Shown: positions 1 to 53,152 of the stretch, piece after piece | Layout of the letters: the number at the start of each line of letters is the position of its first letter | Position numbering within the stretch: the first letter of the stretch is position 1 | Source of the DNA: an uncultured Spirochaetota bacterium | GTDB lineage: Bacteria; Spirochaetota; Spirochaetia; Treponematales; Rectinemataceae | Direction: 5' to 3' | DNA: 53,152 bases | Assembly: GCA_903821875.1 (NCBI GenBank) | Contig: CAIJMU010000162.1 | Coordinates: 1 to 53,152 of the forward strand | The notes under the pieces: generated by a model | What the model saw: the letters and a program-made list of their open reading frames with translations, nothing else | Told to the model about the DNA's origin: nothing | The model's database searches: none | Program-made: the position numbers and the translations under genes

Positions 1-120
1 CGAAGCGTTTGGCGGAGCCGAGCGAAGCGTTTGGCGGAGCCGAGCGAAGCGTTTGGCGGAGCCGAGCGAAGCGTTTGGCGGAGCCGAGCGAAGCGTTTGG
101 CGGAGCCGAGCGAAGCGTTA
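1..120. repeat. 22-bp tandem repeat array, running off the left edge
   Basis: Five exact copies of a 22-bp unit (CGAAGCGTTTGGCGGAGCCG plus AG) start at base 1 and are followed by a partial sixth copy that ends in CGAAGCGTTA. The array stops exactly where a GroEL-like reading frame begins at 122, so it borders the groEL remnant. There are no spacers, so this is not a CRISPR. Related single units recur at 181-620, 5591-5925 and near 53090. The array continues upstream of the window, so its copy number is unknown. Confidence 0.95.
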
Positions 121-121
121 G

Positions 122-720
122 GACACCACCAGCGACTACGACAAGGAGAAGCTCCAGGAGCGCCTTGCCAAGCTCGCCGGCTTTGGCGCGATCATTTGGA
201 CGAAGTTTAGCGGAGCGTTAGCGCCAAATGCATCGCCCTCATCCAGGCCTCTCTGGCCCTCGACAAGGTCGACCTCTCCAAGATGACCGACGACGAGAAG
301 GTCGGCTTCCGCATCGCAAAGCGCGCCCTTGAACGCAGTATAGCGAAGCGTTAGGAGCCAATCCGTCAGATCGCTGAACGCAGTCTAGCGGAACGGAGTC
401 TAGCGAAGCGTTAGCCGAAGGCGGAGCGTTAGAACGCCGGCATCGGTCCGATCATTTAAGGACCGATAGGTTCGATCATCGCCGACAAGGCCAAGCTCGA
501 GAAGAAGGGCATTGGTTTCGATTCGGTAGCCCGCCGCGAGGCGGGCATAGTCACCGTCTTCAATCCTTGCCGTACAGCGAGCGGAGCCTAGCGAACGAAG
601 TGAGCGTTAGCGAAGCGAGCTATGCCGCCAAGATGGAGTGGACCGACATGATCAAGGCCGGCATCATCGATGCCGCCAAGGTCACCAGGAGCGCCCTCCA
701 GAACGCAGCCTCCGTGGCAG
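122..720 (+). pseudogene. groEL: groEL C-terminal remnant, split by short repeats
   Basis: Separate blocks read as consecutive pieces of the chaperonin GroEL. They are [20 protein letters not shown] at 122-181, an equatorial-domain block containing [15 protein letters not shown] at 229-333, EPIRQIAE at 355-378, NAGI plus [19 protein letters not shown] at 433-527, and a block with [12 protein letters not shown] and [15 protein letters not shown] at 621-720. Between the blocks lie stop-containing repeats of the GAACGNAGTNTAGCG and GAAGCGTTAG type. About 43 residues normally found between LAG and the ALIQA block are missing. The final GGM tail is absent, and the frame after 725 runs into unrelated sequence. 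GroEL assignment is by recognition of the family motifs; a functional product is very unlikely. Confidence 0.85.
181..620 (+). repeat. Dispersed GAACG/TAGCGAAGCG repeats inside the groEL remnant
   Basis: Copies lie at about 181-228, 331-354, 376-432 and 568-620, each placed between GroEL-coding blocks. Shared modules are GAACGCAGTCTAGCG and GAAGCGTTAG, sometimes stacked two or three times. They introduce TAG codons and frame changes. The array unit at 1-120 shares the GCGAAGCGTT core. Nothing in them looks like a transposase or an integrase site. Confidence 0.8.
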
Positions 721-735
721 CCATTCGATCAAGAG

Positions 736-1235
736 CCGCACTGCCCAAGTTTGTGACGCTGGGAAATGGTGAGCGTTTCAAGGTGACGGTGTGGAATGGT
801 GTTGAAACAATTAAGCCGCAGGGAAGTGAGCTTTATTCCGATGGTAAATACTGTATTCTTTTTGGCGCTGTCGATCAACTGGATCGGCAAAACAGGGGTT
901 CTTGACCGTAGGTTGTAAATGATGATGACACTTAAAATGGAAATTGAGCACGCACAAAAACACTTGCGTGCCTTGCGCCAACGCGTGAAAGTATTGAAAA
1001 GCAACAGCGAGCCTATGCCATTTAGTATGTTCGATTCCTCGACCCGGAAATGGGAACTTGCCAGCCTGCCGTATCCTCGGGCCGGACGGACATGGCCGGA
1101 GCTTGCGTATGAACCGACAGACGCGGGGGATGCGGCGGCGGACCATCCTTGCGCGTCTTCTCGGCCGCGTTCGCGATTCTTAATGTCGGCTATGGCAGCC
1201 GCGGCAGCAATCAGCCATATTTATCCCAAGAGGCC
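736..1235. other. Lower-GC stretch without a recognisable gene
   Basis: After the groEL homology ends, an open frame continues to 905 (containing [15 protein letters not shown]), and another open frame runs from 919 to 1239 with a short basic helix-like start. Base composition is visibly more AT-rich than in the flanking genes up to about 1030. I do not recognise either product. The first is fused to the groEL remnant rather than having its own start. The second overlaps the start of the caspase gene, so neither is called as a gene. Confidence 0.5.
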
Positions 1236-4200
1236 ATGATGAACCGGAAACTCCTGCTCGCCTTTTTCGTCCTTCTGTCGGTCGCCCAGCTTCTCCCCGC
1301 CCAGGACCGCTTCGCCCTGGTCATAGGGAACGGCAACTACTCGTCGATCCCCAAGCTGAAGAACCCGGTCAACGACGCCAGCGACATGGCCGACGCCCTG
1401 CGCGGTCTGGGCTTCAAGGTCGACCTGCTCAGGGACGCGAACCTTGGCGACATGGAGGCCGGGGTCATCCGCCTCGGCAACCAGCTCGGACAATCCCCGG
1501 GTTCCTATGGATTCTTCTTCTATGCCGGCCACGGCATCCAGTCCAACGGCATCAACTACCTGATCCCCGCCGACGCGCAGATCGCGGGCGAGGCCTTCCT
1601 GAAGAGCAAGGCCCTGGCGGCACAATCCGTCCTCGACACCCTCCAGCAGGCCGGGAACGGCCTCAACGTCGTTGTGCTGGACGCTTGCCGCGACAACCCC
1701 TTCAGCTGGGCGCGGGGCGGGAACCGGGGATTGTCGGTCGTGGGGACCCAACCTCCCGGCTCGATCATCGCCTATGCAACGAGCGCCGGTTCCGTCGCGC
1801 AGGACGGGGACGGACGGAACGGGCTTTTCACGAGCCAGCTCCTCAAGCACTTGAGGACCCCGGGACTCGAGATCAAGGAGGTCTTCAACCGTACGGGCGC
1901 CGATGTCGTCAGCGTCAGCAACAACAAGCAGGTGCCTGCGATCTACAACCAGTTCTTCAAGTCGGCCTGGCTCGCGGGAGCGCAGGAGGAGAAGCCATTG
2001 GCTCAGGCCGCCGCCCCCAGCCGGGCCGTGACCGTCTCGGTCAAGGGCGCCGAGGCCTGGAAAGGAAGCGGCATCAGGCTCGAGAAGGGCCAGGCCTATT
2101 CGATTTCGACGGTCTCCGGTCCCGAGGGCGGCGTCAACATCGCCGTGGGCCTGCGCGACGGATACTGGGACAAGTTCAACGGTCCGGCCGGCGCGCCGCG
2201 CGGTGAGACTCCTCGGTCCGCCGACAAGGCCAATGCCGGGACCTACCCTCTTCCTGACGCGCCTGTGGGGTCCCTCGCGGGACGGATCGGCGCGGACGGC
2301 CCTCCCTTCCTGGTGGGCTCAGGTGGAAGCTTCGTCGCGGCCTCGGCAGGAGAGCTCTTCTTTGAGGTGAATGACAGCAAGTACACCAATAACGCCGGCT
2401 CCCTCTCCGTGACGGTGACGAGATCGGGCGACTCCTCGGCTAGCGCCGCCACGCCTGGAACCGCTCTGCCCGCCACCGCCGTGGCGAGCGCCGTCCCCGA
2501 AACCGGCATACCCCGGAGGGGCCTCGTGAGCGAGTGGCTCTTCAACGGTGACACGAAGGACTCCGTCAAGCGCCGCACGGGCAAGGTGGTCGACGTGACG
2601 CTCGGCAGCGATCGCTTCGGCCGGGACCGGAGCGCGGGATACTTCAACGGCACGACGAGCGGCATCGACATGGGGGCGGTGTTCACGAAACCGATGAGCG
2701 AATGGAGCGTCTCCCTCTGGTTCGACCTCGCCGCTCTCACCAGGACCCAGAGACAAGTGGAATTCACCCGAAGTCCCCTGCTCAGCAACTGGAACCGGTG
2801 GATACAGGGTGCGCAGCGGGGTTGGATCTGGGAATTCGGCTACAACTCTAAGTATAACCAAGCCTCAATGGATGTGGTGACCTGCGATGGGAAAATGGAG
2901 AAAGGCTTCGGAAGTCCTGCGTCCAACTCCGATAGCTTCGAGAAGGGCTTGAAGGATCGCTGGGTCCACGCCTGTCTCGTGGTCAAGAATGGCAAAGGAG
3001 TGATGTACCTGGACGGAAGCGTCTCCCAGGCGGGAAGCGCCGCCACGGCCATGGTCCCCGACCCGGATTCCCCGCTCTGGATGGGTCGAAGCGACATCGA
3101 CCGCGATGACAAGGGAAACCCGGTGGATTTCTTCAACGGGGCCATCGACGACGTCCGGCTCTACGACCGGGCCCTGGAGGACGACGAGGTGCTGGCCCTG
3201 ATCGATGAGACACCCGAGTCCTCCCCCGTGGCTGTCTCGACGGCCTCGATGCCTCTGCCGCGGAAGGGCCTCGTGAGCGAGTGGCTCTTCAACGGCGACA
3301 CGAAGGACTCCGTCAAGCGCCGCGCGGGCAAGGTGATCGATGTCATGCTCGGCCAGGATCGCTTCGGGAAGGACAGGGCCGCGGGAGACTTCAACGGGAG
3401 GACAAGCGCTATCGACGCGGGCAGGATCTTCGAGAAGCCCGTGCCGGAATGGAGCGTCTCGGTCTGGTACATGGCAAGGAGTCTTTATCACCCGGCCCCC
3501 GCAGTGGGTGTTTCGGTGGGCATCCTCGTGAGCAACTGGAACCGCTGGGTGGCCGGGGGCCAGAAGGGCTTCCAGTTCGGCCATTTCGTGAACACGAAGG
3601 ATGGAGGTGCCGCACTCAGCGTCACCGTCTGCGACGGGGCGAGGGATGGCATGTTCGGCGTCGACTGGAAGCCCTTGCCGGAATACGAGGCCGGGCACCT
3701 CGGCAAATGGATGCATGCCTGCCTGGTCGTAAAGGGCACGGTGGCGACGATCTACCTGGACGGCGTGAAGGCCGGCGTGGGGAAGGTGGCGGGACCCATG
3801 GTTCCCGATCTCGACACCGCCCTCTGGATCGGCCACTCCGAGATGAACAAGGAGCCGACCAAGGACGGGGGCTGGAGAGACATCAACTACTTCGACGGCG
3901 CCTTGGACGACATCAGGATCTACGACCGGGCCCTCGGGGAGGACGAGGTGCTCGCCCTGCTCGAGGAGACGCCCGAGTCCACCCCCGTGGTCGCCGCTCC
4001 GGCGCCGGTTCCACCACCCCGGAACGGCCTCGTGAGCGAGTGGCTCTTCAACGGCGACACGAAGGATTCCGTCAAGCGGCGCCTGGGCAAGGTGGCCGAC
4101 GTCACGCTCGGCAGCGACCGCTTCGGGCAGGAATCCCATGCGGCCGGTTTCAATGGCAGTACGAGTTACATCGACATGGGCAGGCTCTTCCAGAACCCCG

Positions 4201-4733
4201 TGCGGGAGATGAGCGCTTCGCTGTGGTTCTTCATGGAAAGGCTCACGAGAAGCTCCAGTCCCAAGGTGCAGATGACCCGGAGCCCCCTCATCTCCAACTG
4301 GAACAAATATGTCGAAGGCGGGCAAAAAGGCATTATCTGGAACTTCATGTTCGGCGAGAATTACCAATTCGGAGGGATGAGCCTTGCCTTCAACGACGGA
4401 CGCTCGCAGGTTGCGGTCTCCCTCGACCGCCTGGCCAAGGCCGATCTCGAAAAGCGATACGTCGGCCGATGGATCCATGCCTGCTTTGTCATGAAGGACA
4501 GCCAGGCATCCGTCTACATCGATGGCGTCCTGGCGACCAGACAGAAGGCGGTAGCCGAAATGGTGCCGGAGGACAGTCCCGTCTACCTGGGACGATCGGA
4601 TGTTGACAACGACGGAATCGCCGGATCGGGGAAGCCGATCGACTTCTTCACGGGGTCCATCGACGATGTACGCATCTACGATCGCGCCCTCGAAGAGGAC
4701 GAGGTCCTCGCCCTCTTCGAGGAGCTCAGGTAG
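1236..4733 (+). CDS. Secreted caspase-like (C14) protein with a lectin-like domain and three LamG-type repeats
   Basis: The protein is about 1165 residues. The start ATGATG at 1236/1239 was chosen because AAGAGG lies just upstream and a signal peptide follows (residues 1-23, ending LLPAQ). Residues 24-275 form a caspase-family peptidase domain with the catalytic His in YAGHG (H99) and Cys in LDACRDNPF (C151), so the dyad looks intact. Residues 290-425 resemble the PA-IL/LecA-type beta-sandwich (AWKGSGIRLEKG, then APVGSLAGRIG and GPPFLVGSG). Three concanavalin-like repeats of about 250 residues start near 427, 677 and 930, each opening with GLVSEWLFNGDTKDSVKRR and closing with DVRLYDRALEDDEVLAL-type sequence. 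It is likely exported and may bind glycans or surface ligands while cleaving proteins. The substrate is unknown. Its last 8 bases overlap the convergent cyclase gene. Confidence 0.85.
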   Translation: MMNRKLLLAFFVLLSVAQLLPAQDRFALVIGNGNYSSIPKLKNPVNDASDMADALRGLGFKVDLLRDANLGDMEAGVIRLGNQLGQSPGSYGFFFYAGHGIQSNGINYLIPADAQIAGEAFLKSKALAAQSVLDTLQQAGNGLNVVVLDACRDNPFSWARGGNRGLSVVGTQPPGSIIAYATSAGSVAQDGDGRNGLFTSQLLKHLRTPGLEIKEVFNRTGADVVSVSNNKQVPAIYNQFFKSAWLAGAQEEKPLAQAAAPSRAVTVSVKGAEAWKGSGIRLEKGQAYSISTVSGPEGGVNIAVGLRDGYWDKFNGPAGAPRGETPRSADKANAGTYPLPDAPVGSLAGRIGADGPPFLVGSGGSFVAASAGELFFEVNDSKYTNNAGSLSVTVTRSGDSSASAATPGTALPATAVASAVPETGIPRRGLVSEWLFNGDTKDSVKRRTGKVVDVTLGSDRFGRDRSAGYFNGTTSGIDMGAVFTKPMSEWSVSLWFDLAALTRTQRQVEFTRSPLLSNWNRWIQGAQRGWIWEFGYNSKYNQASMDVVTCDGKMEKGFGSPASNSDSFEKGLKDRWVHACLVVKNGKGVMYLDGSVSQAGSAATAMVPDPDSPLWMGRSDIDRDDKGNPVDFFNGAIDDVRLYDRALEDDEVLALIDETPESSPVAVSTASMPLPRKGLVSEWLFNGDTKDSVKRRAGKVIDVMLGQDRFGKDRAAGDFNGRTSAIDAGRIFEKPVPEWSVSVWYMARSLYHPAPAVGVSVGILVSNWNRWVAGGQKGFQFGHFVNTKDGGAALSVTVCDGARDGMFGVDWKPLPEYEAGHLGKWMHACLVVKGTVATIYLDGVKAGVGKVAGPMVPDLDTALWIGHSEMNKEPTKDGGWRDINYFDGALDDIRIYDRALGEDEVLALLEETPESTPVVAAPAPVPPPRNGLVSEWLFNGDTKDSVKRRLGKVADVTLGSDRFGQESHAAGFNGSTSYIDMGRLFQNPVREMSASLWFFMERLTRSSSPKVQMTRSPLISNWNKYVEGGQKGIIWNFMFGENYQFGGMSLAFNDGRSQVAVSLDRLAKADLEKRYVGRWIHACFVMKDSQASVYIDGVLATRQKAVAEMVPEDSPVYLGRSDVDNDGIAGSGKPIDFFTGSIDDVRIYDRALEEDEVLALFEELR

Positions 4734-5379
4734 CGGGCGCGCCGAGGAGGGCTGGGGCGCTGCCCGCGGCGGTGCCGGCCTCTCCCTCGAGCACGTAGGC
4801 CTCGACGGGTATGTCGTAGCCCTTCGCCTTGACGGCCAAGACCCCGCCGAGGAGGAAGCCCGGGCCCGCGAGGTCCCGCGTCGCCGAGGAGGCCAGGATG
4901 CCCCCGACCGGGGCGTTGCCCTCCATGCGCTGGGCGAGGTTGACCGCCGGGCCGATCACTGTGTACTCGATGCGGCTCTTCGGGCCGAGATTGCCGACGA
5001 TCACGCGGCCGGAATTGACGCCGATTCGGATCCGGAGGTCGATAGCGGCGCGCTCCCTCCACTCGGCGGCGATCTCCCGCGCCCGGACCTGCATGGCGAG
5101 CGCCGCACGGAGGGCCCGCGCCGCATGGTCCGGTTGCTCCACCGGGTCGCCGAAGAAGGCCATGATCCCGTCGCCCATGAATTTATCGACCGTCGCGCCG
5201 TGCTCGAAGAGGATGGCTGACATCGAATCGAGGTAATTGGAAAGGAATTCATGCACCAGCTCCGGGCTCTTGTCCGAACTCCAGCCGGTGAAGTTGGAGA
5301 TGTCCGCGAAGAGGATCGAGAGCTCCTTGCTCTCGGGCTTGAGGTCGGCCCTCCGCTCCCCGAGGACACGGGCGGCCAA
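4726..5379 (-). CDS. Class III adenylate/guanylate cyclase catalytic domain, probably 5'-truncated
   Basis: Makes a cyclic nucleotide (probably cAMP) from an NTP. The reading frame contains the full catalytic core: the first metal Asp in ILFADISNFTGW, the second in KFMGDGIMAFFGDP, and the transition-state Asn/Arg pair in GPAVNLAQRMEG. The only start near the domain is TTG at 5379. The frame is open upstream to 5481 (HEDRVLLENTLSRYFPRALA), a linker typical of larger cyclases, but no ATG follows the upstream stop. The normal N-terminal sensor domain is therefore missing, and at about 5460 the sequence switches to an unrelated CheB-like piece. Activity without its sensor is possible but unproven. 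Confidence 0.8.
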   Translation of the reverse strand: MAARVLGERRADLKPESKELSILFADISNFTGWSSDKSPELVHEFLSNYLDSMSAILFEHGATVDKFMGDGIMAFFGDPVEQPDHAARALRAALAMQVRAREIAAEWRERAAIDLRIRIGVNSGRVIVGNLGPKSRIEYTVIGPAVNLAQRMEGNAPVGGILASSATRDLAGPGFLLGGVLAVKAKGYDIPVEAYVLEGEAGTAAGSAPALLGAPAT

Positions 5380-5459
5380 GGCGCGGGGGAAGTAGCGGCT
5401 GAGGGTGTTCTCGAGAAGGACCCGGTCCTCGTGGGAGCGGAAGAGCCGCAGGGCTGAGG

Positions 5460-5531
5460 GTCGAGCCCAATAGCGCCTACATCATCCCACCCAACCGCGA
5501 TATGGCCTTCCTGAATGTGGCGAATTCCCCG
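5460..5531 (+). pseudogene. Short CheB methylesterase-like fragment
   Basis: One frame reads VEPNSAYIIPPNRDMAFLN, which matches the conserved stretch of the CheB methylesterase domain as found in CheB-CheR hybrid signalling proteins (consensus VEPNHVYVIPPN.DM). It has no start, no remaining domain and stops at TGA near 5540. It directly abuts the broken N-terminus of the opposite-strand cyclase. This is family recognition from a short stretch only. Confidence 0.45.
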
Positions 5532-5810
5532 AAGGTCTGGTGACTTGACACCATGCCGGTGGCCAAGGGCCTGCCAGCCGCCTCAGCGTAATATTAGCGC
5601 TCCGCTAGACTTCGTTCGGCGATCAAGGCGAAGATCAGCTTCCCAATGCCAGCGAACAGCGATCGATCCCACTTAAGGAATCCGCGCAGCGCCTTTGGAA
5701 TCGTCCATCGCGAACTTCGTTCGCGCCGAACTGCCGGTGCGGTAGCCTGAGGAGCAGGTCGTCAGCCAGGTACTCCCCGAGGAGGAGGGTCCGCTTTTGT
5801 CCACAAGAAG
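5532..5810. other. Degenerate gap between gene fragments, with inverted repeat copies
   Basis: No gene is supported here. An inverted copy of the dispersed repeat lies at about 5591-5620 (its reverse complement reads CGAACGAAGTCTAGCGGAGCG). A small palindrome, GCGAACTTCGTTCGC, sits near 5709. The opposite-strand frame at 5673-5882 is open, but I recognise nothing in it. Confidence 0.5.
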
Positions 5811-5814
5811 GGCA

Positions 5815-6117
5815 AAGGAAGACGTCATCGGCCAGATCAAGCGCCAGTTCGAACGAAGTATAGCGGAGCGAGCCGGAGGCATAGCGAAGCGTTTGGCGTA
5901 GCCGAGCGAAGCGTTAGCGCCAAATGTATCGCCCTCATCCAGGCCTCACTGGCCCTCGACAAGGTCGACCTCTCCAAGATGACCGACGACGAGAAGGTCG
6001 GCTTCCGCATCGCAAAGCGCGCCCTCGAACGTAGCGTAGCGTTAGCCGAAGGCCCCCATGGGCGGCTGCGGCTGTGGTGGAATGGGCCGCATGGGCGGAA
6101 TGGGCGGAATGGACTAC
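5815..6117 (+). pseudogene. groEL: Second groEL remnant, with the Gly-Met C-terminal tail
   Basis: A piece reading KEDVIGQIKRQ (5815-5850) fits the GroEL segment just before DTTSDYD. After a repeat cluster comes a block from 5928 to 6029 almost identical at DNA level to 229-333 of the first remnant ([18 protein letters not shown]). A further repeat then joins directly to the typical C-terminal tail MGGCGCGGMGRMGGMGGMDY at 6058-6117. The DTTSDYD...LAG block present in the first remnant is absent, as is everything between RALE and the tail. The tail frame runs past the usual stop. A perfect terminator follows at 6151. Not functional. Confidence 0.8.
5851..5925 (+). repeat. Dispersed repeat cluster inside the second groEL remnant
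   Basis: The stretch opens with GAACGAAGTATAGCGGAGCG, continues with ATAGCGAAGCGTTTGGCGTAGCC and ends with GAGCGAAGCGTTAGCGCC. It joins the KRQ block to the TGTATCGCCCTCATC block. The right junction (GCGTTAGCGCCAAATG) is the same as the junction at 215-230 in the first remnant. That means this repeat was in place before the two remnants diverged. Confidence 0.8.
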
Positions 6118-6150
6118 TCATCCAAAGCCAGCACTCTGCTGCATGAAGAG

Positions 6151-6176
6151 GCGCCCGCAAGGGCGCTTCTTTTTTT
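6151..6176 (+). terminator. groEL: Rho-independent terminator after the groEL tail
   Basis: GCGCCC and GGGCGC form a perfect 6-bp stem with a GCAA tetraloop, followed at once by TTCTTTTTTT. Its position 34 bases after the GGMDY codons suggests it is the original groEL terminator. It should still act on any transcript crossing the region. Confidence 0.85.
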
Positions 6177-6204
6177 CGGCCACCCATGCCGCTGGTGGGG
6201 ATCG

Positions 6205-6241
6205 ACGAAGCGTAGCTTCGTTGCGCCACGCTTGCGTGGCG
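6205..6241. repeat. Two adjacent small hairpins
   Basis: ACGAAGC-GTA-GCTTCGT at 6205-6221 is followed by CGCCACGC-TT-GCGTGGCG at 6224-6241. Both stems are perfect with 2-3 base loops. They lie in a gap and resemble mobile intergenic hairpin repeats. No T-run follows, so they are not called terminators. Confidence 0.6.
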
Positions 6242-6294
6242 AGGTATGGCCGGCAGGACTGCTACAGCAACCCGTCAAGGTTTATTAATCCAAA

Positions 6295-6319
6295 GGCGTC
6301 CCACTCAGGACGCCTTTTT
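6295..6319 (+). terminator. Rho-independent terminator upstream of the hicB fragment
   Basis: GGCGTCC at 6295-6301 and GGACGCC at 6308-6314 pair perfectly around a 6-base loop, followed by TTTTT. It closes off whatever was transcribed before the hicB fragment. No intact gene remains directly upstream. Confidence 0.75.
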
Positions 6320-6348
6320 GCAGCCGTAGATCACGGAGGAAGACCAGC

Positions 6349-6489
6349 ATGAAGCGCGAATTCAACGTCGTTATCGAAAGGGATTCCGAGGGCATACTCA
6401 TTGCCTCGGTGCCGAGCCTCCGGGAATGCCATACGCAAGCCACATCGCAGGATGAGCTCTTCGCCGTACAAGAGACTTTGGACCGATAA
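6349..6489 (+). pseudogene. HicB-like antitoxin, 5' portion only
   Basis: The 46-residue frame begins MKREFNVVIERDSEGILIASV and continues PSLRECHTQATSQDELF, the typical start of short HicB-family antitoxins (partly RNase H-like fold). A good Shine-Dalgarno, ACGGAGGA, lies 8 bases before the ATG. Homology stops at about 6467; the remaining codons to TAA at 6487 are the reverse complement of the AAA ATPase fragment below. Its C-terminal half and any HicA partner are missing. A second, more complete copy lies at 7153-7314, about 85% identical by eye. Confidence 0.7.
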
Positions 6490-6670
6490 GGCGAAGGGAG
6501 AAAGCTTTAAGAATGCTGCTCTTTCCAGAGCCATTGTCCCCAGGGAGGATGTGCCAGCCAGCTTTGTACCAACCAGCCAGCCACCGATGGTTGCAGTTGA
6601 AATGCACTTCAGGTTGGGGAGTTTCGCCGTAATAAAGTACTTCGCAGAGCCTCCGTTTGCGAATAATCAT
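6470..6670 (-). pseudogene. AAA/SMC-like ATPase, N-terminal fragment
   Basis: The frame starts with MIIRKRRLCEV and carries a clear Walker A motif, HILPGDNGSGKSSILKAFSL, followed by RLIGP. This layout is typical of the first ~65 residues of stand-alone AAA ATPases found in defence and toxin contexts. Everything after the P-loop region is gone: at about 6468 the sequence joins, in opposite orientation, to the hicB fragment. No Walker B or other motif remains. Nonfunctional. Confidence 0.6.
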
Positions 6671-6703
6671 AGAGCACAATCCATGATGCTACAGTTTTGT
6701 GCT

Positions 6704-6859
6704 TCACCTTTCCATCCACGCTGGAAGAGGAATCCCCGTGGCATCGTGGTACAGGGTCTCAGGCGCAAAATCGACAACCCCTTCCTTGCCATCGGCAAAG
6801 TGGACGCGAAGCTTGCGGCCATCAAGGCGCTCAATTGAAACGGGCCTGGAAAAATCCAT
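6704..6859 (-). CDS. DUF2442-like small protein
   Basis: The 51-residue protein begins MDFSRPVSIERLDGRKLRVHF and continues ADGKEGVVDFAPETLY, matching the DUF2442 family, many of whose members are antitoxins of DUF4160-type toxins. AGGAGGG lies about 7 bases before the ATG, so translation is likely. It starts inside the 3' end of the brnT fragment in another frame. The family is usually 75-100 residues, so this copy may be C-terminally shortened. No DUF4160 partner is visible nearby; the pairing with a toxin is therefore inference. Confidence 0.6.
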   Translation of the reverse strand: MDFSRPVSIERLDGRKLRVHFADGKEGVVDFAPETLYHDATGIPLPAWMER

Positions 6860-7139
6860 GATATCGCCCTCCTATTCGAGTGGAGGAATTGGGTTGAGGG
6901 TCAGACCCGAGGGTTCGTCGGACCCGGCGTGCTGATATCAACCTGATCACCTCGGTGTCGTCATCGATATCGCACTCAGTGTGAACGACTATGAGCAGTC
7001 GTTCAAGCTCCGAGACTCCCAGAGAAATCCAGCGGTCCTCCATGATCGAGTGCAGCTCATCAAGTTTCGACAAGATGTACGGATCGTTGAAAATACTGAG
7101 TGCTTCGCGAAAAGCAACGCCATGCTTTCTCTGATTCAC
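6831..7139 (-). pseudogene. BrnT-like RNase toxin, missing its N-terminus
   Basis: The frame reads NQRKHGVAFREALSIFNDP, then EDRWISLGVSELERLLIVVHTE and IRLISARR, the conserved core of BrnT, a RelE-fold ribonuclease toxin. The usual start (F-x-W-D-P-x-K-A) is absent. In its place, two codons before the GTG at 7139, there is a stop, and the DNA switches to the hicB fragment. The C-terminus after SARR also departs from the family, and no BrnA antitoxin follows. Probably inactive. Confidence 0.7.
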
Positions 7140-7152
7140 TTTGCCCTACCGA

Positions 7153-7314
7153 GGATTCAACGTCGTCAACGAAAGGGATTCCGATGGCGTACTCATAGCC
7201 TCAGTACCGAGCCTTCGTGGATGCCACACGCAGGCGGCATCGCAGGATGAGCTCCTCGCCAGGGTCAAGGAAGCCATCGAGCCCTGCTTCGCGGTAAAAC
7301 CCAGGGCCGGCTGA
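7153..7314 (+). pseudogene. HicB-like antitoxin, second copy lacking its start
   Basis: The frame GFNVVNERDSDGVLIASV...PSLRGCHTQAASQDELLARVKEAIEPC...RAG ends at a natural TGA (7312-7314). It supplies the C-terminal half missing from the 6349 copy. The initiating MKRE is lost at the junction with the opposite-strand brnT fragment near 7145. The two copies are direct repeats flanking about 690 bases of inverted foreign gene pieces. Confidence 0.7.
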
Positions 7315-7342
7315 AACCCGGGAGTCACGGGAGTGAGTATCC

Positions 7343-7799
7343 ATGAAGCGTGAAATTGACTCAGCATTTCGGCGATCGATTCAGGAAAGGCTCACCTGGA
7401 TAGAGGGGAAATACGGCGTCAGGAATATCTATGCGGTTGAATCAGGATCACGGGCCTGGGGATTCGAATCGGTGGACAGCGGCTATGACATAGGCATTAT
7501 CCATTGTCATCAAGCCAATTGGTACGTGATAGTATATCCCGAAAGGGATGTGATCGAGCTGCCGCCCAAGGGCCTTGATGATTATTTGAGCTGCTTCTCG
7601 ACGAATATGGTGGAGCCATTCGCGATGTGGTACTTGAACTCCTGGCCGAAAAAAAAGAGGAAAGGAGCTTGGCGAACGGCCTCGCATCGAGGCCCTCAAC
7701 ACCTACCTCGAAGATAAGATAGAGTTAATAACAACCAGAATTGCTTTGCTCAGGACTTCGCCCAAACCGGGGAACGCCCAGTTAGATGAGCTTCTCTAG
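7343..7799 (+). pseudogene. YcgL-type nucleotidyltransferase, decayed
   Basis: The first part reads RNIYAVESGSRAWGFESVDSGYD, then ERDVIELP, matching nucleotidyltransferases of the COG3541 family. The metal-binding DSDYD motif has become DSGYD. Homology breaks after about 7580, and the C-terminal family motif (ERPRIEALNTYLEDKIE to LDELL, ending at TAG 7799) is in a different frame after 7676. Most of the middle is deleted. A start with spacing-compatible GGGAGTGAG lies before ATG 7343. Pseudogene by loss of the catalytic Asp, deletion and frameshift. Confidence 0.7.
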
Positions 7800-7941
7800 G
7801 CTATGGTATCCCGAAACGGATTGGCGCCATGACAGCTTGTCTGATATCTACAGATTGCGTCCACGAATCACGACTTTATAGGTCTCCAAACTTGACTCTG
7901 CGGAATTCTTTGGGCACTTTTCATCATGAGAAGGAGCTACA

Positions 7942-8367
7942 ATGATCGATTTCAGTTTTTCCTGGCTTCCCTTTGTCGTAGTCGCCCTCGTCAATTTCTT
8001 CCTGAGCTGGCTCTATTACTCACCCGCGGTACCCTGGTTCAAGGCTTGGCAGATCGGGACCGGGATGGACCCGGACAAGAAGGAGATGACCGAGGCTGAA
8101 AAGAGGGCCATGCCCCGCCTTATGGGCAGCGCCTTTGTCGCTACCCTTCTGTTCTCCTATTTCCTTCAGGTCGTGGTACACAGCTTCAAGGCTGCCGACT
8201 TCGCAAGCGGCGCTCTCGCGGGCCTCGTGGTCTGGCTCGGATTCGCGGTTACCCATAGCCTCAACACGCAGTTCGAAGGCCGGAAGCCGATAGTGTTAGT
8301 TATAAACAACGTCCTGTACCTCGCAACCTACGTTGTCTTCGGCGGGATCGTCGCCGTCTGGAAGTGA
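7942..8367 (+). CDS. DUF1761 membrane protein
   Basis: A 141-residue protein with four predicted membrane segments (about 7-25, 75-95, 100-120 and 122-140) and the DUF1761 pattern FFLSWLYYSP...W. AAGGAGC precedes the ATG by 6 bases. The function of the family is unknown. It looks intact, unlike its neighbours, and its stop overlaps the Shine-Dalgarno of the AHSA1-like fragment that follows 8 bases later. Confidence 0.8.
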   Translation: MIDFSFSWLPFVVVALVNFFLSWLYYSPAVPWFKAWQIGTGMDPDKKEMTEAEKRAMPRLMGSAFVATLLFSYFLQVVVHSFKAADFASGALAGLVVWLGFAVTHSLNTQFEGRKPIVLVINNVLYLATYVVFGGIVAVWK

Positions 8368-8374
8368 GGACCTG

Positions 8375-8575
8375 ATGTCGGCAAACAGGATCATCGTGGA
8401 GACCGTAGTGGCGGCACGCCTCGCAACTGTCTGGGACTGTTGGACCAATCCCTTGCACATCACGAAGTGGACCTTTGCCTCCCCCGACTGGCACGCGCCC
8501 CGTGCGACGAATGACCTCAGGACGGGGGGGAGCTTCAGCACAAGGATGGCAGCGAACCTGCTGCCATCATCCTGA
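8375..8575 (+). pseudogene. AHSA1/SRPBCC-family protein, N-terminal fragment
   Basis: The 66-residue frame reads IIVETVVAARLATVWDCWTNPLHITKW, then SPDWHAPRATNDLRTGGSFSTRM, the N-terminal third of an AHSA1-type START-like protein (normally about 140-160 residues). After FSTRM the reading frame leaves the family and stops. It retains a Shine-Dalgarno (GTGAGGA). It is likely a truncated relic cotranscribed with the DUF1761 gene. Confidence 0.65.
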
Positions 8576-8623
8576 CCTCGGGATAAAACGCTGAGAGAAG
8601 GGTATGGTTTTCTTCTTTTCCGT

Positions 8624-8653
8624 ACGTACGCATTTCAAGAAAGCCACGTACGC
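8624..8653 (+). promoter_or_regulatory. Paired ACGTACGC boxes, probable antitoxin operator
   Basis: ACGTACGC occurs at 8624-8631 and again at 8646-8653, 22 bases apart, that is two helical turns on the same DNA face. They lie just upstream of the Phd-type antitoxin gene. Such sites are where Phd/YefM antitoxins normally bind to autoregulate. The role is inferred from position and spacing. Confidence 0.5.
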
Positions 8654-8679
8654 GATACCCTGTTGAAAGGGAGGCGTCC

Positions 8680-8865
8680 ATGACACTCACTGCAAGCAGA
8701 CTCAGTCAAAACCTCTATGCCATCCTCGACCAGGTGCTCGCCACGGGGGAACCTGTGGAAATAGAGCGGAACGGGAGACGTCTCCTTATCCAAGCTGAGC
8801 ATCCGGGCAGCATCTGGGATCGGCTGGAAGTTCGCGAATGCTCCGTCGGGGCCGTGAAGAACTAG
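8680..8865 (+). CDS. Phd/YefM-type antitoxin, C-terminus frameshifted
   Basis: MTLTASRLSQNLYAILDQVLATGEPVEIERNGRRLLI is the Phd-fold DNA-binding domain, preceded by AAAGGGAGG. The frame stops at TAG 8863 after RECSVGAVKN. The family's usual toxin-binding tail, here EELVHMDWSEEWRGQDLP, is present immediately downstream in another frame and ends at TGA 8912. So one or two bases have been lost or gained near 8850-8858. If this is real, the antitoxin would still bind DNA but not neutralise the toxin properly. If it is a sequencing error, the gene runs to 8912 and overlaps the toxin. Confidence 0.75.
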   Translation: MTLTASRLSQNLYAILDQVLATGEPVEIERNGRRLLIQAEHPGSIWDRLEVRECSVGAVKN

Positions 8866-8887
8866 TCCATATGGATTGGTCCGAAGA

Positions 8888-9286
8888 ATGGAGAGGGCAG
8901 GACCTGCCTTGATTCTCCTCGATACCCATGCCCTCGTATGGCTCTATGAAGGGCGTAGGGAGATGTTCCCACCGCTCGCCGGGCACCTGATCGAAGCCGA
9001 GCCCCTGGCAGTTTCTCCGATGGCTTTGCTCGAGTTGCGCTATCTCTTCGAGATCGGGGGGATCAAGGTCCAGGCTGACGATATTTTCGATCACCTGCAT
9101 CGACGCGCCGGTCTCGTCGAGGACAATTCCCTGTTCTCCAAGGTCGTCCGGCGGGCCTACGGACTTGCCTGGACCCGCGACCCCTTCGACCGGCTCATCG
9201 TAGCGCAGGCAGAGTGCGCCGATGTCCGCCTCCTGACCAAAGACCTCACAATACAGAGACATTTTTCAAAGGCGATATGGGACTAG
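8888..9286 (+). CDS. PIN-domain RNase toxin (VapC-like), partner of the Phd-type antitoxin
   Basis: PIN nuclease motifs are ILLDTHALVWLY (first Asp), LLELRYL (Glu) and DPFDRLIVAQA (third acidic site). ATG 8888 gives 132 residues. A TTG at 8909, overlapping the antitoxin's out-of-frame stop as TTGA and placing ILLDTHAL right at the N-terminus, is the start most like the family. It likely cleaves RNA. The toxin appears intact while its antitoxin is shifted, which is an unusual combination. Confidence 0.8.
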   Translation: MERAGPALILLDTHALVWLYEGRREMFPPLAGHLIEAEPLAVSPMALLELRYLFEIGGIKVQADDIFDHLHRRAGLVEDNSLFSKVVRRAYGLAWTRDPFDRLIVAQAECADVRLLTKDLTIQRHFSKAIWD

Positions 9287-9379
9287 TCTCTCGAGGCGAA
9301 GGGCTGGACGCGCTATTATGAGAGAACCTTCCCAACGCGGAAGCTCTCCCGATGTATGCCAAGCAACAAGGAGGCCACC

Positions 9380-9808
9380 ATGACCAGATTCATTCTCGGG
9401 ACCCTGGGATTCATCGCCGTCGTTGTCGGCTGTATCGTGCTCGAGGGAGGCAATCCCGTCGCCTACCTCATGTTCACGCCGGCGATAATCGCCCTTGTGG
9501 TGCCCTTTCTCGCGATGATGGCCGTCTGGCCGATGAGGGAGTGGATCACTGCCTGGAAGGACGCCTTCGCAGCCGAGAAGACTCCGACAGCGGCTGCCTC
9601 CTCGGCCCTCTGGGCCTTTGTGGAGAAGGCTACCTACGCTGCGGCTGCCATCGGTACCTTCGCGGGAATCATCCTCACGATCGCAAACCTCAGGGAACTG
9701 TCCGAGCTCGGTAAGCCACTGGCGGCATGCCTCCTCTGCCTCTTCTACTCCGCCGTCATCGGCCTGGTCTGTCGCATCCTCCGCGCACGGGTGGAGCGGA
9801 AGCGTTGA
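9380..9808 (+). CDS. MotA-like small membrane protein
   Basis: 142 residues; ATG 9380 is preceded by AAGGAGG. Membrane segments are at about 4-22, 30-52, 85-107 and 115-135. The N-terminus (FIAVVVGCIVLEGGNPVAYL...PAIIALVVPFLA) and the C-terminal pattern resemble the membrane part of MotA/ExbB-type proton-channel subunits. The protein is far too short and lacks the cytoplasmic domain of MotA. No MotB-like partner is adjacent. Treated as a divergent membrane protein of unknown role. Confidence 0.55.
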   Translation: MTRFILGTLGFIAVVVGCIVLEGGNPVAYLMFTPAIIALVVPFLAMMAVWPMREWITAWKDAFAAEKTPTAAASSALWAFVEKATYAAAAIGTFAGIILTIANLRELSELGKPLAACLLCLFYSAVIGLVCRILRARVERKR

Positions 9809-9879
9809 TAGGCTGGGACGCTGGGAAGCTGGGATGCATGACTGCAACTCTTCGTGGGTAGTGAAATAAGTCAGATTCA

Positions 9880-9911
9880 CTATTGATATCATAGCTTTTA
9901 TAGTATATCAT
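9880..9911 (+). promoter_or_regulatory. AT-rich candidate Rrf2/CymR operator and promoter
   Basis: An AT-rich island in otherwise high-GC DNA starts CTATTGATATCATAG and ends TATAGTATATCAT, with imperfect dyad symmetry (ATATCATA / TATAGTATAT). It lies 53 bases before the Rrf2-family gene. A closely similar element, also opening CTATTGAT and containing CTATAGATTTGAT, overlaps the cysK promoter at 14458-14492. A shared regulator is inferred. Confidence 0.45.
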
Positions 9912-9963
9912 CTGCTCGAATGCAGCTTCTGCAATGCACCCATCCTTTGCTACAGTGCGAGAC

Positions 9964-10401
9964 ATGCGTATTTCTACACGCCTACAGTTCGGGCTTCGGA
10001 TCCTCTGCCAGCTAGCCCTGGCCAGGAATGCCCGCCCCCTCCAGCTCGGCGAAATCGGCGAGCGCGAGGGCATTTCGGAAAAATATCTAGGCCAGATCAT
10101 GCTCGGTCTCCGCTCCGGAAAGCTGGTAGATGCGGTCAGGGGCTCGCAGGGGGGTTATTTTCTGGCCCGCCCACCAGCCTCGATCAGCGTCCTTGATCTC
10201 GTTACCAGCCTGGACCGCGAACTCCTTGAGTTGGATGAGGGCAGCGAGGATGGGAGCGCGAGCGGCAGCACCAGGGGAGCTTCCAGCGAGGCCTGGAAAC
10301 GGCTCCGGGTAGCGATGGAGGAGAGCCTCAGGGCCATCACACTTGAGGAACTCGCGAGGGACGTAGAAGCCCGGCGCGGAACAAGCGACTTTACGATATG
10401 A
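9964..10401 (+). CDS. Rrf2-family transcriptional regulator, CymR-like
   Basis: A 145-residue regulator with the Rrf2 winged-helix (STRLQFGLRILCQLAL, then ISEKYLGQIMLGLRSGKLVDAVRGSQGGYFLA). ATG 9964 was chosen because the domain begins there. The loop that in IscR or NsrR holds three Cys ligands is instead acidic and Ser/Gly-rich with no cysteine, so it is not an iron-sulfur sensor. That is the state of CymR, which represses cysteine-synthesis genes and works together with CysK. It sits directly before a Cys/Met-metabolism enzyme and a short distance before cysK, which supports such a role. Confidence 0.75.
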   Translation: MRISTRLQFGLRILCQLALARNARPLQLGEIGEREGISEKYLGQIMLGLRSGKLVDAVRGSQGGYFLARPPASISVLDLVTSLDRELLELDEGSEDGSASGSTRGASSEAWKRLRVAMEESLRAITLEELARDVEARRGTSDFTI

Positions 10402-10412
10402 GGGAGGAAGGC

Positions 10413-11573
10413 ATGGACAAGGGGAAGCTTGACTGTAGTCTCGAGACGAGGGTGGTCCACGGTTCGCAGGGCTTCGATCCGGTGACAGGAGCGGTGAGCT
10501 TTCCCATCTATCAGACGGCGACCTTCCGCCACCCAGGGCTCGGGAAGAGCACGGGTTTCGACTACACGCGGCAGGATAACCCTACGCGGAAGGAACTCGA
10601 GGAGACGATGGCCATCCTCGAGTCGGGAAAGCGGGGCTTCGCCTTCAGCACGGGGATGGCCTCCATCACCGCCTGCCTCGACCTCCTGTCCTTTGGCGAC
10701 CACGTCCTGTACTCCGAGGACCTCTACGGCGGCACCTACCGCGTCGCCGAGACGACCTGTGCGCGCCACGGCCTGTCCTTCAACCTCGTGGACACGCGCT
10801 CGCTTTCGGCCGTCGAAGCCGCCTGGAAGCCTTCCACCAAGGCCCTTGTCATCGAAAGCCCCTCCAATCCCATGTCGAGGGTCAGCGACATCCGCGCCCT
10901 GTCAGCCCTGGCGCATACGCGCGGGGCAATCGTCATAGTTGACAACACCTTCCTCACTCCCCTCCTCCAGCGCCCCCTCGAGCTCGGCGCCGACATCGTC
11001 ATCCACTCGGGGACCAAGTTCCTGGCCGGCCACAACGACACCCTGGCAGGCTTCGCCGTAGTCGCCGACACCAGCCTCGGGGAGAGGCTCTTCGAGATCC
11101 AGCGCACGACCGGCGGAGTCCTGGCGCCCTTCGATTCCTGGCTTCTCCTCCGTGGCATCAAGACCCTCGCCGTCAGGGTCGAGAAGCAGGAACGGAACGC
11201 CCACGCCATCGCCACCTGGCTTGCGAAGCGGCCCGAGGTCGCTGCACTCCACTACGCTGGCTCGCCAGACCATCCCCAGCGGGCCCTGTCGGAATCGCAG
11301 TCATCCGGCTTCGGTTCAATGATGGCCTTTACCCTGCGCGATAAAGAGCTTGTTGGTCCCATCCTCGAGCGCGTTCGCGTGATTACCTACGCGGAGAGCC
11401 TCGGCGGCGTGGAGAGCCTTATCACCTATCCCATCCTCCAGACCCACGCCTCGACGCCCAAGGAACTCCGCGATCGCCTGGGCGTGGATGAGGGCCTGCT
11501 TAGGCTTTCGGTGGGCATCGAGGCGGCGGCCGACCTCATCGCTGACCTCGAGCAGGCCTTTACGGGCAGGTAG
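10413..11573 (+). CDS. Cys/Met-metabolism PLP enzyme (cystathionine gamma-synthase/lyase type)
   Basis: A 386-residue member of the trans-sulfuration PLP family. Seen: YTRQDNPT, GFAFSTGMASI (cofactor phosphate site), VDNTFLTP, and the Schiff-base lysine in HSGTKFLAGHND (K202). The ATG at 10413 has GGAGGAAG close upstream; an earlier ATG at 10398 overlaps the end of the regulator gene. It may make cystathionine or homocysteine from an O-acylhomoserine, or cleave cystathionine. Sequence alone does not settle which. The link to the CymR-like gene and cysK points to sulfur-amino-acid interconversion. Confidence 0.85.
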   Translation: MDKGKLDCSLETRVVHGSQGFDPVTGAVSFPIYQTATFRHPGLGKSTGFDYTRQDNPTRKELEETMAILESGKRGFAFSTGMASITACLDLLSFGDHVLYSEDLYGGTYRVAETTCARHGLSFNLVDTRSLSAVEAAWKPSTKALVIESPSNPMSRVSDIRALSALAHTRGAIVIVDNTFLTPLLQRPLELGADIVIHSGTKFLAGHNDTLAGFAVVADTSLGERLFEIQRTTGGVLAPFDSWLLLRGIKTLAVRVEKQERNAHAIATWLAKRPEVAALHYAGSPDHPQRALSESQSSGFGSMMAFTLRDKELVGPILERVRVITYAESLGGVESLITYPILQTHASTPKELRDRLGVDEGLLRLSVGIEAAADLIADLEQAFTGR

Positions 11574-11578
11574 GATGA

Positions 11579-12124
11579 ATGCCGGAAACCAGTGGGGGCG
11601 AACTGCTGCAACGGGAAGACGTACTCGTGCGGACTGTCGAATATGGCGGGTATACAAAAGCTGAATTACTGGCCCAAATGCAGGCTGCTTCGATCATGCT
11701 CAATGAAAATGCTCGCATCCTTTTTTCCAGCCAGCTCTTCGAGACCGCCGCCTCAAGGCAGTCGGCATCAGTTGTCGAAATGTCGGTTGCCGATCTAGGC
11801 TTCCCCGAGGGGGCCTCGTTTCCTGAGATGCTGGAGCGGGCACAGGAGTTGGGACTGTCGGCATGTCCCCTTGAATTAGGTCCGTATTTTCGGCTGCGCT
11901 ACCTCGATCAAAGGGAACACGCGGAAATACGCAAGAACAGGGCGCCCGCAGGTTCAGTAACAATTATGTCTATCCCATTGTCGGATTCCGATGATTTCCC
12001 CAAGGGCTTCTACCTGCGGAGGATCGACGGTGCATTATGGCTGCGCGGCTACACCTGCGACATGGAGCATGTATGGGATCCTGCCGACAGGGTCGCATTC
12101 AGGATATCAGCGTCGAGCGTCTAG
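11579..12124 (+). CDS. Conserved uncharacterised protein, sometimes mislabelled helicase
   Basis: 181 residues. It contains a run of motifs I recognise from a small bacterial family: GGYTKAELLAQM, VADLGFPEGA, LGLSACPLELGPYFRLRYLDQ, and GFYLRRIDGALWLRGYTCDMEHVWDP. Members are sometimes annotated as helicases, but no Walker A or helicase motif is present here. No membrane segments or signal peptide. It starts 5 bases after the PLP-enzyme stop and probably shares its transcript. Function unknown. Confidence 0.7.
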   Translation: MPETSGGELLQREDVLVRTVEYGGYTKAELLAQMQAASIMLNENARILFSSQLFETAASRQSASVVEMSVADLGFPEGASFPEMLERAQELGLSACPLELGPYFRLRYLDQREHAEIRKNRAPAGSVTIMSIPLSDSDDFPKGFYLRRIDGALWLRGYTCDMEHVWDPADRVAFRISASSV

Positions 12125-12156
12125 CTGGCGAGTCCGATCCTCAGTAGTTTCCCTGC

Positions 12157-12432
12157 ATGGACCAGATTCGTCTAAAAGCTGATTTCGCGGTTTCCGCAAC
12201 GGACCTCTACCAGGCCTGGCTCGATCCAGGTGCGCGCATCCTGCAAAGCTGGAGGACCACGGATTTTGCCGAGGACCAGGCCGATACGCTGCTCGAGCTG
12301 ACCCTGCAGGACACTACCAGCGGATGCACGCTCACCCTCGTCAACAATGGCTTTCCGGCAGGGCAGGTTGACGAGTGCCGACGGGGCTGGGAGGAATAGT
12401 ATCTCAAGCCTATGAAGGCTTACTTCGGCTAG
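12157..12432 (+). pseudogene. SRPBCC/AHSA1-like gene with internal deletion and in-frame stop
   Basis: The frame starts MDQIRLKADFAVSATDLYQAWLDP and then jumps to ILQSWRTTDFAEDQADTLLEL, skipping about 25-30 residues normally between them. At 12397 a TAG interrupts the family's C-terminal motif GWEE-Y-LKPMKAYFG, which continues in frame to a second TAG at 12430. So two independent lesions are visible. It is not the same gene as the AHSA1 fragment at 8375. Confidence 0.75.
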
Positions 12433-12542
12433 CCTCGCCGTCTGCGGTCAGGCGAATGATGCGAACCAGTCTGGGCGAGCCCCTCCCCTTCCCTGCCAGA
12501 CTTCTTTGCATGTTTCACTTTTTTCGCGCACCGAACTCTTCC

Positions 12543-12572
12543 TTGACATCAAGGCATCAGTCGCCCTATGCT
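12543..12572 (+). promoter_or_regulatory. Promoter for vapBC, apparently leaderless
   Basis: TTGACA at 12543-12548 and TATGCT at 12567-12572 with an 18-base spacer. Only 7 bases separate the -10 element from ATG 12580, and there is no Shine-Dalgarno. The transcript should start at or beside the A of the ATG. Confidence 0.6.
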
Positions 12573-12579
12573 TTGATGT

Positions 12580-12825
12580 ATGAGAACCACCTTGACCCTT
12601 GAAGACGATGTGTCAGTACTGCTCGCACAGCGACAGGAGGCTCTGAAAATAACCCTGAAGGATGCCGTTAACCTAGCCTTGCGCCGCGGCCTTACCGAGG
12701 AAGTCCAAGAGTCCGCCGGGGTCCCCTATTGCACTCCGACAGTTTCGCTGGGAAAACCACTGCTCACCAATCTCGACAAGGTAGCCGAGCTGCTCGCAGT
12801 CGCCGAAGGCGAGGGATTTGCGTGA
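12580..12825 (+). CDS. VapB-type antitoxin (ribbon-helix-helix)
   Basis: 81 residues beginning MRTTLTLEDDVSVLLAQRQEALKITLKDAVNLALRRGL, a MetJ/Arc-like fold typical of VapB antitoxins of this class. The C-terminal part (PYCTPTVSLGKPLLTNLDKVAELLA) is the expected toxin-wrapping tail. The stop TGA overlaps the toxin's GTG start (GTGA). It lacks a ribosome binding site, consistent with leaderless translation. Confidence 0.85.
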   Translation: MRTTLTLEDDVSVLLAQRQEALKITLKDAVNLALRRGLTEEVQESAGVPYCTPTVSLGKPLLTNLDKVAELLAVAEGEGFA

Positions 12826-13250
12826 TCCTGGTCGATGCAAACCTCCTCGTGTACGCGGTTGTCAAGGAAATGCCCCAGCATGCAGCCGCCAAAACCTGGC
12901 TCGATGGACGCATCAACGACTTTGCTCCAGTAGGGCTACCCTGGCCCTCGCTCTTGGCCTTTCTTCGGCTTACAAGCAACCCGAGGATCTTTTCCCAGCC
13001 GCTTGACCTGGACGCAGCCTGGGACATCGTCCAAGGCTGGCTTGCCTGCCCCAAGGTCTGGGTTCCCAAGGAAACGGAGGACCATGCGGCAATAGTGCGC
13101 CACCTTCTGCACTTCGCCACGCCTGGAGCCAATCTGGTACCAGACCTCCACCTGGCTGCTCTCGCCCTCGGGCACGGCCTGATCGTCTGCTCCACCGATG
13201 CCGATTTCGCGCGATTCAAGCCTGTGCGCTGGGAGAATCCCTTGGGATGA
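12822..13250 (+). CDS. VapC-type PIN-domain toxin
   Basis: 142 residues starting at GTG 12822, which overlaps the antitoxin stop. PIN motifs: ILVDANLLVYAV (first Asp), the PWPSLLAFLRLTSNPRIF helix, LVPDLHLAALALGHGLIVCSTDADF (C-terminal acidic residues). The protein looks complete and the pair looks functional. Confidence 0.88.
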   Translation: MILVDANLLVYAVVKEMPQHAAAKTWLDGRINDFAPVGLPWPSLLAFLRLTSNPRIFSQPLDLDAAWDIVQGWLACPKVWVPKETEDHAAIVRHLLHFATPGANLVPDLHLAALALGHGLIVCSTDADFARFKPVRWENPLG

Positions 13251-13304
13251 TGTGACCTCGCCCGCAGCCGAAACAGGCAGGGGCTAGCCGAAGCAGCACC
13301 TCCT

Positions 13305-13739
13305 TCAAGCCAGAGGATTCACCAGGGTCGCAAAGCCGAAAGCTTCAAAATTCTTGGTGTTGCGGGTGACGAACTCGGTGACGCCGTTGTGAAGGAGGGT
13401 GCGCGCGAGAACGAGATCGAAAATCCGGCGGGCGGGAAAGGCTGGGGCGCTGAGATAGGGCATCGCGGCGCCCATCATCAGTGGCTCCCAGGCGCAACGC
13501 TGCCAGCCTGAGCGGTCGCGATACCAGGCGATGCTCGTAGCCGCATTTTCAGGGCTGAGGGGCTGCTTGAGCACCGAGGGGTTCCGAAGGAGGCGGTAGA
13601 GTTCGAACCAGACCTGATCGGCAACGATCCAGGAAGGACTTTCCTTGAGGGCGGTCTGCACTACTGCCCGGCATGCCCCGTGTTCAGCGCAGTCTTCGTT
13701 GATGGCATAGAGGAGGATGTTTGTGTCGAGGCTTTTCAC
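13305..13739 (-). CDS. PIN-domain toxin (VapC-like)
   Basis: 144 residues. SLDTNILLYAINED holds the first Asp, VWFELYRLLRNP the Glu, and RRIFDLVLARTLLHNGVTEFVTRNTKNF the C-terminal acidic/Asn site of PIN RNases. It overlaps the stop of its antitoxin by 4 bases (GTGA/ATGA style) on the minus strand. It stands tail to tail with the vapBC pair at 12580-13250, with 54 bases between. Confidence 0.85.
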   Translation of the reverse strand: MKSLDTNILLYAINEDCAEHGACRAVVQTALKESPSWIVADQVWFELYRLLRNPSVLKQPLSPENAATSIAWYRDRSGWQRCAWEPLMMGAAMPYLSAPAFPARRIFDLVLARTLLHNGVTEFVTRNTKNFEAFGFATLVNPLA

Positions 13740-13975
13740 GAGCCAGTCCGATCGGCGTTTGCGATATCCCGGAGTTCAGAGGGATCGGCCATCATCGCGC
13801 CGCAGTGGTAGCGCGGCGGCTCCTCGGCGACCGAATCGTTCGATGGACCCTGCCGAGCAAGCCAATAGTCGACCGCAGCCCGTACCAACTCGCTGACCGG
13901 TCGGTCCTGGCTACGAGCAAAGGCCCTAAGCCTTCGGAGTTGTGGCTCAGGGAACAGGATCTGGAGCTTTTCCAT
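13736..13975 (-). CDS. Ribbon-helix-helix antitoxin
   Basis: 79 residues starting MEKLQILFPEPQLRRLRAFARSQDRPVSELVRAAVDYWL, a classical beta-alpha-alpha antitoxin DNA-binding domain. The remaining 40 residues are hydrophilic and would contact the PIN toxin encoded just downstream. No Shine-Dalgarno; a promoter lies 6 bases upstream. Confidence 0.8.
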   Translation of the reverse strand: MEKLQILFPEPQLRRLRAFARSQDRPVSELVRAAVDYWLARQGPSNDSVAEEPPRYHCGAMMADPSELRDIANADRTGS

Positions 13976-13981
13976 GGATAC

Positions 13982-14010
13982 AGCATATGCATGGATGGGG
14001 CAACAGGCAA
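13982..14010 (-). promoter_or_regulatory. Promoter for the minus-strand TA pair, apparently leaderless
   Basis: On the minus strand, TTGCCT and TATGCT are spaced by 17 bases, and TATGCT ends 6 bases before the antitoxin ATG at 13975. The -10 sequence is identical to that of the opposite vapBC pair. Confidence 0.5.
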
Positions 14011-14017
14011 GCGCATT

Positions 14018-14449
14018 TCAATTCACCGGGGCCCATTTCGTTCCGCCACATCGCGGTGGGGCTGGAACATCTCGTGCTTGATTTTCGATTCGAAGACCTT
14101 CCGCGCAGGGGTCCATAGATGTCGTCCCTGAAGATCTTCTTTCCTCCCACACCCAGGAAATCGAGGGGGCTTCTGTAATCCTTCGCGCAGGTTTCGCCAA
14201 GGCGAAGCGTGAGGGAATCGATCTGTAGGTCGAGGACCTCTGAATCGCAGGCCTCGTCGGAGAGAACCTCGACGAGACGTTTTCGACGGTCCAGTGATGG
14301 CCTGGCAAATTCCGTTCGAGGAAACCAACGTACTGTCGAGTGACACTCTCGTCGCCCTTCGGACTCCCTGCGTCCACGCACCAGGGTCTATAGCCCCAGA
14401 GTTCGAGGCTCACTTCCTTGCCCCGGAAGCCGTGGCCGGGACTTGACAC
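14018..14449 (-). pseudogene. Unidentified decayed gene spread over three frames
   Basis: Three overlapping minus-strand frames give what looks like one protein: DESVTRQYVGFLERNLPGHHWTV, then RRKRLVEVLSDEACDSEVLDL...GVGGKKIFRDDIYGPLRG, then KVFESKIKHEMFQPHRDVAERNGP. The frame changes fall near 14280 and 14110. I do not recognise the family. Another reading is that none of these frames is real, but the switch from one protein-like frame to the next argues for a frameshifted gene. Confidence 0.35.
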
Positions 14450-14492
14450 AGAGGCGGCTATTGATTATCTACTATTACTATAGATTTGATAG
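14443..14492 (+). promoter_or_regulatory. cysK: cysK promoter overlapped by an AT-rich operator candidate
   Basis: TTGACA at 14443-14448 and TATCTA at 14466-14471 with a 17-base spacer. The element opening CTATTGATTATCTAC and containing CTATAGATTTGATAG (14458-14492) covers the -10 and start region and resembles the site upstream of the Rrf2-family gene. Binding here would block RNA polymerase, so repression is the expected mode. Confidence 0.6.
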
Positions 14493-14515
14493 TCTTTACA
14501 CCGGAGGAAACTGAC

Positions 14516-15451
14516 ATGAAAGTCGCATCGAACGTCACCGAACTCATCGGGAACACTCCCCTCGTCCGGCTCAACAGGCTCTCGGAGGGCCTGGGGGCAG
14601 AGATCCTCCTCAAGCTTGAGTTCTTCAACCCAGCCAAGAGCGTCAAGGACCGCATCGGCCTTGCCATGATCGAGGCTGCGGAAAAGGCCGGGCTCCTCAA
14701 GAAGGGGACGGTCATCGTCGAGCCGACGAGCGGAAATACGGGCATCGCCCTGGCCATGGTCGCTGCAGCCAAGGGCTACAAGTGCATCCTCACCATGCCG
14801 GAAACAATGAGCAAGGAGCGGAGGATGCTCCTCCGTGCCTATGGAGCTGAACTTGTGCTCACTCCCGGACCCGAGGGCATGGGAGGCGCCATCAAGAAGG
14901 CCGAGGAGATTGTAGCAAGCGACCCGGCGAAATACTTCCTGCCCCAGCAGTTCAAGAACGCGGCCAACCCCGAGGTGCACCGCAAAACCACTGCCCTCGA
15001 GATCTGGCGCGATACCGACGGAAAAGCTGACATCCTCGTCGCAGGAGTGGGCACAGGAGGCACGATCACGGGTGTGGGAGAAGTGCTCAAGGAAAAGAAG
15101 CCTGGCTTCAGGGTCGTCGCCGTCGAGCCCGATGCCTCGCCGGTCCTCTCTGGCGGCGCCAAGGGGCCGCACAAGATCCAGGGCATTGGCGCGGGTTTCA
15201 TTCCAACGGTGCTCAATACAAAGATCTACGATGAGATCATCCGCGTTACCGACGATAACTCCATGGTGACCGCCCGGCGACTCGCCACCGAGGAGGGCAT
15301 CCTCACGGGCATCTCCTCCGGCGCGGCAACCTGGGCGGCCCTCGAGGTGGCCCGGCGGCCGGAGAGCTCCGGAAAAATCATAGTTGTGATAATCCCCTCC
15401 TTCGGTGAGCGCTACCTCTCTTCGGCCCTCTACGCCCACCTGGCGGACTGA
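14516..15451 (+). CDS. cysK: Cysteine synthase (O-acetylserine sulfhydrylase)
   Basis: 311 residues, normal for CysK. It joins sulfide to O-acetylserine to make cysteine. Seen: [10 protein letters not shown], the PLP lysine in [11 protein letters not shown] (K44), the phosphate/substrate loop [11 protein letters not shown], and [20 protein letters not shown] lies 6 bases before ATG 14516. It has its own promoter and is separated from the regulator and PLP-enzyme genes by the TA modules. Confidence 0.93.
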
Positions 15452-15456
15452 TCACA

Positions 15457-15483
15457 GGGGCCAGGCCAGCGCGGCCTGGCCCC
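15457..15483 (+). terminator. GC-rich hairpin after cysK
   Basis: GGGGCCAGGCC at 15457-15467 and GGCCTGGCCCC at 15473-15483 pair over 11 bases with a 5-base loop, 5 bases after the cysK stop. There is no T-run, so it may act as a weak terminator or as an RNA-stabilising end. Confidence 0.5.
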
Positions 15484-15525
15484 CGCAGGCCCGGCCTCCG
15501 CAGGCTGCCTTGATTTAGCCTTGTC

Positions 15526-15551
15526 TTTACACGACCAGGCGCAATTTACAC
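15526..15551 (+). promoter_or_regulatory. TTTACAC direct repeats before the efflux operon
   Basis: TTTACAC occurs at 15526-15532 and 15545-15551, period 19 bases, in a short AT-richer stretch 55-80 bases before the first efflux gene. Such spaced repeats are common for response regulators. A clear -35/-10 pair is not evident. Confidence 0.3.
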
Positions 15552-15605
15552 ACCCTTAACCTCAGGCAAGCTCCGGCAAGGATACTGTGGACCCGGAGGC
15601 AAGGC

Positions 15606-16900
15606 ATGCCCAATACGGATCCATTGTTCAGCGAGGCCAGGACGCAAAGGCCAGGAGCACGAAAGCAGGGTCTCATCGCCCTCATCGTGGTCCTGGTCCT
15701 TGCAGCCGCCTTGGCCATCGGACTCGGGGCAGCGCGACCCGACGACAAGCTAGTGACCCTCCGCCAGAGAGCAACCGCCACGGTGAAGAAGGAGACTGTC
15801 CGTGACATCGTGACTGCGGCGGGCAGTCTCGAACTCGGCGGCACCGAGAGCCTTGTGTCTCCCGAACGGGCAGCGGTCATCGACATCAAGGTGGCGGAGG
15901 GCGACAGCGTCACCATCGGCCAGGCTATAGTAATTGTCGCAAATTCAGACCTGCCCACCGCGCTGTCGGAGAAGCGCGCAAGCCTCCAGAAGATCCAGAG
16001 GGACATCGAGCAGGCAGATGCAGTCTCCGGTTTCGACGCACGGGGTCAGGCCCTCGACGAGGCCAGGACCCGCAGGGAACTGGCAAGCGCCCAGGCGGAC
16101 CGCGACCGTGTGGCGACCCTCCTCGAGAGGAAACTCGCCTCGCAGTCGGAACTCGACACCGCTGCCTCAAAACTCGCCGCAGCCAGGGAAGCCCTCGATT
16201 CCCTCCTCCTGGGCCGCGAACGAAGCACGACCCTGGCCCGCATCGCCGCCCAGAACAGGCTCTCCGACAGGAAGCTCCTCGAGAATGCGATAGCAGAACT
16301 CCAGGCACGGATCGCAGCCTGCACAGTACGCTCCACGACCAAGGGTGTGGTGTATTCGCTTGCCGCAAAAAAGGGAAAGACCGTAGCCCAGTACGAGGAG
16401 CTCGCGGTGATCGGGGATCCCGCCACCATCCGCGCCGCAGTGGACGTGCCCGAGACCAAGGCGGCCTCGGTGAAGATCGGAACGAAGGCGATGGTGTATG
16501 TGGGCACGACAGCCTTCGAGGGCAGGGTGGACTACCTCGCTGGCTACGCTACGACCTCATCGTCATCATCCGGAGCCACGGTTCGCGCCAACGTGGCCTT
16601 CCTGCAGCGCCCCGAGAACGCGGTAGCCGGGTCCTCGGTGACAGCGGAACTTGTCCTGGGCGAAGTGAAGGATGCCCTCACCCTGCTCCGCGGGCCCTAC
16701 CTCACTTCGGGCGACTACAGCGCCGTATACGTGGTGCGTGACGGCATGGCCAGGAAGACCACCGTGACCTTCGGTACCGCCGACGGACAGACCATCCAGG
16801 TACTGTCGGGACTTTCCGCAGGAGAAGTCGTACTTACGGGTAATTATTCCGAATTCATACACCTCGACGCGGTACGCCTCGAGGGAACGAAACAGGGGGA

Positions 16901-16904
<4 letters not shown>
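15606..16904 (+). CDS. Periplasmic adaptor of an ABC efflux system (HlyD/MacA family)
   Basis: 432 residues. A single membrane anchor lies at about 22-43. It is followed by a split lipoyl domain (VSPERAAVIDIKVAEGDSVTIGQAIVIVANSDL), a coiled-coil hairpin around 110-210, and beta-barrel and membrane-proximal domains. It would bridge the inner-membrane ABC permeases and the outer-membrane channel encoded downstream. GGAGGCAAGG precedes the ATG. First gene of a five-gene operon with overlapping starts and stops. Confidence 0.85.
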
Positions 16905-17598
<694 letters not shown>

Positions 17599-17599
<1 letters not shown>

Positions 17600-19023
17600 T
17601 GGAAACCTGGAGACTCTCGGCCAGGCTCGCACGCTCGCGGCCGGGCGAAACCCTCATCGCAATCATCGGCGTAGCCCTCGGAGTCGGCGCACTCGTCGGG
17701 GTCTCCACCCTGATCCGGGGCTACGACGAATACCAGGGGCGCCTGGCGCGCAATCCGCTGTCTCGCGAGATCAGCGTGTCTGGCTTCCGGGGACAGCGCG
17801 ACAGCAGCCAGGCGGTGGTCGCCTCGAACGCCAATGAATCCGAACCCTTGCGCCTTTCCATGGCAGACGGAGCCAAGGCCGCCGCCGAGGTTGAAGGCCT
17901 CGGAGAAGCCTTCCAGTATCAAGGGCGGCGCTTTTCGACCGTTCCACTTTCCCGTTCCAACTCCCAGGACTTCGCCATGGCGGCCGGACCGGGGGGTCCT
18001 GGGGTTCCCGGGGGTCCCGGGGGCCCAGGTGGGGCCGACGGAGGAGCGCCCATGCCACCGCCTCCCGAAGCGATCACCGAAACTGTGACTACTCCTGAGG
18101 CGGGCCTTGCAGTCGACGAGGTCGCCGTCGAACAGGTCCAGGGGATGGTCATATCTCCGAGCTTCTTCAAGGCCTGGGACCTCGAGCCGGCCCTGGGGTC
18201 CCTCTTCGACAGCCGCGACGCCGGAAACGGGAAGAACCTCGCCGTGGTGGGTATCTCGCTGGCGAAGACCCTCTACGGTGGCGATGGAGTCCTGGGAAAA
18301 CGCTTACGACTAAATGGTACGGTATATACCATCATCGGAGTCCTGAAGCCCGATCCCTGGGAGGACGGGACGAGGCAGCTGTCCTTCGACGACATGGTCT
18401 TTACCCAGTCGAGATCCAGAAGCTTCACCACGGCGGATGGACGGACCATCGCGGTGGCCTTCGGTGCCGATGAGCTGTCCTTCATGGCAGCGGGCGACAA
18501 GGGACCGGCCCGCGTCGGCAGCAGCCTGCAAGCATGGTTCGACCGCGAATACGGCCAGGGAAGGGTGAGGGTGACCACCGAGGCCGGCCGATACCAGCGC
18601 GAGCTCACGCAGAGGCAGGGCGTGCTCTTCGTGCTCACCCTCCTCTCTGGAGCGGCCGCAGCGGCCTCGTCAGTCAACCTCTTCAACATCATGGCGGGTA
18701 GGGCGCTCAAACGCACGCGATCCTACGGAATCATGCGGGCGGTAGGAGCGAGCTCGGGGACGGTCTTTGCCAGCGTGATGGCCGAAACCACCATCGCCGC
18801 TGGCCTCGGCGCACTCGCTTCCCTCTTCCTTTCTCCCTTCCTGTTCGGAATCCTCGAGGGAGCGCTGACCGCTGCCGCCGGAACGAGGATTCCCGTGAGG
18901 CTGGATCCTTTCTGGCTGGTCGCTGCGACGCTGGTCTCATCAGCGGTGGCAGTCCTCCTGGTCGCAGCGCCTGCCCGCTCGGCGTCCACGGCCCATATAG
19001 CCGAAGCGCTGAAGGGAGAGTAG
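17599..19023 (+). CDS. FtsX/MacB-like ABC permease with a collagen-like insert
   Basis: About 474 residues (GTG at 17596 is an alternative start). One N-terminal membrane helix (about 14-36), a large extracytoplasmic domain, then three C-terminal helices (about 330-355, 388-415 and 433-458) follow MacB topology. A Gly/Pro-rich stretch (GPGGPGVPGGPGGPGG, then MPPPP) at about 126-157 interrupts the periplasmic domain. It may form a flexible loop. It would form a heterodimer with the next permease. Confidence 0.85.
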
Positions 19024-19032
19024 GAAAACATC

Positions 19033-20406
19033 ATGGTAACTACACTCGTGCGCCGCCCCTTGAGGATTGTGCTCCAGATCCTGGCAACTGCCGTCGGTAC
19101 GGGCGCCCTCGCCCTTTCCCTCGGCGTCTCCTCGCGGCTCGATGGTTTCCTTGCCGATCTCGACGCAGGAGGCCGGAGGGTGGCCATCGCAAACGCGAGC
19201 CGCTCCGAGACCAGCACTGCGGGCGGACAATCCGGCATCCAGTGGCAGAACCCGCCGGCCTTCGGGCCAGGAGAGCCGGAAGCCCTGAAGGCGGCTACGC
19301 CGGCGATCCATGAAGTGGCAATTGTGAACAATATTCCCTGGGACCGCATCGAAAGCGGCGGTGCCTCATACAGGGTTCGAAGGGTCATGGCTGTCGATTC
19401 GCGCTATGCCTCCGTAATGGGCCTTCCCCTTGTGGCCGGTACCTTCATTTCGGAATCGGACGTGGCCTCGAAGGAACACCGGATCGCGATGTCGGAGTCG
19501 GCGGCAAAGACCCTCTTCGGAAGCGCCTCCGAAGCCCTGGGCAAAACCCTGATGGCCGACCGTGGCCTCCGGATGTTCCGTGGAGGCCCCGGAGCCCAGG
19601 CTGCTGCACCAGGAGCTGCCAGGGCCGCAAACAGCGCTGGCGCAGCAAACCGGCGTGCGGGCTTCGCCTCCGCCACCACCCAGTCTGCGATGGAGAGCTG
19701 GACCGTTGTCGGAGTCTGGAAGGACCCCGGCGATTTCGAGCGGACCTTGTACGGCATACCGGATATGGCCATCCCCTGGACCGCAGCCTTCCCCTCGGGC
19801 TTTCCTGGATCCATGACGGTACGCACCATGGTGGCTCGTGCCGACACGACGAGCCTTGACCGCCTTGGCGCTGCCCTCCGTCTGGACGTGACCCAGCGAT
19901 ATGGCACAGACGCCAAGGTCATGGTCTGGGAGGGGGACCCCTCGCGGCCGCAGGCCGATGCCCTGGGCCGTGCACGGAACGCCCTCGCCGACTTCTCGGC
20001 CCTTGCCCAGTCCCTGGGAGCCTTGATTCTCGCAATTGCCTGTTTCGGCATCGCCTCGGGCATAGCCGTCGAGGCAGCGGACCGCGCGAAGGAAACAGCC
20101 ATCCGCCGCGCGGTCGGTCTCACCGTCCTCCGATCGGCCCTGGGCTTCTGTGCCGACGGCACAATCACCGCTGCAATTGGCAGCTTTGCCGGCCTCGGCC
20201 TGGCTGCCCTTTTCTATGACAAGGTAGGACTGGCCCTCGATCCCTACCTCGGTGCCCTCGGTCTCGACCTTGGCGGTGGAGGCGGGGCGCTTCCCTGGCG
20301 AGCCTGGCTTGCGCCCCTGGCCGCAGTGGGAGCTTCCTTCCTCTTCTCCCTCCTCCCGGCTCTGCGAGCCTCCTCCCTTGCAATCGCGGAAAGCCTCAAG
20401 GAATGA
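19033..20406 (+). CDS. Second FtsX/MacB-like ABC permease
   Basis: 457 residues with the same one-plus-three helix layout (about 8-28, 325-350, 370-395 and 418-440). An Ala/Gly-rich low-complexity insert (GGPGAQAAAPGAARAAN and on) is found at about 181-213, in a comparable region to the insert of the first permease. It begins 9 bases after its partner's stop. The adjacent pair suggests a heterodimeric rather than homodimeric pump. Confidence 0.83.
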   Translation: MVTTLVRRPLRIVLQILATAVGTGALALSLGVSSRLDGFLADLDAGGRRVAIANASRSETSTAGGQSGIQWQNPPAFGPGEPEALKAATPAIHEVAIVNNIPWDRIESGGASYRVRRVMAVDSRYASVMGLPLVAGTFISESDVASKEHRIAMSESAAKTLFGSASEALGKTLMADRGLRMFRGGPGAQAAAPGAARAANSAGAANRRAGFASATTQSAMESWTVVGVWKDPGDFERTLYGIPDMAIPWTAAFPSGFPGSMTVRTMVARADTTSLDRLGAALRLDVTQRYGTDAKVMVWEGDPSRPQADALGRARNALADFSALAQSLGALILAIACFGIASGIAVEAADRAKETAIRRAVGLTVLRSALGFCADGTITAAIGSFAGLGLAALFYDKVGLALDPYLGALGLDLGGGGGALPWRAWLAPLAAVGASFLFSLLPALRASSLAIAESLKE

Positions 20407-21671
20407 ACTACCTATCCCGGCCGCGCGGCGGACTCCTGCTTTTCTGCCTGGCCTGTCTCATCGGAACTGCCCAGGCAGCGCCGGCAAGCGGACAGACCCT
20501 CAGCATTACACAGGCCGTGAGGCTGGCCCTCGAACATTCGGCGAGCGTGATCGACGCCCGCGCCGCGGTGGAAGCGGCGGGTATCCAGCTCAGGCTCGCC
20601 GAACCCTGGCGAAGCGCCAGCCTCACGCTCCTGGGCGGGGCAAGCCAGCAGGGTACGACCGCAATAACCCCCAGCTTCCAGGCTGGCCTGGTCATTCCTC
20701 CAGTCACGGGGCTGAGCCTGAGCGCGACCGTCACGGAGGCCCAGGCTCAGCTCGGGACCACCTGGAAGCCCCTGGCCCGGGCCGATACCCGAGCTCAGGC
20801 CGCTCTCGAAAAGGCCCGCATCGCGGCTGCAGAAACAGAACGCCAGACGATTCTCCTGGTACGGAACAGCTATAGAACCGCCTGGCTGTCAGGCCTCTCC
20901 ATCGAGATAGCGCGCCTCAACCTCGAGGCCAAGACGGCCATCGCCGAAACAGCCAGCCTCAATGCTGCAGCCGGTGCCGCCACCCAGACGCAGGTCATTG
21001 CCGCTGACTCGGAACGCATCAACGCCATGGTCGCGGTCCTCGAAGCGGAAGACAACGCGTCCACGGCGCGCACTGAGCTCGCGACCCTGATCGGCCGCGA
21101 CGTGACAGCCGACGATCTCGAGGAATCGGAGCCCGGACTGGATCGCAGGCCCCTGACCCTGGATCGGTGGATAGCCATGGCTGCCAGCCTCTCCGCGCTC
21201 GGCATCGACCTTTCGAGCGCCAGGACCAGCGCGGCGCCAGTCCTTCCAGACCTGGCCCTCTCCTCGCGCCTGAGCGATACCTGGGATGGACGACTCTCAT
21301 GGAGCGCCTCTGCCTCGGTGAGCCTCGATCCGGACACGTTGTTCCGGGAAAAAGATCGCCTAACTGCTCTGGATCTCGACCGAGTTGTGAGGAAGGAGTC
21401 GGAAACACGGAAGTCCGTCGAAAGGGACTACGCAAGCAGGCTGGCCAGGCTGGCTTCCGCGCGTTCGGGACTGGATGCGGCCCGGGCCATCTCGACGACA
21501 GCCCAGCTTTCCTGGCAGAAGAGTTCCCTCCTGGCCGAGGCGGGCACGGTATCCGGAGCGAGCCTCCTTGGGGCGCGGCTTTCCCTCCTTCAGGCGAACT
21601 ACCAGGTGGCGCGGGCTACGGCAAATCTGGCTGCGGCGCTGGATATTCTGGATGAGGAAATGGGGAAATGA
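20403..21671 (+). CDS. TolC-like outer-membrane efflux channel
   Basis: 422 residues with a signal peptide (about 1-26, ending AQA) and two repeats of the OEP coiled-coil pattern (ITQAVRLALEHSASVIDARA near the start; long Ala/Leu/Ser/Arg-rich helices at about 140-230 and 320-420). Its ATG overlaps the permease stop. It completes an adaptor-ATPase-permease-permease-channel tripartite pump. The substrate is not evident from the sequence. Confidence 0.85.
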   Translation: MNYLSRPRGGLLLFCLACLIGTAQAAPASGQTLSITQAVRLALEHSASVIDARAAVEAAGIQLRLAEPWRSASLTLLGGASQQGTTAITPSFQAGLVIPPVTGLSLSATVTEAQAQLGTTWKPLARADTRAQAALEKARIAAAETERQTILLVRNSYRTAWLSGLSIEIARLNLEAKTAIAETASLNAAAGAATQTQVIAADSERINAMVAVLEAEDNASTARTELATLIGRDVTADDLEESEPGLDRRPLTLDRWIAMAASLSALGIDLSSARTSAAPVLPDLALSSRLSDTWDGRLSWSASASVSLDPDTLFREKDRLTALDLDRVVRKESETRKSVERDYASRLARLASARSGLDAARAISTTAQLSWQKSSLLAEAGTVSGASLLGARLSLLQANYQVARATANLAAALDILDEEMGK

Positions 21672-21702
21672 CTACAGGGATTCCCGTCGGCCCTTCTTCT
21701 GT

Positions 21703-22593
21703 CTACAGCGCGAGCACCGCCTTCTTCATCTCGGCGATATGGGCTGGCGTCGTCCCGCAACATCCACCAATTATGTTCGCCCCGGCCTTCACGATGGCGG
21801 GTACGAAGGAAGCCATGTCGGCGGGTGTCTCGGGGAAAACGGTCTTTCCCTCGATGTTGCAGGGCAGGCCCGCGTTGGCGTGCACCAGGATGGGAATGCC
21901 CGGTGCCACCGCTCGGATTTGGGCAACTATGTCTATCATACGCTCCATCCCGTTGCCGCAGTTCGCGCCGATGATGTCGGCTCCGGCTGCGATGATCGCT
22001 CTGGTGGCGTCCTCGGGGCTCACGCCCATCATCGTGCGATAGTCGCCTTGGACGGTCTTCTCGAAGGTGAAGGTGCAGATCACTTCCAGGGAGGTATTCT
22101 CCTTGGCTGCCTTGATGGCCTCGACCGCCTCGGAGATGTCGCTCATCGTCTCGATGCAGATCGCGTCTGCTCCCCCCGCTTCGAAGGCCTGGGCCTGGAC
22201 CTTGAAGGCCTCGTAGAGTTCAGGCGCTGTCACATCTTCCATAACGAGGAGCTTGCCCGTGGGGCCTGCGGAGGCGATCACCCAGCGATCGGGGCCGGCA
22301 GCCTGTCGGGAAATTGCCGCCGCGGCCTTGTTGAGATCCATGGATCTCCCCTCGAGGCCATAGTGCGTAAGCTTGAATGAGGAGGCGCCGAAGCTGTTGG
22401 TCTCGATCATGTCAGCCCCTGCTTCTATATAGCTCCGTGCGATGTCGAGAACCGACTCGGGCTTTTCAAGACACCAGGATTCAGGGCACTCGCCGGGCTT
22501 GAGTCCTTTGGAGTGCAGGAAGGTGCCCCAGGCTCCATCAGAAATCAATATCCTGCCCGATGCGACTGCCTCGCCGATCCGCTTTCGTGCCAT
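21703..22593 (-). CDS. Homocysteine S-methyltransferase domain protein
   Basis: 296 residues forming a single zinc-dependent barrel of the MetH N-terminal/BHMT type. Zinc ligands are C212 in GANCGNG and the C278/C279 pair in GGCCGTT; ETNSFGASSFKL is also conserved. It transfers a methyl group to homocysteine. No cobalamin or folate domain is attached, so the methyl donor is either a small molecule or a partner corrinoid protein not seen here. Convergent with the efflux operon. Confidence 0.85.
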   Translation of the reverse strand: MARKRIGEAVASGRILISDGAWGTFLHSKGLKPGECPESWCLEKPESVLDIARSYIEAGADMIETNSFGASSFKLTHYGLEGRSMDLNKAAAAISRQAAGPDRWVIASAGPTGKLLVMEDVTAPELYEAFKVQAQAFEAGGADAICIETMSDISEAVEAIKAAKENTSLEVICTFTFEKTVQGDYRTMMGVSPEDATRAIIAAGADIIGANCGNGMERMIDIVAQIRAVAPGIPILVHANAGLPCNIEGKTVFPETPADMASFVPAIVKAGANIIGGCCGTTPAHIAEMKKAVLAL

Positions 22594-22730
22594 GGGAAAC
22601 TCCTTGATGACCGTCTGTGATTGCCGCCTGGGACATTCCCCATGGTTCTAGCACGACAGGGCCCGGGCGAGCCACAGTCTCGCGGCCCGGGGGGGGGCGC
22701 AACTAGGCTGGGCGCAACGAAGATGCACGC

Positions 22731-22778
22731 TCATATGAACGCATGAACGCATGAACGCATGAACATGCGTTCATATGA
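22731..22778. repeat. 15-bp inverted repeat around tandem ATGAACGC units
   Basis: TCATATGAACGCATG (22731-22745) and CATGCGTTCATATGA (22764-22778) are perfect inverted copies; the 18-base loop consists of further AACGCATG units. It lies in the 386-base gap between the divergent methyltransferase gene and the FliG-like gene. The rest of that gap is very GC-rich (a run of nine G at 22690, and GCCGCCGGCCCC tandem units near 22900) and holds no gene. Confidence 0.75.
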
Positions 22779-22979
22779 GGGAATACCTGCTCCGCCCGAG
22801 GCTTGGACCGGCAGGCAGCCCAGGCGTGACTTCCCGCCTCCGGGTTGCAGATGCCGGGTTGCACATGCTGGGCCACACATACCCGCCCGGCCCCCGCCGC
22901 CGGCCCCGCCGCCGGCCCCGCCCCGCCTTTTCTTGTGCCCGGTCTTGCCCTGCCACCCATTGCGGAGGAAACTGGATCC

Positions 22980-24698
22980 ATGGGTTTTCTTCAAGCACGC
23001 AGGTCCCGGAGGAAGCTCCCGGCTCCCGATCCCCTCACCTCACTCTACGCGGCAAGTCTCAGGCTCGAACCGGAAGCCATCACAAGGGCTGAAAGCAAGG
23101 CGGTCTTCGAATTGGGCGACATCCCATGGGAAAGCATGGCGACTGTCCTCATGGGCAGCGAGAGTCCCAAGGCCCTCCTCCTCTTTCGCGGTGGCGAGCC
23201 TCCGGGAGCCGTGGATGCCTTCCGTGCCGGACTCGACCAGGCCCTTGGGATAAGGGAGCCGCTTGTGCTGCGCCACTTCCCCGCAGAGCCATGGCGGCTT
23301 GAAATCGAGCGCCAGCGACTCGCCTCACCTCGTTGCCTCATAGCTAAGTCCGGGGCCTCCGCCCTCCTCTTCGAGGAAGGGCTGGCCAGCGCCCTTCCTG
23401 CTCCCGATAGCTTCACGCTGGACCATCCCTCACTCCTGGCCCTTCCAGCCCTCCTCTGCCCCCGGGAATGGTCGGCTGGAGGAACAAGGGCTGCAGTTTC
23501 CTGGAAGGGACTGCGATCCCCGGGCATTGCCCGGAGCGAGGGCCTGCGCTGGGCGGCTTCCTGGACCGCTGGAGCTTCGCGCATGGGGTTTTTCATGGAG
23601 ATCCAGGCACCCCGGGGGAGTCAGGCGGAGGCAGTGGCGAAGGCTGTCGAACCCATCCTGGCCACAGCATGGAAACAAGCCTGGCCGGGACTCAGTGCCA
23701 TCCTCCCCGGGAGCAGCGCAGCTGGTTTCGTGAGAGCCAGGGCAGGTGCCGGAACCTGCCCTATCGCCGTCGATGGCCTGCTTTTCGTCGGCGCTTCAAG
23801 CCTCGGCTTTTCCCTCCTCCTTCCCTCTGCCCTGCTTGCCCAATTCCCCCGAGGGGACGAAACAGCGGGTGACTCAGCGATTGAGCGCTTCCTCGCTGCA
23901 AACGACAACCTAGTCGGGGCTGCCCTCCGCGCTGGCAAGCCCCCCTCCCTTCCACGTGCTTCAGCCGAGGTTCCGGATGCCCTGCCCTTCCTTCCCTCCT
24001 TTCTCGGGCTTTTGAGCGAACGGGACCTGGCCCGCCTCGTGCAAGGCTACTTCCTGCCCGAGCATGGAGCCCTCGGATTCCAGGCCCTGTTCTTTGCTAG
24101 GAGGGAACCCGCTCCAGACGGAGCCCCGGGTCCGGTCCTGGCCATCCTGCCCTTTGACGAAGGACGCATCCTGGAAGCCCTGCCCGATGCCGCCCGTGAA
24201 GAGTGGATCGAGGCACGAAGGGCAGGCCTGCCCCTGGTGACTGCCGGGAGGGAAAGGGCAGTACTCATTGGTTCCGAATCGCTCAAGGGGCTCTGGGAAG
24301 CACAAAGGAAAAAGCGCGTCGAACCCGCACATGGAGGCAGGATCATCCTGGCGACCTGCCTCGGGGAGCGCATCGAAGCGGCTGACCGGGCGAGGCTGGC
24401 TGACCTTGTCTCACGCGACCATCCATTGGCCCTGCTGGATGGAATCGGTCGCCCCCTGGCGCGCCGCGTCCTTGACCGCCTGTCGGTCCGGGACCTCGCC
24501 ATCGCGACCTGGGGCTCCTCGGGCAAGCGGCCCCTCCTTGAAGCCAATCTCTCGCAAGGCAAGCGGGCCGAGTTTGCCTCGGAGGCGTCGGTCCTTGCGC
24601 GCCGGCTGAAAAACGGGGAGGAGGCGCCAGGGCTGGTCGTCGCAGCCCGTGAGGAACTCGGGGCCCGCATGGCAGCCCTCGTCAAAGGCGCGGACTAG
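22980..24698 (+). CDS. Uncharacterised protein with a FliG-like C-terminal region
   Basis: 572 residues from ATG 22980 (GGAGGAAA about 10 bases upstream). Most of the protein is Ala/Leu-rich with no signal peptide and is not recognised. The last 110 residues (HPLALLDGIGRPLARRVLDRLSVRDLAIATWG, then KRAEFASEASVLARRLKNG) follow the pattern of the FliG middle/C-terminal domain (LLDDRxIQxxLRxVDxxDLAxALKG, then MSKRAAEML). This is a weak by-eye resemblance. If true, the protein is a divergent FliG paralogue far from flagellar genes. Confidence 0.55.
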   Translation: MGFLQARRSRRKLPAPDPLTSLYAASLRLEPEAITRAESKAVFELGDIPWESMATVLMGSESPKALLLFRGGEPPGAVDAFRAGLDQALGIREPLVLRHFPAEPWRLEIERQRLASPRCLIAKSGASALLFEEGLASALPAPDSFTLDHPSLLALPALLCPREWSAGGTRAAVSWKGLRSPGIARSEGLRWAASWTAGASRMGFFMEIQAPRGSQAEAVAKAVEPILATAWKQAWPGLSAILPGSSAAGFVRARAGAGTCPIAVDGLLFVGASSLGFSLLLPSALLAQFPRGDETAGDSAIERFLAANDNLVGAALRAGKPPSLPRASAEVPDALPFLPSFLGLLSERDLARLVQGYFLPEHGALGFQALFFARREPAPDGAPGPVLAILPFDEGRILEALPDAAREEWIEARRAGLPLVTAGRERAVLIGSESLKGLWEAQRKKRVEPAHGGRIILATCLGERIEAADRARLADLVSRDHPLALLDGIGRPLARRVLDRLSVRDLAIATWGSSGKRPLLEANLSQGKRAEFASEASVLARRLKNGEEAPGLVVAAREELGARMAALVKGAD

Positions 24699-24792
24699 GG
24701 GAAGGCAGCGGCAACTGGCAGCTCGCGGCCAGCCCTCAGCCATCAGCGTCTCACCGTTGACGGCAGGCTCGAACAGGCCTATCCTAATTGCG

Positions 24793-25464
24793 ATGTCAGT
24801 ACCCCGCTCAGTCGATTTCCTCGACCTCCACGCATCCCTTGCGTCCGAGATCATTGATCCGGATGGTCCCCCCTGGCTCGCCCTTCCACTCCTCGCGGCC
24901 CTGATCGCGAAGCTGCTCCGGGATCCTCCTCCTGGCTACACGCTCGTGGCACCCGGCATACTGGCTGGGGCAGGTTGTGCGATTTCCACCCGCGCCGAAC
25001 TCGTGGGTCCGGCGGTCATCGGTCCGGGAACGGAAATCCGGACTGGCGCCTACATCAGGGAGCAGGTCCTCGTGGGCGCACAGTGCGTCGTCGGCAATTC
25101 CACCGAACTCAAGGCCTGCATACTCTTCGACAGATCGCAGGCTCCGCACTTCAACTACGTCGGGGACAGCATCCTGGGTGCCCGCGCCCATCTCGGGGCG
25201 GGGGTCATCCTTTCCAATTACCGGAATGACCACGGTGCGGTCCGCGTGAGGGTCGCAGGTGCAGCAGACCTCGCTACGGGCCTCGCGAAGTTCGGCTCCG
25301 TGATCGGTGACGATGCCGAGATAGGCTGCAACTCCGTCTGCTACCCCGGCACCCTCGTGGGGCGTGGAAGTTCCGCCTATCCTCTTTCCGCACTCCGCGG
25401 CATCGTGCCGCCGGGGGTGATCGTCAAGGCTGACGGCAGCATCGTCCCGATGAGCCAGAGATGA
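24793..25464 (+). CDS. Left-handed beta-helix (hexapeptide repeat) protein, GlmU-like
   Basis: 223 residues. From about 55 to 200 the sequence has hexapeptide turns (AELVGPAVIGPGTEIRTGAYIRE, VGAQCVVGNSTELKACIL, HFNYVGDSILGARAHLGAG), a pattern shared with the acyltransferase half of GlmU and sugar-nucleotidyltransferase relatives. The pyrophosphorylase domain is absent. Substrate unknown. Its start ATG 24793 follows a short gap, and it ends 7 bases before the HAD gene, so the two are likely cotranscribed. Confidence 0.75.
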   Translation: MSVPRSVDFLDLHASLASEIIDPDGPPWLALPLLAALIAKLLRDPPPGYTLVAPGILAGAGCAISTRAELVGPAVIGPGTEIRTGAYIREQVLVGAQCVVGNSTELKACILFDRSQAPHFNYVGDSILGARAHLGAGVILSNYRNDHGAVRVRVAGAADLATGLAKFGSVIGDDAEIGCNSVCYPGTLVGRGSSAYPLSALRGIVPPGVIVKADGSIVPMSQR

Positions 25465-25471
25465 GCCGGCG

Positions 25472-26086
25472 ATGAGCCCCATCAAGGCAGTGGCCTTCGA
25501 TTTCGGAAACCTCCTCTGCAGGCTCGACCGTCCCTCCTGCAACGCTACCCTGGCCGCGCATTCCCCCCTGTCGGCCGATGAGGTGGGAGACGCGATCTGG
25601 GGGGGCGACATCGAGATCAGGGCGGAGACAGGCCGGCTCGATTCGCAGGGTCACTACCTGGCGGTCAAGGCGGCGATACGTGCAGAAGAAGCGTGGAGTT
25701 ACGATGAGTTCCAGGCCGAGTACATGTCAGCCCTCCTTCCCCATCCGGCCGGGGAGGAGGCGATGCTCCTTGCCAGGGACCTGGGGCTCCGGATCTTCAT
25801 AATCTCGAACACTTCCTTCCTCCACTCGCGCTTCATCTTCGGCCGGGAGGTCCTGGCTACACTCCCCGAGCTCTATTCCCTGTCCTACAAGGTCGGCTCG
25901 ATGAAACCGGACCCGCGGATGTGGACCTGGGTCCTCGAGCGTTCGAGGCTCGAAGCCCGGGAATGTCTCTTTTTCGACGATGTCGCAGCCTACGTCGAGG
26001 CTGCCGCGGCGATGGGTTTCCGCGCCGCGCGGCACGATCCTGTCACAGGCATACTCTCGAGGGAACTCGGGGAGCAGCTATATTGA
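25472..26086 (+). CDS. HAD-superfamily hydrolase (YihX-like)
   Basis: 204 residues. Motif I is AVAFDFGNLL, motif II IFIISNTS, motif III YKVGSMKPDPRMW, motif IV CLFFDDVAAYVEAA. The second motif I acidic residue is Gly-Asn as in YihX-type sugar phosphatases. A small helical cap lies between motifs I and II. It probably dephosphorylates a small phosphorylated metabolite, possibly linked to the upstream hexapeptide-repeat protein. Confidence 0.82.
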   Translation: MSPIKAVAFDFGNLLCRLDRPSCNATLAAHSPLSADEVGDAIWGGDIEIRAETGRLDSQGHYLAVKAAIRAEEAWSYDEFQAEYMSALLPHPAGEEAMLLARDLGLRIFIISNTSFLHSRFIFGREVLATLPELYSLSYKVGSMKPDPRMWTWVLERSRLEARECLFFDDVAAYVEAAAAMGFRAARHDPVTGILSRELGEQLY

Positions 26087-26148
26087 AACGACCGGCCCGA
26101 AGCGCGCGGCTACCGCGTCCCTGGCGGCCGGACGAAAAAGGAGGCTTC

Positions 26149-27122
26149 ATGAAGAAGCAGATGGTATTTATTTTTGGCCTGGCCCTTGCGGTGACCGCCT
26201 TCGCGGCTCCGACAAAGGTCGTCGTCTACACGGCCCATGAGGATTCCATCCTCAATGCGCTCGCGCCCCGCTTCGAGAAGGATACGGGAATCAAGCTCGA
26301 GTACGTCAAGCTTGCCTCGGGCGATGTCATCAAGCGCGCCAAGGCCGAGGCAGGAAATGTCCAGGCTGACGTCATCTGGAGCATCGGCGGCGAGCAGCTC
26401 GAGGCTGACAACGCCATCCTGGCACCCTATACCCCGAAGGAGTGGGACAAGGTTGCGGCAGTATTCAAGGTGGGGACGAACTGGCTGCCCTACACGGGTA
26501 TCATGAACGTCTTCATCGTCAACACCAAGATGCTGAGCCCCGACAAGTATCCGAAAAAGTGGACCGACCTGGCTGACGCCCGTTTCAAGAAGCTCGTTTC
26601 CTCGGCCCGTGCGGACAAGTCGGGTTCCGCCTACATGCAGCTCTGCAATACCCTCCTCATCTACAAGGACACGGGCTGGGATGCCTACAAGGGCATAATG
26701 CAGAACATGGTCGTCTCGGCGAGCTCGGGATCGGTTCCCAAGTTCGTGAACGACGGCGAGCAGGCTGTCGGCATCACCCTCGAGGACAACGCCTTCCGCT
26801 ACGTCCAGGGCGGTGGCCCCGTAGCCATCGTCTATCCCACGGACGGCACTGTCGCCGCTCCGGACGGCCTCGCCCTCCTCAAGGGAGCGCCTAACGCGGA
26901 GGCGGGCAAGATCTTCATCGACTGGTGCCTGTCCAAGCCCATCCAGGAATACCTGGTGGACAACATGTTCCGCCGCGCCGTCCGCACCGATTGCAAGGAT
27001 CCGCCGGGACTGCCCCCATCAAGAACATCAAGACCATTTCCTACGATTTCGGCTGGGCAGCCAAGAACAAGAATGATTTCTCGAAGAAATTCGCGGACAT
27101 CGCCATGGATCTTGGGCTCTAG
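26149..27122 (+). pseudogene. Fbp-type ABC substrate-binding protein with a -1 frameshift
   Basis: Signal peptide MKKQMVFIFGLALAVTAFA, then the periplasmic-binding fold of the iron/phosphonate group (KVVVYTAHEDSILNALAPRFEK, VPKFVNDGEQAVGITLEDNA, VAIVYPTDGT). AAAAAGGAGG precedes the ATG. The frame is intact to about 27000 (RRAVRTDCKDPP); the natural C-terminus (GTAPIKNIKTISYDFGWAA to AMDLGL, stop 27120-27122) lies in another frame, so one base is missing near 27000-27005. The ATPase gene follows 18 bases later. As the rest is pristine, a sequencing or assembly error is as likely as a real mutation. Confidence 0.75.
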
Positions 27123-27140
27123 AGCCTTCACGGAGTCACC

Positions 27141-28262
27141 ATGACCAGCATTCGCATCGTCGACCTTGAAAAGCGCTTCGGGGAAGTCATAGCCCTTTCC
27201 GATGTCAACCTCAGCATCGAGAAGGGAGAGTTCTTCACCCTCCTTGGTCCCTCGGGCTGCGGCAAGACCACCCTCCTCAGGACAATTGCCGGCTTCCATC
27301 GCCAGGACAAGGGTGAGGTCTGGCTCGGCGAGGAAAGGGTCGACGAGCTCCCGGCGCATCGACGCGATACTGGCATGGTGTTCCAGAACTACGCTGTCTT
27401 TCCCCATCTCACCGTCTTCCAGAACGTCGCCTACGGACTCCAGGTCCGCAAGCTGCCCAAGCCAGAGATCGAGCGCAGGGTCAGTGCCGCCCTGAAGACC
27501 GTCCATCTGGAGGGCTACGAAAAGCGGACGCCCGACCAGCTCTCCGGCGGCCAGCAGCAGCGTGTCGGCCTGGCGCGCGCGATGGCCATCGAGCCCCGCG
27601 TCCTCCTCTTCGACGAACCCCTCTCAAACCTCGACGCAAAGCTCCGCGTCGAGATGCGTGACGAGATCCGCGCAGTCCAGAAGCAGCTTGGCATCACTGC
27701 CGTCTATGTGACCCATGACCAGGAGGAGGCCCTCGTCATCTCCGACCGCATCGCGGTGGTTTCGGGCGGCCGCGTCCAGCAGGTCGGCGCGCCCTGGGAC
27801 ATCTACAAGGATCCTGAGAACCTCTTTGTCGCCTCCTTTGTCGGCAAGGTGAACCTCATCGCCGCGGAGCTCGGAGAGGCGGCCGGCCCAGGCTTCAGGA
27901 TGGCCCGGGCAGGAAGCCTACAATTACGCGTACCTGCGCCTGAGGGCTTCGATGGCAGCACGGTGACCCTTGCCTTCCGTCCCGAGGACGCGGTCGAGGA
28001 TCCCCAGGCGGAAGCGGGCAACCTCGTGTCGGGGAAGGTCCTGCGAACGAGCTTTCTTGGCACGGTTGCGGGCATCGTGGCCGAGTGCGGGGGTTCTACG
28101 CTCATTGTCGACCGGCACCACCCGAGGGCCGGAGACATCCCGGCTCCAGGCAGCACGATCAGGCTCTCCCTGCCCACCGAGGGCCTCATGCTCTTCGACC
28201 CCGTGGATGGTGCGCGGCTCCGTCCAGCCATGCCCGGCCGCACTGCAGGCGGTGCTGGATGA
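27141..28262 (+). CDS. ABC importer ATPase (FbpC/PotA type)
   Basis: 373 residues. Walker A GPSGCGKTTLL, Q-loop VFQNYAVFPHL, signature LSGGQQQRVGLARAM, Walker B VLLFDEPLSNLD (normal D-loop) and H-loop YVTHDQEEAL. The C-terminal 120 residues form a TOBE-type regulatory domain. It energises the permease downstream; the substrate class (ferric iron, phosphonate or polyamine) is set by the upstream binding protein. Confidence 0.9.
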   Translation: MTSIRIVDLEKRFGEVIALSDVNLSIEKGEFFTLLGPSGCGKTTLLRTIAGFHRQDKGEVWLGEERVDELPAHRRDTGMVFQNYAVFPHLTVFQNVAYGLQVRKLPKPEIERRVSAALKTVHLEGYEKRTPDQLSGGQQQRVGLARAMAIEPRVLLFDEPLSNLDAKLRVEMRDEIRAVQKQLGITAVYVTHDQEEALVISDRIAVVSGGRVQQVGAPWDIYKDPENLFVASFVGKVNLIAAELGEAAGPGFRMARAGSLQLRVPAPEGFDGSTVTLAFRPEDAVEDPQAEAGNLVSGKVLRTSFLGTVAGIVAECGGSTLIVDRHHPRAGDIPAPGSTIRLSLPTEGLMLFDPVDGARLRPAMPGRTAGGAG

Positions 28263-29935
28263 GCGCAGCCGCAAAGGGGCCTCCTCGCCAGATCGATGTC
28301 TGGACCTTCGTCACCCTGGGGGGCTTTGCCATCGTGGGGATCTTCCTGGTCTGGCCGCTGGCCGACGTCTTCCGCTACAGCTTCACCGACAAGGAGAGTG
28401 GCCTTTTATCCTTTTCCAATTGGCTGGAGTTTCTCTCGAAGAAGTACTACCTCCGTGCCTTCCTCCACTCCATGTTCGTCGCAGTGTCCACCACGGCGCT
28501 CTCGCTCCTCTTTGGCATCCCCCTGGCCTTCCTGACCACCCGCTACCGCATCCGCGGATCGGCGCTCCTCAACACCGTGGCAGTACTTGCCCTCCTGTCG
28601 CCGCCCTTCATCGGTGCCTATTCCTGGGTGACGATGCTCGGACGCAGCGGCTTTCTCCGCCTCGCCCTCGACTCGATCGGGATACATCTCCCGCCGATAT
28701 ACGGAGCCCTCGGCATCGTCCTGGCCGACTCCCTCCAGTACTACCCCTTCGTATCCCTGATGACTGCAGGGGCCCTCATGACCATCGACCGCTCCCTCGA
28801 AGAGGCTTCCGAGAACCTCGGCGCCTCCTCGACGCGCACCTTCTTCCGCGTCACCCTCCCCCTGGTCCTGCCCTCGGTGACAGGCGGTGCCCTCATCGCC
28901 TTCATGATGTCACTCTCGAACTTCGGCACACCCATGATAATCGGAGGCAATTACCTCGTCCTCCCCACGCTGGCCTACAATCTCTTCACGAGCGAGGTCG
29001 CCGAGCGACCCGGCATGGCGAGCACGGTTTCCCTGGTGCTCATGCTCTGCGCGGCAGCCATCATCTCCCTGCAGCAGTGGGCGTCGGCACGGCGGAAGTA
29101 CGCGAGCATGCTCGTCAACAGGCCCATCATCAAAAGGCTCCGGGGCCTGCCCTCGGCGCTGGCCCACGCGGTCTGCTACTGCATCGTCGGCCTCTCGGCC
29201 CTTCCCCTGGCGGTCGTCGTCTTCTATTCGTTCAAGAACACCAAGGGGCCGGTGTTCATAAAGGGCTTCGGCCTCGAAAGCTACCGCCAGATCCTCTTCG
29301 ATGTGCCCAAGACGGTCATGAACAGCTTCACCTATTCCCTCATCGCGGTAGCCCTCATCGCGGTGGTCGGCACCCTCCTCGGATTCATCCTGGCCAGACG
29401 GCGGACCCTCGCCGCGCGGATCCTCGACCCCCTCCTGATGATCCCCTACATCGTGCCGGGAACGGTTCTCGGCATCGGCTACATCGTCGCCTTCAACCAG
29501 AAGCCCTTCTTCCTGGTGGGAACCTCGATCATCATAATCATGACCTATTTCATTCGGCGCCTGCCCTACTCGGTGAGGAGCGCCTCGTCGATCCTGAGGC
29601 AGATCGACCCCGCCCTCGAGGAGGCGGGGATCAACCTCGGCTCGCCCCCGGGCAGGACCTTCCGCACCATCACCCTGCCACTGATGAAGGCAGGCATCAT
29701 CTCTGGCGCCATCATGAGCTGGGTAACCTCGATGAACGAGCTGTCTGCCTCGATACTGCTCTACGTCGGAAGGACGATGACCATGCCCATCAAGGTCTAC
29801 CTCTCGGTCCTCGACGGATTCTTCGGCACCGCCTCGGCGATGTCGACGATCCTACTCGTCGTGACGGGGATCGCCCTCTACCTCGTCAACCGCTGGACGG
29901 GCAAGGGTGCGGCCCAGGCGGTGGTGGGAGTCTAG
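28259..29935 (+). CDS. Fused two-domain ABC permease (FbpB type)
   Basis: 558 residues with about 12 membrane helices. It carries two copies of the permease EAA coupling loop: EEASENLGASSTRTFFRVTLPLV and EEAGINLGSPPGRTFRTITLPLM. That is the usual architecture of ferric-type permeases in which both half-permeases are in one chain. ATG 28259 overlaps the ATPase stop. Its stop is only 5 bases from that of the convergent gltD. Confidence 0.9.
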   Translation: MSAAAKGPPRQIDVWTFVTLGGFAIVGIFLVWPLADVFRYSFTDKESGLLSFSNWLEFLSKKYYLRAFLHSMFVAVSTTALSLLFGIPLAFLTTRYRIRGSALLNTVAVLALLSPPFIGAYSWVTMLGRSGFLRLALDSIGIHLPPIYGALGIVLADSLQYYPFVSLMTAGALMTIDRSLEEASENLGASSTRTFFRVTLPLVLPSVTGGALIAFMMSLSNFGTPMIIGGNYLVLPTLAYNLFTSEVAERPGMASTVSLVLMLCAAAIISLQQWASARRKYASMLVNRPIIKRLRGLPSALAHAVCYCIVGLSALPLAVVVFYSFKNTKGPVFIKGFGLESYRQILFDVPKTVMNSFTYSLIAVALIAVVGTLLGFILARRRTLAARILDPLLMIPYIVPGTVLGIGYIVAFNQKPFFLVGTSIIIIMTYFIRRLPYSVRSASSILRQIDPALEEAGINLGSPPGRTFRTITLPLMKAGIISGAIMSWVTSMNELSASILLYVGRTMTMPIKVYLSVLDGFFGTASAMSTILLVVTGIALYLVNRWTGKGAAQAVVGV

Positions 29936-29940
29936 GCCAC

Positions 29941-31425
29941 TCAGGGCAACATCGTTGTCCCCATGAGCCAGCGGTCGACTTCACGCGCGGCCTTGCGGCC
30001 CTCGTCGATGGCCCAGACCACTAGGCTCTGGCCGCGCCGGCAGTCGCCTGCGGCGAAGACTCCCTTGACGCTGGTGGCGAACTTCCCGTACTCGGCCTTC
30101 ACGTTGCTCCGGCCGTCGGCCTCCACACCGAAGGAGGACAGGAGCGCCTCCTGGGGCCCGAGGAAGCCCATCGCTATCAGTACTAATTGGGCGGGTATCG
30201 TCCGGGAAGTCCCGGGCAGGTTCCGGCTCAGCATTCGGCCCTTGTCGTCCCCGACCCATTCCACATCGACGATGGTGACTCCCGCCAGGGCCTTCTTGGG
30301 GTCGAGTTCGAAGGACTTGGCTGTCACAAGGAAGAGCCTCGGGTCGGCGCCGTAGAGGGAGGCCGCCTCCTCCTGACCATAGTCGGTCCGGAGGATCCGG
30401 GGCCAGCGAGGCCAGGGATTGTCCTGGGCACGGCCCTCCGGGGGACGGCCCATTATCTCGAGCTGCGTCACGCTCCTGCAGCCCTGGCGGATGGAACTTC
30501 CGACGCAGTCCGTGCCGGTGTCGCCACCGCCGATCACCACAACGTCCTTGCCCCTGGCCGAGATCGTGGCTTCGGGCACCCCGGAAAGGAAGCGCCTCGT
30601 CGAGCTGCCCAGGAACTCGAGGGCGAAGTGAACGCCAGGAGCGTCACGGCCAGGTATCGGCAGGTCGCGTGGCTTGGAAGCCCCCCCGGCCAGAACGACT
30701 GCGTCATGCCTGGCCAGCAATTCCGCAGCGGGCACTGTGGTACCCACCTCGACGCCTGAGACAAAATGCACTCCCTCCGCCTCCATGAGGGCGAGGCGGC
30801 GGGATACGACTTCCTTGTCGAGCTTCATGTTGGGAATGCCAAACATGAGGAGGCCGCCGGGCCGCTCGGCCCGCTCGTAGACGGTGACCTCGTGCCCCAC
30901 CTGGTTGAGCTGGTCGGCGCAGGCAAGCCCGGCGGGACCGGAACCAACTATGGCGACTTTTTTCCCGCTCCGGCGTGCCGGTGGAGTGGGCTGGAGCCAG
31001 CCCTCCTTCCAGCCCCGGTCGATGATGGACAGTTCGTCATGCTTGATGGCGACCGCAGGCATATCCATGCTCCCCATCGTACAGGCGCCCTCGCAGGGGG
31101 CCGGGCAGACCCTTCCGGTGAATTCCGGGAAGTTGTTGGTCAGCCGCAGGCGCTCGAGGGCCTCCTTCCAGCGTCCGCGCCAGACCAGATCGTTCCATTC
31201 GGGGATCAGGTTGTTGATGGGGCAGCCGGAGACCGCTCCCTCATACAGGATGCCCGAGTGGCAGAAGGGCGTGCCGCAGTCCATGCAGCGCGCGGCCTGG
31301 TTGCGGTGCTCCTCCTCCGTCGAGGCAGAGCCGTGGAATTCCTTCCAGTCGGAGATCCGCGTGCGGACCTCGCGGTCGGCGGGAAGGACGCGCTCGTATT
31401 CCATGAAACCGCTGGGCTTGGCCAT
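29941..31425 (-). CDS. gltD: Glutamate synthase small subunit
   Basis: 494 residues. Iron-sulfur ligands are in the N-terminal domain (CMDCGTPFCH, CPINN, CPAPCEGACT). Two nucleotide-binding motifs, VAIVGSGPAGLACADQL (FAD) and VVVIGGGDTGTDCVG (NADPH), follow. It passes electrons from NADPH to the large subunit. It starts 15 bases after gltB on the minus strand, so the two are cotranscribed. Confidence 0.95.
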   Translation of the reverse strand: MAKPSGFMEYERVLPADREVRTRISDWKEFHGSASTEEEHRNQAARCMDCGTPFCHSGILYEGAVSGCPINNLIPEWNDLVWRGRWKEALERLRLTNNFPEFTGRVCPAPCEGACTMGSMDMPAVAIKHDELSIIDRGWKEGWLQPTPPARRSGKKVAIVGSGPAGLACADQLNQVGHEVTVYERAERPGGLLMFGIPNMKLDKEVVSRRLALMEAEGVHFVSGVEVGTTVPAAELLARHDAVVLAGGASKPRDLPIPGRDAPGVHFALEFLGSSTRRFLSGVPEATISARGKDVVVIGGGDTGTDCVGSSIRQGCRSVTQLEIMGRPPEGRAQDNPWPRWPRILRTDYGQEEAASLYGADPRLFLVTAKSFELDPKKALAGVTIVDVEWVGDDKGRMLSRNLPGTSRTIPAQLVLIAMGFLGPQEALLSSFGVEADGRSNVKAEYGKFATSVKGVFAAGDCRRGQSLVVWAIDEGRKAAREVDRWLMGTTMLP

Positions 31426-31440
31426 GATTGTGTCCTTCCC

Positions 31441-34400
31441 TCAGTTGCCCGACACGCGGGCGAGATCGTGGTTATTGGCCTCGAAGGCAGCCATCAGGGC
31501 TTCCTTCCCGTCCAGGCCGCCCTTCCGGGCTGCCTCGATGGCGTCGCGCATCCGGCGGTAGTCGCGGGGCATGACCTTGACAAAACGCCGTAGGGCTCCT
31601 GCCCAGCCGGCGATGATGCGCTTGCCCAGGGAGCTTCCGGTGAGCCTGACGTGACGCTCGATGAGGGCTTTAAGCGCGGCTATCTCAGCGGGGTCGCTGA
31701 GCTCCTCGATGTCGGCCATCTCGGTGTTGAGCCTCGAAGGGAAATTGCCATCTGCGTCGTGGACGTAGGCGACTCCCCCCGACATGCCGGCACCGAAGTT
31801 CCTCCCGGTCTTTCCAAGTACGATGACCGTACCACCCGTCATGTACTCGCAGGCGTGGTCACCCACCCCCTCCACGACGGCGGAAAGCCCTGAATTGCGC
31901 ACGCAGAAACGCTCGCCTGCCATACCACGGATAAAAGCCTCGCCCGAGGTCGCTCCATAGAAGCCGACATTCCCGATTATGATGTTCTCTTCGGGCTTGA
32001 AAGCAGCGCCAGCGGGTGGATAGACGACGATCCTGCCGCCAGAGAGACCCTTGCCGATGTGGTCATTGGAGTCGCCCTCGATGCTGAGGGTCACACCGCG
32101 GGGCAGGAAGGCCCCGAAGGAGAGCCCCGCCGAGCCAACGAATTTCAGGTTGATGGTGTCGTCAGGCAGCCCTGCCGCGCCATAGCGCCTTGTGATCTCG
32201 GCGCCCAGGATAGTACCAACTACACGGTTGGCGTTGCGGATCGGCAGGGTGACGGTCACCTTTTCCCGGCGCTCGAGGGCCGGTTCGCAGAGCCTGATGA
32301 TGACGCGGCGGTCCAGGGAGCTGTCGAGGCCGTGGTCCTGGCTCCCCGACTGGTGGCGGCCCCAGCTGTCAGGGACATCGGGACGGTGGAAGATCTTTGA
32401 ATAGTCGAGGGTCCTGGCCTTCGCATTGCCGGTAATTGGGTCCATTTCGAGGAGGTCGGTCCGTCCTACCATGTCCTCGAGCTTCCGGAAGCCCAGGCGC
32501 GCCATGTGCTCGCGGAGGTCCTGGGCTATGAAACGCATGAAATTCATCACGTGCTCGGGCTTGCCGGTGAATTTCGCCCGAAGCTCCGGATTCTGGGTGG
32601 CGATGCCCGCGGGGCAGGTATCGAGGTTGCAGACACGCATCATCACGCAGCCCATGGCGACCAAGGGAGCGGTGGCAAAACCGAATTCCTCTGCCCCGAG
32701 GAGGGCTGCGATGGCTACATCGCGCCCGGTCATCAGCTTGCCGTCGGTCTCCACCACGATGCGCGAGCGGAGGTTGTTGAGGAGGAGGGTCTGGTGGGTC
32801 TCTGCGAGGCCCAGCTCCCAGGGCAGGCCCGCGTGGCGGAGCGAGGTCCTGGGCGAGGCGCCTGTGCCACCGTCGTAGCCCGAGATGAGGATGACGTCGG
32901 CACGGGCCTTGGCCACACCGGCTGCGATCGTACCGACTCCCACCTCCGACACGAGCTTGACGGAGATCCTCGCCTCGGGGTTGGCGCACTTCAGGTCGTG
33001 GATGAGCTCGGAGAGGTCCTCGATCGAGTAGATGTCATGGTGGGGCGGCGGCGAAATGAGCCCGACACCCGGGGTGGAGCCACGGCACTCGGCAATCCAG
33101 GGATAGACCTTGCGGCCGGGCAGCTGGCCTCCCTCGCCGGGTTTGGCTCCCTGGGCCATCTTGATCTGGATTTCCTTGGCGCTCACCAGGTACTCGCTGG
33201 TGACCCCGAAGCGGCCCGATGCCACCTGCTTGATGGCGCTGCAACGCGAGTCGCCGGAGGCATCGGGCAGGTAGCGGGCGGGATCCTCGCCGCCCTCTCC
33301 GGTGTTGCTCTTGCCTCCGAGGCGGTTCATCGCAATTGCCATGGTCTCGTGGGCTTCCTGGCTGATGGACCCGAAGGACATGGCCCCCGTCTTGAAGCGC
33401 TTGACGATGGACTCGACCGGTTCGACCTCGTCGATCGGCACGCCCTCGGCCTTCCTGAAGGCCATCATGCCGCGGAGGGTGCAGTTCCTAAGCGACTCCT
33501 CGTCAATGAGGCGCGTGAAATCCTTGAATGCCTTGAAGTCCCCGCTCCTGCAGGCTACCTGGAGGAGGTGGATGGTCTTTGGTCCGTAGAGGTGCTGTTC
33601 GCCGTCCTTCCTCCACTGCCAGTCACCACCCGAAGGAAGGCTCCGCGACAGGGGGCCCGAGTCCAGGAAGGCGGCGCTGTGCCGGGCCTCTACCTCCTTG
33701 GCTATCTCGGAGAGCCCGATGCCACCGACACGGGAAGGGGTGCCGGTAAAATACTTATCAATTAGTTCTTTAGACAGGCCCACGGCCTCGAAGATCTGCG
33801 CTCCCTGGTAGCTCTGGACCGTCGAGATGCCCATCTTGGACATGACCTTGATGAGGCCCTTGGAGACGGCCTTCTTGTAGTTGGCGATGGCTTTTTCGCG
33901 CTCGATGCCGACCAGGAGGCCCGAAGCTATCATGTCGTCCATCGCGTTGAAGACCAGGTAGGGGTTGATGGCCGAGACGCCGTAGCCTATGAGCATCGCG
34001 AAGTGGTGGATCTCGCGCGGTTCACCCGATTCAAGGACGATGGAAACGCGGGTCCTGGTCTCGTTGCGGATCATGTGGTGGTGGAGGCCCGAGAGAGCCA
34101 GGAGTGCCGGGATGGGCGCCTTGTCCGGGCCGACGCCGCGGTCCGAGAGGATGAGGATGTTGACCCCATCCGCAAAGGCTTGGTCGGCGGTCGCGCAGAC
34201 CGCTTCCATCGCCTCTTCGATGCCCTTTCCGTCCTTGCCCACCTCGTAGAGGATGGGGATCGTCACGGCCCTGAATCCCTCGATGCCGATGTGCCTGAGC
34301 CTGGACAGCTCCTCGTTGTCGATGAAGGGGCTTTCGAGCTTGAGCTGCCGCGCGGCCATAGGGGTCGGGTGGATGAGGTCGCCCTCGGAGCCGATGAAGG

Positions 34401-36060
34401 TCTCCGGTCCTATGACAAGCTCCTCGCGGATCGAGTCGATGGGCGGGTTGGTGACCTGTGCGAAGAGCTGCTTGAAGTAATTGTAAAGGAGCTGGGGCTT
34501 GTCAGACATGACAGCCAGGGGGGCATCGTTGCCCATCGAACCGATGGAGTCGATCCCGTCCTTGAGCATTGGTATGAGTATGAGGCGGAGGTCCTCCCAG
34601 GTATAGCCGAAGGCCTTTTCCCTGTGGAGGACTGACCCGTGGTCCAGTGGTGCAGGGTGCGGGGCCGCCGGCAGGTCATCGAGCGTCATCAGGTTGGCAT
34701 CGAGCCACTCGCGGTAGGGCTTTTCGCAGGCGATGCCCTCCTTGAGTTCCTCGTCCTCGATGATGCGTCCCTGGACCGTGTCGATCAGGAGCATGCGGCC
34801 CGGCTGCAGCCTTTCCTTCCGCACGATGCGGTCGGCGGGAATGTCCAGGACACCGACCTCCGAGGCCATGATGACGGTGTCGTCGAGGGTAACGTAGTAG
34901 CGCGCGGGCCGGAGGCCGTTGCGGTCCAGGACGGCGCCGACCTGGGTGCCGTCGGTGAAGGCCATCGCCGCAGGCCCGTCCCAGGGCTCCATCAGGCAGG
35001 CGTGGTACTCGTAGAAGGCCTTCTTCTCGTCGCTCATCGACTCGTGGCCCGACCAGGGCTCGGGAATCATCATCATCATCGCGTGGGCGATGGGCCTGCC
35101 GGTGAGCATGAGGAACTCCAGGCAGTTGTCGAACATCGCGGAGTCCGAGCCCTCGGGGTTGATGATCGGGGTGACGTCCGACATGCCGGGTCCGAAGAGG
35201 TCGGTCTCGATGAGGGACTCGCGCGCGTGCATCCAGTTGATGTTGCCCCGCAGCGTGTTGATCTCGCCGTTGTGGATGATGTAGCGGTAGGGATGGGCCC
35301 TGATCCACGTGGGAAAGGTGTTGGTGCTGAAGCGTGAATGTACCAATGCCAAGGAACTTTCGAAGGCGGGATGTTCGAGGTCCAGGAAGAAGGGCCCGAC
35401 CTGCTCGGAGGTGAGCATGCCCTTGTAGACGATGGTCCTGCAGGACAGGCTCGCGAAGTACATGTAGTCGGGGTCCGACTCCTGCTTTTCAAGGACAAGC
35501 CGCTCGACCTTCTTGCGGATGACATAGAGCCTGCGCTCGAAGTCGAGCTCGGTGGCCAGGCCCTCGGTCCTGCCGACGAAGAGCTGGCTGATGACCGGCA
35601 TGACCGAGCGCGACACATTGCCCAGGGAGGAGAGGTCGACTGGAACGTCACGCCAGCCTAAGACGGGAAGCCCGGCTTGTTTTACCGAGTCCTCGATCTG
35701 GCCCTTGCAGGAAGCGCGGAAGCCGGCGTCGCGGGGCAGGAAGGTCATGCCGACCGCGTAGCGTCCGGCAGCGGGGAGCGCTATCCCGGCTTCGGGGCAG
35801 ACCTCCGTGAAGAAGCGCTGCGGTATCTGGGTCAGGATGCCTGCCCCGTCACCTGAATTCCACTCGTAGCCAGCGCCGCCGCGGTGGCGCAGGTTGTGGA
35901 GAATGGTCAGCGATTGGCTGACGATCTGGTGCGAAGCCCGTCCCTTCACATTTACGACAAAACCGATGCCGCAGGCATCGTGTTCGTTCGCGGGGTCATA
36001 GAGGCCCTGGGCAGCGGGGTAGCCGCTGTCGGTCTTTCCTTCTGTATCGTATCCTGCCAT
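31441..36060 (-). CDS. gltB: Glutamate synthase large subunit
   Basis: 1539 residues. The class II amidotransferase nucleophile is C30 in EHDACGIGF; the residues before it would be removed as a propeptide. The central domain, the FMN barrel ([30 protein letters not shown]), the 3Fe-4S cluster motif [19 protein letters not shown] and the C-terminal beta-helix (GGVAYV) follow in the usual order. It converts glutamine and 2-oxoglutarate to two glutamates. It is transcribed away from trpE from a shared 220-base control region. Confidence 0.96.
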
Positions 36061-36211
36061 GTTTCCCCACCAATGTAGCTATACGTCGCAACAATAAAAC
36101 ACACATGGACCGGAAAGGTCAAAGGCCCCGATCCTTAAAAAACGTCCAAGGCGACGGGGAGACTAGCATATCAGAGATGATGAGGGAACCTGCAGCGCCT
36201 GGCTTCCTCGG

Positions 36212-36266
36212 TTGACATGGTCAAGAGCTTCCAGCTATAGTTTTATTGTTACGTCACACAGTAACA
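36212..36266 (+). promoter_or_regulatory. trp operon promoter with an inverted-repeat operator candidate
   Basis: TTGACA at 36212-36217 and TATAGT at 36236-36241, 18-base spacer. TGTTAC-GTCACACA-GTAACA at 36247-36266 is a perfect 6-bp dyad covering the predicted start site. The leader is about 33 bases, too short for a Trp-codon attenuator. TTTTATTGTTAC at 36241-36252 is mirrored by TTTTATTGTTGC on the minus strand at 36088-36099, in front of gltB. The rest of 36061-36211 holds no gene. Confidence 0.6.
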
Positions 36267-36280
36267 TTAAAGGAGGGCCT

Positions 36281-37735
36281 GTGATCCGCCCGACCAAGAG
36301 CGATTTCCTCAAGGCCGCCAAGCGCGGTTCTGTCATTCCTGTCGTCAAGGACGTCCGGGCCGACCGTCTTACGCCCATCGACGCATTCTATGCCCTGAAG
36401 GCTTCCTATCTCCTTGAATCGGCAGGAGGCGGAAGCTTCGGGCGATGGTCCTTCCTCGGGGTCGAACCGGTAGCGGGCCTCCGCATCGAAGGCCGACAGG
36501 TTAGCTGGAACGACGAGGACGGGGAGCGCTGCTTCAAGGCCCAGGATCCCTTCCGAGCGGTGGGCGACCTCATGGCTACGCGGCCCTGGGCGGGCCAGGG
36601 AGACCTCTCTCCCTTCCCGGGCGGCGCGGTGGGCTATCTGGGATACGATGCTGCACGGCTCTGGGAGCGGCTTCCCGATGTTAGGGGCAAACCTGGTCCC
36701 GAGGTACCGGATGGCCTCTTCATGATCACGCGCTACACCCTCATCTTCGACAGCCTGACCCATGGCCTCCGAATCGTCTGCAACCAGCGGATCGGAGATG
36801 ATCCTGAAGCCGATTTCCTCGCAGCCATCCGAGGCATCGAGGCCACCGAGGCGACCCTCCTCCGCGCCGATGAGGGCAGGGACCACAGCCGCTTTCCCCC
36901 CCGGATCGGCCCCATCGAGGCGGACATGGACCTTGCAGCCTTCACCAAGGGAGTGCTCGGCGCGAAGGCCCTCATCGAGGAGGGCGAAGCCATCCAGGTT
37001 GTCCTGTCCAGGAGCTTCAGCGCCACCCTCGAGGGTTCCCCCTTCGAGGTCTACCGCGCCCTGCGGAGCGTCAACCCCTCACCATATATGTTCTATCTCG
37101 ACTTCGGCGACTTCGTCCTCCTTGGCGCCTCGCCCGAGGTCATGGTGCGGGTCGAGGAGGGCAAGGCCATCGTCAGGCCCATCGCAGGTACGCGGCCGCG
37201 CGGAAAGGACCAGGCCGAGGACGCGAAGCGGGAGGCAGAGCTCATCGGGGACGAAAAGGAACGGGCCGAGCACCTCATGCTCATCGACCTGGCGCGGAAC
37301 GATCTCGGCCGCGTCGCGCAGGCCGGCAGCGTCTCGGTGGACCGCATGATGGAGGTCGAGCGCTACTCACACGTCATGCACCTGGTGTCGGAGGTTTCCT
37401 GCAAGCTGGCGCCCAACGTCGACCTCTTCGATGTGGTGCGCGCCACCTTTCCCGCCGGCACGGTCTCGGGCGCGCCCAAGATCAGGGCCATGGAAATCAT
37501 CGACGGTATAGAGAAAGAGCGCCGAGGGCCCTACGCGGGCCTGGTCGGCTACCTCTCCTACGCAGGGGGGCTCGATTCCTGCATCACCATCCGTTCGGCC
37601 CTCGTCAAGGACGGCAGGATCAGCGTCCGCGCCGGGGCAGGCATCGTCTACGACTCGGTGCCCGCAACCGAGTTCGAGGAGACGGCCGCCAAGGCCCAGG
37701 CCATCCTCACCGCGATCGGAAAGGCGGGATCCTGA
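36281..37735 (+). CDS. trpE: Anthranilate synthase component I
   Basis: 484 residues from GTG 36281, selected by AGGAGGG 3 bases upstream and because homology begins there. Motifs: the tryptophan-feedback LLES (in SYLLESAGGG), NPSPYMFYLDFGDFVLLGASPEVMVRVE, IAGTRPRG, GAPKIRAMEIIDGIE. It makes anthranilate from chorismate with the TrpG domain of the next gene. The LLES motif suggests normal allosteric inhibition by tryptophan. Confidence 0.95.
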   Translation: MIRPTKSDFLKAAKRGSVIPVVKDVRADRLTPIDAFYALKASYLLESAGGGSFGRWSFLGVEPVAGLRIEGRQVSWNDEDGERCFKAQDPFRAVGDLMATRPWAGQGDLSPFPGGAVGYLGYDAARLWERLPDVRGKPGPEVPDGLFMITRYTLIFDSLTHGLRIVCNQRIGDDPEADFLAAIRGIEATEATLLRADEGRDHSRFPPRIGPIEADMDLAAFTKGVLGAKALIEEGEAIQVVLSRSFSATLEGSPFEVYRALRSVNPSPYMFYLDFGDFVLLGASPEVMVRVEEGKAIVRPIAGTRPRGKDQAEDAKREAELIGDEKERAEHLMLIDLARNDLGRVAQAGSVSVDRMMEVERYSHVMHLVSEVSCKLAPNVDLFDVVRATFPAGTVSGAPKIRAMEIIDGIEKERRGPYAGLVGYLSYAGGLDSCITIRSALVKDGRISVRAGAGIVYDSVPATEFEETAAKAQAILTAIGKAGS

Positions 37736-37736
37736 A

Positions 37737-39353
37737 ATGACTCTCATAATTGACAACTACGACTCCTTCACCTTCAACCTTGCGCAGCTGTTCATGCGGC
37801 TCGGCGAGGAGGTGCGCGTCGTGCGCAACGACGAGGCGGAGCTCGACGATCCGGAAGCCCTCGACTTCGACCGCCTGGTCATCTCCCCCGGCCCCGGCAG
37901 GCCAGAGGCCGCAGGGAAATCGATGGCGCTCATCAGGCATTTTTCCGGGAAGAAACCGATCCTCGGGGTCTGCCTCGGACACCAGGCCATCGCTGCGGCC
38001 TTCGGCGGCACCATCGTGCGCGCCGGCCGCATCATGCACGGCAAGGCCGACGCGATCGAGCACGACGGGAAGACGATCTTCTCCGAGGCACCCAATCCCC
38101 TCCGCGTCATCCGCTACCACTCCCTGGCCATCGAGCGCGCGAGCCTCCCGTCCTGCCTCGAGGTCAGCGCTACCTCCCCCGACGGCGAGATCATGGCGGT
38201 CCGCCACCGCGAGCTCAGGATCGAGGGGCTCCAGTTCCACCCCGAGTCCATCGGCACCGAGGCCGGCGAGCGCCTCGTCCGCAACTTCCTGTCGGGCGTG
38301 CGCGAACTGCCCTCGGCCAAGTCCCTCCTCAAGCGCCTGAGTGCGAGGGAAAACCTCGGACGGGCGGAGGCCCGGAGCCTCATGGACCAGATCGCCGACG
38401 GCGGCATCACACAATCCCAGATCGGCGCCATCCTGGCCTCCATCACCCTGAAAGGCGCGACCATCGACGAGGTGACGGGCTTTGCCGAGGCCCTCCGCGA
38501 GCGCGCGGTGCCTCTGCCGCTTCCTGCCGGGATGCGCACCGTAGACAACTGTGGCACGGGCGGCGATTCCTCGGGCACCTTCAACATCTCGACGACGGCC
38601 GCCTTTGTCGTGGCTGGCTCCGGAGCGAAGGTCGCCAAACACGGAAACCGATCAATTACCTCGAAATCGGGATCGGCGGACGTCCTCGAGGCCCTCGGTA
38701 TTCCGACCTCCCTTTCTCCCGCCCGGGCTGTCAAAGCCATCGAGGAAGCGGGCATGGCCTTCCTCTTTGCGCCGGCCTACCACCCTGCCTTCAGGAATAT
38801 CATGGGTCCCCGCCGCGAGCTCGGATTCCGCACCGTCTTCAACATGATGGGTCCCCTCCTCAACCCGGCGCGCGCAACCTCGCAGGTCATCGGCGTCTAC
38901 TCCGCCGAGCTCACCGAAACTGTCGCAAAGATCCTCGACAACCTGGGCTCGGAGCATGCCCTGGTCGTCCACGGCCTCGAGGGCATCGACGAAATCAGCC
39001 TGGTTGGAAAGACCCGGATCACCGAGCTCCGTGGGGGCTGGATGCGGACCTTCGAGTTCGACCCGGCCGACTACGGCTTCGAAGCCTGTTCGGCAGCCGA
39101 CCTCAAGGGCGGGAACGCCGCGCAGAACGCGGAGATCACGCTGCGGGTGCTGTCCGGTGAGCCCGGTCCCAAGCGGGATGTCGTCATTGTCAATGCAGCT
39201 GCCGCCATCCTCGCCGCCGACCTCGCCGCCGACTTCCCTGCAGCGATCGAGACCGCTCGGTGCTCCCTCGACAGCGGGAAGGCGATGGCGGTACTCGAGG
39301 CCCTCCGTGCCTTCGCCCGGGAGGACAGTGGGCCGACAGGCACAAAGACCTGA
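37737..39353 (+). CDS. trpGD: Fused anthranilate synthase glutaminase and anthranilate phosphoribosyltransferase
   Basis: 538 residues. Residues 1-190 are the class I glutaminase with nucleophile C79 in GVCLGHQAIA and the HPES dyad near 168. Residues 195-538 are TrpD, with the glycine-rich PRPP site DNCGTGGDSSGTFNIST and KHGNRS. The fusion is the same as in enteric bacteria and supplies both steps 1b and 2 of tryptophan synthesis. It starts one base after the trpE stop. Confidence 0.95.
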   Translation: MTLIIDNYDSFTFNLAQLFMRLGEEVRVVRNDEAELDDPEALDFDRLVISPGPGRPEAAGKSMALIRHFSGKKPILGVCLGHQAIAAAFGGTIVRAGRIMHGKADAIEHDGKTIFSEAPNPLRVIRYHSLAIERASLPSCLEVSATSPDGEIMAVRHRELRIEGLQFHPESIGTEAGERLVRNFLSGVRELPSAKSLLKRLSARENLGRAEARSLMDQIADGGITQSQIGAILASITLKGATIDEVTGFAEALRERAVPLPLPAGMRTVDNCGTGGDSSGTFNISTTAAFVVAGSGAKVAKHGNRSITSKSGSADVLEALGIPTSLSPARAVKAIEEAGMAFLFAPAYHPAFRNIMGPRRELGFRTVFNMMGPLLNPARATSQVIGVYSAELTETVAKILDNLGSEHALVVHGLEGIDEISLVGKTRITELRGGWMRTFEFDPADYGFEACSAADLKGGNAAQNAEITLRVLSGEPGPKRDVVIVNAAAAILAADLAADFPAAIETARCSLDSGKAMAVLEALRAFAREDSGPTGTKT

Positions 39354-39354
39354 C

Positions 39355-40158
39355 ATGGGCATACTCGAGACGATCTGCGAGGCGCGGCTCGCCGATGTCG
39401 AGCTAGCCCGCGCCGAAAGGCCCCTTTCCTCTTTTTTCCGAGAGGCCTCCGCGCCCAGGGGGGCCTTCGCAAAGGCCTCTGCACCCTTCCTGATAGCCGA
39501 GTGCAAGCGAGCCTCGCCCTCGCGCGGGCTCATGGTACGCGACTACGATCCGGCTGCTCTCGCCCTGGCCTATGAAGCCGGCGGCGCAGGCCTGATCTCG
39601 GTCCTCACCGAGGAGCGGCACTTCCAGGGAAGATCAGGGCACCTGGTTGCCGTGCGAGAGGCAGTGGGCCTCCCCGTGCTCCGGAAGGACTTCATGGTCG
39701 ACACCTATCAGCTGCGCGAAAGCTGGGCCATGGGAGCCGACGCCATACTCCTTATAGTTGCAGCAATCGACCGGGTCCTCCTCCTCGAACTGGCGGCCGG
39801 CGCCAGGGAGCTGGGCTTGTCGATCCTCGTCGAAGTCAAGGAGTCCGGCGAAATCGAGACAGCCCTCGCCGCAGCCCCCGATGCTGTCGGCGTCAACGCC
39901 CGGGACCTCCGCGACTTCAGCGTGGACAGAGGAAAGTCAGCCCAGCTGGCCCGCGAGCTGGCAGCCCAGGCGCCTCCGGGACTTGCCCTCGTAGCGGAAT
40001 CCGGCATGAGGGAACCCTCCGACGCCGCAGCCCTCCGCCTGGCCGGCTATGACGGCTTCCTGGTCGGAGAAGCCCTCGCGACCTCGGAGCGACCGGAGGA
40101 GATGGCCCGGGCCTTTGTAGACGCCATCGCCGCGGCCATCAGGCAGGCGCGTCCATAG
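39355..40158 (+). CDS. trpC: Indole-3-glycerol phosphate synthase
   Basis: 267 residues, normal for a stand-alone TrpC barrel. Conserved: IAECKRASPSRG, ISVLTEERHFQG, VLRKDFMVD, LVEVKESGE, GVNARDLRDF and VAESGM. It closes the indole ring from CdRP. It begins one base after the trpGD stop and shares its last base with the trpF start. Confidence 0.95.
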   Translation: MGILETICEARLADVELARAERPLSSFFREASAPRGAFAKASAPFLIAECKRASPSRGLMVRDYDPAALALAYEAGGAGLISVLTEERHFQGRSGHLVAVREAVGLPVLRKDFMVDTYQLRESWAMGADAILLIVAAIDRVLLLELAAGARELGLSILVEVKESGEIETALAAAPDAVGVNARDLRDFSVDRGKSAQLARELAAQAPPGLALVAESGMREPSDAAALRLAGYDGFLVGEALATSERPEEMARAFVDAIAAAIRQARP

Positions 40159-40850
40159 TGAGACCACTTGTTAAGATCTGCGGCCTGACCCGGCTCGGGG
40201 ACGCGCTGCTCGCCCTCGAACTCGGAGCCGATGAGCTTGGCTTCGTGCTTGCCCCCTCGCCACGGCGCATCGAACCCGGACTCGTCAAGTCAATCCTCGA
40301 GGCGCTGCGCGCCTCGGGGAAGCCCTTCCGCGCCATCGGCGTCTTTGTCAACGAAGCACCCACAGCCATGCGCGACATCCTGGCCTTCACCGGCCTCGAC
40401 GCGGCGCAGATCCACGGTGACGAGGACGCAGCAGCCTGCTCGGCCTTTGACTTCCCCTGGTACCGAGCCCTCCGGCCAGGCGCCGCTGGAAGGGCTGCCC
40501 TCGAGGCTGCTGCCTGGACCTGCCCCCGCATCCTGGCTGATGCTGCGGTCAAGGGCAGCTACGGCGGTACCGGAACCACCCTCGCCCTTCCCCTGGCCCT
40601 CGCGGCACGGGACGAGACGAGGACCGCAGGGAAGGAGTTCTTCCTGGCCGGTGGCCTCGGACCAGCCAATGTGGCAGGAATCCTCGCTGCCCTGCGACCC
40701 GACGGCATCGACGGCATCGACGCCTCGAGCAGCCTCGAGGAGGCGCCGGGGATAAAATCCCCGGCCCTTATCAGGGCATATTTCTCTGAAATCGCAAAAG
40801 CACAGTACGGCCAATCGGAAGGAAAGGAGCCAGGTTATGCGGCACGATGA
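40158..40850 (+). CDS. trpF: Phosphoribosylanthranilate isomerase
   Basis: 230 residues from GTG 40158, overlapping the trpC stop (TAGTG). KICGLTR holds the catalytic Cys, and FVLAPSPRRI, IQIHGDE-type and FLAGGLGPANV motifs follow. The C-terminus (after AYFSEIAKAQ) extends about 14 residues over the start of trpB. Confidence 0.93.
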   Translation: MRPLVKICGLTRLGDALLALELGADELGFVLAPSPRRIEPGLVKSILEALRASGKPFRAIGVFVNEAPTAMRDILAFTGLDAAQIHGDEDAAACSAFDFPWYRALRPGAAGRAALEAAAWTCPRILADAAVKGSYGGTGTTLALPLALAARDETRTAGKEFFLAGGLGPANVAGILAALRPDGIDGIDASSSLEEAPGIKSPALIRAYFSEIAKAQYGQSEGKEPGYAAR

Positions 40851-42117
40851 ACGGTATTTCGGTGACTTTGGAGGCAGGTACATTCCCGAGGTGCTCCGGC
40901 CTGCCTTCGAGGAACTCGAGGCTGTCTGGAATTCCGCGAAGGTCGACCCCGCCTTTGCCGCCGAGCTCAAGCGCCTGTCCTCCTCCTGGGTCGGGCGCCC
41001 AACGCCGCTCCACTTTGCGCAGCGCCTCAGCGCGGAACTCGGCGGTAGGAGGCTCTACCTAAAGCTCGAGGGCCTCGCGCACACCGGCGCGCACAAGATC
41101 AACAACGCCCTCGGGCAGGCACTTCTGGCGAAGCGCATGGGCAAGCGACGGCTCATCGCCGAAACCGGAGCGGGCCAGCACGGCTTGGCTACTGCGGCTT
41201 CGGCCGCCCTCCTCGGACTCGAGTGCGAGGTATTCATGGGCGAGATCGACATGGCCCGCCAGCAGCCCAACGTATTTGGCATGAGGATGTACGGAGCCAG
41301 CGTGACGGCGGTGAAGGAGGGGACGCGCACCCTGACCGACGCCGTGAACGCAGCGATGAAAAACTGGACCGAGCGCGTTTCGGACACGCACTATGTCCTG
41401 GGTTCTGCCCTCGGGCCCCACCCCTATCCCACGATCGTACGCGAGTTCCAGTCCCTCATCGGCAGCGAACTCAAGTCACAGATCATGGATGCTGAGGGTC
41501 GCCTGCCCGACAGGATCTATGCCTGCGTGGGTGGCGGCTCGAATTCGATCGGAACCTTCTCTGCCTTTCTCGGCGACAGCGTCGAACTCGTCGGCGCAGA
41601 GGCCGGAGGCAGGGGCCCCGCCCCAGGCGACAATGCGGCGCGCGTGGCGGGAACGGGCCGCGTAGGGATTGCCCAGTCCTACAAGTCCCTCTTCCTCCAG
41701 GATGACAATGGCTCCCTCCTGGCCACCCACTCAGTGAGCGCTGGCCTCGACTACGCCGGCCTCGGACCCCAGCTGGCCCATCTGGCAGCAACCGGGCGGG
41801 TCCGCTTCGAGGCAGTGCTGGACGATGATGCCCTCAAGGCTGTCGCCCGCTGCGCTCGCTTCGAAGGCTTCATGCCAGCCCTGGAATCGGCCCATGCCGT
41901 AGCCCTCGCACTGAAGGAGGCGCCTGCCATGCCGGTCGACTCCATCATAGTCGTGACCATCTCCGGACGCGGAGACAAGGACCTCTTCATCACTGCGCCC
42001 CACTTTGACCGTGAGGCCTGGCTTGCCTTCCTCGAGGCCGAAGTCACGCGGCTCCGCGGGGAGGCCGCGCGGCAAGACAAGGAGGCCGCGCGGCAAGACA
42101 AGGAGGCCGCGCGATGA
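40837..42117 (+). CDS. trpB: Tryptophan synthase beta chain
   Basis: 426 residues. PLP lysine K87 in HTGAHKINN, ETGAGQHG, and CVGGGSNSIG are all present. The enzyme condenses indole with serine. The family normally ends at about 400 residues; here a charged tail made of EAARQDK repeated 2.6 times follows, encoded by 21-bp tandem repeats. It overlaps trpA by 4 bases. Confidence 0.95.
   Translation: MRHDERYFGDFGGRYIPEVLRPAFEELEAVWNSAKVDPAFAAELKRLSSSWVGRPTPLHFAQRLSAELGGRRLYLKLEGLAHTGAHKINNALGQALLAKRMGKRRLIAETGAGQHGLATAASAALLGLECEVFMGEIDMARQQPNVFGMRMYGASVTAVKEGTRTLTDAVNAAMKNWTERVSDTHYVLGSALGPHPYPTIVREFQSLIGSELKSQIMDAEGRLPDRIYACVGGGSNSIGTFSAFLGDSVELVGAEAGGRGPAPGDNAARVAGTGRVGIAQSYKSLFLQDDNGSLLATHSVSAGLDYAGLGPQLAHLAATGRVRFEAVLDDDALKAVARCARFEGFMPALESAHAVALALKEAPAMPVDSIIVVTISGRGDKDLFITAPHFDREAWLAFLEAEVTRLRGEAARQDKEAARQDKEAAR
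42061..42114 (+). repeat. trpB: 21-bp tandem repeat coding for the TrpB tail
   Basis: GAGGCCGCGCGGCAAGACAA plus G occurs at 42061-42081 and 42082-42102, with a 12-base partial copy up to the stop codon. The repeat is in frame (EAARQDK) and runs into the trpA start codon. Confidence 0.9.
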
Positions 42118-42923
42118 GCGGAATTGACAGGATCACGGGACGTTTCGAAGAACTGCACGGCCGTGTCGGCCTCATGACCCATGCCGTCGTCGGCTACCCC
42201 GACCTTCGCAGCTCCGCCCGCATCTTCTCTTCGATGGCCAGCTCTGGCGCCTCCTTCATCGAAGCCCAGCTGCCCTTTTCCGACCCGACGGCGGACGGAC
42301 CCTCCATCGTGCAGGCCAACCACGCGGCCCTTCGCGCGGGAACCACGACCTTTTCCAGCCTGGACCTCCTGTCCTCGCTCAGGAAGGAAACAACTATACC
42401 CATTTTGATCATGAGCTACCTCAACCCCCTCCTCGCCTTCGGAATCGACGCCATCCTCGACCGGGCAGCCAGGGATGGCCTCGACGGCTTCATCGTGCCC
42501 GACTACCCCGATGACGAGAGCGAGCTCGATCTCGAAGCGAAGTGCGCCGCGCGCGGACTGGCCCTCGTCCCCCTCATCGCGCCTGCGACGACCCTCATCC
42601 GGGCCAGGGCACTGGCAGAGGCGAGCGCATCGCCTTTCATCTACGCGGTCATGCGGCTCGGGGTCACTGGCAGGAAAACCGAACTTGCCGAAGAGGCCCT
42701 TTCGCGGCTAGGTGCGCTCAGGGATGTGACGGGCCGACGGGTGGCAGCGGGTTTTGGCATACGGGAAAGAAGCCAGGTCGAGGCGCTCGCGCTCAGGGCC
42801 GACTGCGCGATCGTGGGCTCAGCCCTCATCGACGCCATCGGCGAAGCCCTGGCCAAAGGACTGGACCCGGCTGCGGCAGTCGGAGCGAAGGTTAGTGACC
42901 TCGTGGGGGCGCAGGTCTCCTGA
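42114..42923 (+). CDS. trpA: Tryptophan synthase alpha chain
   Basis: 269 residues. Catalytic Glu is E50 in FIEAQLPFSDP and catalytic Asp is D61 in TADGP. FIVPDYP and LGVTG are conserved. The usual ELGxPFSDP reads EAQLPFSDP here, a mild variant. It releases indole to TrpB. Last gene of the trp operon, followed by a strong GC hairpin. Confidence 0.93.
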   Translation: MSGIDRITGRFEELHGRVGLMTHAVVGYPDLRSSARIFSSMASSGASFIEAQLPFSDPTADGPSIVQANHAALRAGTTTFSSLDLLSSLRKETTIPILIMSYLNPLLAFGIDAILDRAARDGLDGFIVPDYPDDESELDLEAKCAARGLALVPLIAPATTLIRARALAEASASPFIYAVMRLGVTGRKTELAEEALSRLGALRDVTGRRVAAGFGIRERSQVEALALRADCAIVGSALIDAIGEALAKGLDPAAAVGAKVSDLVGAQVS

Positions 42924-42927
42924 GACC

Positions 42928-42953
42928 GCGCCGCCAACCTGGAGAGGCGGCGC
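42928..42953. terminator. Bidirectional GC hairpin between trpA and the dehydrogenase gene
   Basis: GCGCCGCC at 42928-42935 pairs perfectly with GGCGGCGC at 42946-42953 (10-base loop). It is the only structure in the 48-base gap between two convergent genes. No T-run on either side. Confidence 0.5.
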
Positions 42954-42971
42954 CTGCCGGGCGCCACCCGC

Positions 42972-43937
42972 TCAGGCCCTGTATCCCGAGTCGAAGTCCA
43001 CGAGGCCCTCGAAGGGGCCATCGGGAAGGGCCCGGATGTTGCGGCAGGCCATCGCGATGATCCGGTCGTGGGTTTCCCGGAGGTGGTACCAACCGGAAAC
43101 GTGGGGAGTTATAACGATGTTTTTTTCGCCCCAGAGTGGGTGCCCCCTCGGCAGCGGCTCGGGGTCGGTTACGTCGAGCCCGGCTCCGGCCACCCTGCCC
43201 TCCCGCAGGGCGACCAGGAGGGCATCCTGGTCGAGGGCCGTCCCCCGACCCACGTTAAGCAGGTACGAACCCTGTTTCATCAGCATTAAGCGCTTTTTGT
43301 CCATGATGTGGATCGTGTCCCCGGTCTCCGGAAGGCAGAGCGCGACGACATCGGCCTCGGGCAGCAAGGCTTCGAGCGATGACGCGGCGAAAACCGCTTC
43401 TACACCTGCAGGTGCCGGGCCGGGACGCCGTCGTATGCCGCTCACCTGCGCCCCCATTGCGGCGCAGAGGCGCGCAAAGCAGCCACCGATGTCACCGAGC
43501 CCCACCACGAGGACCCTCGCGCCTTTGAGCGAACGGACCTCGCCCCTGTCGATCCAGAGCGCTTCCCCCTGGTCGTCGCGGTATTCGTGGAGGCGCTTCA
43601 TGAGGCCTAGAAGCGTTGCCAGCATATGTTCCGAGATGGCCGGCCCATAGGAGCCGCTGGCGCAGCAGAGCACCGCGGCCGGCAGCTGCTGTCGCAGCCC
43701 CAGGTACTCCTTCGCAACGCCGGCCGTGTTGAGCTGGATGAGGCGCGGAGAGCCCAGGAGTGGCAGCTGGTTCCCAAGGATGTTGCCTACGATGATGTCC
43801 GCGCTGGTGATTTCATCGGGCGCAAGCTCGGTGGCTTTTGCGTAGACGATCCGCGCCTCGGGTGCTGCCTCCAGAAGCATGCGTCGGTGTTCGACGGCTG
43901 CGGGCATGGTGACAAGGATGTTCATGGGATTAGTCAT
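42972..43937 (-). CDS. D-2-hydroxyacid dehydrogenase family protein
   Basis: 321 residues. NAD-binding VLVVGLGDIGGCFA, catalytic Arg in LLNVGRGTALDQDAL, Glu in DVTDPEPLP and His in ITPHVSGW are all present, so it should be an active oxidoreductase of the SerA/hydroxypyruvate reductase fold. The N-terminal substrate domain is divergent. No neighbour reveals the substrate. Confidence 0.85.
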   Translation of the reverse strand: MTNPMNILVTMPAAVEHRRMLLEAAPEARIVYAKATELAPDEITSADIIVGNILGNQLPLLGSPRLIQLNTAGVAKEYLGLRQQLPAAVLCCASGSYGPAISEHMLATLLGLMKRLHEYRDDQGEALWIDRGEVRSLKGARVLVVGLGDIGGCFARLCAAMGAQVSGIRRRPGPAPAGVEAVFAASSLEALLPEADVVALCLPETGDTIHIMDKKRLMLMKQGSYLLNVGRGTALDQDALLVALREGRVAGAGLDVTDPEPLPRGHPLWGEKNIVITPHVSGWYHLRETHDRIIAMACRNIRALPDGPFEGLVDFDSGYRA

Positions 43938-44045
43938 ACGCTGCTCCAGTGTGGATTCTTGACCTTGGCAAGGGTCATTTTCGGACTGTTCGGCTTGTCG
44001 GGGAGGGTCAGGGCAAGGAGGCCATGTTCGAGAAGGGGCTGCAAT

Positions 44046-44222
44046 TCAAAAACCGGTGATGAGCAAATCGAGGAGGTCCTCAGGACTCCTGCCCTTGCGC
44101 TTGGCCAAACCCCGGAGCCGCGATTCGATAGATGGCGAGAGGTAGTGGGGGATTATCATGTCCTCGGTCTACGTATAAAAGTGCCCCTGTTCGGCATTGG
44201 AGAAGTCATAGCGGTCTTTCAT
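44046..44222 (-). pseudogene. CopG-family antitoxin with an in-frame stop
   Basis: The frame reads MKDRYDFSNAEQGHFYT, then TAG, then TEDMIIPHYLSPSIESRLRGLAKRKGRSPEDLLDLLI. That is the whole of a common small CopG antitoxin (MKxxYDFSxxEQGKFYxPxExIxxPIYL). A restart at ATG 44159 could give the 37-residue DNA-binding half. No cognate toxin gene is adjacent. Amber suppression is not indicated; decay is the simpler view. Confidence 0.7.
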
Positions 44223-44233
44223 GACGGTCCGGT

Positions 44234-44458
44234 TCAAGCGGCGAAGCGCCTGATTTCCACTTCCGCGCCGCTGGCGAAGGCGGCGTTTGCCATCACCAAT
44301 ACGGCTTTTGTCGTTTCGTCATCGAGGATGTATTCGCCACAGAGGTCGCAGACCCGGGCAGGAACCCCTTTGATGATGACGGATGCCTCACCGCGTGAAA
44401 GCATCACGGTGACGACTCCGATTTCATAAAGGCCCTCTTTGCAGATCAGACAGTTCAT
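44234..44458 (-). CDS. YgiT-type zinc-finger antitoxin
   Basis: 74 residues with two CxxC pairs (MNCLIC and VCDLCGE), the MqsA/YgiT N-terminal zinc domain; the C-terminal helix-turn-helix of full MqsA is absent, as is usual in this short family. Its ATG overlaps the stop of the DUF4258 toxin (ATGA). It likely neutralises that toxin. Confidence 0.82.
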   Translation of the reverse strand: MNCLICKEGLYEIGVVTVMLSRGEASVIIKGVPARVCDLCGEYILDDETTKAVLVMANAAFASGAEVEIRRFAA

Positions 44459-44742
44459 GACTTGTGCCTCCGCGAAGTAAACGTGACATCCCATTCGGCC
44501 AAATCCGGCTTGTTTACAGTGATGACGAAATACTCAACATCGTCTCCCGTTCCCAGCCTTGAATATACCACATGGAGTAGGCTATTTGCAGTCATTCCTA
44601 TGGCGAGGAAACTTGGGAGAGGTTTGTCTTCAGGGTATTCCCGGATAACCCTTCCGCGTAGCAGCACGTCCTCTACTTCTGAAGCTTGGATATTTCGTTC
44701 AGCCATTCTGAGCACTGAATGTCGAGTGTAGCCTGTTTTCAT
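44455..44742 (-). CDS. DUF4258 toxin-like protein
   Basis: 95 residues beginning MKTGYTRHSVLRMAERNIQASEVEDVLLRG, a DUF4258 domain, frequently found as an RNase-like toxin with YgiT partners. GGAGGAAGGGG lies about 10 bases before the ATG. The toxin-first order is usual for this class. Confidence 0.8.
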   Translation of the reverse strand: MKTGYTRHSVLRMAERNIQASEVEDVLLRGRVIREYPEDKPLPSFLAIGMTANSLLHVVYSRLGTGDDVEYFVITVNKPDLAEWDVTFTSRRHKS

Positions 44743-44982
44743 GGTGCCGCTTTCCCCTTCCTCCCTACCCTTTACCCCTCCGTCGCCCCCGCCGTCAACC
44801 ATGTGGGGAAGAACCCCCTTTTTTTCGGCAAAAGTGGGTTCCTCCCCCGCGAGCCACGGCTCGCGCCGCCCCTCCTCCTCTAAAACGTCGTACAGGGGCT
44901 CCGCCCCTGTACCCCGCCGCACATGCTGGCTGTCGCAGTGCTTCGGAGACACGCGCGCTGCGCGCGGCGACGGGTTGGGCTT
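44743..44982. other. Hairpin-rich intergenic stretch
   Basis: No gene is seen. It contains a run of T near 44820 (CTTTTTTTCGG), CGCGAGCC/GGCTCGCG near 44847, TACAGGGGC-TCC-GCCCCTGTA near 44892-44912 and a GCGCGC palindrome near 44955. The packing of several stems in 240 bases looks like a mosaic of dispersed hairpin repeats. Confidence 0.55.
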
Positions 44983-45772
44983 TCACCTTTTCGGTTTCCG
45001 GCGACGAAGCGCGGGTTCAGTGGCCCCTGCCGTCAAGGCACTCGTATACTCCTCATACAGAGCGAACAGATACTCCACACGCTCGAGCTCCGACTTGAAG
45101 GGCTCTTTCCGATAGCACTTGTCGACGGCGAGGTCGAGGGCCTTGTGGGCTTTCGTCAGCATTGGTGGCATCGACAGGGGATCGTAGAGGTCAGCGAGGG
45201 AGGAGTCGGGGAATTGCGCGCGGGCGTCGAGTACGGCCTGGGCGGCGGACTCGACGGCGACCACACGAGGATCGGTTGCTGATTATCATATTGTACTAAT
45301 GCTGCTTTTGTCAAGGGCTTTGGCCAAGGGAAGTTGTTGTAGACGAGACTACTTGAATAGCGATAGTCACTTTTCAATCGCCCGCAAACCTGGCGCATCC
45401 AGGACATGTGCATCGTGCTCTGTAAAACGCCATAGTGAAAAAGGGTTGCGTAGGGAACAAGTTTAACTAGATTGCTACAGATCACTTCTGGTGTCATGAA
45501 TCCTATCGGAATATATTCTCGTCGCTCCGAACTGACTTCAGGAACCACCAAGAAATTTCCTTTTGGCATGTTTTCCACATGGAACCGCGTCGGTGTCGCG
45601 GCGATTTTACGGGTCGGTTCGCTTTTGCTTGCCAAGCGCAATTGCCGGACTGCCTCCACCCGTTCCATGCATTTGGGCATTGAGCGCAATTTTTGCGGTG
45701 GACAATCACCAAGCCAAAGAACCCATCGATGATATCCATTGATGAATTCATCTGCTCCGTTTAGGGCGATTG
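44983..45772 (-). pseudogene. MmeI-like (type IIL) restriction-modification enzyme, C-terminal remnant
   Basis: Minus-strand sequence reads GADEFINGYHRWVLWLGDCPP, MERVEAVRQLRLASKSEPTRKIAATPT, FHVENMPKGNFLVVPEVSSERREYIPIGF, MHMSWMRQVCGRLKSDYRYSSSLVYNNFPWP: the target-recognition part of MmeI-family enzymes. Near 45265-45275 the frame shifts and continues as AAQAVLDARAQFPDSSLADLYDPLSMPPML to the stop at 44983. The nuclease, methyltransferase motifs and start are missing. About 260 of roughly 900 residues remain. Confidence 0.8.
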
Positions 45773-45803
45773 CACCGGGGCGATGGAGGGATGGTTTCCG
45801 CTC

Positions 45804-46505
45804 TCATGCCTCAAGCGAGAATTCGGCCGAGATCCTGTCAATCTCGTACTTGACTGCCTCGATGTTCCGCTCGAGTTCCGAATAATCCCTGGTGACATCG
45901 CTCTCGCCCCCTGGAACGATCGTGGTGCTCGACAGGATGCTCGAAATCCCGGAGAGAGAGATATTCTCGAGGAGGGTTCCGAGATCCGCTCTCTTCGACT
46001 CGATGTACTCCCGAACGCCAGCTCTGGCGGCACCGCGATTCGCCTCCTCGAGTGTAGAGGTAAACTGATACCTGAGTTTTTCGCAGGATCGCATGATCGA
46101 GTCCGTGTCACTTTCACTTCCGATGGCGATCGCCTGGGCAGCATTCCTGGCCGATAGCCGGATTCCATAATACTCGATGTCGATTTTATATCGGATAAGA
46201 CTCTCGAGGTAGGACTCCAAGCGTCCGAGGATTCCGGAGATCCGGGCCAGCATCTCGGCATCCCGGACATTCGCCATCAGGCTCCGGATCTCCCTGATCC
46301 TTTTTGCCTCGTCGTCGATCTTGCTAGAAAGCTCGCGATGCTTGTCGAAGGGGTACACAACCTTGTTCCAGCCAAACCGGACCTTGCGGAGCGAATTCCT
46401 CGATTCGGCGAATAGCCGATACTCGCGGTTAAAATAGCCGCCGCAGTACTCGCATACATCGGCTACCTCGGGGTTAATGACTCCGCATCGGTGACAATTC
46501 CTCAT
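45804..46505 (-). CDS. Zinc-ribbon protein with coiled coils
   Basis: 233 residues. The N-terminus MRNCHRCGVINPEVADVCEYCGGYF is a CxxC-CxxC zinc ribbon. The remainder is helical and charged, with likely coiled coils around 55-110 and 195-230 and no membrane segment. Base composition is lower in GC than the core genes. Function unknown. It stands 32 bases from the MmeI remnant and may be part of the same imported segment. Confidence 0.65.
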   Translation of the reverse strand: MRNCHRCGVINPEVADVCEYCGGYFNREYRLFAESRNSLRKVRFGWNKVVYPFDKHRELSSKIDDEAKRIREIRSLMANVRDAEMLARISGILGRLESYLESLIRYKIDIEYYGIRLSARNAAQAIAIGSESDTDSIMRSCEKLRYQFTSTLEEANRGAARAGVREYIESKRADLGTLLENISLSGISSILSSTTIVPGGESDVTRDYSELERNIEAVKYEIDRISAEFSLEA

Positions 46506-46535
46506 GGATGGCTCCTCGACTGGTAGCAGGGGATT

Positions 46536-47045
46536 CTATCCGCTGCCCTGCCCGGCAACAAGCGTGATACCAGAACGATGGAAATCAACGCGCCCTGATA
46601 CCCAGCTCAGCTTCTCGACATCCGCGAGGTCCTGGAGCCTGCCGCAGGCCTTTTTATTGGCAATTAGGTCTTCCTTTGAAATGATAATGACTTCCACGCC
46701 ATCGACGACGATGACCTTCCGTCTGGTGAGGCAGTCACGGATATCGATGCCATCCGCGTGATTGATACTATCGATCTGGATGGGGGATCGGCCCATGCGA
46801 TAGACGCTTCCATTTTCCTTGAATGGCTCCAGATCAAGGGAGGGCGCACCAAAATCAGACAAGGCACTTTTAAGTTTCTCCAGGTTTTCATCATCGGTCG
46901 CTACGAGAAAACCGATGTCCTTTGTCGCTCTCGGATGCCCATACAAACCGGTAGCCCAGCCACCCACCAACAGATAGCAGACCTCATTCTTGTTAAAAAA
47001 CCGAATAAACTCCTTGAAGTCTTCCGGTAGTTGCCTCTGGTCCAT
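46536..47045 (-). CDS. Nucleotidyltransferase-fold protein (DUF6036-like), catalytic site altered
   Basis: 169 residues. The pattern LLVGGWATGLYGHPRATKDIGFLV is the nucleotidyltransferase core; the usual D-x-D reads D-I-G, so one metal ligand is lost. Later motifs (DFGAPSLD, IQIDSINHADGID) fit the family. AGGGAG precedes ATG 47045. Its start overlaps the small gene upstream by 53 bases, indicating a pair. It may be an inactive or antitoxin-like member. Confidence 0.7.
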   Translation of the reverse strand: MDQRQLPEDFKEFIRFFNKNEVCYLLVGGWATGLYGHPRATKDIGFLVATDDENLEKLKSALSDFGAPSLDLEPFKENGSVYRMGRSPIQIDSINHADGIDIRDCLTRRKVIVVDGVEVIIISKEDLIANKKACGRLQDLADVEKLSWVSGRVDFHRSGITLVAGQGSG

Positions 47046-47181
47046 AGAAACACTCCCTGAGGTAGGTGATGGTCGCAAGCTTTTCGCCATAGCTCGCGGC
47101 GGCCCAATAGCGCGCGTCCTCCGCCTCAAGCTCCTCGGTGGTCGACAGAACAGCACATGCTCTATCCATCCTCGTTTCCAT
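46993..47181 (-). CDS. Small partner protein of the nucleotidyltransferase
   Basis: 62 residues: METRMDRACAVLSTTEELEAEDARYWAAASYGEKLATITYL and a tail REC...GPEATTGRLQGVYSVF. Small proteins of this pattern (a YW-x-S-x-x-E-KL-x-x-I-x-YLR core and RLQ-x-VY end) commonly sit just before DUF6036-type nucleotidyltransferase genes. Role unknown. The translation overlap implies coupling. Confidence 0.6.
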   Translation of the reverse strand: METRMDRACAVLSTTEELEAEDARYWAAASYGEKLATITYLRECFYGPEATTGRLQGVYSVF

Positions 47182-47544
47182 GCCGGCTCTACCTCTCACT
47201 CTCTTCCCGACGATGGGCTATGGCAAGTTGCGGAAGGACAGAAGCCTGAGCCGGTATCGTAGTGCCAGGAGCACCCAGTCTAGCCTTGCACGCTCTTTGC
47301 GCCAGGGATTGAAGCGGAGATCCTCGAGCCCGTCCCAGGTTGAACTCGCCCGGGCTCGGGACGAGACCGGGTCACGCAAGGGTCCTGCGGGCGAGAGATC
47401 GGAGCGGAAAGCCCGCCGGGAGACGTGGGAGGCGCCTTTCGGCGCGCCTCCCACGTCTCCCGGGGCGCTACACTCATAGCCTGCCGCCGAATTCCCCTTC
47501 CCCTTGTAATTTGCCCCCGCCCTTTGTACTTTTACCCGGATACC
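47182..47544. other. Gap before clpS with a long perfect hairpin
   Basis: CCGGGAGACGTGGGAGGCGC at 47416-47435 is perfectly inverted at 47444-47463 with an 8-base loop, a 20-bp stem. The preceding 200 bases (AAGGGTCCTGCGGGCGAGAG and so on) carry no recognisable gene. The stretch 47490-47540 is AT-richer and probably holds the clpS promoter (TTGTAATTTG, then TTGTACTTTTAC), but no convincing -35/-10 pair is clear. Confidence 0.7.
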
Positions 47545-47856
47545 ATGGCTGTAGAGAACGATAGCGACACCGGAGTACTTACCCGCTCGAGGGAGGAACT
47601 CAAGCCTCCCGAGGAATTTCGGGTGATTTTGCTCAACGACGACTATACGACCATGGAGTTTGTTGTCTCGGTGCTCATGACGGTGTTTCACAAGCCGGTA
47701 CCGGAGGCCACGCGTATCATGCTCGATGTCCATAAAAAGGGTCGCGGAATCGTGGGGGTCTACTCCTTCGACATCGCAACGACCAAGATCACCCAGGTGC
47801 ACACGCTGGCAAAGCAGAACGGCTTTCCGCTCAAGTGCACGATGGAGAAGGCGTAA
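47545..47856 (+). CDS. clpS: ATP-dependent Clp protease adaptor
   Basis: 103 residues, normal length. EFRVILLNDDYTTMEFVVSVLMTVFHKP contains the N-degron-binding pocket residues (the ND-D motif and the hydrophobic Met), and HxKGRGIVGVYSFDIATTKI is the ClpA-contact face. It delivers proteins with N-terminal Leu, Phe, Tyr or Trp to ClpA. It ends 3 bases before clpA. Confidence 0.93.
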   Translation: MAVENDSDTGVLTRSREELKPPEEFRVILLNDDYTTMEFVVSVLMTVFHKPVPEATRIMLDVHKKGRGIVGVYSFDIATTKITQVHTLAKQNGFPLKCTMEKA

Positions 47857-47859
47857 CGA

Positions 47860-50415
47860 ATGAAGGTAAGCCAGGAAGTCCAGGCCATATTCAACGCGGC
47901 GTACAACGAGGCGAAGCTCCGCAACCACGAGTACCTCACGCCAGAGCACATCCTCTATGCATCGCTTTCCTTCGAGGAAGTGCGGCAGATCCTCGCGGCC
48001 TGCGAGGCTGACGTCGAGGGGCTCAAGCGCGGGATGGAAGCCTATTTCGAGCAGAAAATCCCCCAGGTCAAGGCCATGGAACCGGTGCAGACTGCCGGAT
48101 TCCAGAGCGTGATCGAGCGGGCTGTCCTCCAGTCCCAGGCCTCGGGCAAGGAAGAGGTTGAGGTCGCCGACATTTTGGTTTCCTTGTTTGATGAGGAAAG
48201 GAATTATTCGGCTTACTACCTGCGCAAGGCAGGGGTCAAACGGCTCCAGCTCCTTGAGGTCATCTCCCACGGCTCGGAGGGCGAAGCCGATGCCTTCGAG
48301 GACGAGGAAGAGGATGGCGAGGAGGACGAGGAAGCCACGCCCGAGCGCGAGGAGCGCAAGCCGCGACAGGGCGGCCGGGTCTCCTCCCTCGAGCGCTTTG
48401 CCACGGACCTCACCAAGCTCGCCAAGGAAGGAAAGCTCGAGCCGGTCATCGGACGCGAGTCGGAGATCGAGCGCACGGTGCAGGTTCTCTGCCGGCGCCT
48501 CAAGAACAACCCCATCCACGTCGGCGACGCTGGTGTAGGCAAGACGGCCATCACCGAGGGCCTGGCCCAGCGCATCGTCTCCGGGATAGTTCCACCCCGC
48601 CTTGCGGGCTACACGATCTACGGACTGGACATGGGTGCCCTCCTCGCCGGCACCAAGTTCCGCGGCGATTTCGAGGAACGCATCAAGCGCGTAGTCGACG
48701 AGCTCCTGAAAAAGGACAAGGCCATCCTCTTCATCGACGAGATCCACACGATCATCGGTGCCGGTGCCGTTTCGGGCGGCTCGATGGACGCCTCCAACCT
48801 CCTGAAGCCTGCCCTCACCTCTGGCAAGCTCCGCTGCATCGGCTCAACCACCTTCGACGAGTACAACAAGTACTTCGAGAAGGACCGCGCCCTCTCCCGC
48901 CGCTTCCAGAAGATCGATATCGTCGAGCCCTCCCAGGCTGATGCCCTCGAGATCCTGAAGGGTCTCCGGAGCCGCTACGAGGACTACCACAAGGTCCGCT
49001 ACAACGATGAGGCCCTTGACCTCGCGGTGAGCCTCTCCGCCCAGTACATTACCGAACGAAGACTCCCCGACAAGGCCATAGACGTCATCGACGAGGCCGG
49101 TGCCTGGGCTCGAATCAATGCCTTCAAGAATGGGGAGTCAGCGCTTGCGATGACTTCTGCGGCTAATGCTGCTGCGTCAGCGCTTGCGATGACTTCTGCG
49201 GCTAATGCTGCTGCGTCAGCGCTTGCTTCGACTACCGCAGCGGCAGAAGCTGTGATTGCCGACGCGGCGACTGCAAAGGCAGCGCCAGCCGAACCACCTT
49301 CTAAATCCGCCGAGGATAAGGTTCCGCAGGAAGGCCCGAAGCTCGTCCCCGACGAAGCGTCGGCAGCTGCAGCTTCGCCCAAGGCCAAGGAAGGCAGCGA
49401 GGCTCCTCCTAAACTCGTGGAAGCAGTCCTCGACATCGGGCGCAAGGAAATCGAGATTGTCGTGGCCAAGATCGCCAGGATTCCCGAACGCTCCGTTTCC
49501 ACAAGCGAAAAGGAAAAACTTGGCAGCCTCGGAGACGATCTGAAGCTCGAGGTCTTCGGGCAGGATGCGGCGGTCGATGCGGTGGTCAAGGCGGTCAAGC
49601 GCTCCCGCGCCGGCTTCAGGACGGCGGACAAACCGGTGGCCAACTTCCTCTTCGTCGGACCCACCGGAGTCGGCAAGACCGAGCTGGCGCGTCAGCTCGC
49701 CAAAGCCCTCGGCGTATCCCTCCACCGCTTTGACATGTCGGAATACCAGGAAAAGCATACCGTGAGCCGCCTCATCGGATCGCCGCCTGGGTATGTGGGC
49801 TATGACGAAGGCGGTCTCCTCACCGATGCAATCCGGAAGACGCCCCACGCCGTGGTTCTTCTGGACGAGATCGAGAAGGCCCACCCCGATGTGTACAACA
49901 TCCTCCTGTCGATCATGGATTACGCTACCCTGACCGACAACCAGGGACGCAAGGCTGACTTCCGCAATGTCGTCCTGATCATGACCTCCAACGCAGGCGC
50001 CCGCGACATCGGCAAGAGCCTCATCGGCTTTGGCGAGCGCACCCTCACTGACACAGCCCTCAACGAGGCCGTAGAGCGCGCCTTTACGCCGGAGTTCCGC
50101 AACCGCCTCGACGCGGTGGTGCGCTTCGAGAACCTGCCAGCTGCCGTGATCGAAAAGATCGTCGTCAAGGCGATTGACGAGTTCAAGGTGATGCTGGCCG
50201 ACAAGAAGGTCAGCCTCGAGACGACGCCGGGGCTCGTTACCTGGTTGGCGGAAAAGGGCTATTCCAGGGAATTTGGTGCCCGCAACGTCGGACGGCTCGT
50301 CGAGGACAAGATCAAGACCTGGTTTGTCGACGAGGTCCTCTTTGGCCGCCTTGCCGCTGGCGGAAAGGCCATCGCCGACGTCAAGGACGGCGAGGTCGTC
50401 ATCGACATCATCTGA
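47860..50415 (+). CDS. clpA: ClpA unfoldase with an unusual inter-domain insert
   Basis: 851 residues. N-domain 1-140; acidic linker ([17 protein letters not shown]) 145-170; first AAA+ with [10 protein letters not shown] and [10 protein letters not shown]; second AAA+ with [10 protein letters not shown] and [16 protein letters not shown]. Between the two rings, where family members continue directly to [10 protein letters not shown], there is an extra Ala-rich segment at about 424-515 that starts with 13-residue repeats. ClpA normally has about 750 residues, so the excess is explained by this insert and the acidic linker. It unfolds substrates for ClpP, which is not in the window. Confidence 0.93.
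49138..49226 (+). repeat. clpA: 39-bp in-frame tandem repeat in clpA
   Basis: TCAGCGCTTGCGATGACTTC plus 19 more bases occurs at 49138-49176 and 49177-49215, followed by an 11-base partial copy. Each unit encodes [13 protein letters not shown]. It begins the Ala-rich insert between the two AAA+ domains. Confidence 0.9.
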
Positions 50416-50423
50416 ACGCCGCG

Positions 50424-51224
50424 ATGAGAAGTAGAGGCGGTCGGAGGGCAGATCCGGGCTTCCCCTGCCTCGGTCCCGAACAGTGGTTCTCCTTCCCCGA
50501 TCCTCGCAGTGCCGACTCCCAAGGCCTCCTGTGCACAGGAGGAAATCTTTCTCCGGGGATGCTCGTCTCGGCCTACCAGCAGGGTATCTTTCCCTGGTTC
50601 AGCGAAGGAGAACCCCTGCTCTGGTGGTCGCCGGATCCTAGATTTGGCCTTTTTCCGGACAAGCTCCATGTATCCTCGACCATGAGGAAGGTGCTCCGGA
50701 AGCGCCCTTGGGAGTGGTCGCTCGACAGGGATTTCGCATCGGTCATCGCCCACTGCTCGAAGGTCCCACGAAAGCGGCAGCGCGGGACCTGGATTACCCA
50801 CGACATGGTGGAGGCCTACCGCGAGCTTCACCTCCTTGGGTACGCCCATTCAGTGGAGGTCCGGCTCGATGGCACGCTCGCAGGCGGTTTTTATGGGGTC
50901 TCCATCGGCAACATGTTCTTCGGGGAATCGATGTTCAGCCTCGAGGATGATGCCTCCAAGGCGGCCTTCATCCCCTTTGTCTGGTTCCTTGCCGCTTCAG
51001 GCTTCACCCTCGTCGATTCGCAGGTATATACTGAACACCTTGCCGGACTCGGTGCTGAGGAGATGAGTCGAGATTCCTATCTTGCCATCCTGGCCTCTGC
51101 CATCGGATCTCCGACGCGCAGGGGAAACTGGGGAAGCTTGTTCCCGGATTTCCCCCAGGGTGTGGAGTTCGATCGGGTTCTGGGACAAGGATCTCCCCAC
51201 ACGAAAGCGCGACCATCCGCATGA
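50424..51224 (+). CDS. aat: Leucyl/phenylalanyl-tRNA-protein transferase
   Basis: 266 residues. GNLSPGMLVSAYQQGIFPWFSEGEPLLWWSPDPR and GGFYGVSIGNMFFGESMFS are signature stretches. It adds Leu or Phe to N-terminal Lys/Arg, creating the N-degron that ClpS recognises. Its start lies 8 bases after clpA, and its stop overlaps the radical SAM start. The C-terminal 20 residues are family-variable. Confidence 0.94.
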   Translation: MRSRGGRRADPGFPCLGPEQWFSFPDPRSADSQGLLCTGGNLSPGMLVSAYQQGIFPWFSEGEPLLWWSPDPRFGLFPDKLHVSSTMRKVLRKRPWEWSLDRDFASVIAHCSKVPRKRQRGTWITHDMVEAYRELHLLGYAHSVEVRLDGTLAGGFYGVSIGNMFFGESMFSLEDDASKAAFIPFVWFLAASGFTLVDSQVYTEHLAGLGAEEMSRDSYLAILASAIGSPTRRGNWGSLFPDFPQGVEFDRVLGQGSPHTKARPSA

Positions 51225-53038
51225 AAGTCCTATTTGTTCAATTGCCCGTCCAAGAGCCAACCTGGGACGGAATCCGGGCCAATGTCCCCCTCGCGGCCGG
51301 CTACCTCGCCGCGTGGGCGGAAAAGCTGGGCCTCCTTTCCCGCGAGGAATGGAAGATACTCCCCCACGAAATCGTGGACTTCGCCTCGGACCGCGGCCTC
51401 GTCGAGGCCATAGCGGCTGAAGCTCCCGATCTCCTTGCCTTTTCGCTCTACATGTGGAATCTCGAGCGTTCGCTCCATGTAGCCAACGAACTCGTGCGCG
51501 CCCTCCCCCACGCCCGCCTTATCGCCGGCGGTCCGGAAATCGTTCCCGGCATGCCCGTCTTCGAGCGCTCTCCCTTCCATGCCCTCGTCGTCGGCGAGGG
51601 GGAACTTCCCTTCGCGAAAATCCTAGGAGACCTCAAGCGCGGCAAGCCGCTTGAAAAGCTCTACAAGGCAGATTCCGATCTCGAGCTTTCCGGGCTTCCG
51701 AATCCCTGGCTCGTGGGTACCCTCGCCCTCGAACCTGAATCGACTGTGCACATCGAGACGATGCGCGGTTGTCCAGCCAATTGTGGATACTGCTACTATG
51801 GCAAGAATTCGAAAATCGTCCGCATGATGCCCAGGCAGGATATCTACGAGGTCGTTGAAAAGGCCGGCAAGGCTGGCGTCCGCGAACTTTACCTGATGGA
51901 TCCCTCCTTCCAGGCTACGGAGGATCTTCCCGAGCGCCTCATCAACCTTGCCAAGGCCAATTCCGGGGGGCTTTCGATACACGCCGAGCTCAGGCTCGAA
52001 TCGGTCAACGAGGAGATCGGGCGTCTCTATTCCGCTGCAGGCCTTGTATCGGCCGAGGTCGGACTCCAGTCGACCAATGCCAAGGCCCTCGAAGCCGTCG
52101 GCAGGGCCTGGAACCGCAAGGCCTTCGAGACCGGCGCCGAGATCCTCGAAAAGAACCGCATAACTGTGAAGACCGGCCTCATCCTGGGCCTGCCCTTCGA
52201 TGGCTACGAGGAGGTGATCGCCACCTTCGATTTCCTGGGCATGCACGGCCTCGGACAGGAAGCCGAACTCTACCCCCTCGCCCTCCTTCCCGGCACCAGT
52301 CTCCGGGAGCGCGCCGACGAATTCGGTATGTCGCGCATGGACAAGCCGCCCTATTACATCACGAGCACCGACTGGATCTCGCGGGACGACATCTCCGACG
52401 CGATAGCTGCCTTCGAGGACGGCTTCGACATGGAGTGGGCTGCTCCGCCGGCCCCGCATTTCCGCGAGACGGTGAACGGCTACCGTGCCTTCGTGGACGC
52501 CCGTCGCGAGGACAACCTCGACTGGGTCAGGCTCAACCCAGGCAAGCTCGCCAACTCCCTCACCTTCCTCATCGACGCCGACGATCCCGAGGGCGTGGCC
52601 CGCGTCGCACGCATGGCCCGCGACCTCCGCCGCGAGAATCCCTTCACCCTCTTCCAGCTCGTATTGCGCTCCGACTCGCGGGTGCCGGGCGAGAAACTCG
52701 TGCGCCGCGTCGCCGATGCCTTTGCCTGGCGCGACCACTATTATGAATTGTCTCGATTCTTTTCCCTGGACCCCCAGCCCCTCTACCAGACCCGCATCTT
52801 CTTCGCGACGAGGAACCCCAGCCTCGCCTACCGTGCCATGGAAGAGGCCCAGGACCTCGAGACCTGCCTCATCATCGGCGGCAAGGGCGGCTTCAACGCC
52901 GACCGCCTCGCCGAACAACTCCCCTTCGTAATCTTCGACCGCGACACCCTCCCCTTCGACCGCCTCTACGAACTCATGATGATCTACACGGATTTCAGGC
53001 ATATGCTGGTTGAAGCGGATGAGGAACTTTGGACGTAG
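51221..53038 (+). CDS. B12-binding-domain radical SAM protein
   Basis: 605 residues. The first 160 residues form a cobalamin-binding-like Rossmann domain (VPLAAGYLAAWAE, LLAFSLYMWNLE, RLIAGGPEI). The radical SAM motif CPANCGYC (C184, C188, C191) starts a barrel with AELRLESVNEEI and GLILGLPFDGYEE. A roughly 200-residue C-terminal region of unknown fold follows. The DxHxxG cobalamin motif is not evident. Reaction unknown; translational coupling to aat (ATGA) suggests, but does not prove, a link to the N-degron genes. Confidence 0.85.
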   Translation: MKVLFVQLPVQEPTWDGIRANVPLAAGYLAAWAEKLGLLSREEWKILPHEIVDFASDRGLVEAIAAEAPDLLAFSLYMWNLERSLHVANELVRALPHARLIAGGPEIVPGMPVFERSPFHALVVGEGELPFAKILGDLKRGKPLEKLYKADSDLELSGLPNPWLVGTLALEPESTVHIETMRGCPANCGYCYYGKNSKIVRMMPRQDIYEVVEKAGKAGVRELYLMDPSFQATEDLPERLINLAKANSGGLSIHAELRLESVNEEIGRLYSAAGLVSAEVGLQSTNAKALEAVGRAWNRKAFETGAEILEKNRITVKTGLILGLPFDGYEEVIATFDFLGMHGLGQEAELYPLALLPGTSLRERADEFGMSRMDKPPYYITSTDWISRDDISDAIAAFEDGFDMEWAAPPAPHFRETVNGYRAFVDARREDNLDWVRLNPGKLANSLTFLIDADDPEGVARVARMARDLRRENPFTLFQLVLRSDSRVPGEKLVRRVADAFAWRDHYYELSRFFSLDPQPLYQTRIFFATRNPSLAYRAMEEAQDLETCLIIGGKGGFNADRLAEQLPFVIFDRDTLPFDRLYELMMIYTDFRHMLVEADEELWT

Positions 53039-53050
53039 TCCAAAGTTCCT
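53022..53050 (+). terminator. Perfect 13-bp hairpin over the stop codon
   Basis: AGGAACTTTGGAC and GTCCAAAGTTCCT pair perfectly around GTA, and the radical SAM stop TAG falls in the loop and arm. There is no T-run after it. It could end the clpS-clpA-aat operon or stabilise its RNA. Confidence 0.55.
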
Positions 53051-53152
53051 GCGTCGCGCAGCGACGCGGCGCGCGAAGCGCGCCCATCCAGCTCTAGCGA
53101 GCGCAGCGAGCGTTCTGCGCCGGAGGAGCTTTGGACCTGAAAGGTCCACAAC
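53051..53152. other. Repeat-rich right edge
   Basis: Short stems are packed together: CGTCGCGCAGCGACG, GGCGCGC-GAA-GCGCGCC, and GGACCT-GAA-AGGTCC near the end. TCTAGCGAGCGCAGCGAGCG at about 53092 belongs to the same sequence type as the repeats in the groEL remnants. No gene. Confidence 0.6.

Follow-up and report, generated by a model that had tools for sequence, protein, structure and literature searches.

Two groEL remnants, A and B, on contig C162 and a third groEL fragment on contig C160 are incomplete and non-functional duplicates of the resident groEL gene, in a decaying, transposon-containing stretch of a Spirochaetota genome. The remnants produce no GroEL, and the repeats found in them serve as insertion and recombination points. 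They show, in several genera together, how repeats bring about the erosion of duplicated gene parts, the junctions of which can still be read.

The window analysed is the entire contig C162 (53,152 nt). The source genome (G000) comprises 4.68 Mb in 193 contigs and has a single intact groEL, near the end of contig C154; apart from this gene, no match to the Cpn60 family was found in the genome. At the C154 end (L002 3340–3451) the intact groEL is without the usual stop and terminator, and continues for 24 codons into hairpin-rich sequence (MDYDASPSVGSRRTPCDGP...).

Structure of the groEL remnants

Alignment of the intact groEL to the window shows that remnant A (122–722) consists of five groEL pieces and remnant B (5826–6117) of three, with gene order kept (Table 1). 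The pieces are 89–100% identical to groEL, and the reading frame is destroyed, with pieces missing and stop codons inside the matches. Together, A and B are identical to the genome's own intact groEL at 532 of 547 positions (97.3%, 15 differences) and to the groEL of the same-genus genome G001 at 464 of 533 (87.1%, 69 differences). Chance is excluded both for the main groEL match of B (E=8e-49) and for the repeat core, which has 12 matches in the window vs 0.15 expected.

Table 1. Features of the groEL remnants and adjoining sequences in the window; groEL positions are those of the gene.
Positions	Strand	Feature
1–121	+	Array of 5.4 tandem 22-bp repeats (CGAAGCGTTTGGCGGAGCCGAG) with AGCGAAGCGTTAG at its end; begins at the contig end
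122–181	+	groEL 1060–1119 (DTTSDYD...LAG block), 100% to intact groEL; not in B
182–229	+	GATCATTTG-loop hairpin insert, stem TTTGGCGC/GCGCCAAA, with nested 21–22-nt repeat
209–221	+	13-nt repeat AGCGGAGCGTTAG, partner of 109–121 in the deletion giving remnant B
230–332	+	groEL 1244–1346, 98% to intact groEL
333–353	+	21-nt repeat ACGCAGTATAGCGAAGCGTTA inserted into groEL GA|G without target duplication
353–378	+	groEL 1346–1371
379–432	+	Compound insert, several of these repeat units
442–467	+	Second hairpin, loop GATCATTTAA, different 8-bp stem ATCGGTCC/GGACCGAT
469–522	+	groEL 1387–1440
523–621	+	Hairpin-rich insert; sequence in common with G025 insert at same groEL site
622–722	+	groEL 1439–1539; remnant A ends here
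5513–5822	-	Truncated IS91-type transposase remnant, related to the C160 copy; broken by 21–22-nt repeat at 5594–5615
5826–5853	+	groEL 1032–1059; remnant B begins here
5854–5927	+	Repeat array; 5905–5917 is the hybrid junction of A's two repeat copies
5928–6028	+	groEL 1246–1346, 100% to intact groEL
6029–6053	+	Repeat remnant fused to groEL 1580 via AGCCGAAGGC
6044–6117	+	groEL 1580–1653 (glycine-methionine tail), 93% to intact groEL
about 6145–6176	+	Native-type groEL terminator hairpin, 12-bp GC-rich, T tail (folding)
6177–6345	+	Inverted groEL tail motif copy (ACCCATGCCGC), hairpins, second terminator-like hairpin

Several partial copies highly identical to one intact gene, in a spirochaete, bring to mind silent donor cassettes such as those of Borrelia vls or Treponema tprK, which here would feed variation into the expressed groEL. 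Such a role is hardly credible, as the stop codons and palindromic inserts would destroy GroEL if copied, no variable regions were seen, and the differences are few.

The start of remnant B had been placed at 5815, but groEL homology begins only at ∼5826; the preceding bases belong to the truncated IS91-type transposase on the minus strand, which is fused to B. On C160, the groEL fragment (groEL 542–919, 95.4% to the genome's own groEL over ungapped positions) is at the contig end and adjoins an open IS91-type transposase gene, whose 442-aa protein has Zn_Tnp_IS91 and Y2_Tnp domains. The repeat that interrupts groEL also interrupts the IS91 remnant, so both the gene copies and the transposon debris received units. 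IS91 family transposases move neighbouring DNA by one-ended transposition; the copy at B is broken, and end sites were not identified.

At its 3′ end, remnant B retains the gene tail and terminator, which A, stopping at groEL 1539, lacks, in agreement with the original prediction. The terminator was shown by folding and had been overlooked by a terminator scan; it resembles the terminators that follow intact groEL in G008, G009 and G010. The sequence beyond it loosely follows the layout found 3′ of intact groEL in relatives. In G002, G008, G009, G010 and G011 the terminator of intact groEL is succeeded by the groEL-tail motif in inverted orientation, by hairpins and by another direct copy of the gene end, and this arrangement is sometimes serial.

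Other features of this part of the window are a large protein that combines a caspase-type peptidase domain with three laminin-G-like repeats (1149–4733), a minus-strand guanylate/adenylate cyclase catalytic domain, apparently without its N-terminal part (4726–5379), and a 111-nt direct repeat (6355–6465 vs 7150–7260, 85%) that looks like two copies of a putative HicB-type gene start.

Junctions and deletions in remnant B

The original prediction held that a repeat junction and about 100 following bases are nearly identical in the two remnants, that the DTTSDYD-LAG block, flanked by repeats in A, is missing from B, and that recombination between repeats explains the loss. Pairwise alignment confirms the first two and gives good support to the third. 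A 209–354 aligns to B 5905–6045 over 146 columns at 93%, which includes GCGTTAGCGCCAAATG and about 100 nt of groEL, and the array to the left of the DTTSDYD block (A 87–121) aligns to B 5883–5917 at 34 of 35 positions. The two matches overlap on B 5905–5917 (AGCGAAGCGTTAG), and the B junction is an exact hybrid of the repeats that flank the block in A. Copies of this 13-nt sequence are present in A at 109–121 (13/13) and 209–221 (12/13), at a spacing of exactly 100 bp. The stretch missing from B, groEL 1060–1119 plus half a hairpin insert, is also exactly 100 bp. Since B is without exactly the 100 bp between the 13-nt copies, recombination between repeats (or slippage) is a well-supported explanation of the loss.

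In a second deletion in B, a repeat unit was joined to groEL 1580 via AGCCGAAGGC, a short repeat found in both the array and groEL; B 6032–6053 matches A 401–422 at 21 of 22 positions.

It had also been proposed that the repeat was inserted before the duplication. Three shared junctions (groEL 1059/1060, about 1244 and 1346) agree with this order of events, but the history it gives is incomplete. A simple history of insertion, duplication and deletion is insufficient: both remnants are near-identical to a resident groEL that is still intact, C160 has a third fragment, and some inserts occupy the same groEL sites in other genera even though the coding pieces are closest to the gene of their own genome. 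Homogenisation or repeated duplication must be added to it.

Repeat units and hairpin inserts

The commonest unit is ∼21–22 nt in length, with the consensus ACGNAGTNTAGCGNAGCGTTA(G); the repeat units end in GTTAG, which brings integron attC arrays to mind. Genome-wide counts for the source genome are from pattern searches, and 16 places are within 3 mismatches of the unit, 12 of them in C162 1–6000 or C160; the reversed pattern, used as a control, gave 4 matches. Filled and empty sites, read by eye from the sequences, reveal that the unit enters between GA and a purine (R), with no target duplication greater than 1 nt. Such sites in the window are groEL 1059, 1346 and 1371 and the IS91 remnant. 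Further filled/empty pairs are the G009 vs G001 hairpin loop, the G025 vs G010 groEL and the C160 vs G008 array.

Among genome contigs, the exact 22-nt unit was found in one Spirochaetota MAG and in a single cyanobacterium, the latter match being at about the chance level estimated from collection size; viral contigs gave no match to it. In G012, a member of the same family, the 21–22-nt unit is present in intergenic CCACGGA...CACGGAG repeats, usually after CCACGGA or CCACGGG (L117, L120–L122, L125, L127, L129, L131).

The second insert type is a hairpin with a constant GATCATTTGA loop (or close variants) on differing perfect stems. At least five Watson-Crick pairs are formed at 16 of 36 distinct occurrences in the DNA examined vs 0.2% of random positions, although the pattern used to collect many of these loci already requires two of the stem pairs.

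Remnants in related genera

A protein search of 30 family genomes detected broken groEL pieces in G001, G002, G008, G009 and G025. The remnants in G001, G002 and G009 are situated 5–9 kb downstream of the intact groEL on the same strand. The genes between intact groEL and remnant differ among these three, and the remnants are therefore not obviously one inherited locus; descent from a single remnant locus downstream of groEL is weakened by these non-matching neighbour genes. The closest gene is the genome's own intact groEL for the remnants of G000, G001 and G002 and for the main G009 block. For the G008 remnant, the own groEL is tied with that of G010, and G025 offers no intact groEL for comparison. 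An intact groEL was found in neither G024 nor G025; G025 has only a remnant, and G024 has chance-level matches only.

Inserts at the same groEL site match across genera. This is the case for A and G001 (44 aligned nt), A and G025, and G009 and G008, each with 0/500 shuffles doing as well; a weaker match, between G001 and G025, also has 0/500. In addition, the G001, G008 and G009 remnants have a common junction at which they depart from groEL at 1242 by way of one hairpin, and the insert after groEL 1242 in these genomes is related to the A 182–229 hairpin.

Insert sites common to genera, together with coding pieces that are like each genome's own gene, suggest gene conversion from the intact groEL. 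The best explanation of the remnants, which we consider probable, begins with a partial duplication of groEL that would have given rise to the copies. Palindromic inserts would then have built up in these, and recombination or slippage between repeats would have removed intervening pieces. Recombination with the intact groEL, i.e. gene conversion, which we infer from the sequences rather than observe, probably keeps the pieces similar to the gene.

Gene conversion would not be needed if part of groEL had been duplicated recently and independently in each genome and mobile palindromic units had later entered at preferred sites; recent separate duplications could look alike if inserts prefer certain groEL sites. 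The closeness of the coding pieces to the own gene, the targeting of GA-purine sites by the 21–22-nt unit and the differing chromosomal neighbourhoods of the remnants fit with such events. However, the shared sites have the same stem and flank (TTYGGCGC...GCGCC), which goes beyond a short target preference, the same nested unit is found at a shared site in G000 A and G001, and G001, G008 and G009 leave groEL at 1242 via one hairpin. Independent duplication is thus rather unlikely, and duplication followed by inserts, deletions and gene conversion is preferred.

A mixture of strains, or repeats misjoined during assembly or binning, might also have generated A, B and the C160 fragment. Remnant A starts at a contig end within a tandem repeat, and C160 ends in a run of 119 bases identical to the intact groEL, which could reflect assembly overlap. 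Such an artefact is nevertheless very improbable: A and B can be told apart from one another and from intact groEL at defined positions, five other, separate genomes have similar remnants, and the source genome is estimated to be 97% complete with 0.3% contamination.

A tRNA-linked element

A search with the GATCATTTGA hairpin led to loci 3′ of tRNA and tmRNA genes. Here a structured element of ∼130 nt (132 model positions) is enclosed by two copies of the tRNA 3′ end, one inverted and one direct, and is often tandem; examples are G000:C96:2307–2438 and L260–L289, e.g. L261, L263 and L266. In seven aligned members, 18 of 32 pairs show compensatory change, and the observed values were unreached in 500 shuffles. 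Both sides of a pair have changed in 34 cells and one side only in a single cell, and slid structures drop to 27–43% paired.

A covariance model (R1) locates the element in 41 of 296 Spirochaetota genomes. Among the best covariance-model matches, a tRNA gene ends just upstream in 27 of 30 loci. A direct copy (at least 10 nt) of the end of this tRNA is present in 25 of the 27, and an inverted copy as well in 20, vs ∼3% in a control with the ends of other tRNAs. In the source genome, the inverted copy was seen at 4 of 29 tRNA genes, three of which also have the direct copy. In the Rfam 15 comparison, only tRNA and SRP RNA attained a gathering score; the element matched no family, and sub-threshold hits either coincided with tRNA genes or scored well short of the cut-off. 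No description was found in the literature searched, most subscription journals being outside the search, and the element is apparently undescribed.

The covariance model has no significant match in the window, and it reaches the G009 remnant through a single hairpin only (E=0.02). What connects the element to the groEL remnants is therefore the hairpins they have in common and a similar layout, not the full element. Several tRNA and tmRNA loci have the layout of gene end, inverted copy and direct copy in exact form; in the window it is seen only loosely, after B (6177–6345), and searches there with exact 12-mers and 9-mers did not exceed controls.

It may tentatively be proposed that a so far undescribed class of spirochaete elements, based on hairpins, becomes established at the 3′ ends of genes with high expression (tRNAs, tmRNA, groEL), the groEL remnants being large decayed products and the hairpins the mobile or recombinogenic units. 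If so, the layout of a hairpin element would be gene end, terminator, inverted gene-end copy, hairpin array and direct gene-end copy. The groEL remnants also lead to a structured tRNA-adjacent element in many Spirochaetota, with flanks that match the 3′ end of whichever tRNA precedes. The making of target-matched inverted and direct copies can be tested with these sequences.

Comparison with known elements

In the Rickettsia palindromic elements, palindromic units are inserted in gene sequence in-frame, and the host gene stays open. Palindromic units lie within gene sequence here too, but the unit puts a stop into the groEL frame of A, and the gene copy is dead. An assignment to this class was rejected, as the unit at 333–353 brings in a TAG and the unit in the IS91 remnant translates as RSLAER*. 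A MITE assignment was likewise rejected on target site duplication, the filled and empty sites showing insertion between GA and a purine with at most 1 nt duplicated.

The REP elements of the GTAG/CGTC families are 20–40-nt repeats, sometimes in genes and often at gene 3′ ends (PMC3733652). The units described here are also short repeats in genes and at 3′ ends, but they are low-copy, fold poorly alone (ACGAAGTCTAGCGAAGCGTTAG, -1.2 kcal/mol, z 0.24; GA-prefixed variant, z -1.69) and have no evident GTAG or CGTC tag at a stem-loop end, as the consensus begins and ends otherwise. Genes for Y1_Tnp transposases are present, yet neither the unit (≤5 mismatches) nor the GATCATTTGA/GATCGTTTGA loop was found at any of the 11 Y1 loci examined. 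A REP/RAYT reading was rejected since these Y1 transposase genes are not flanked by the unit or the loop hairpin.

When an element integrates at the 3′ end of a tRNA gene, that end is found again, in direct orientation, beyond the insert. The tRNA-linked element has such a far-side copy as well; it differs in its additional inverted copy, in being often tandem, and in being too short for an integrase gene.

The losses in remnant B resemble repeat-mediated deletion in bacterial pseudogenes, where the ends lie in short direct repeats and one copy is left at the junction. Here, by contrast, it is inserted palindromic units that act as the repeats, and other genera share some of these sites.
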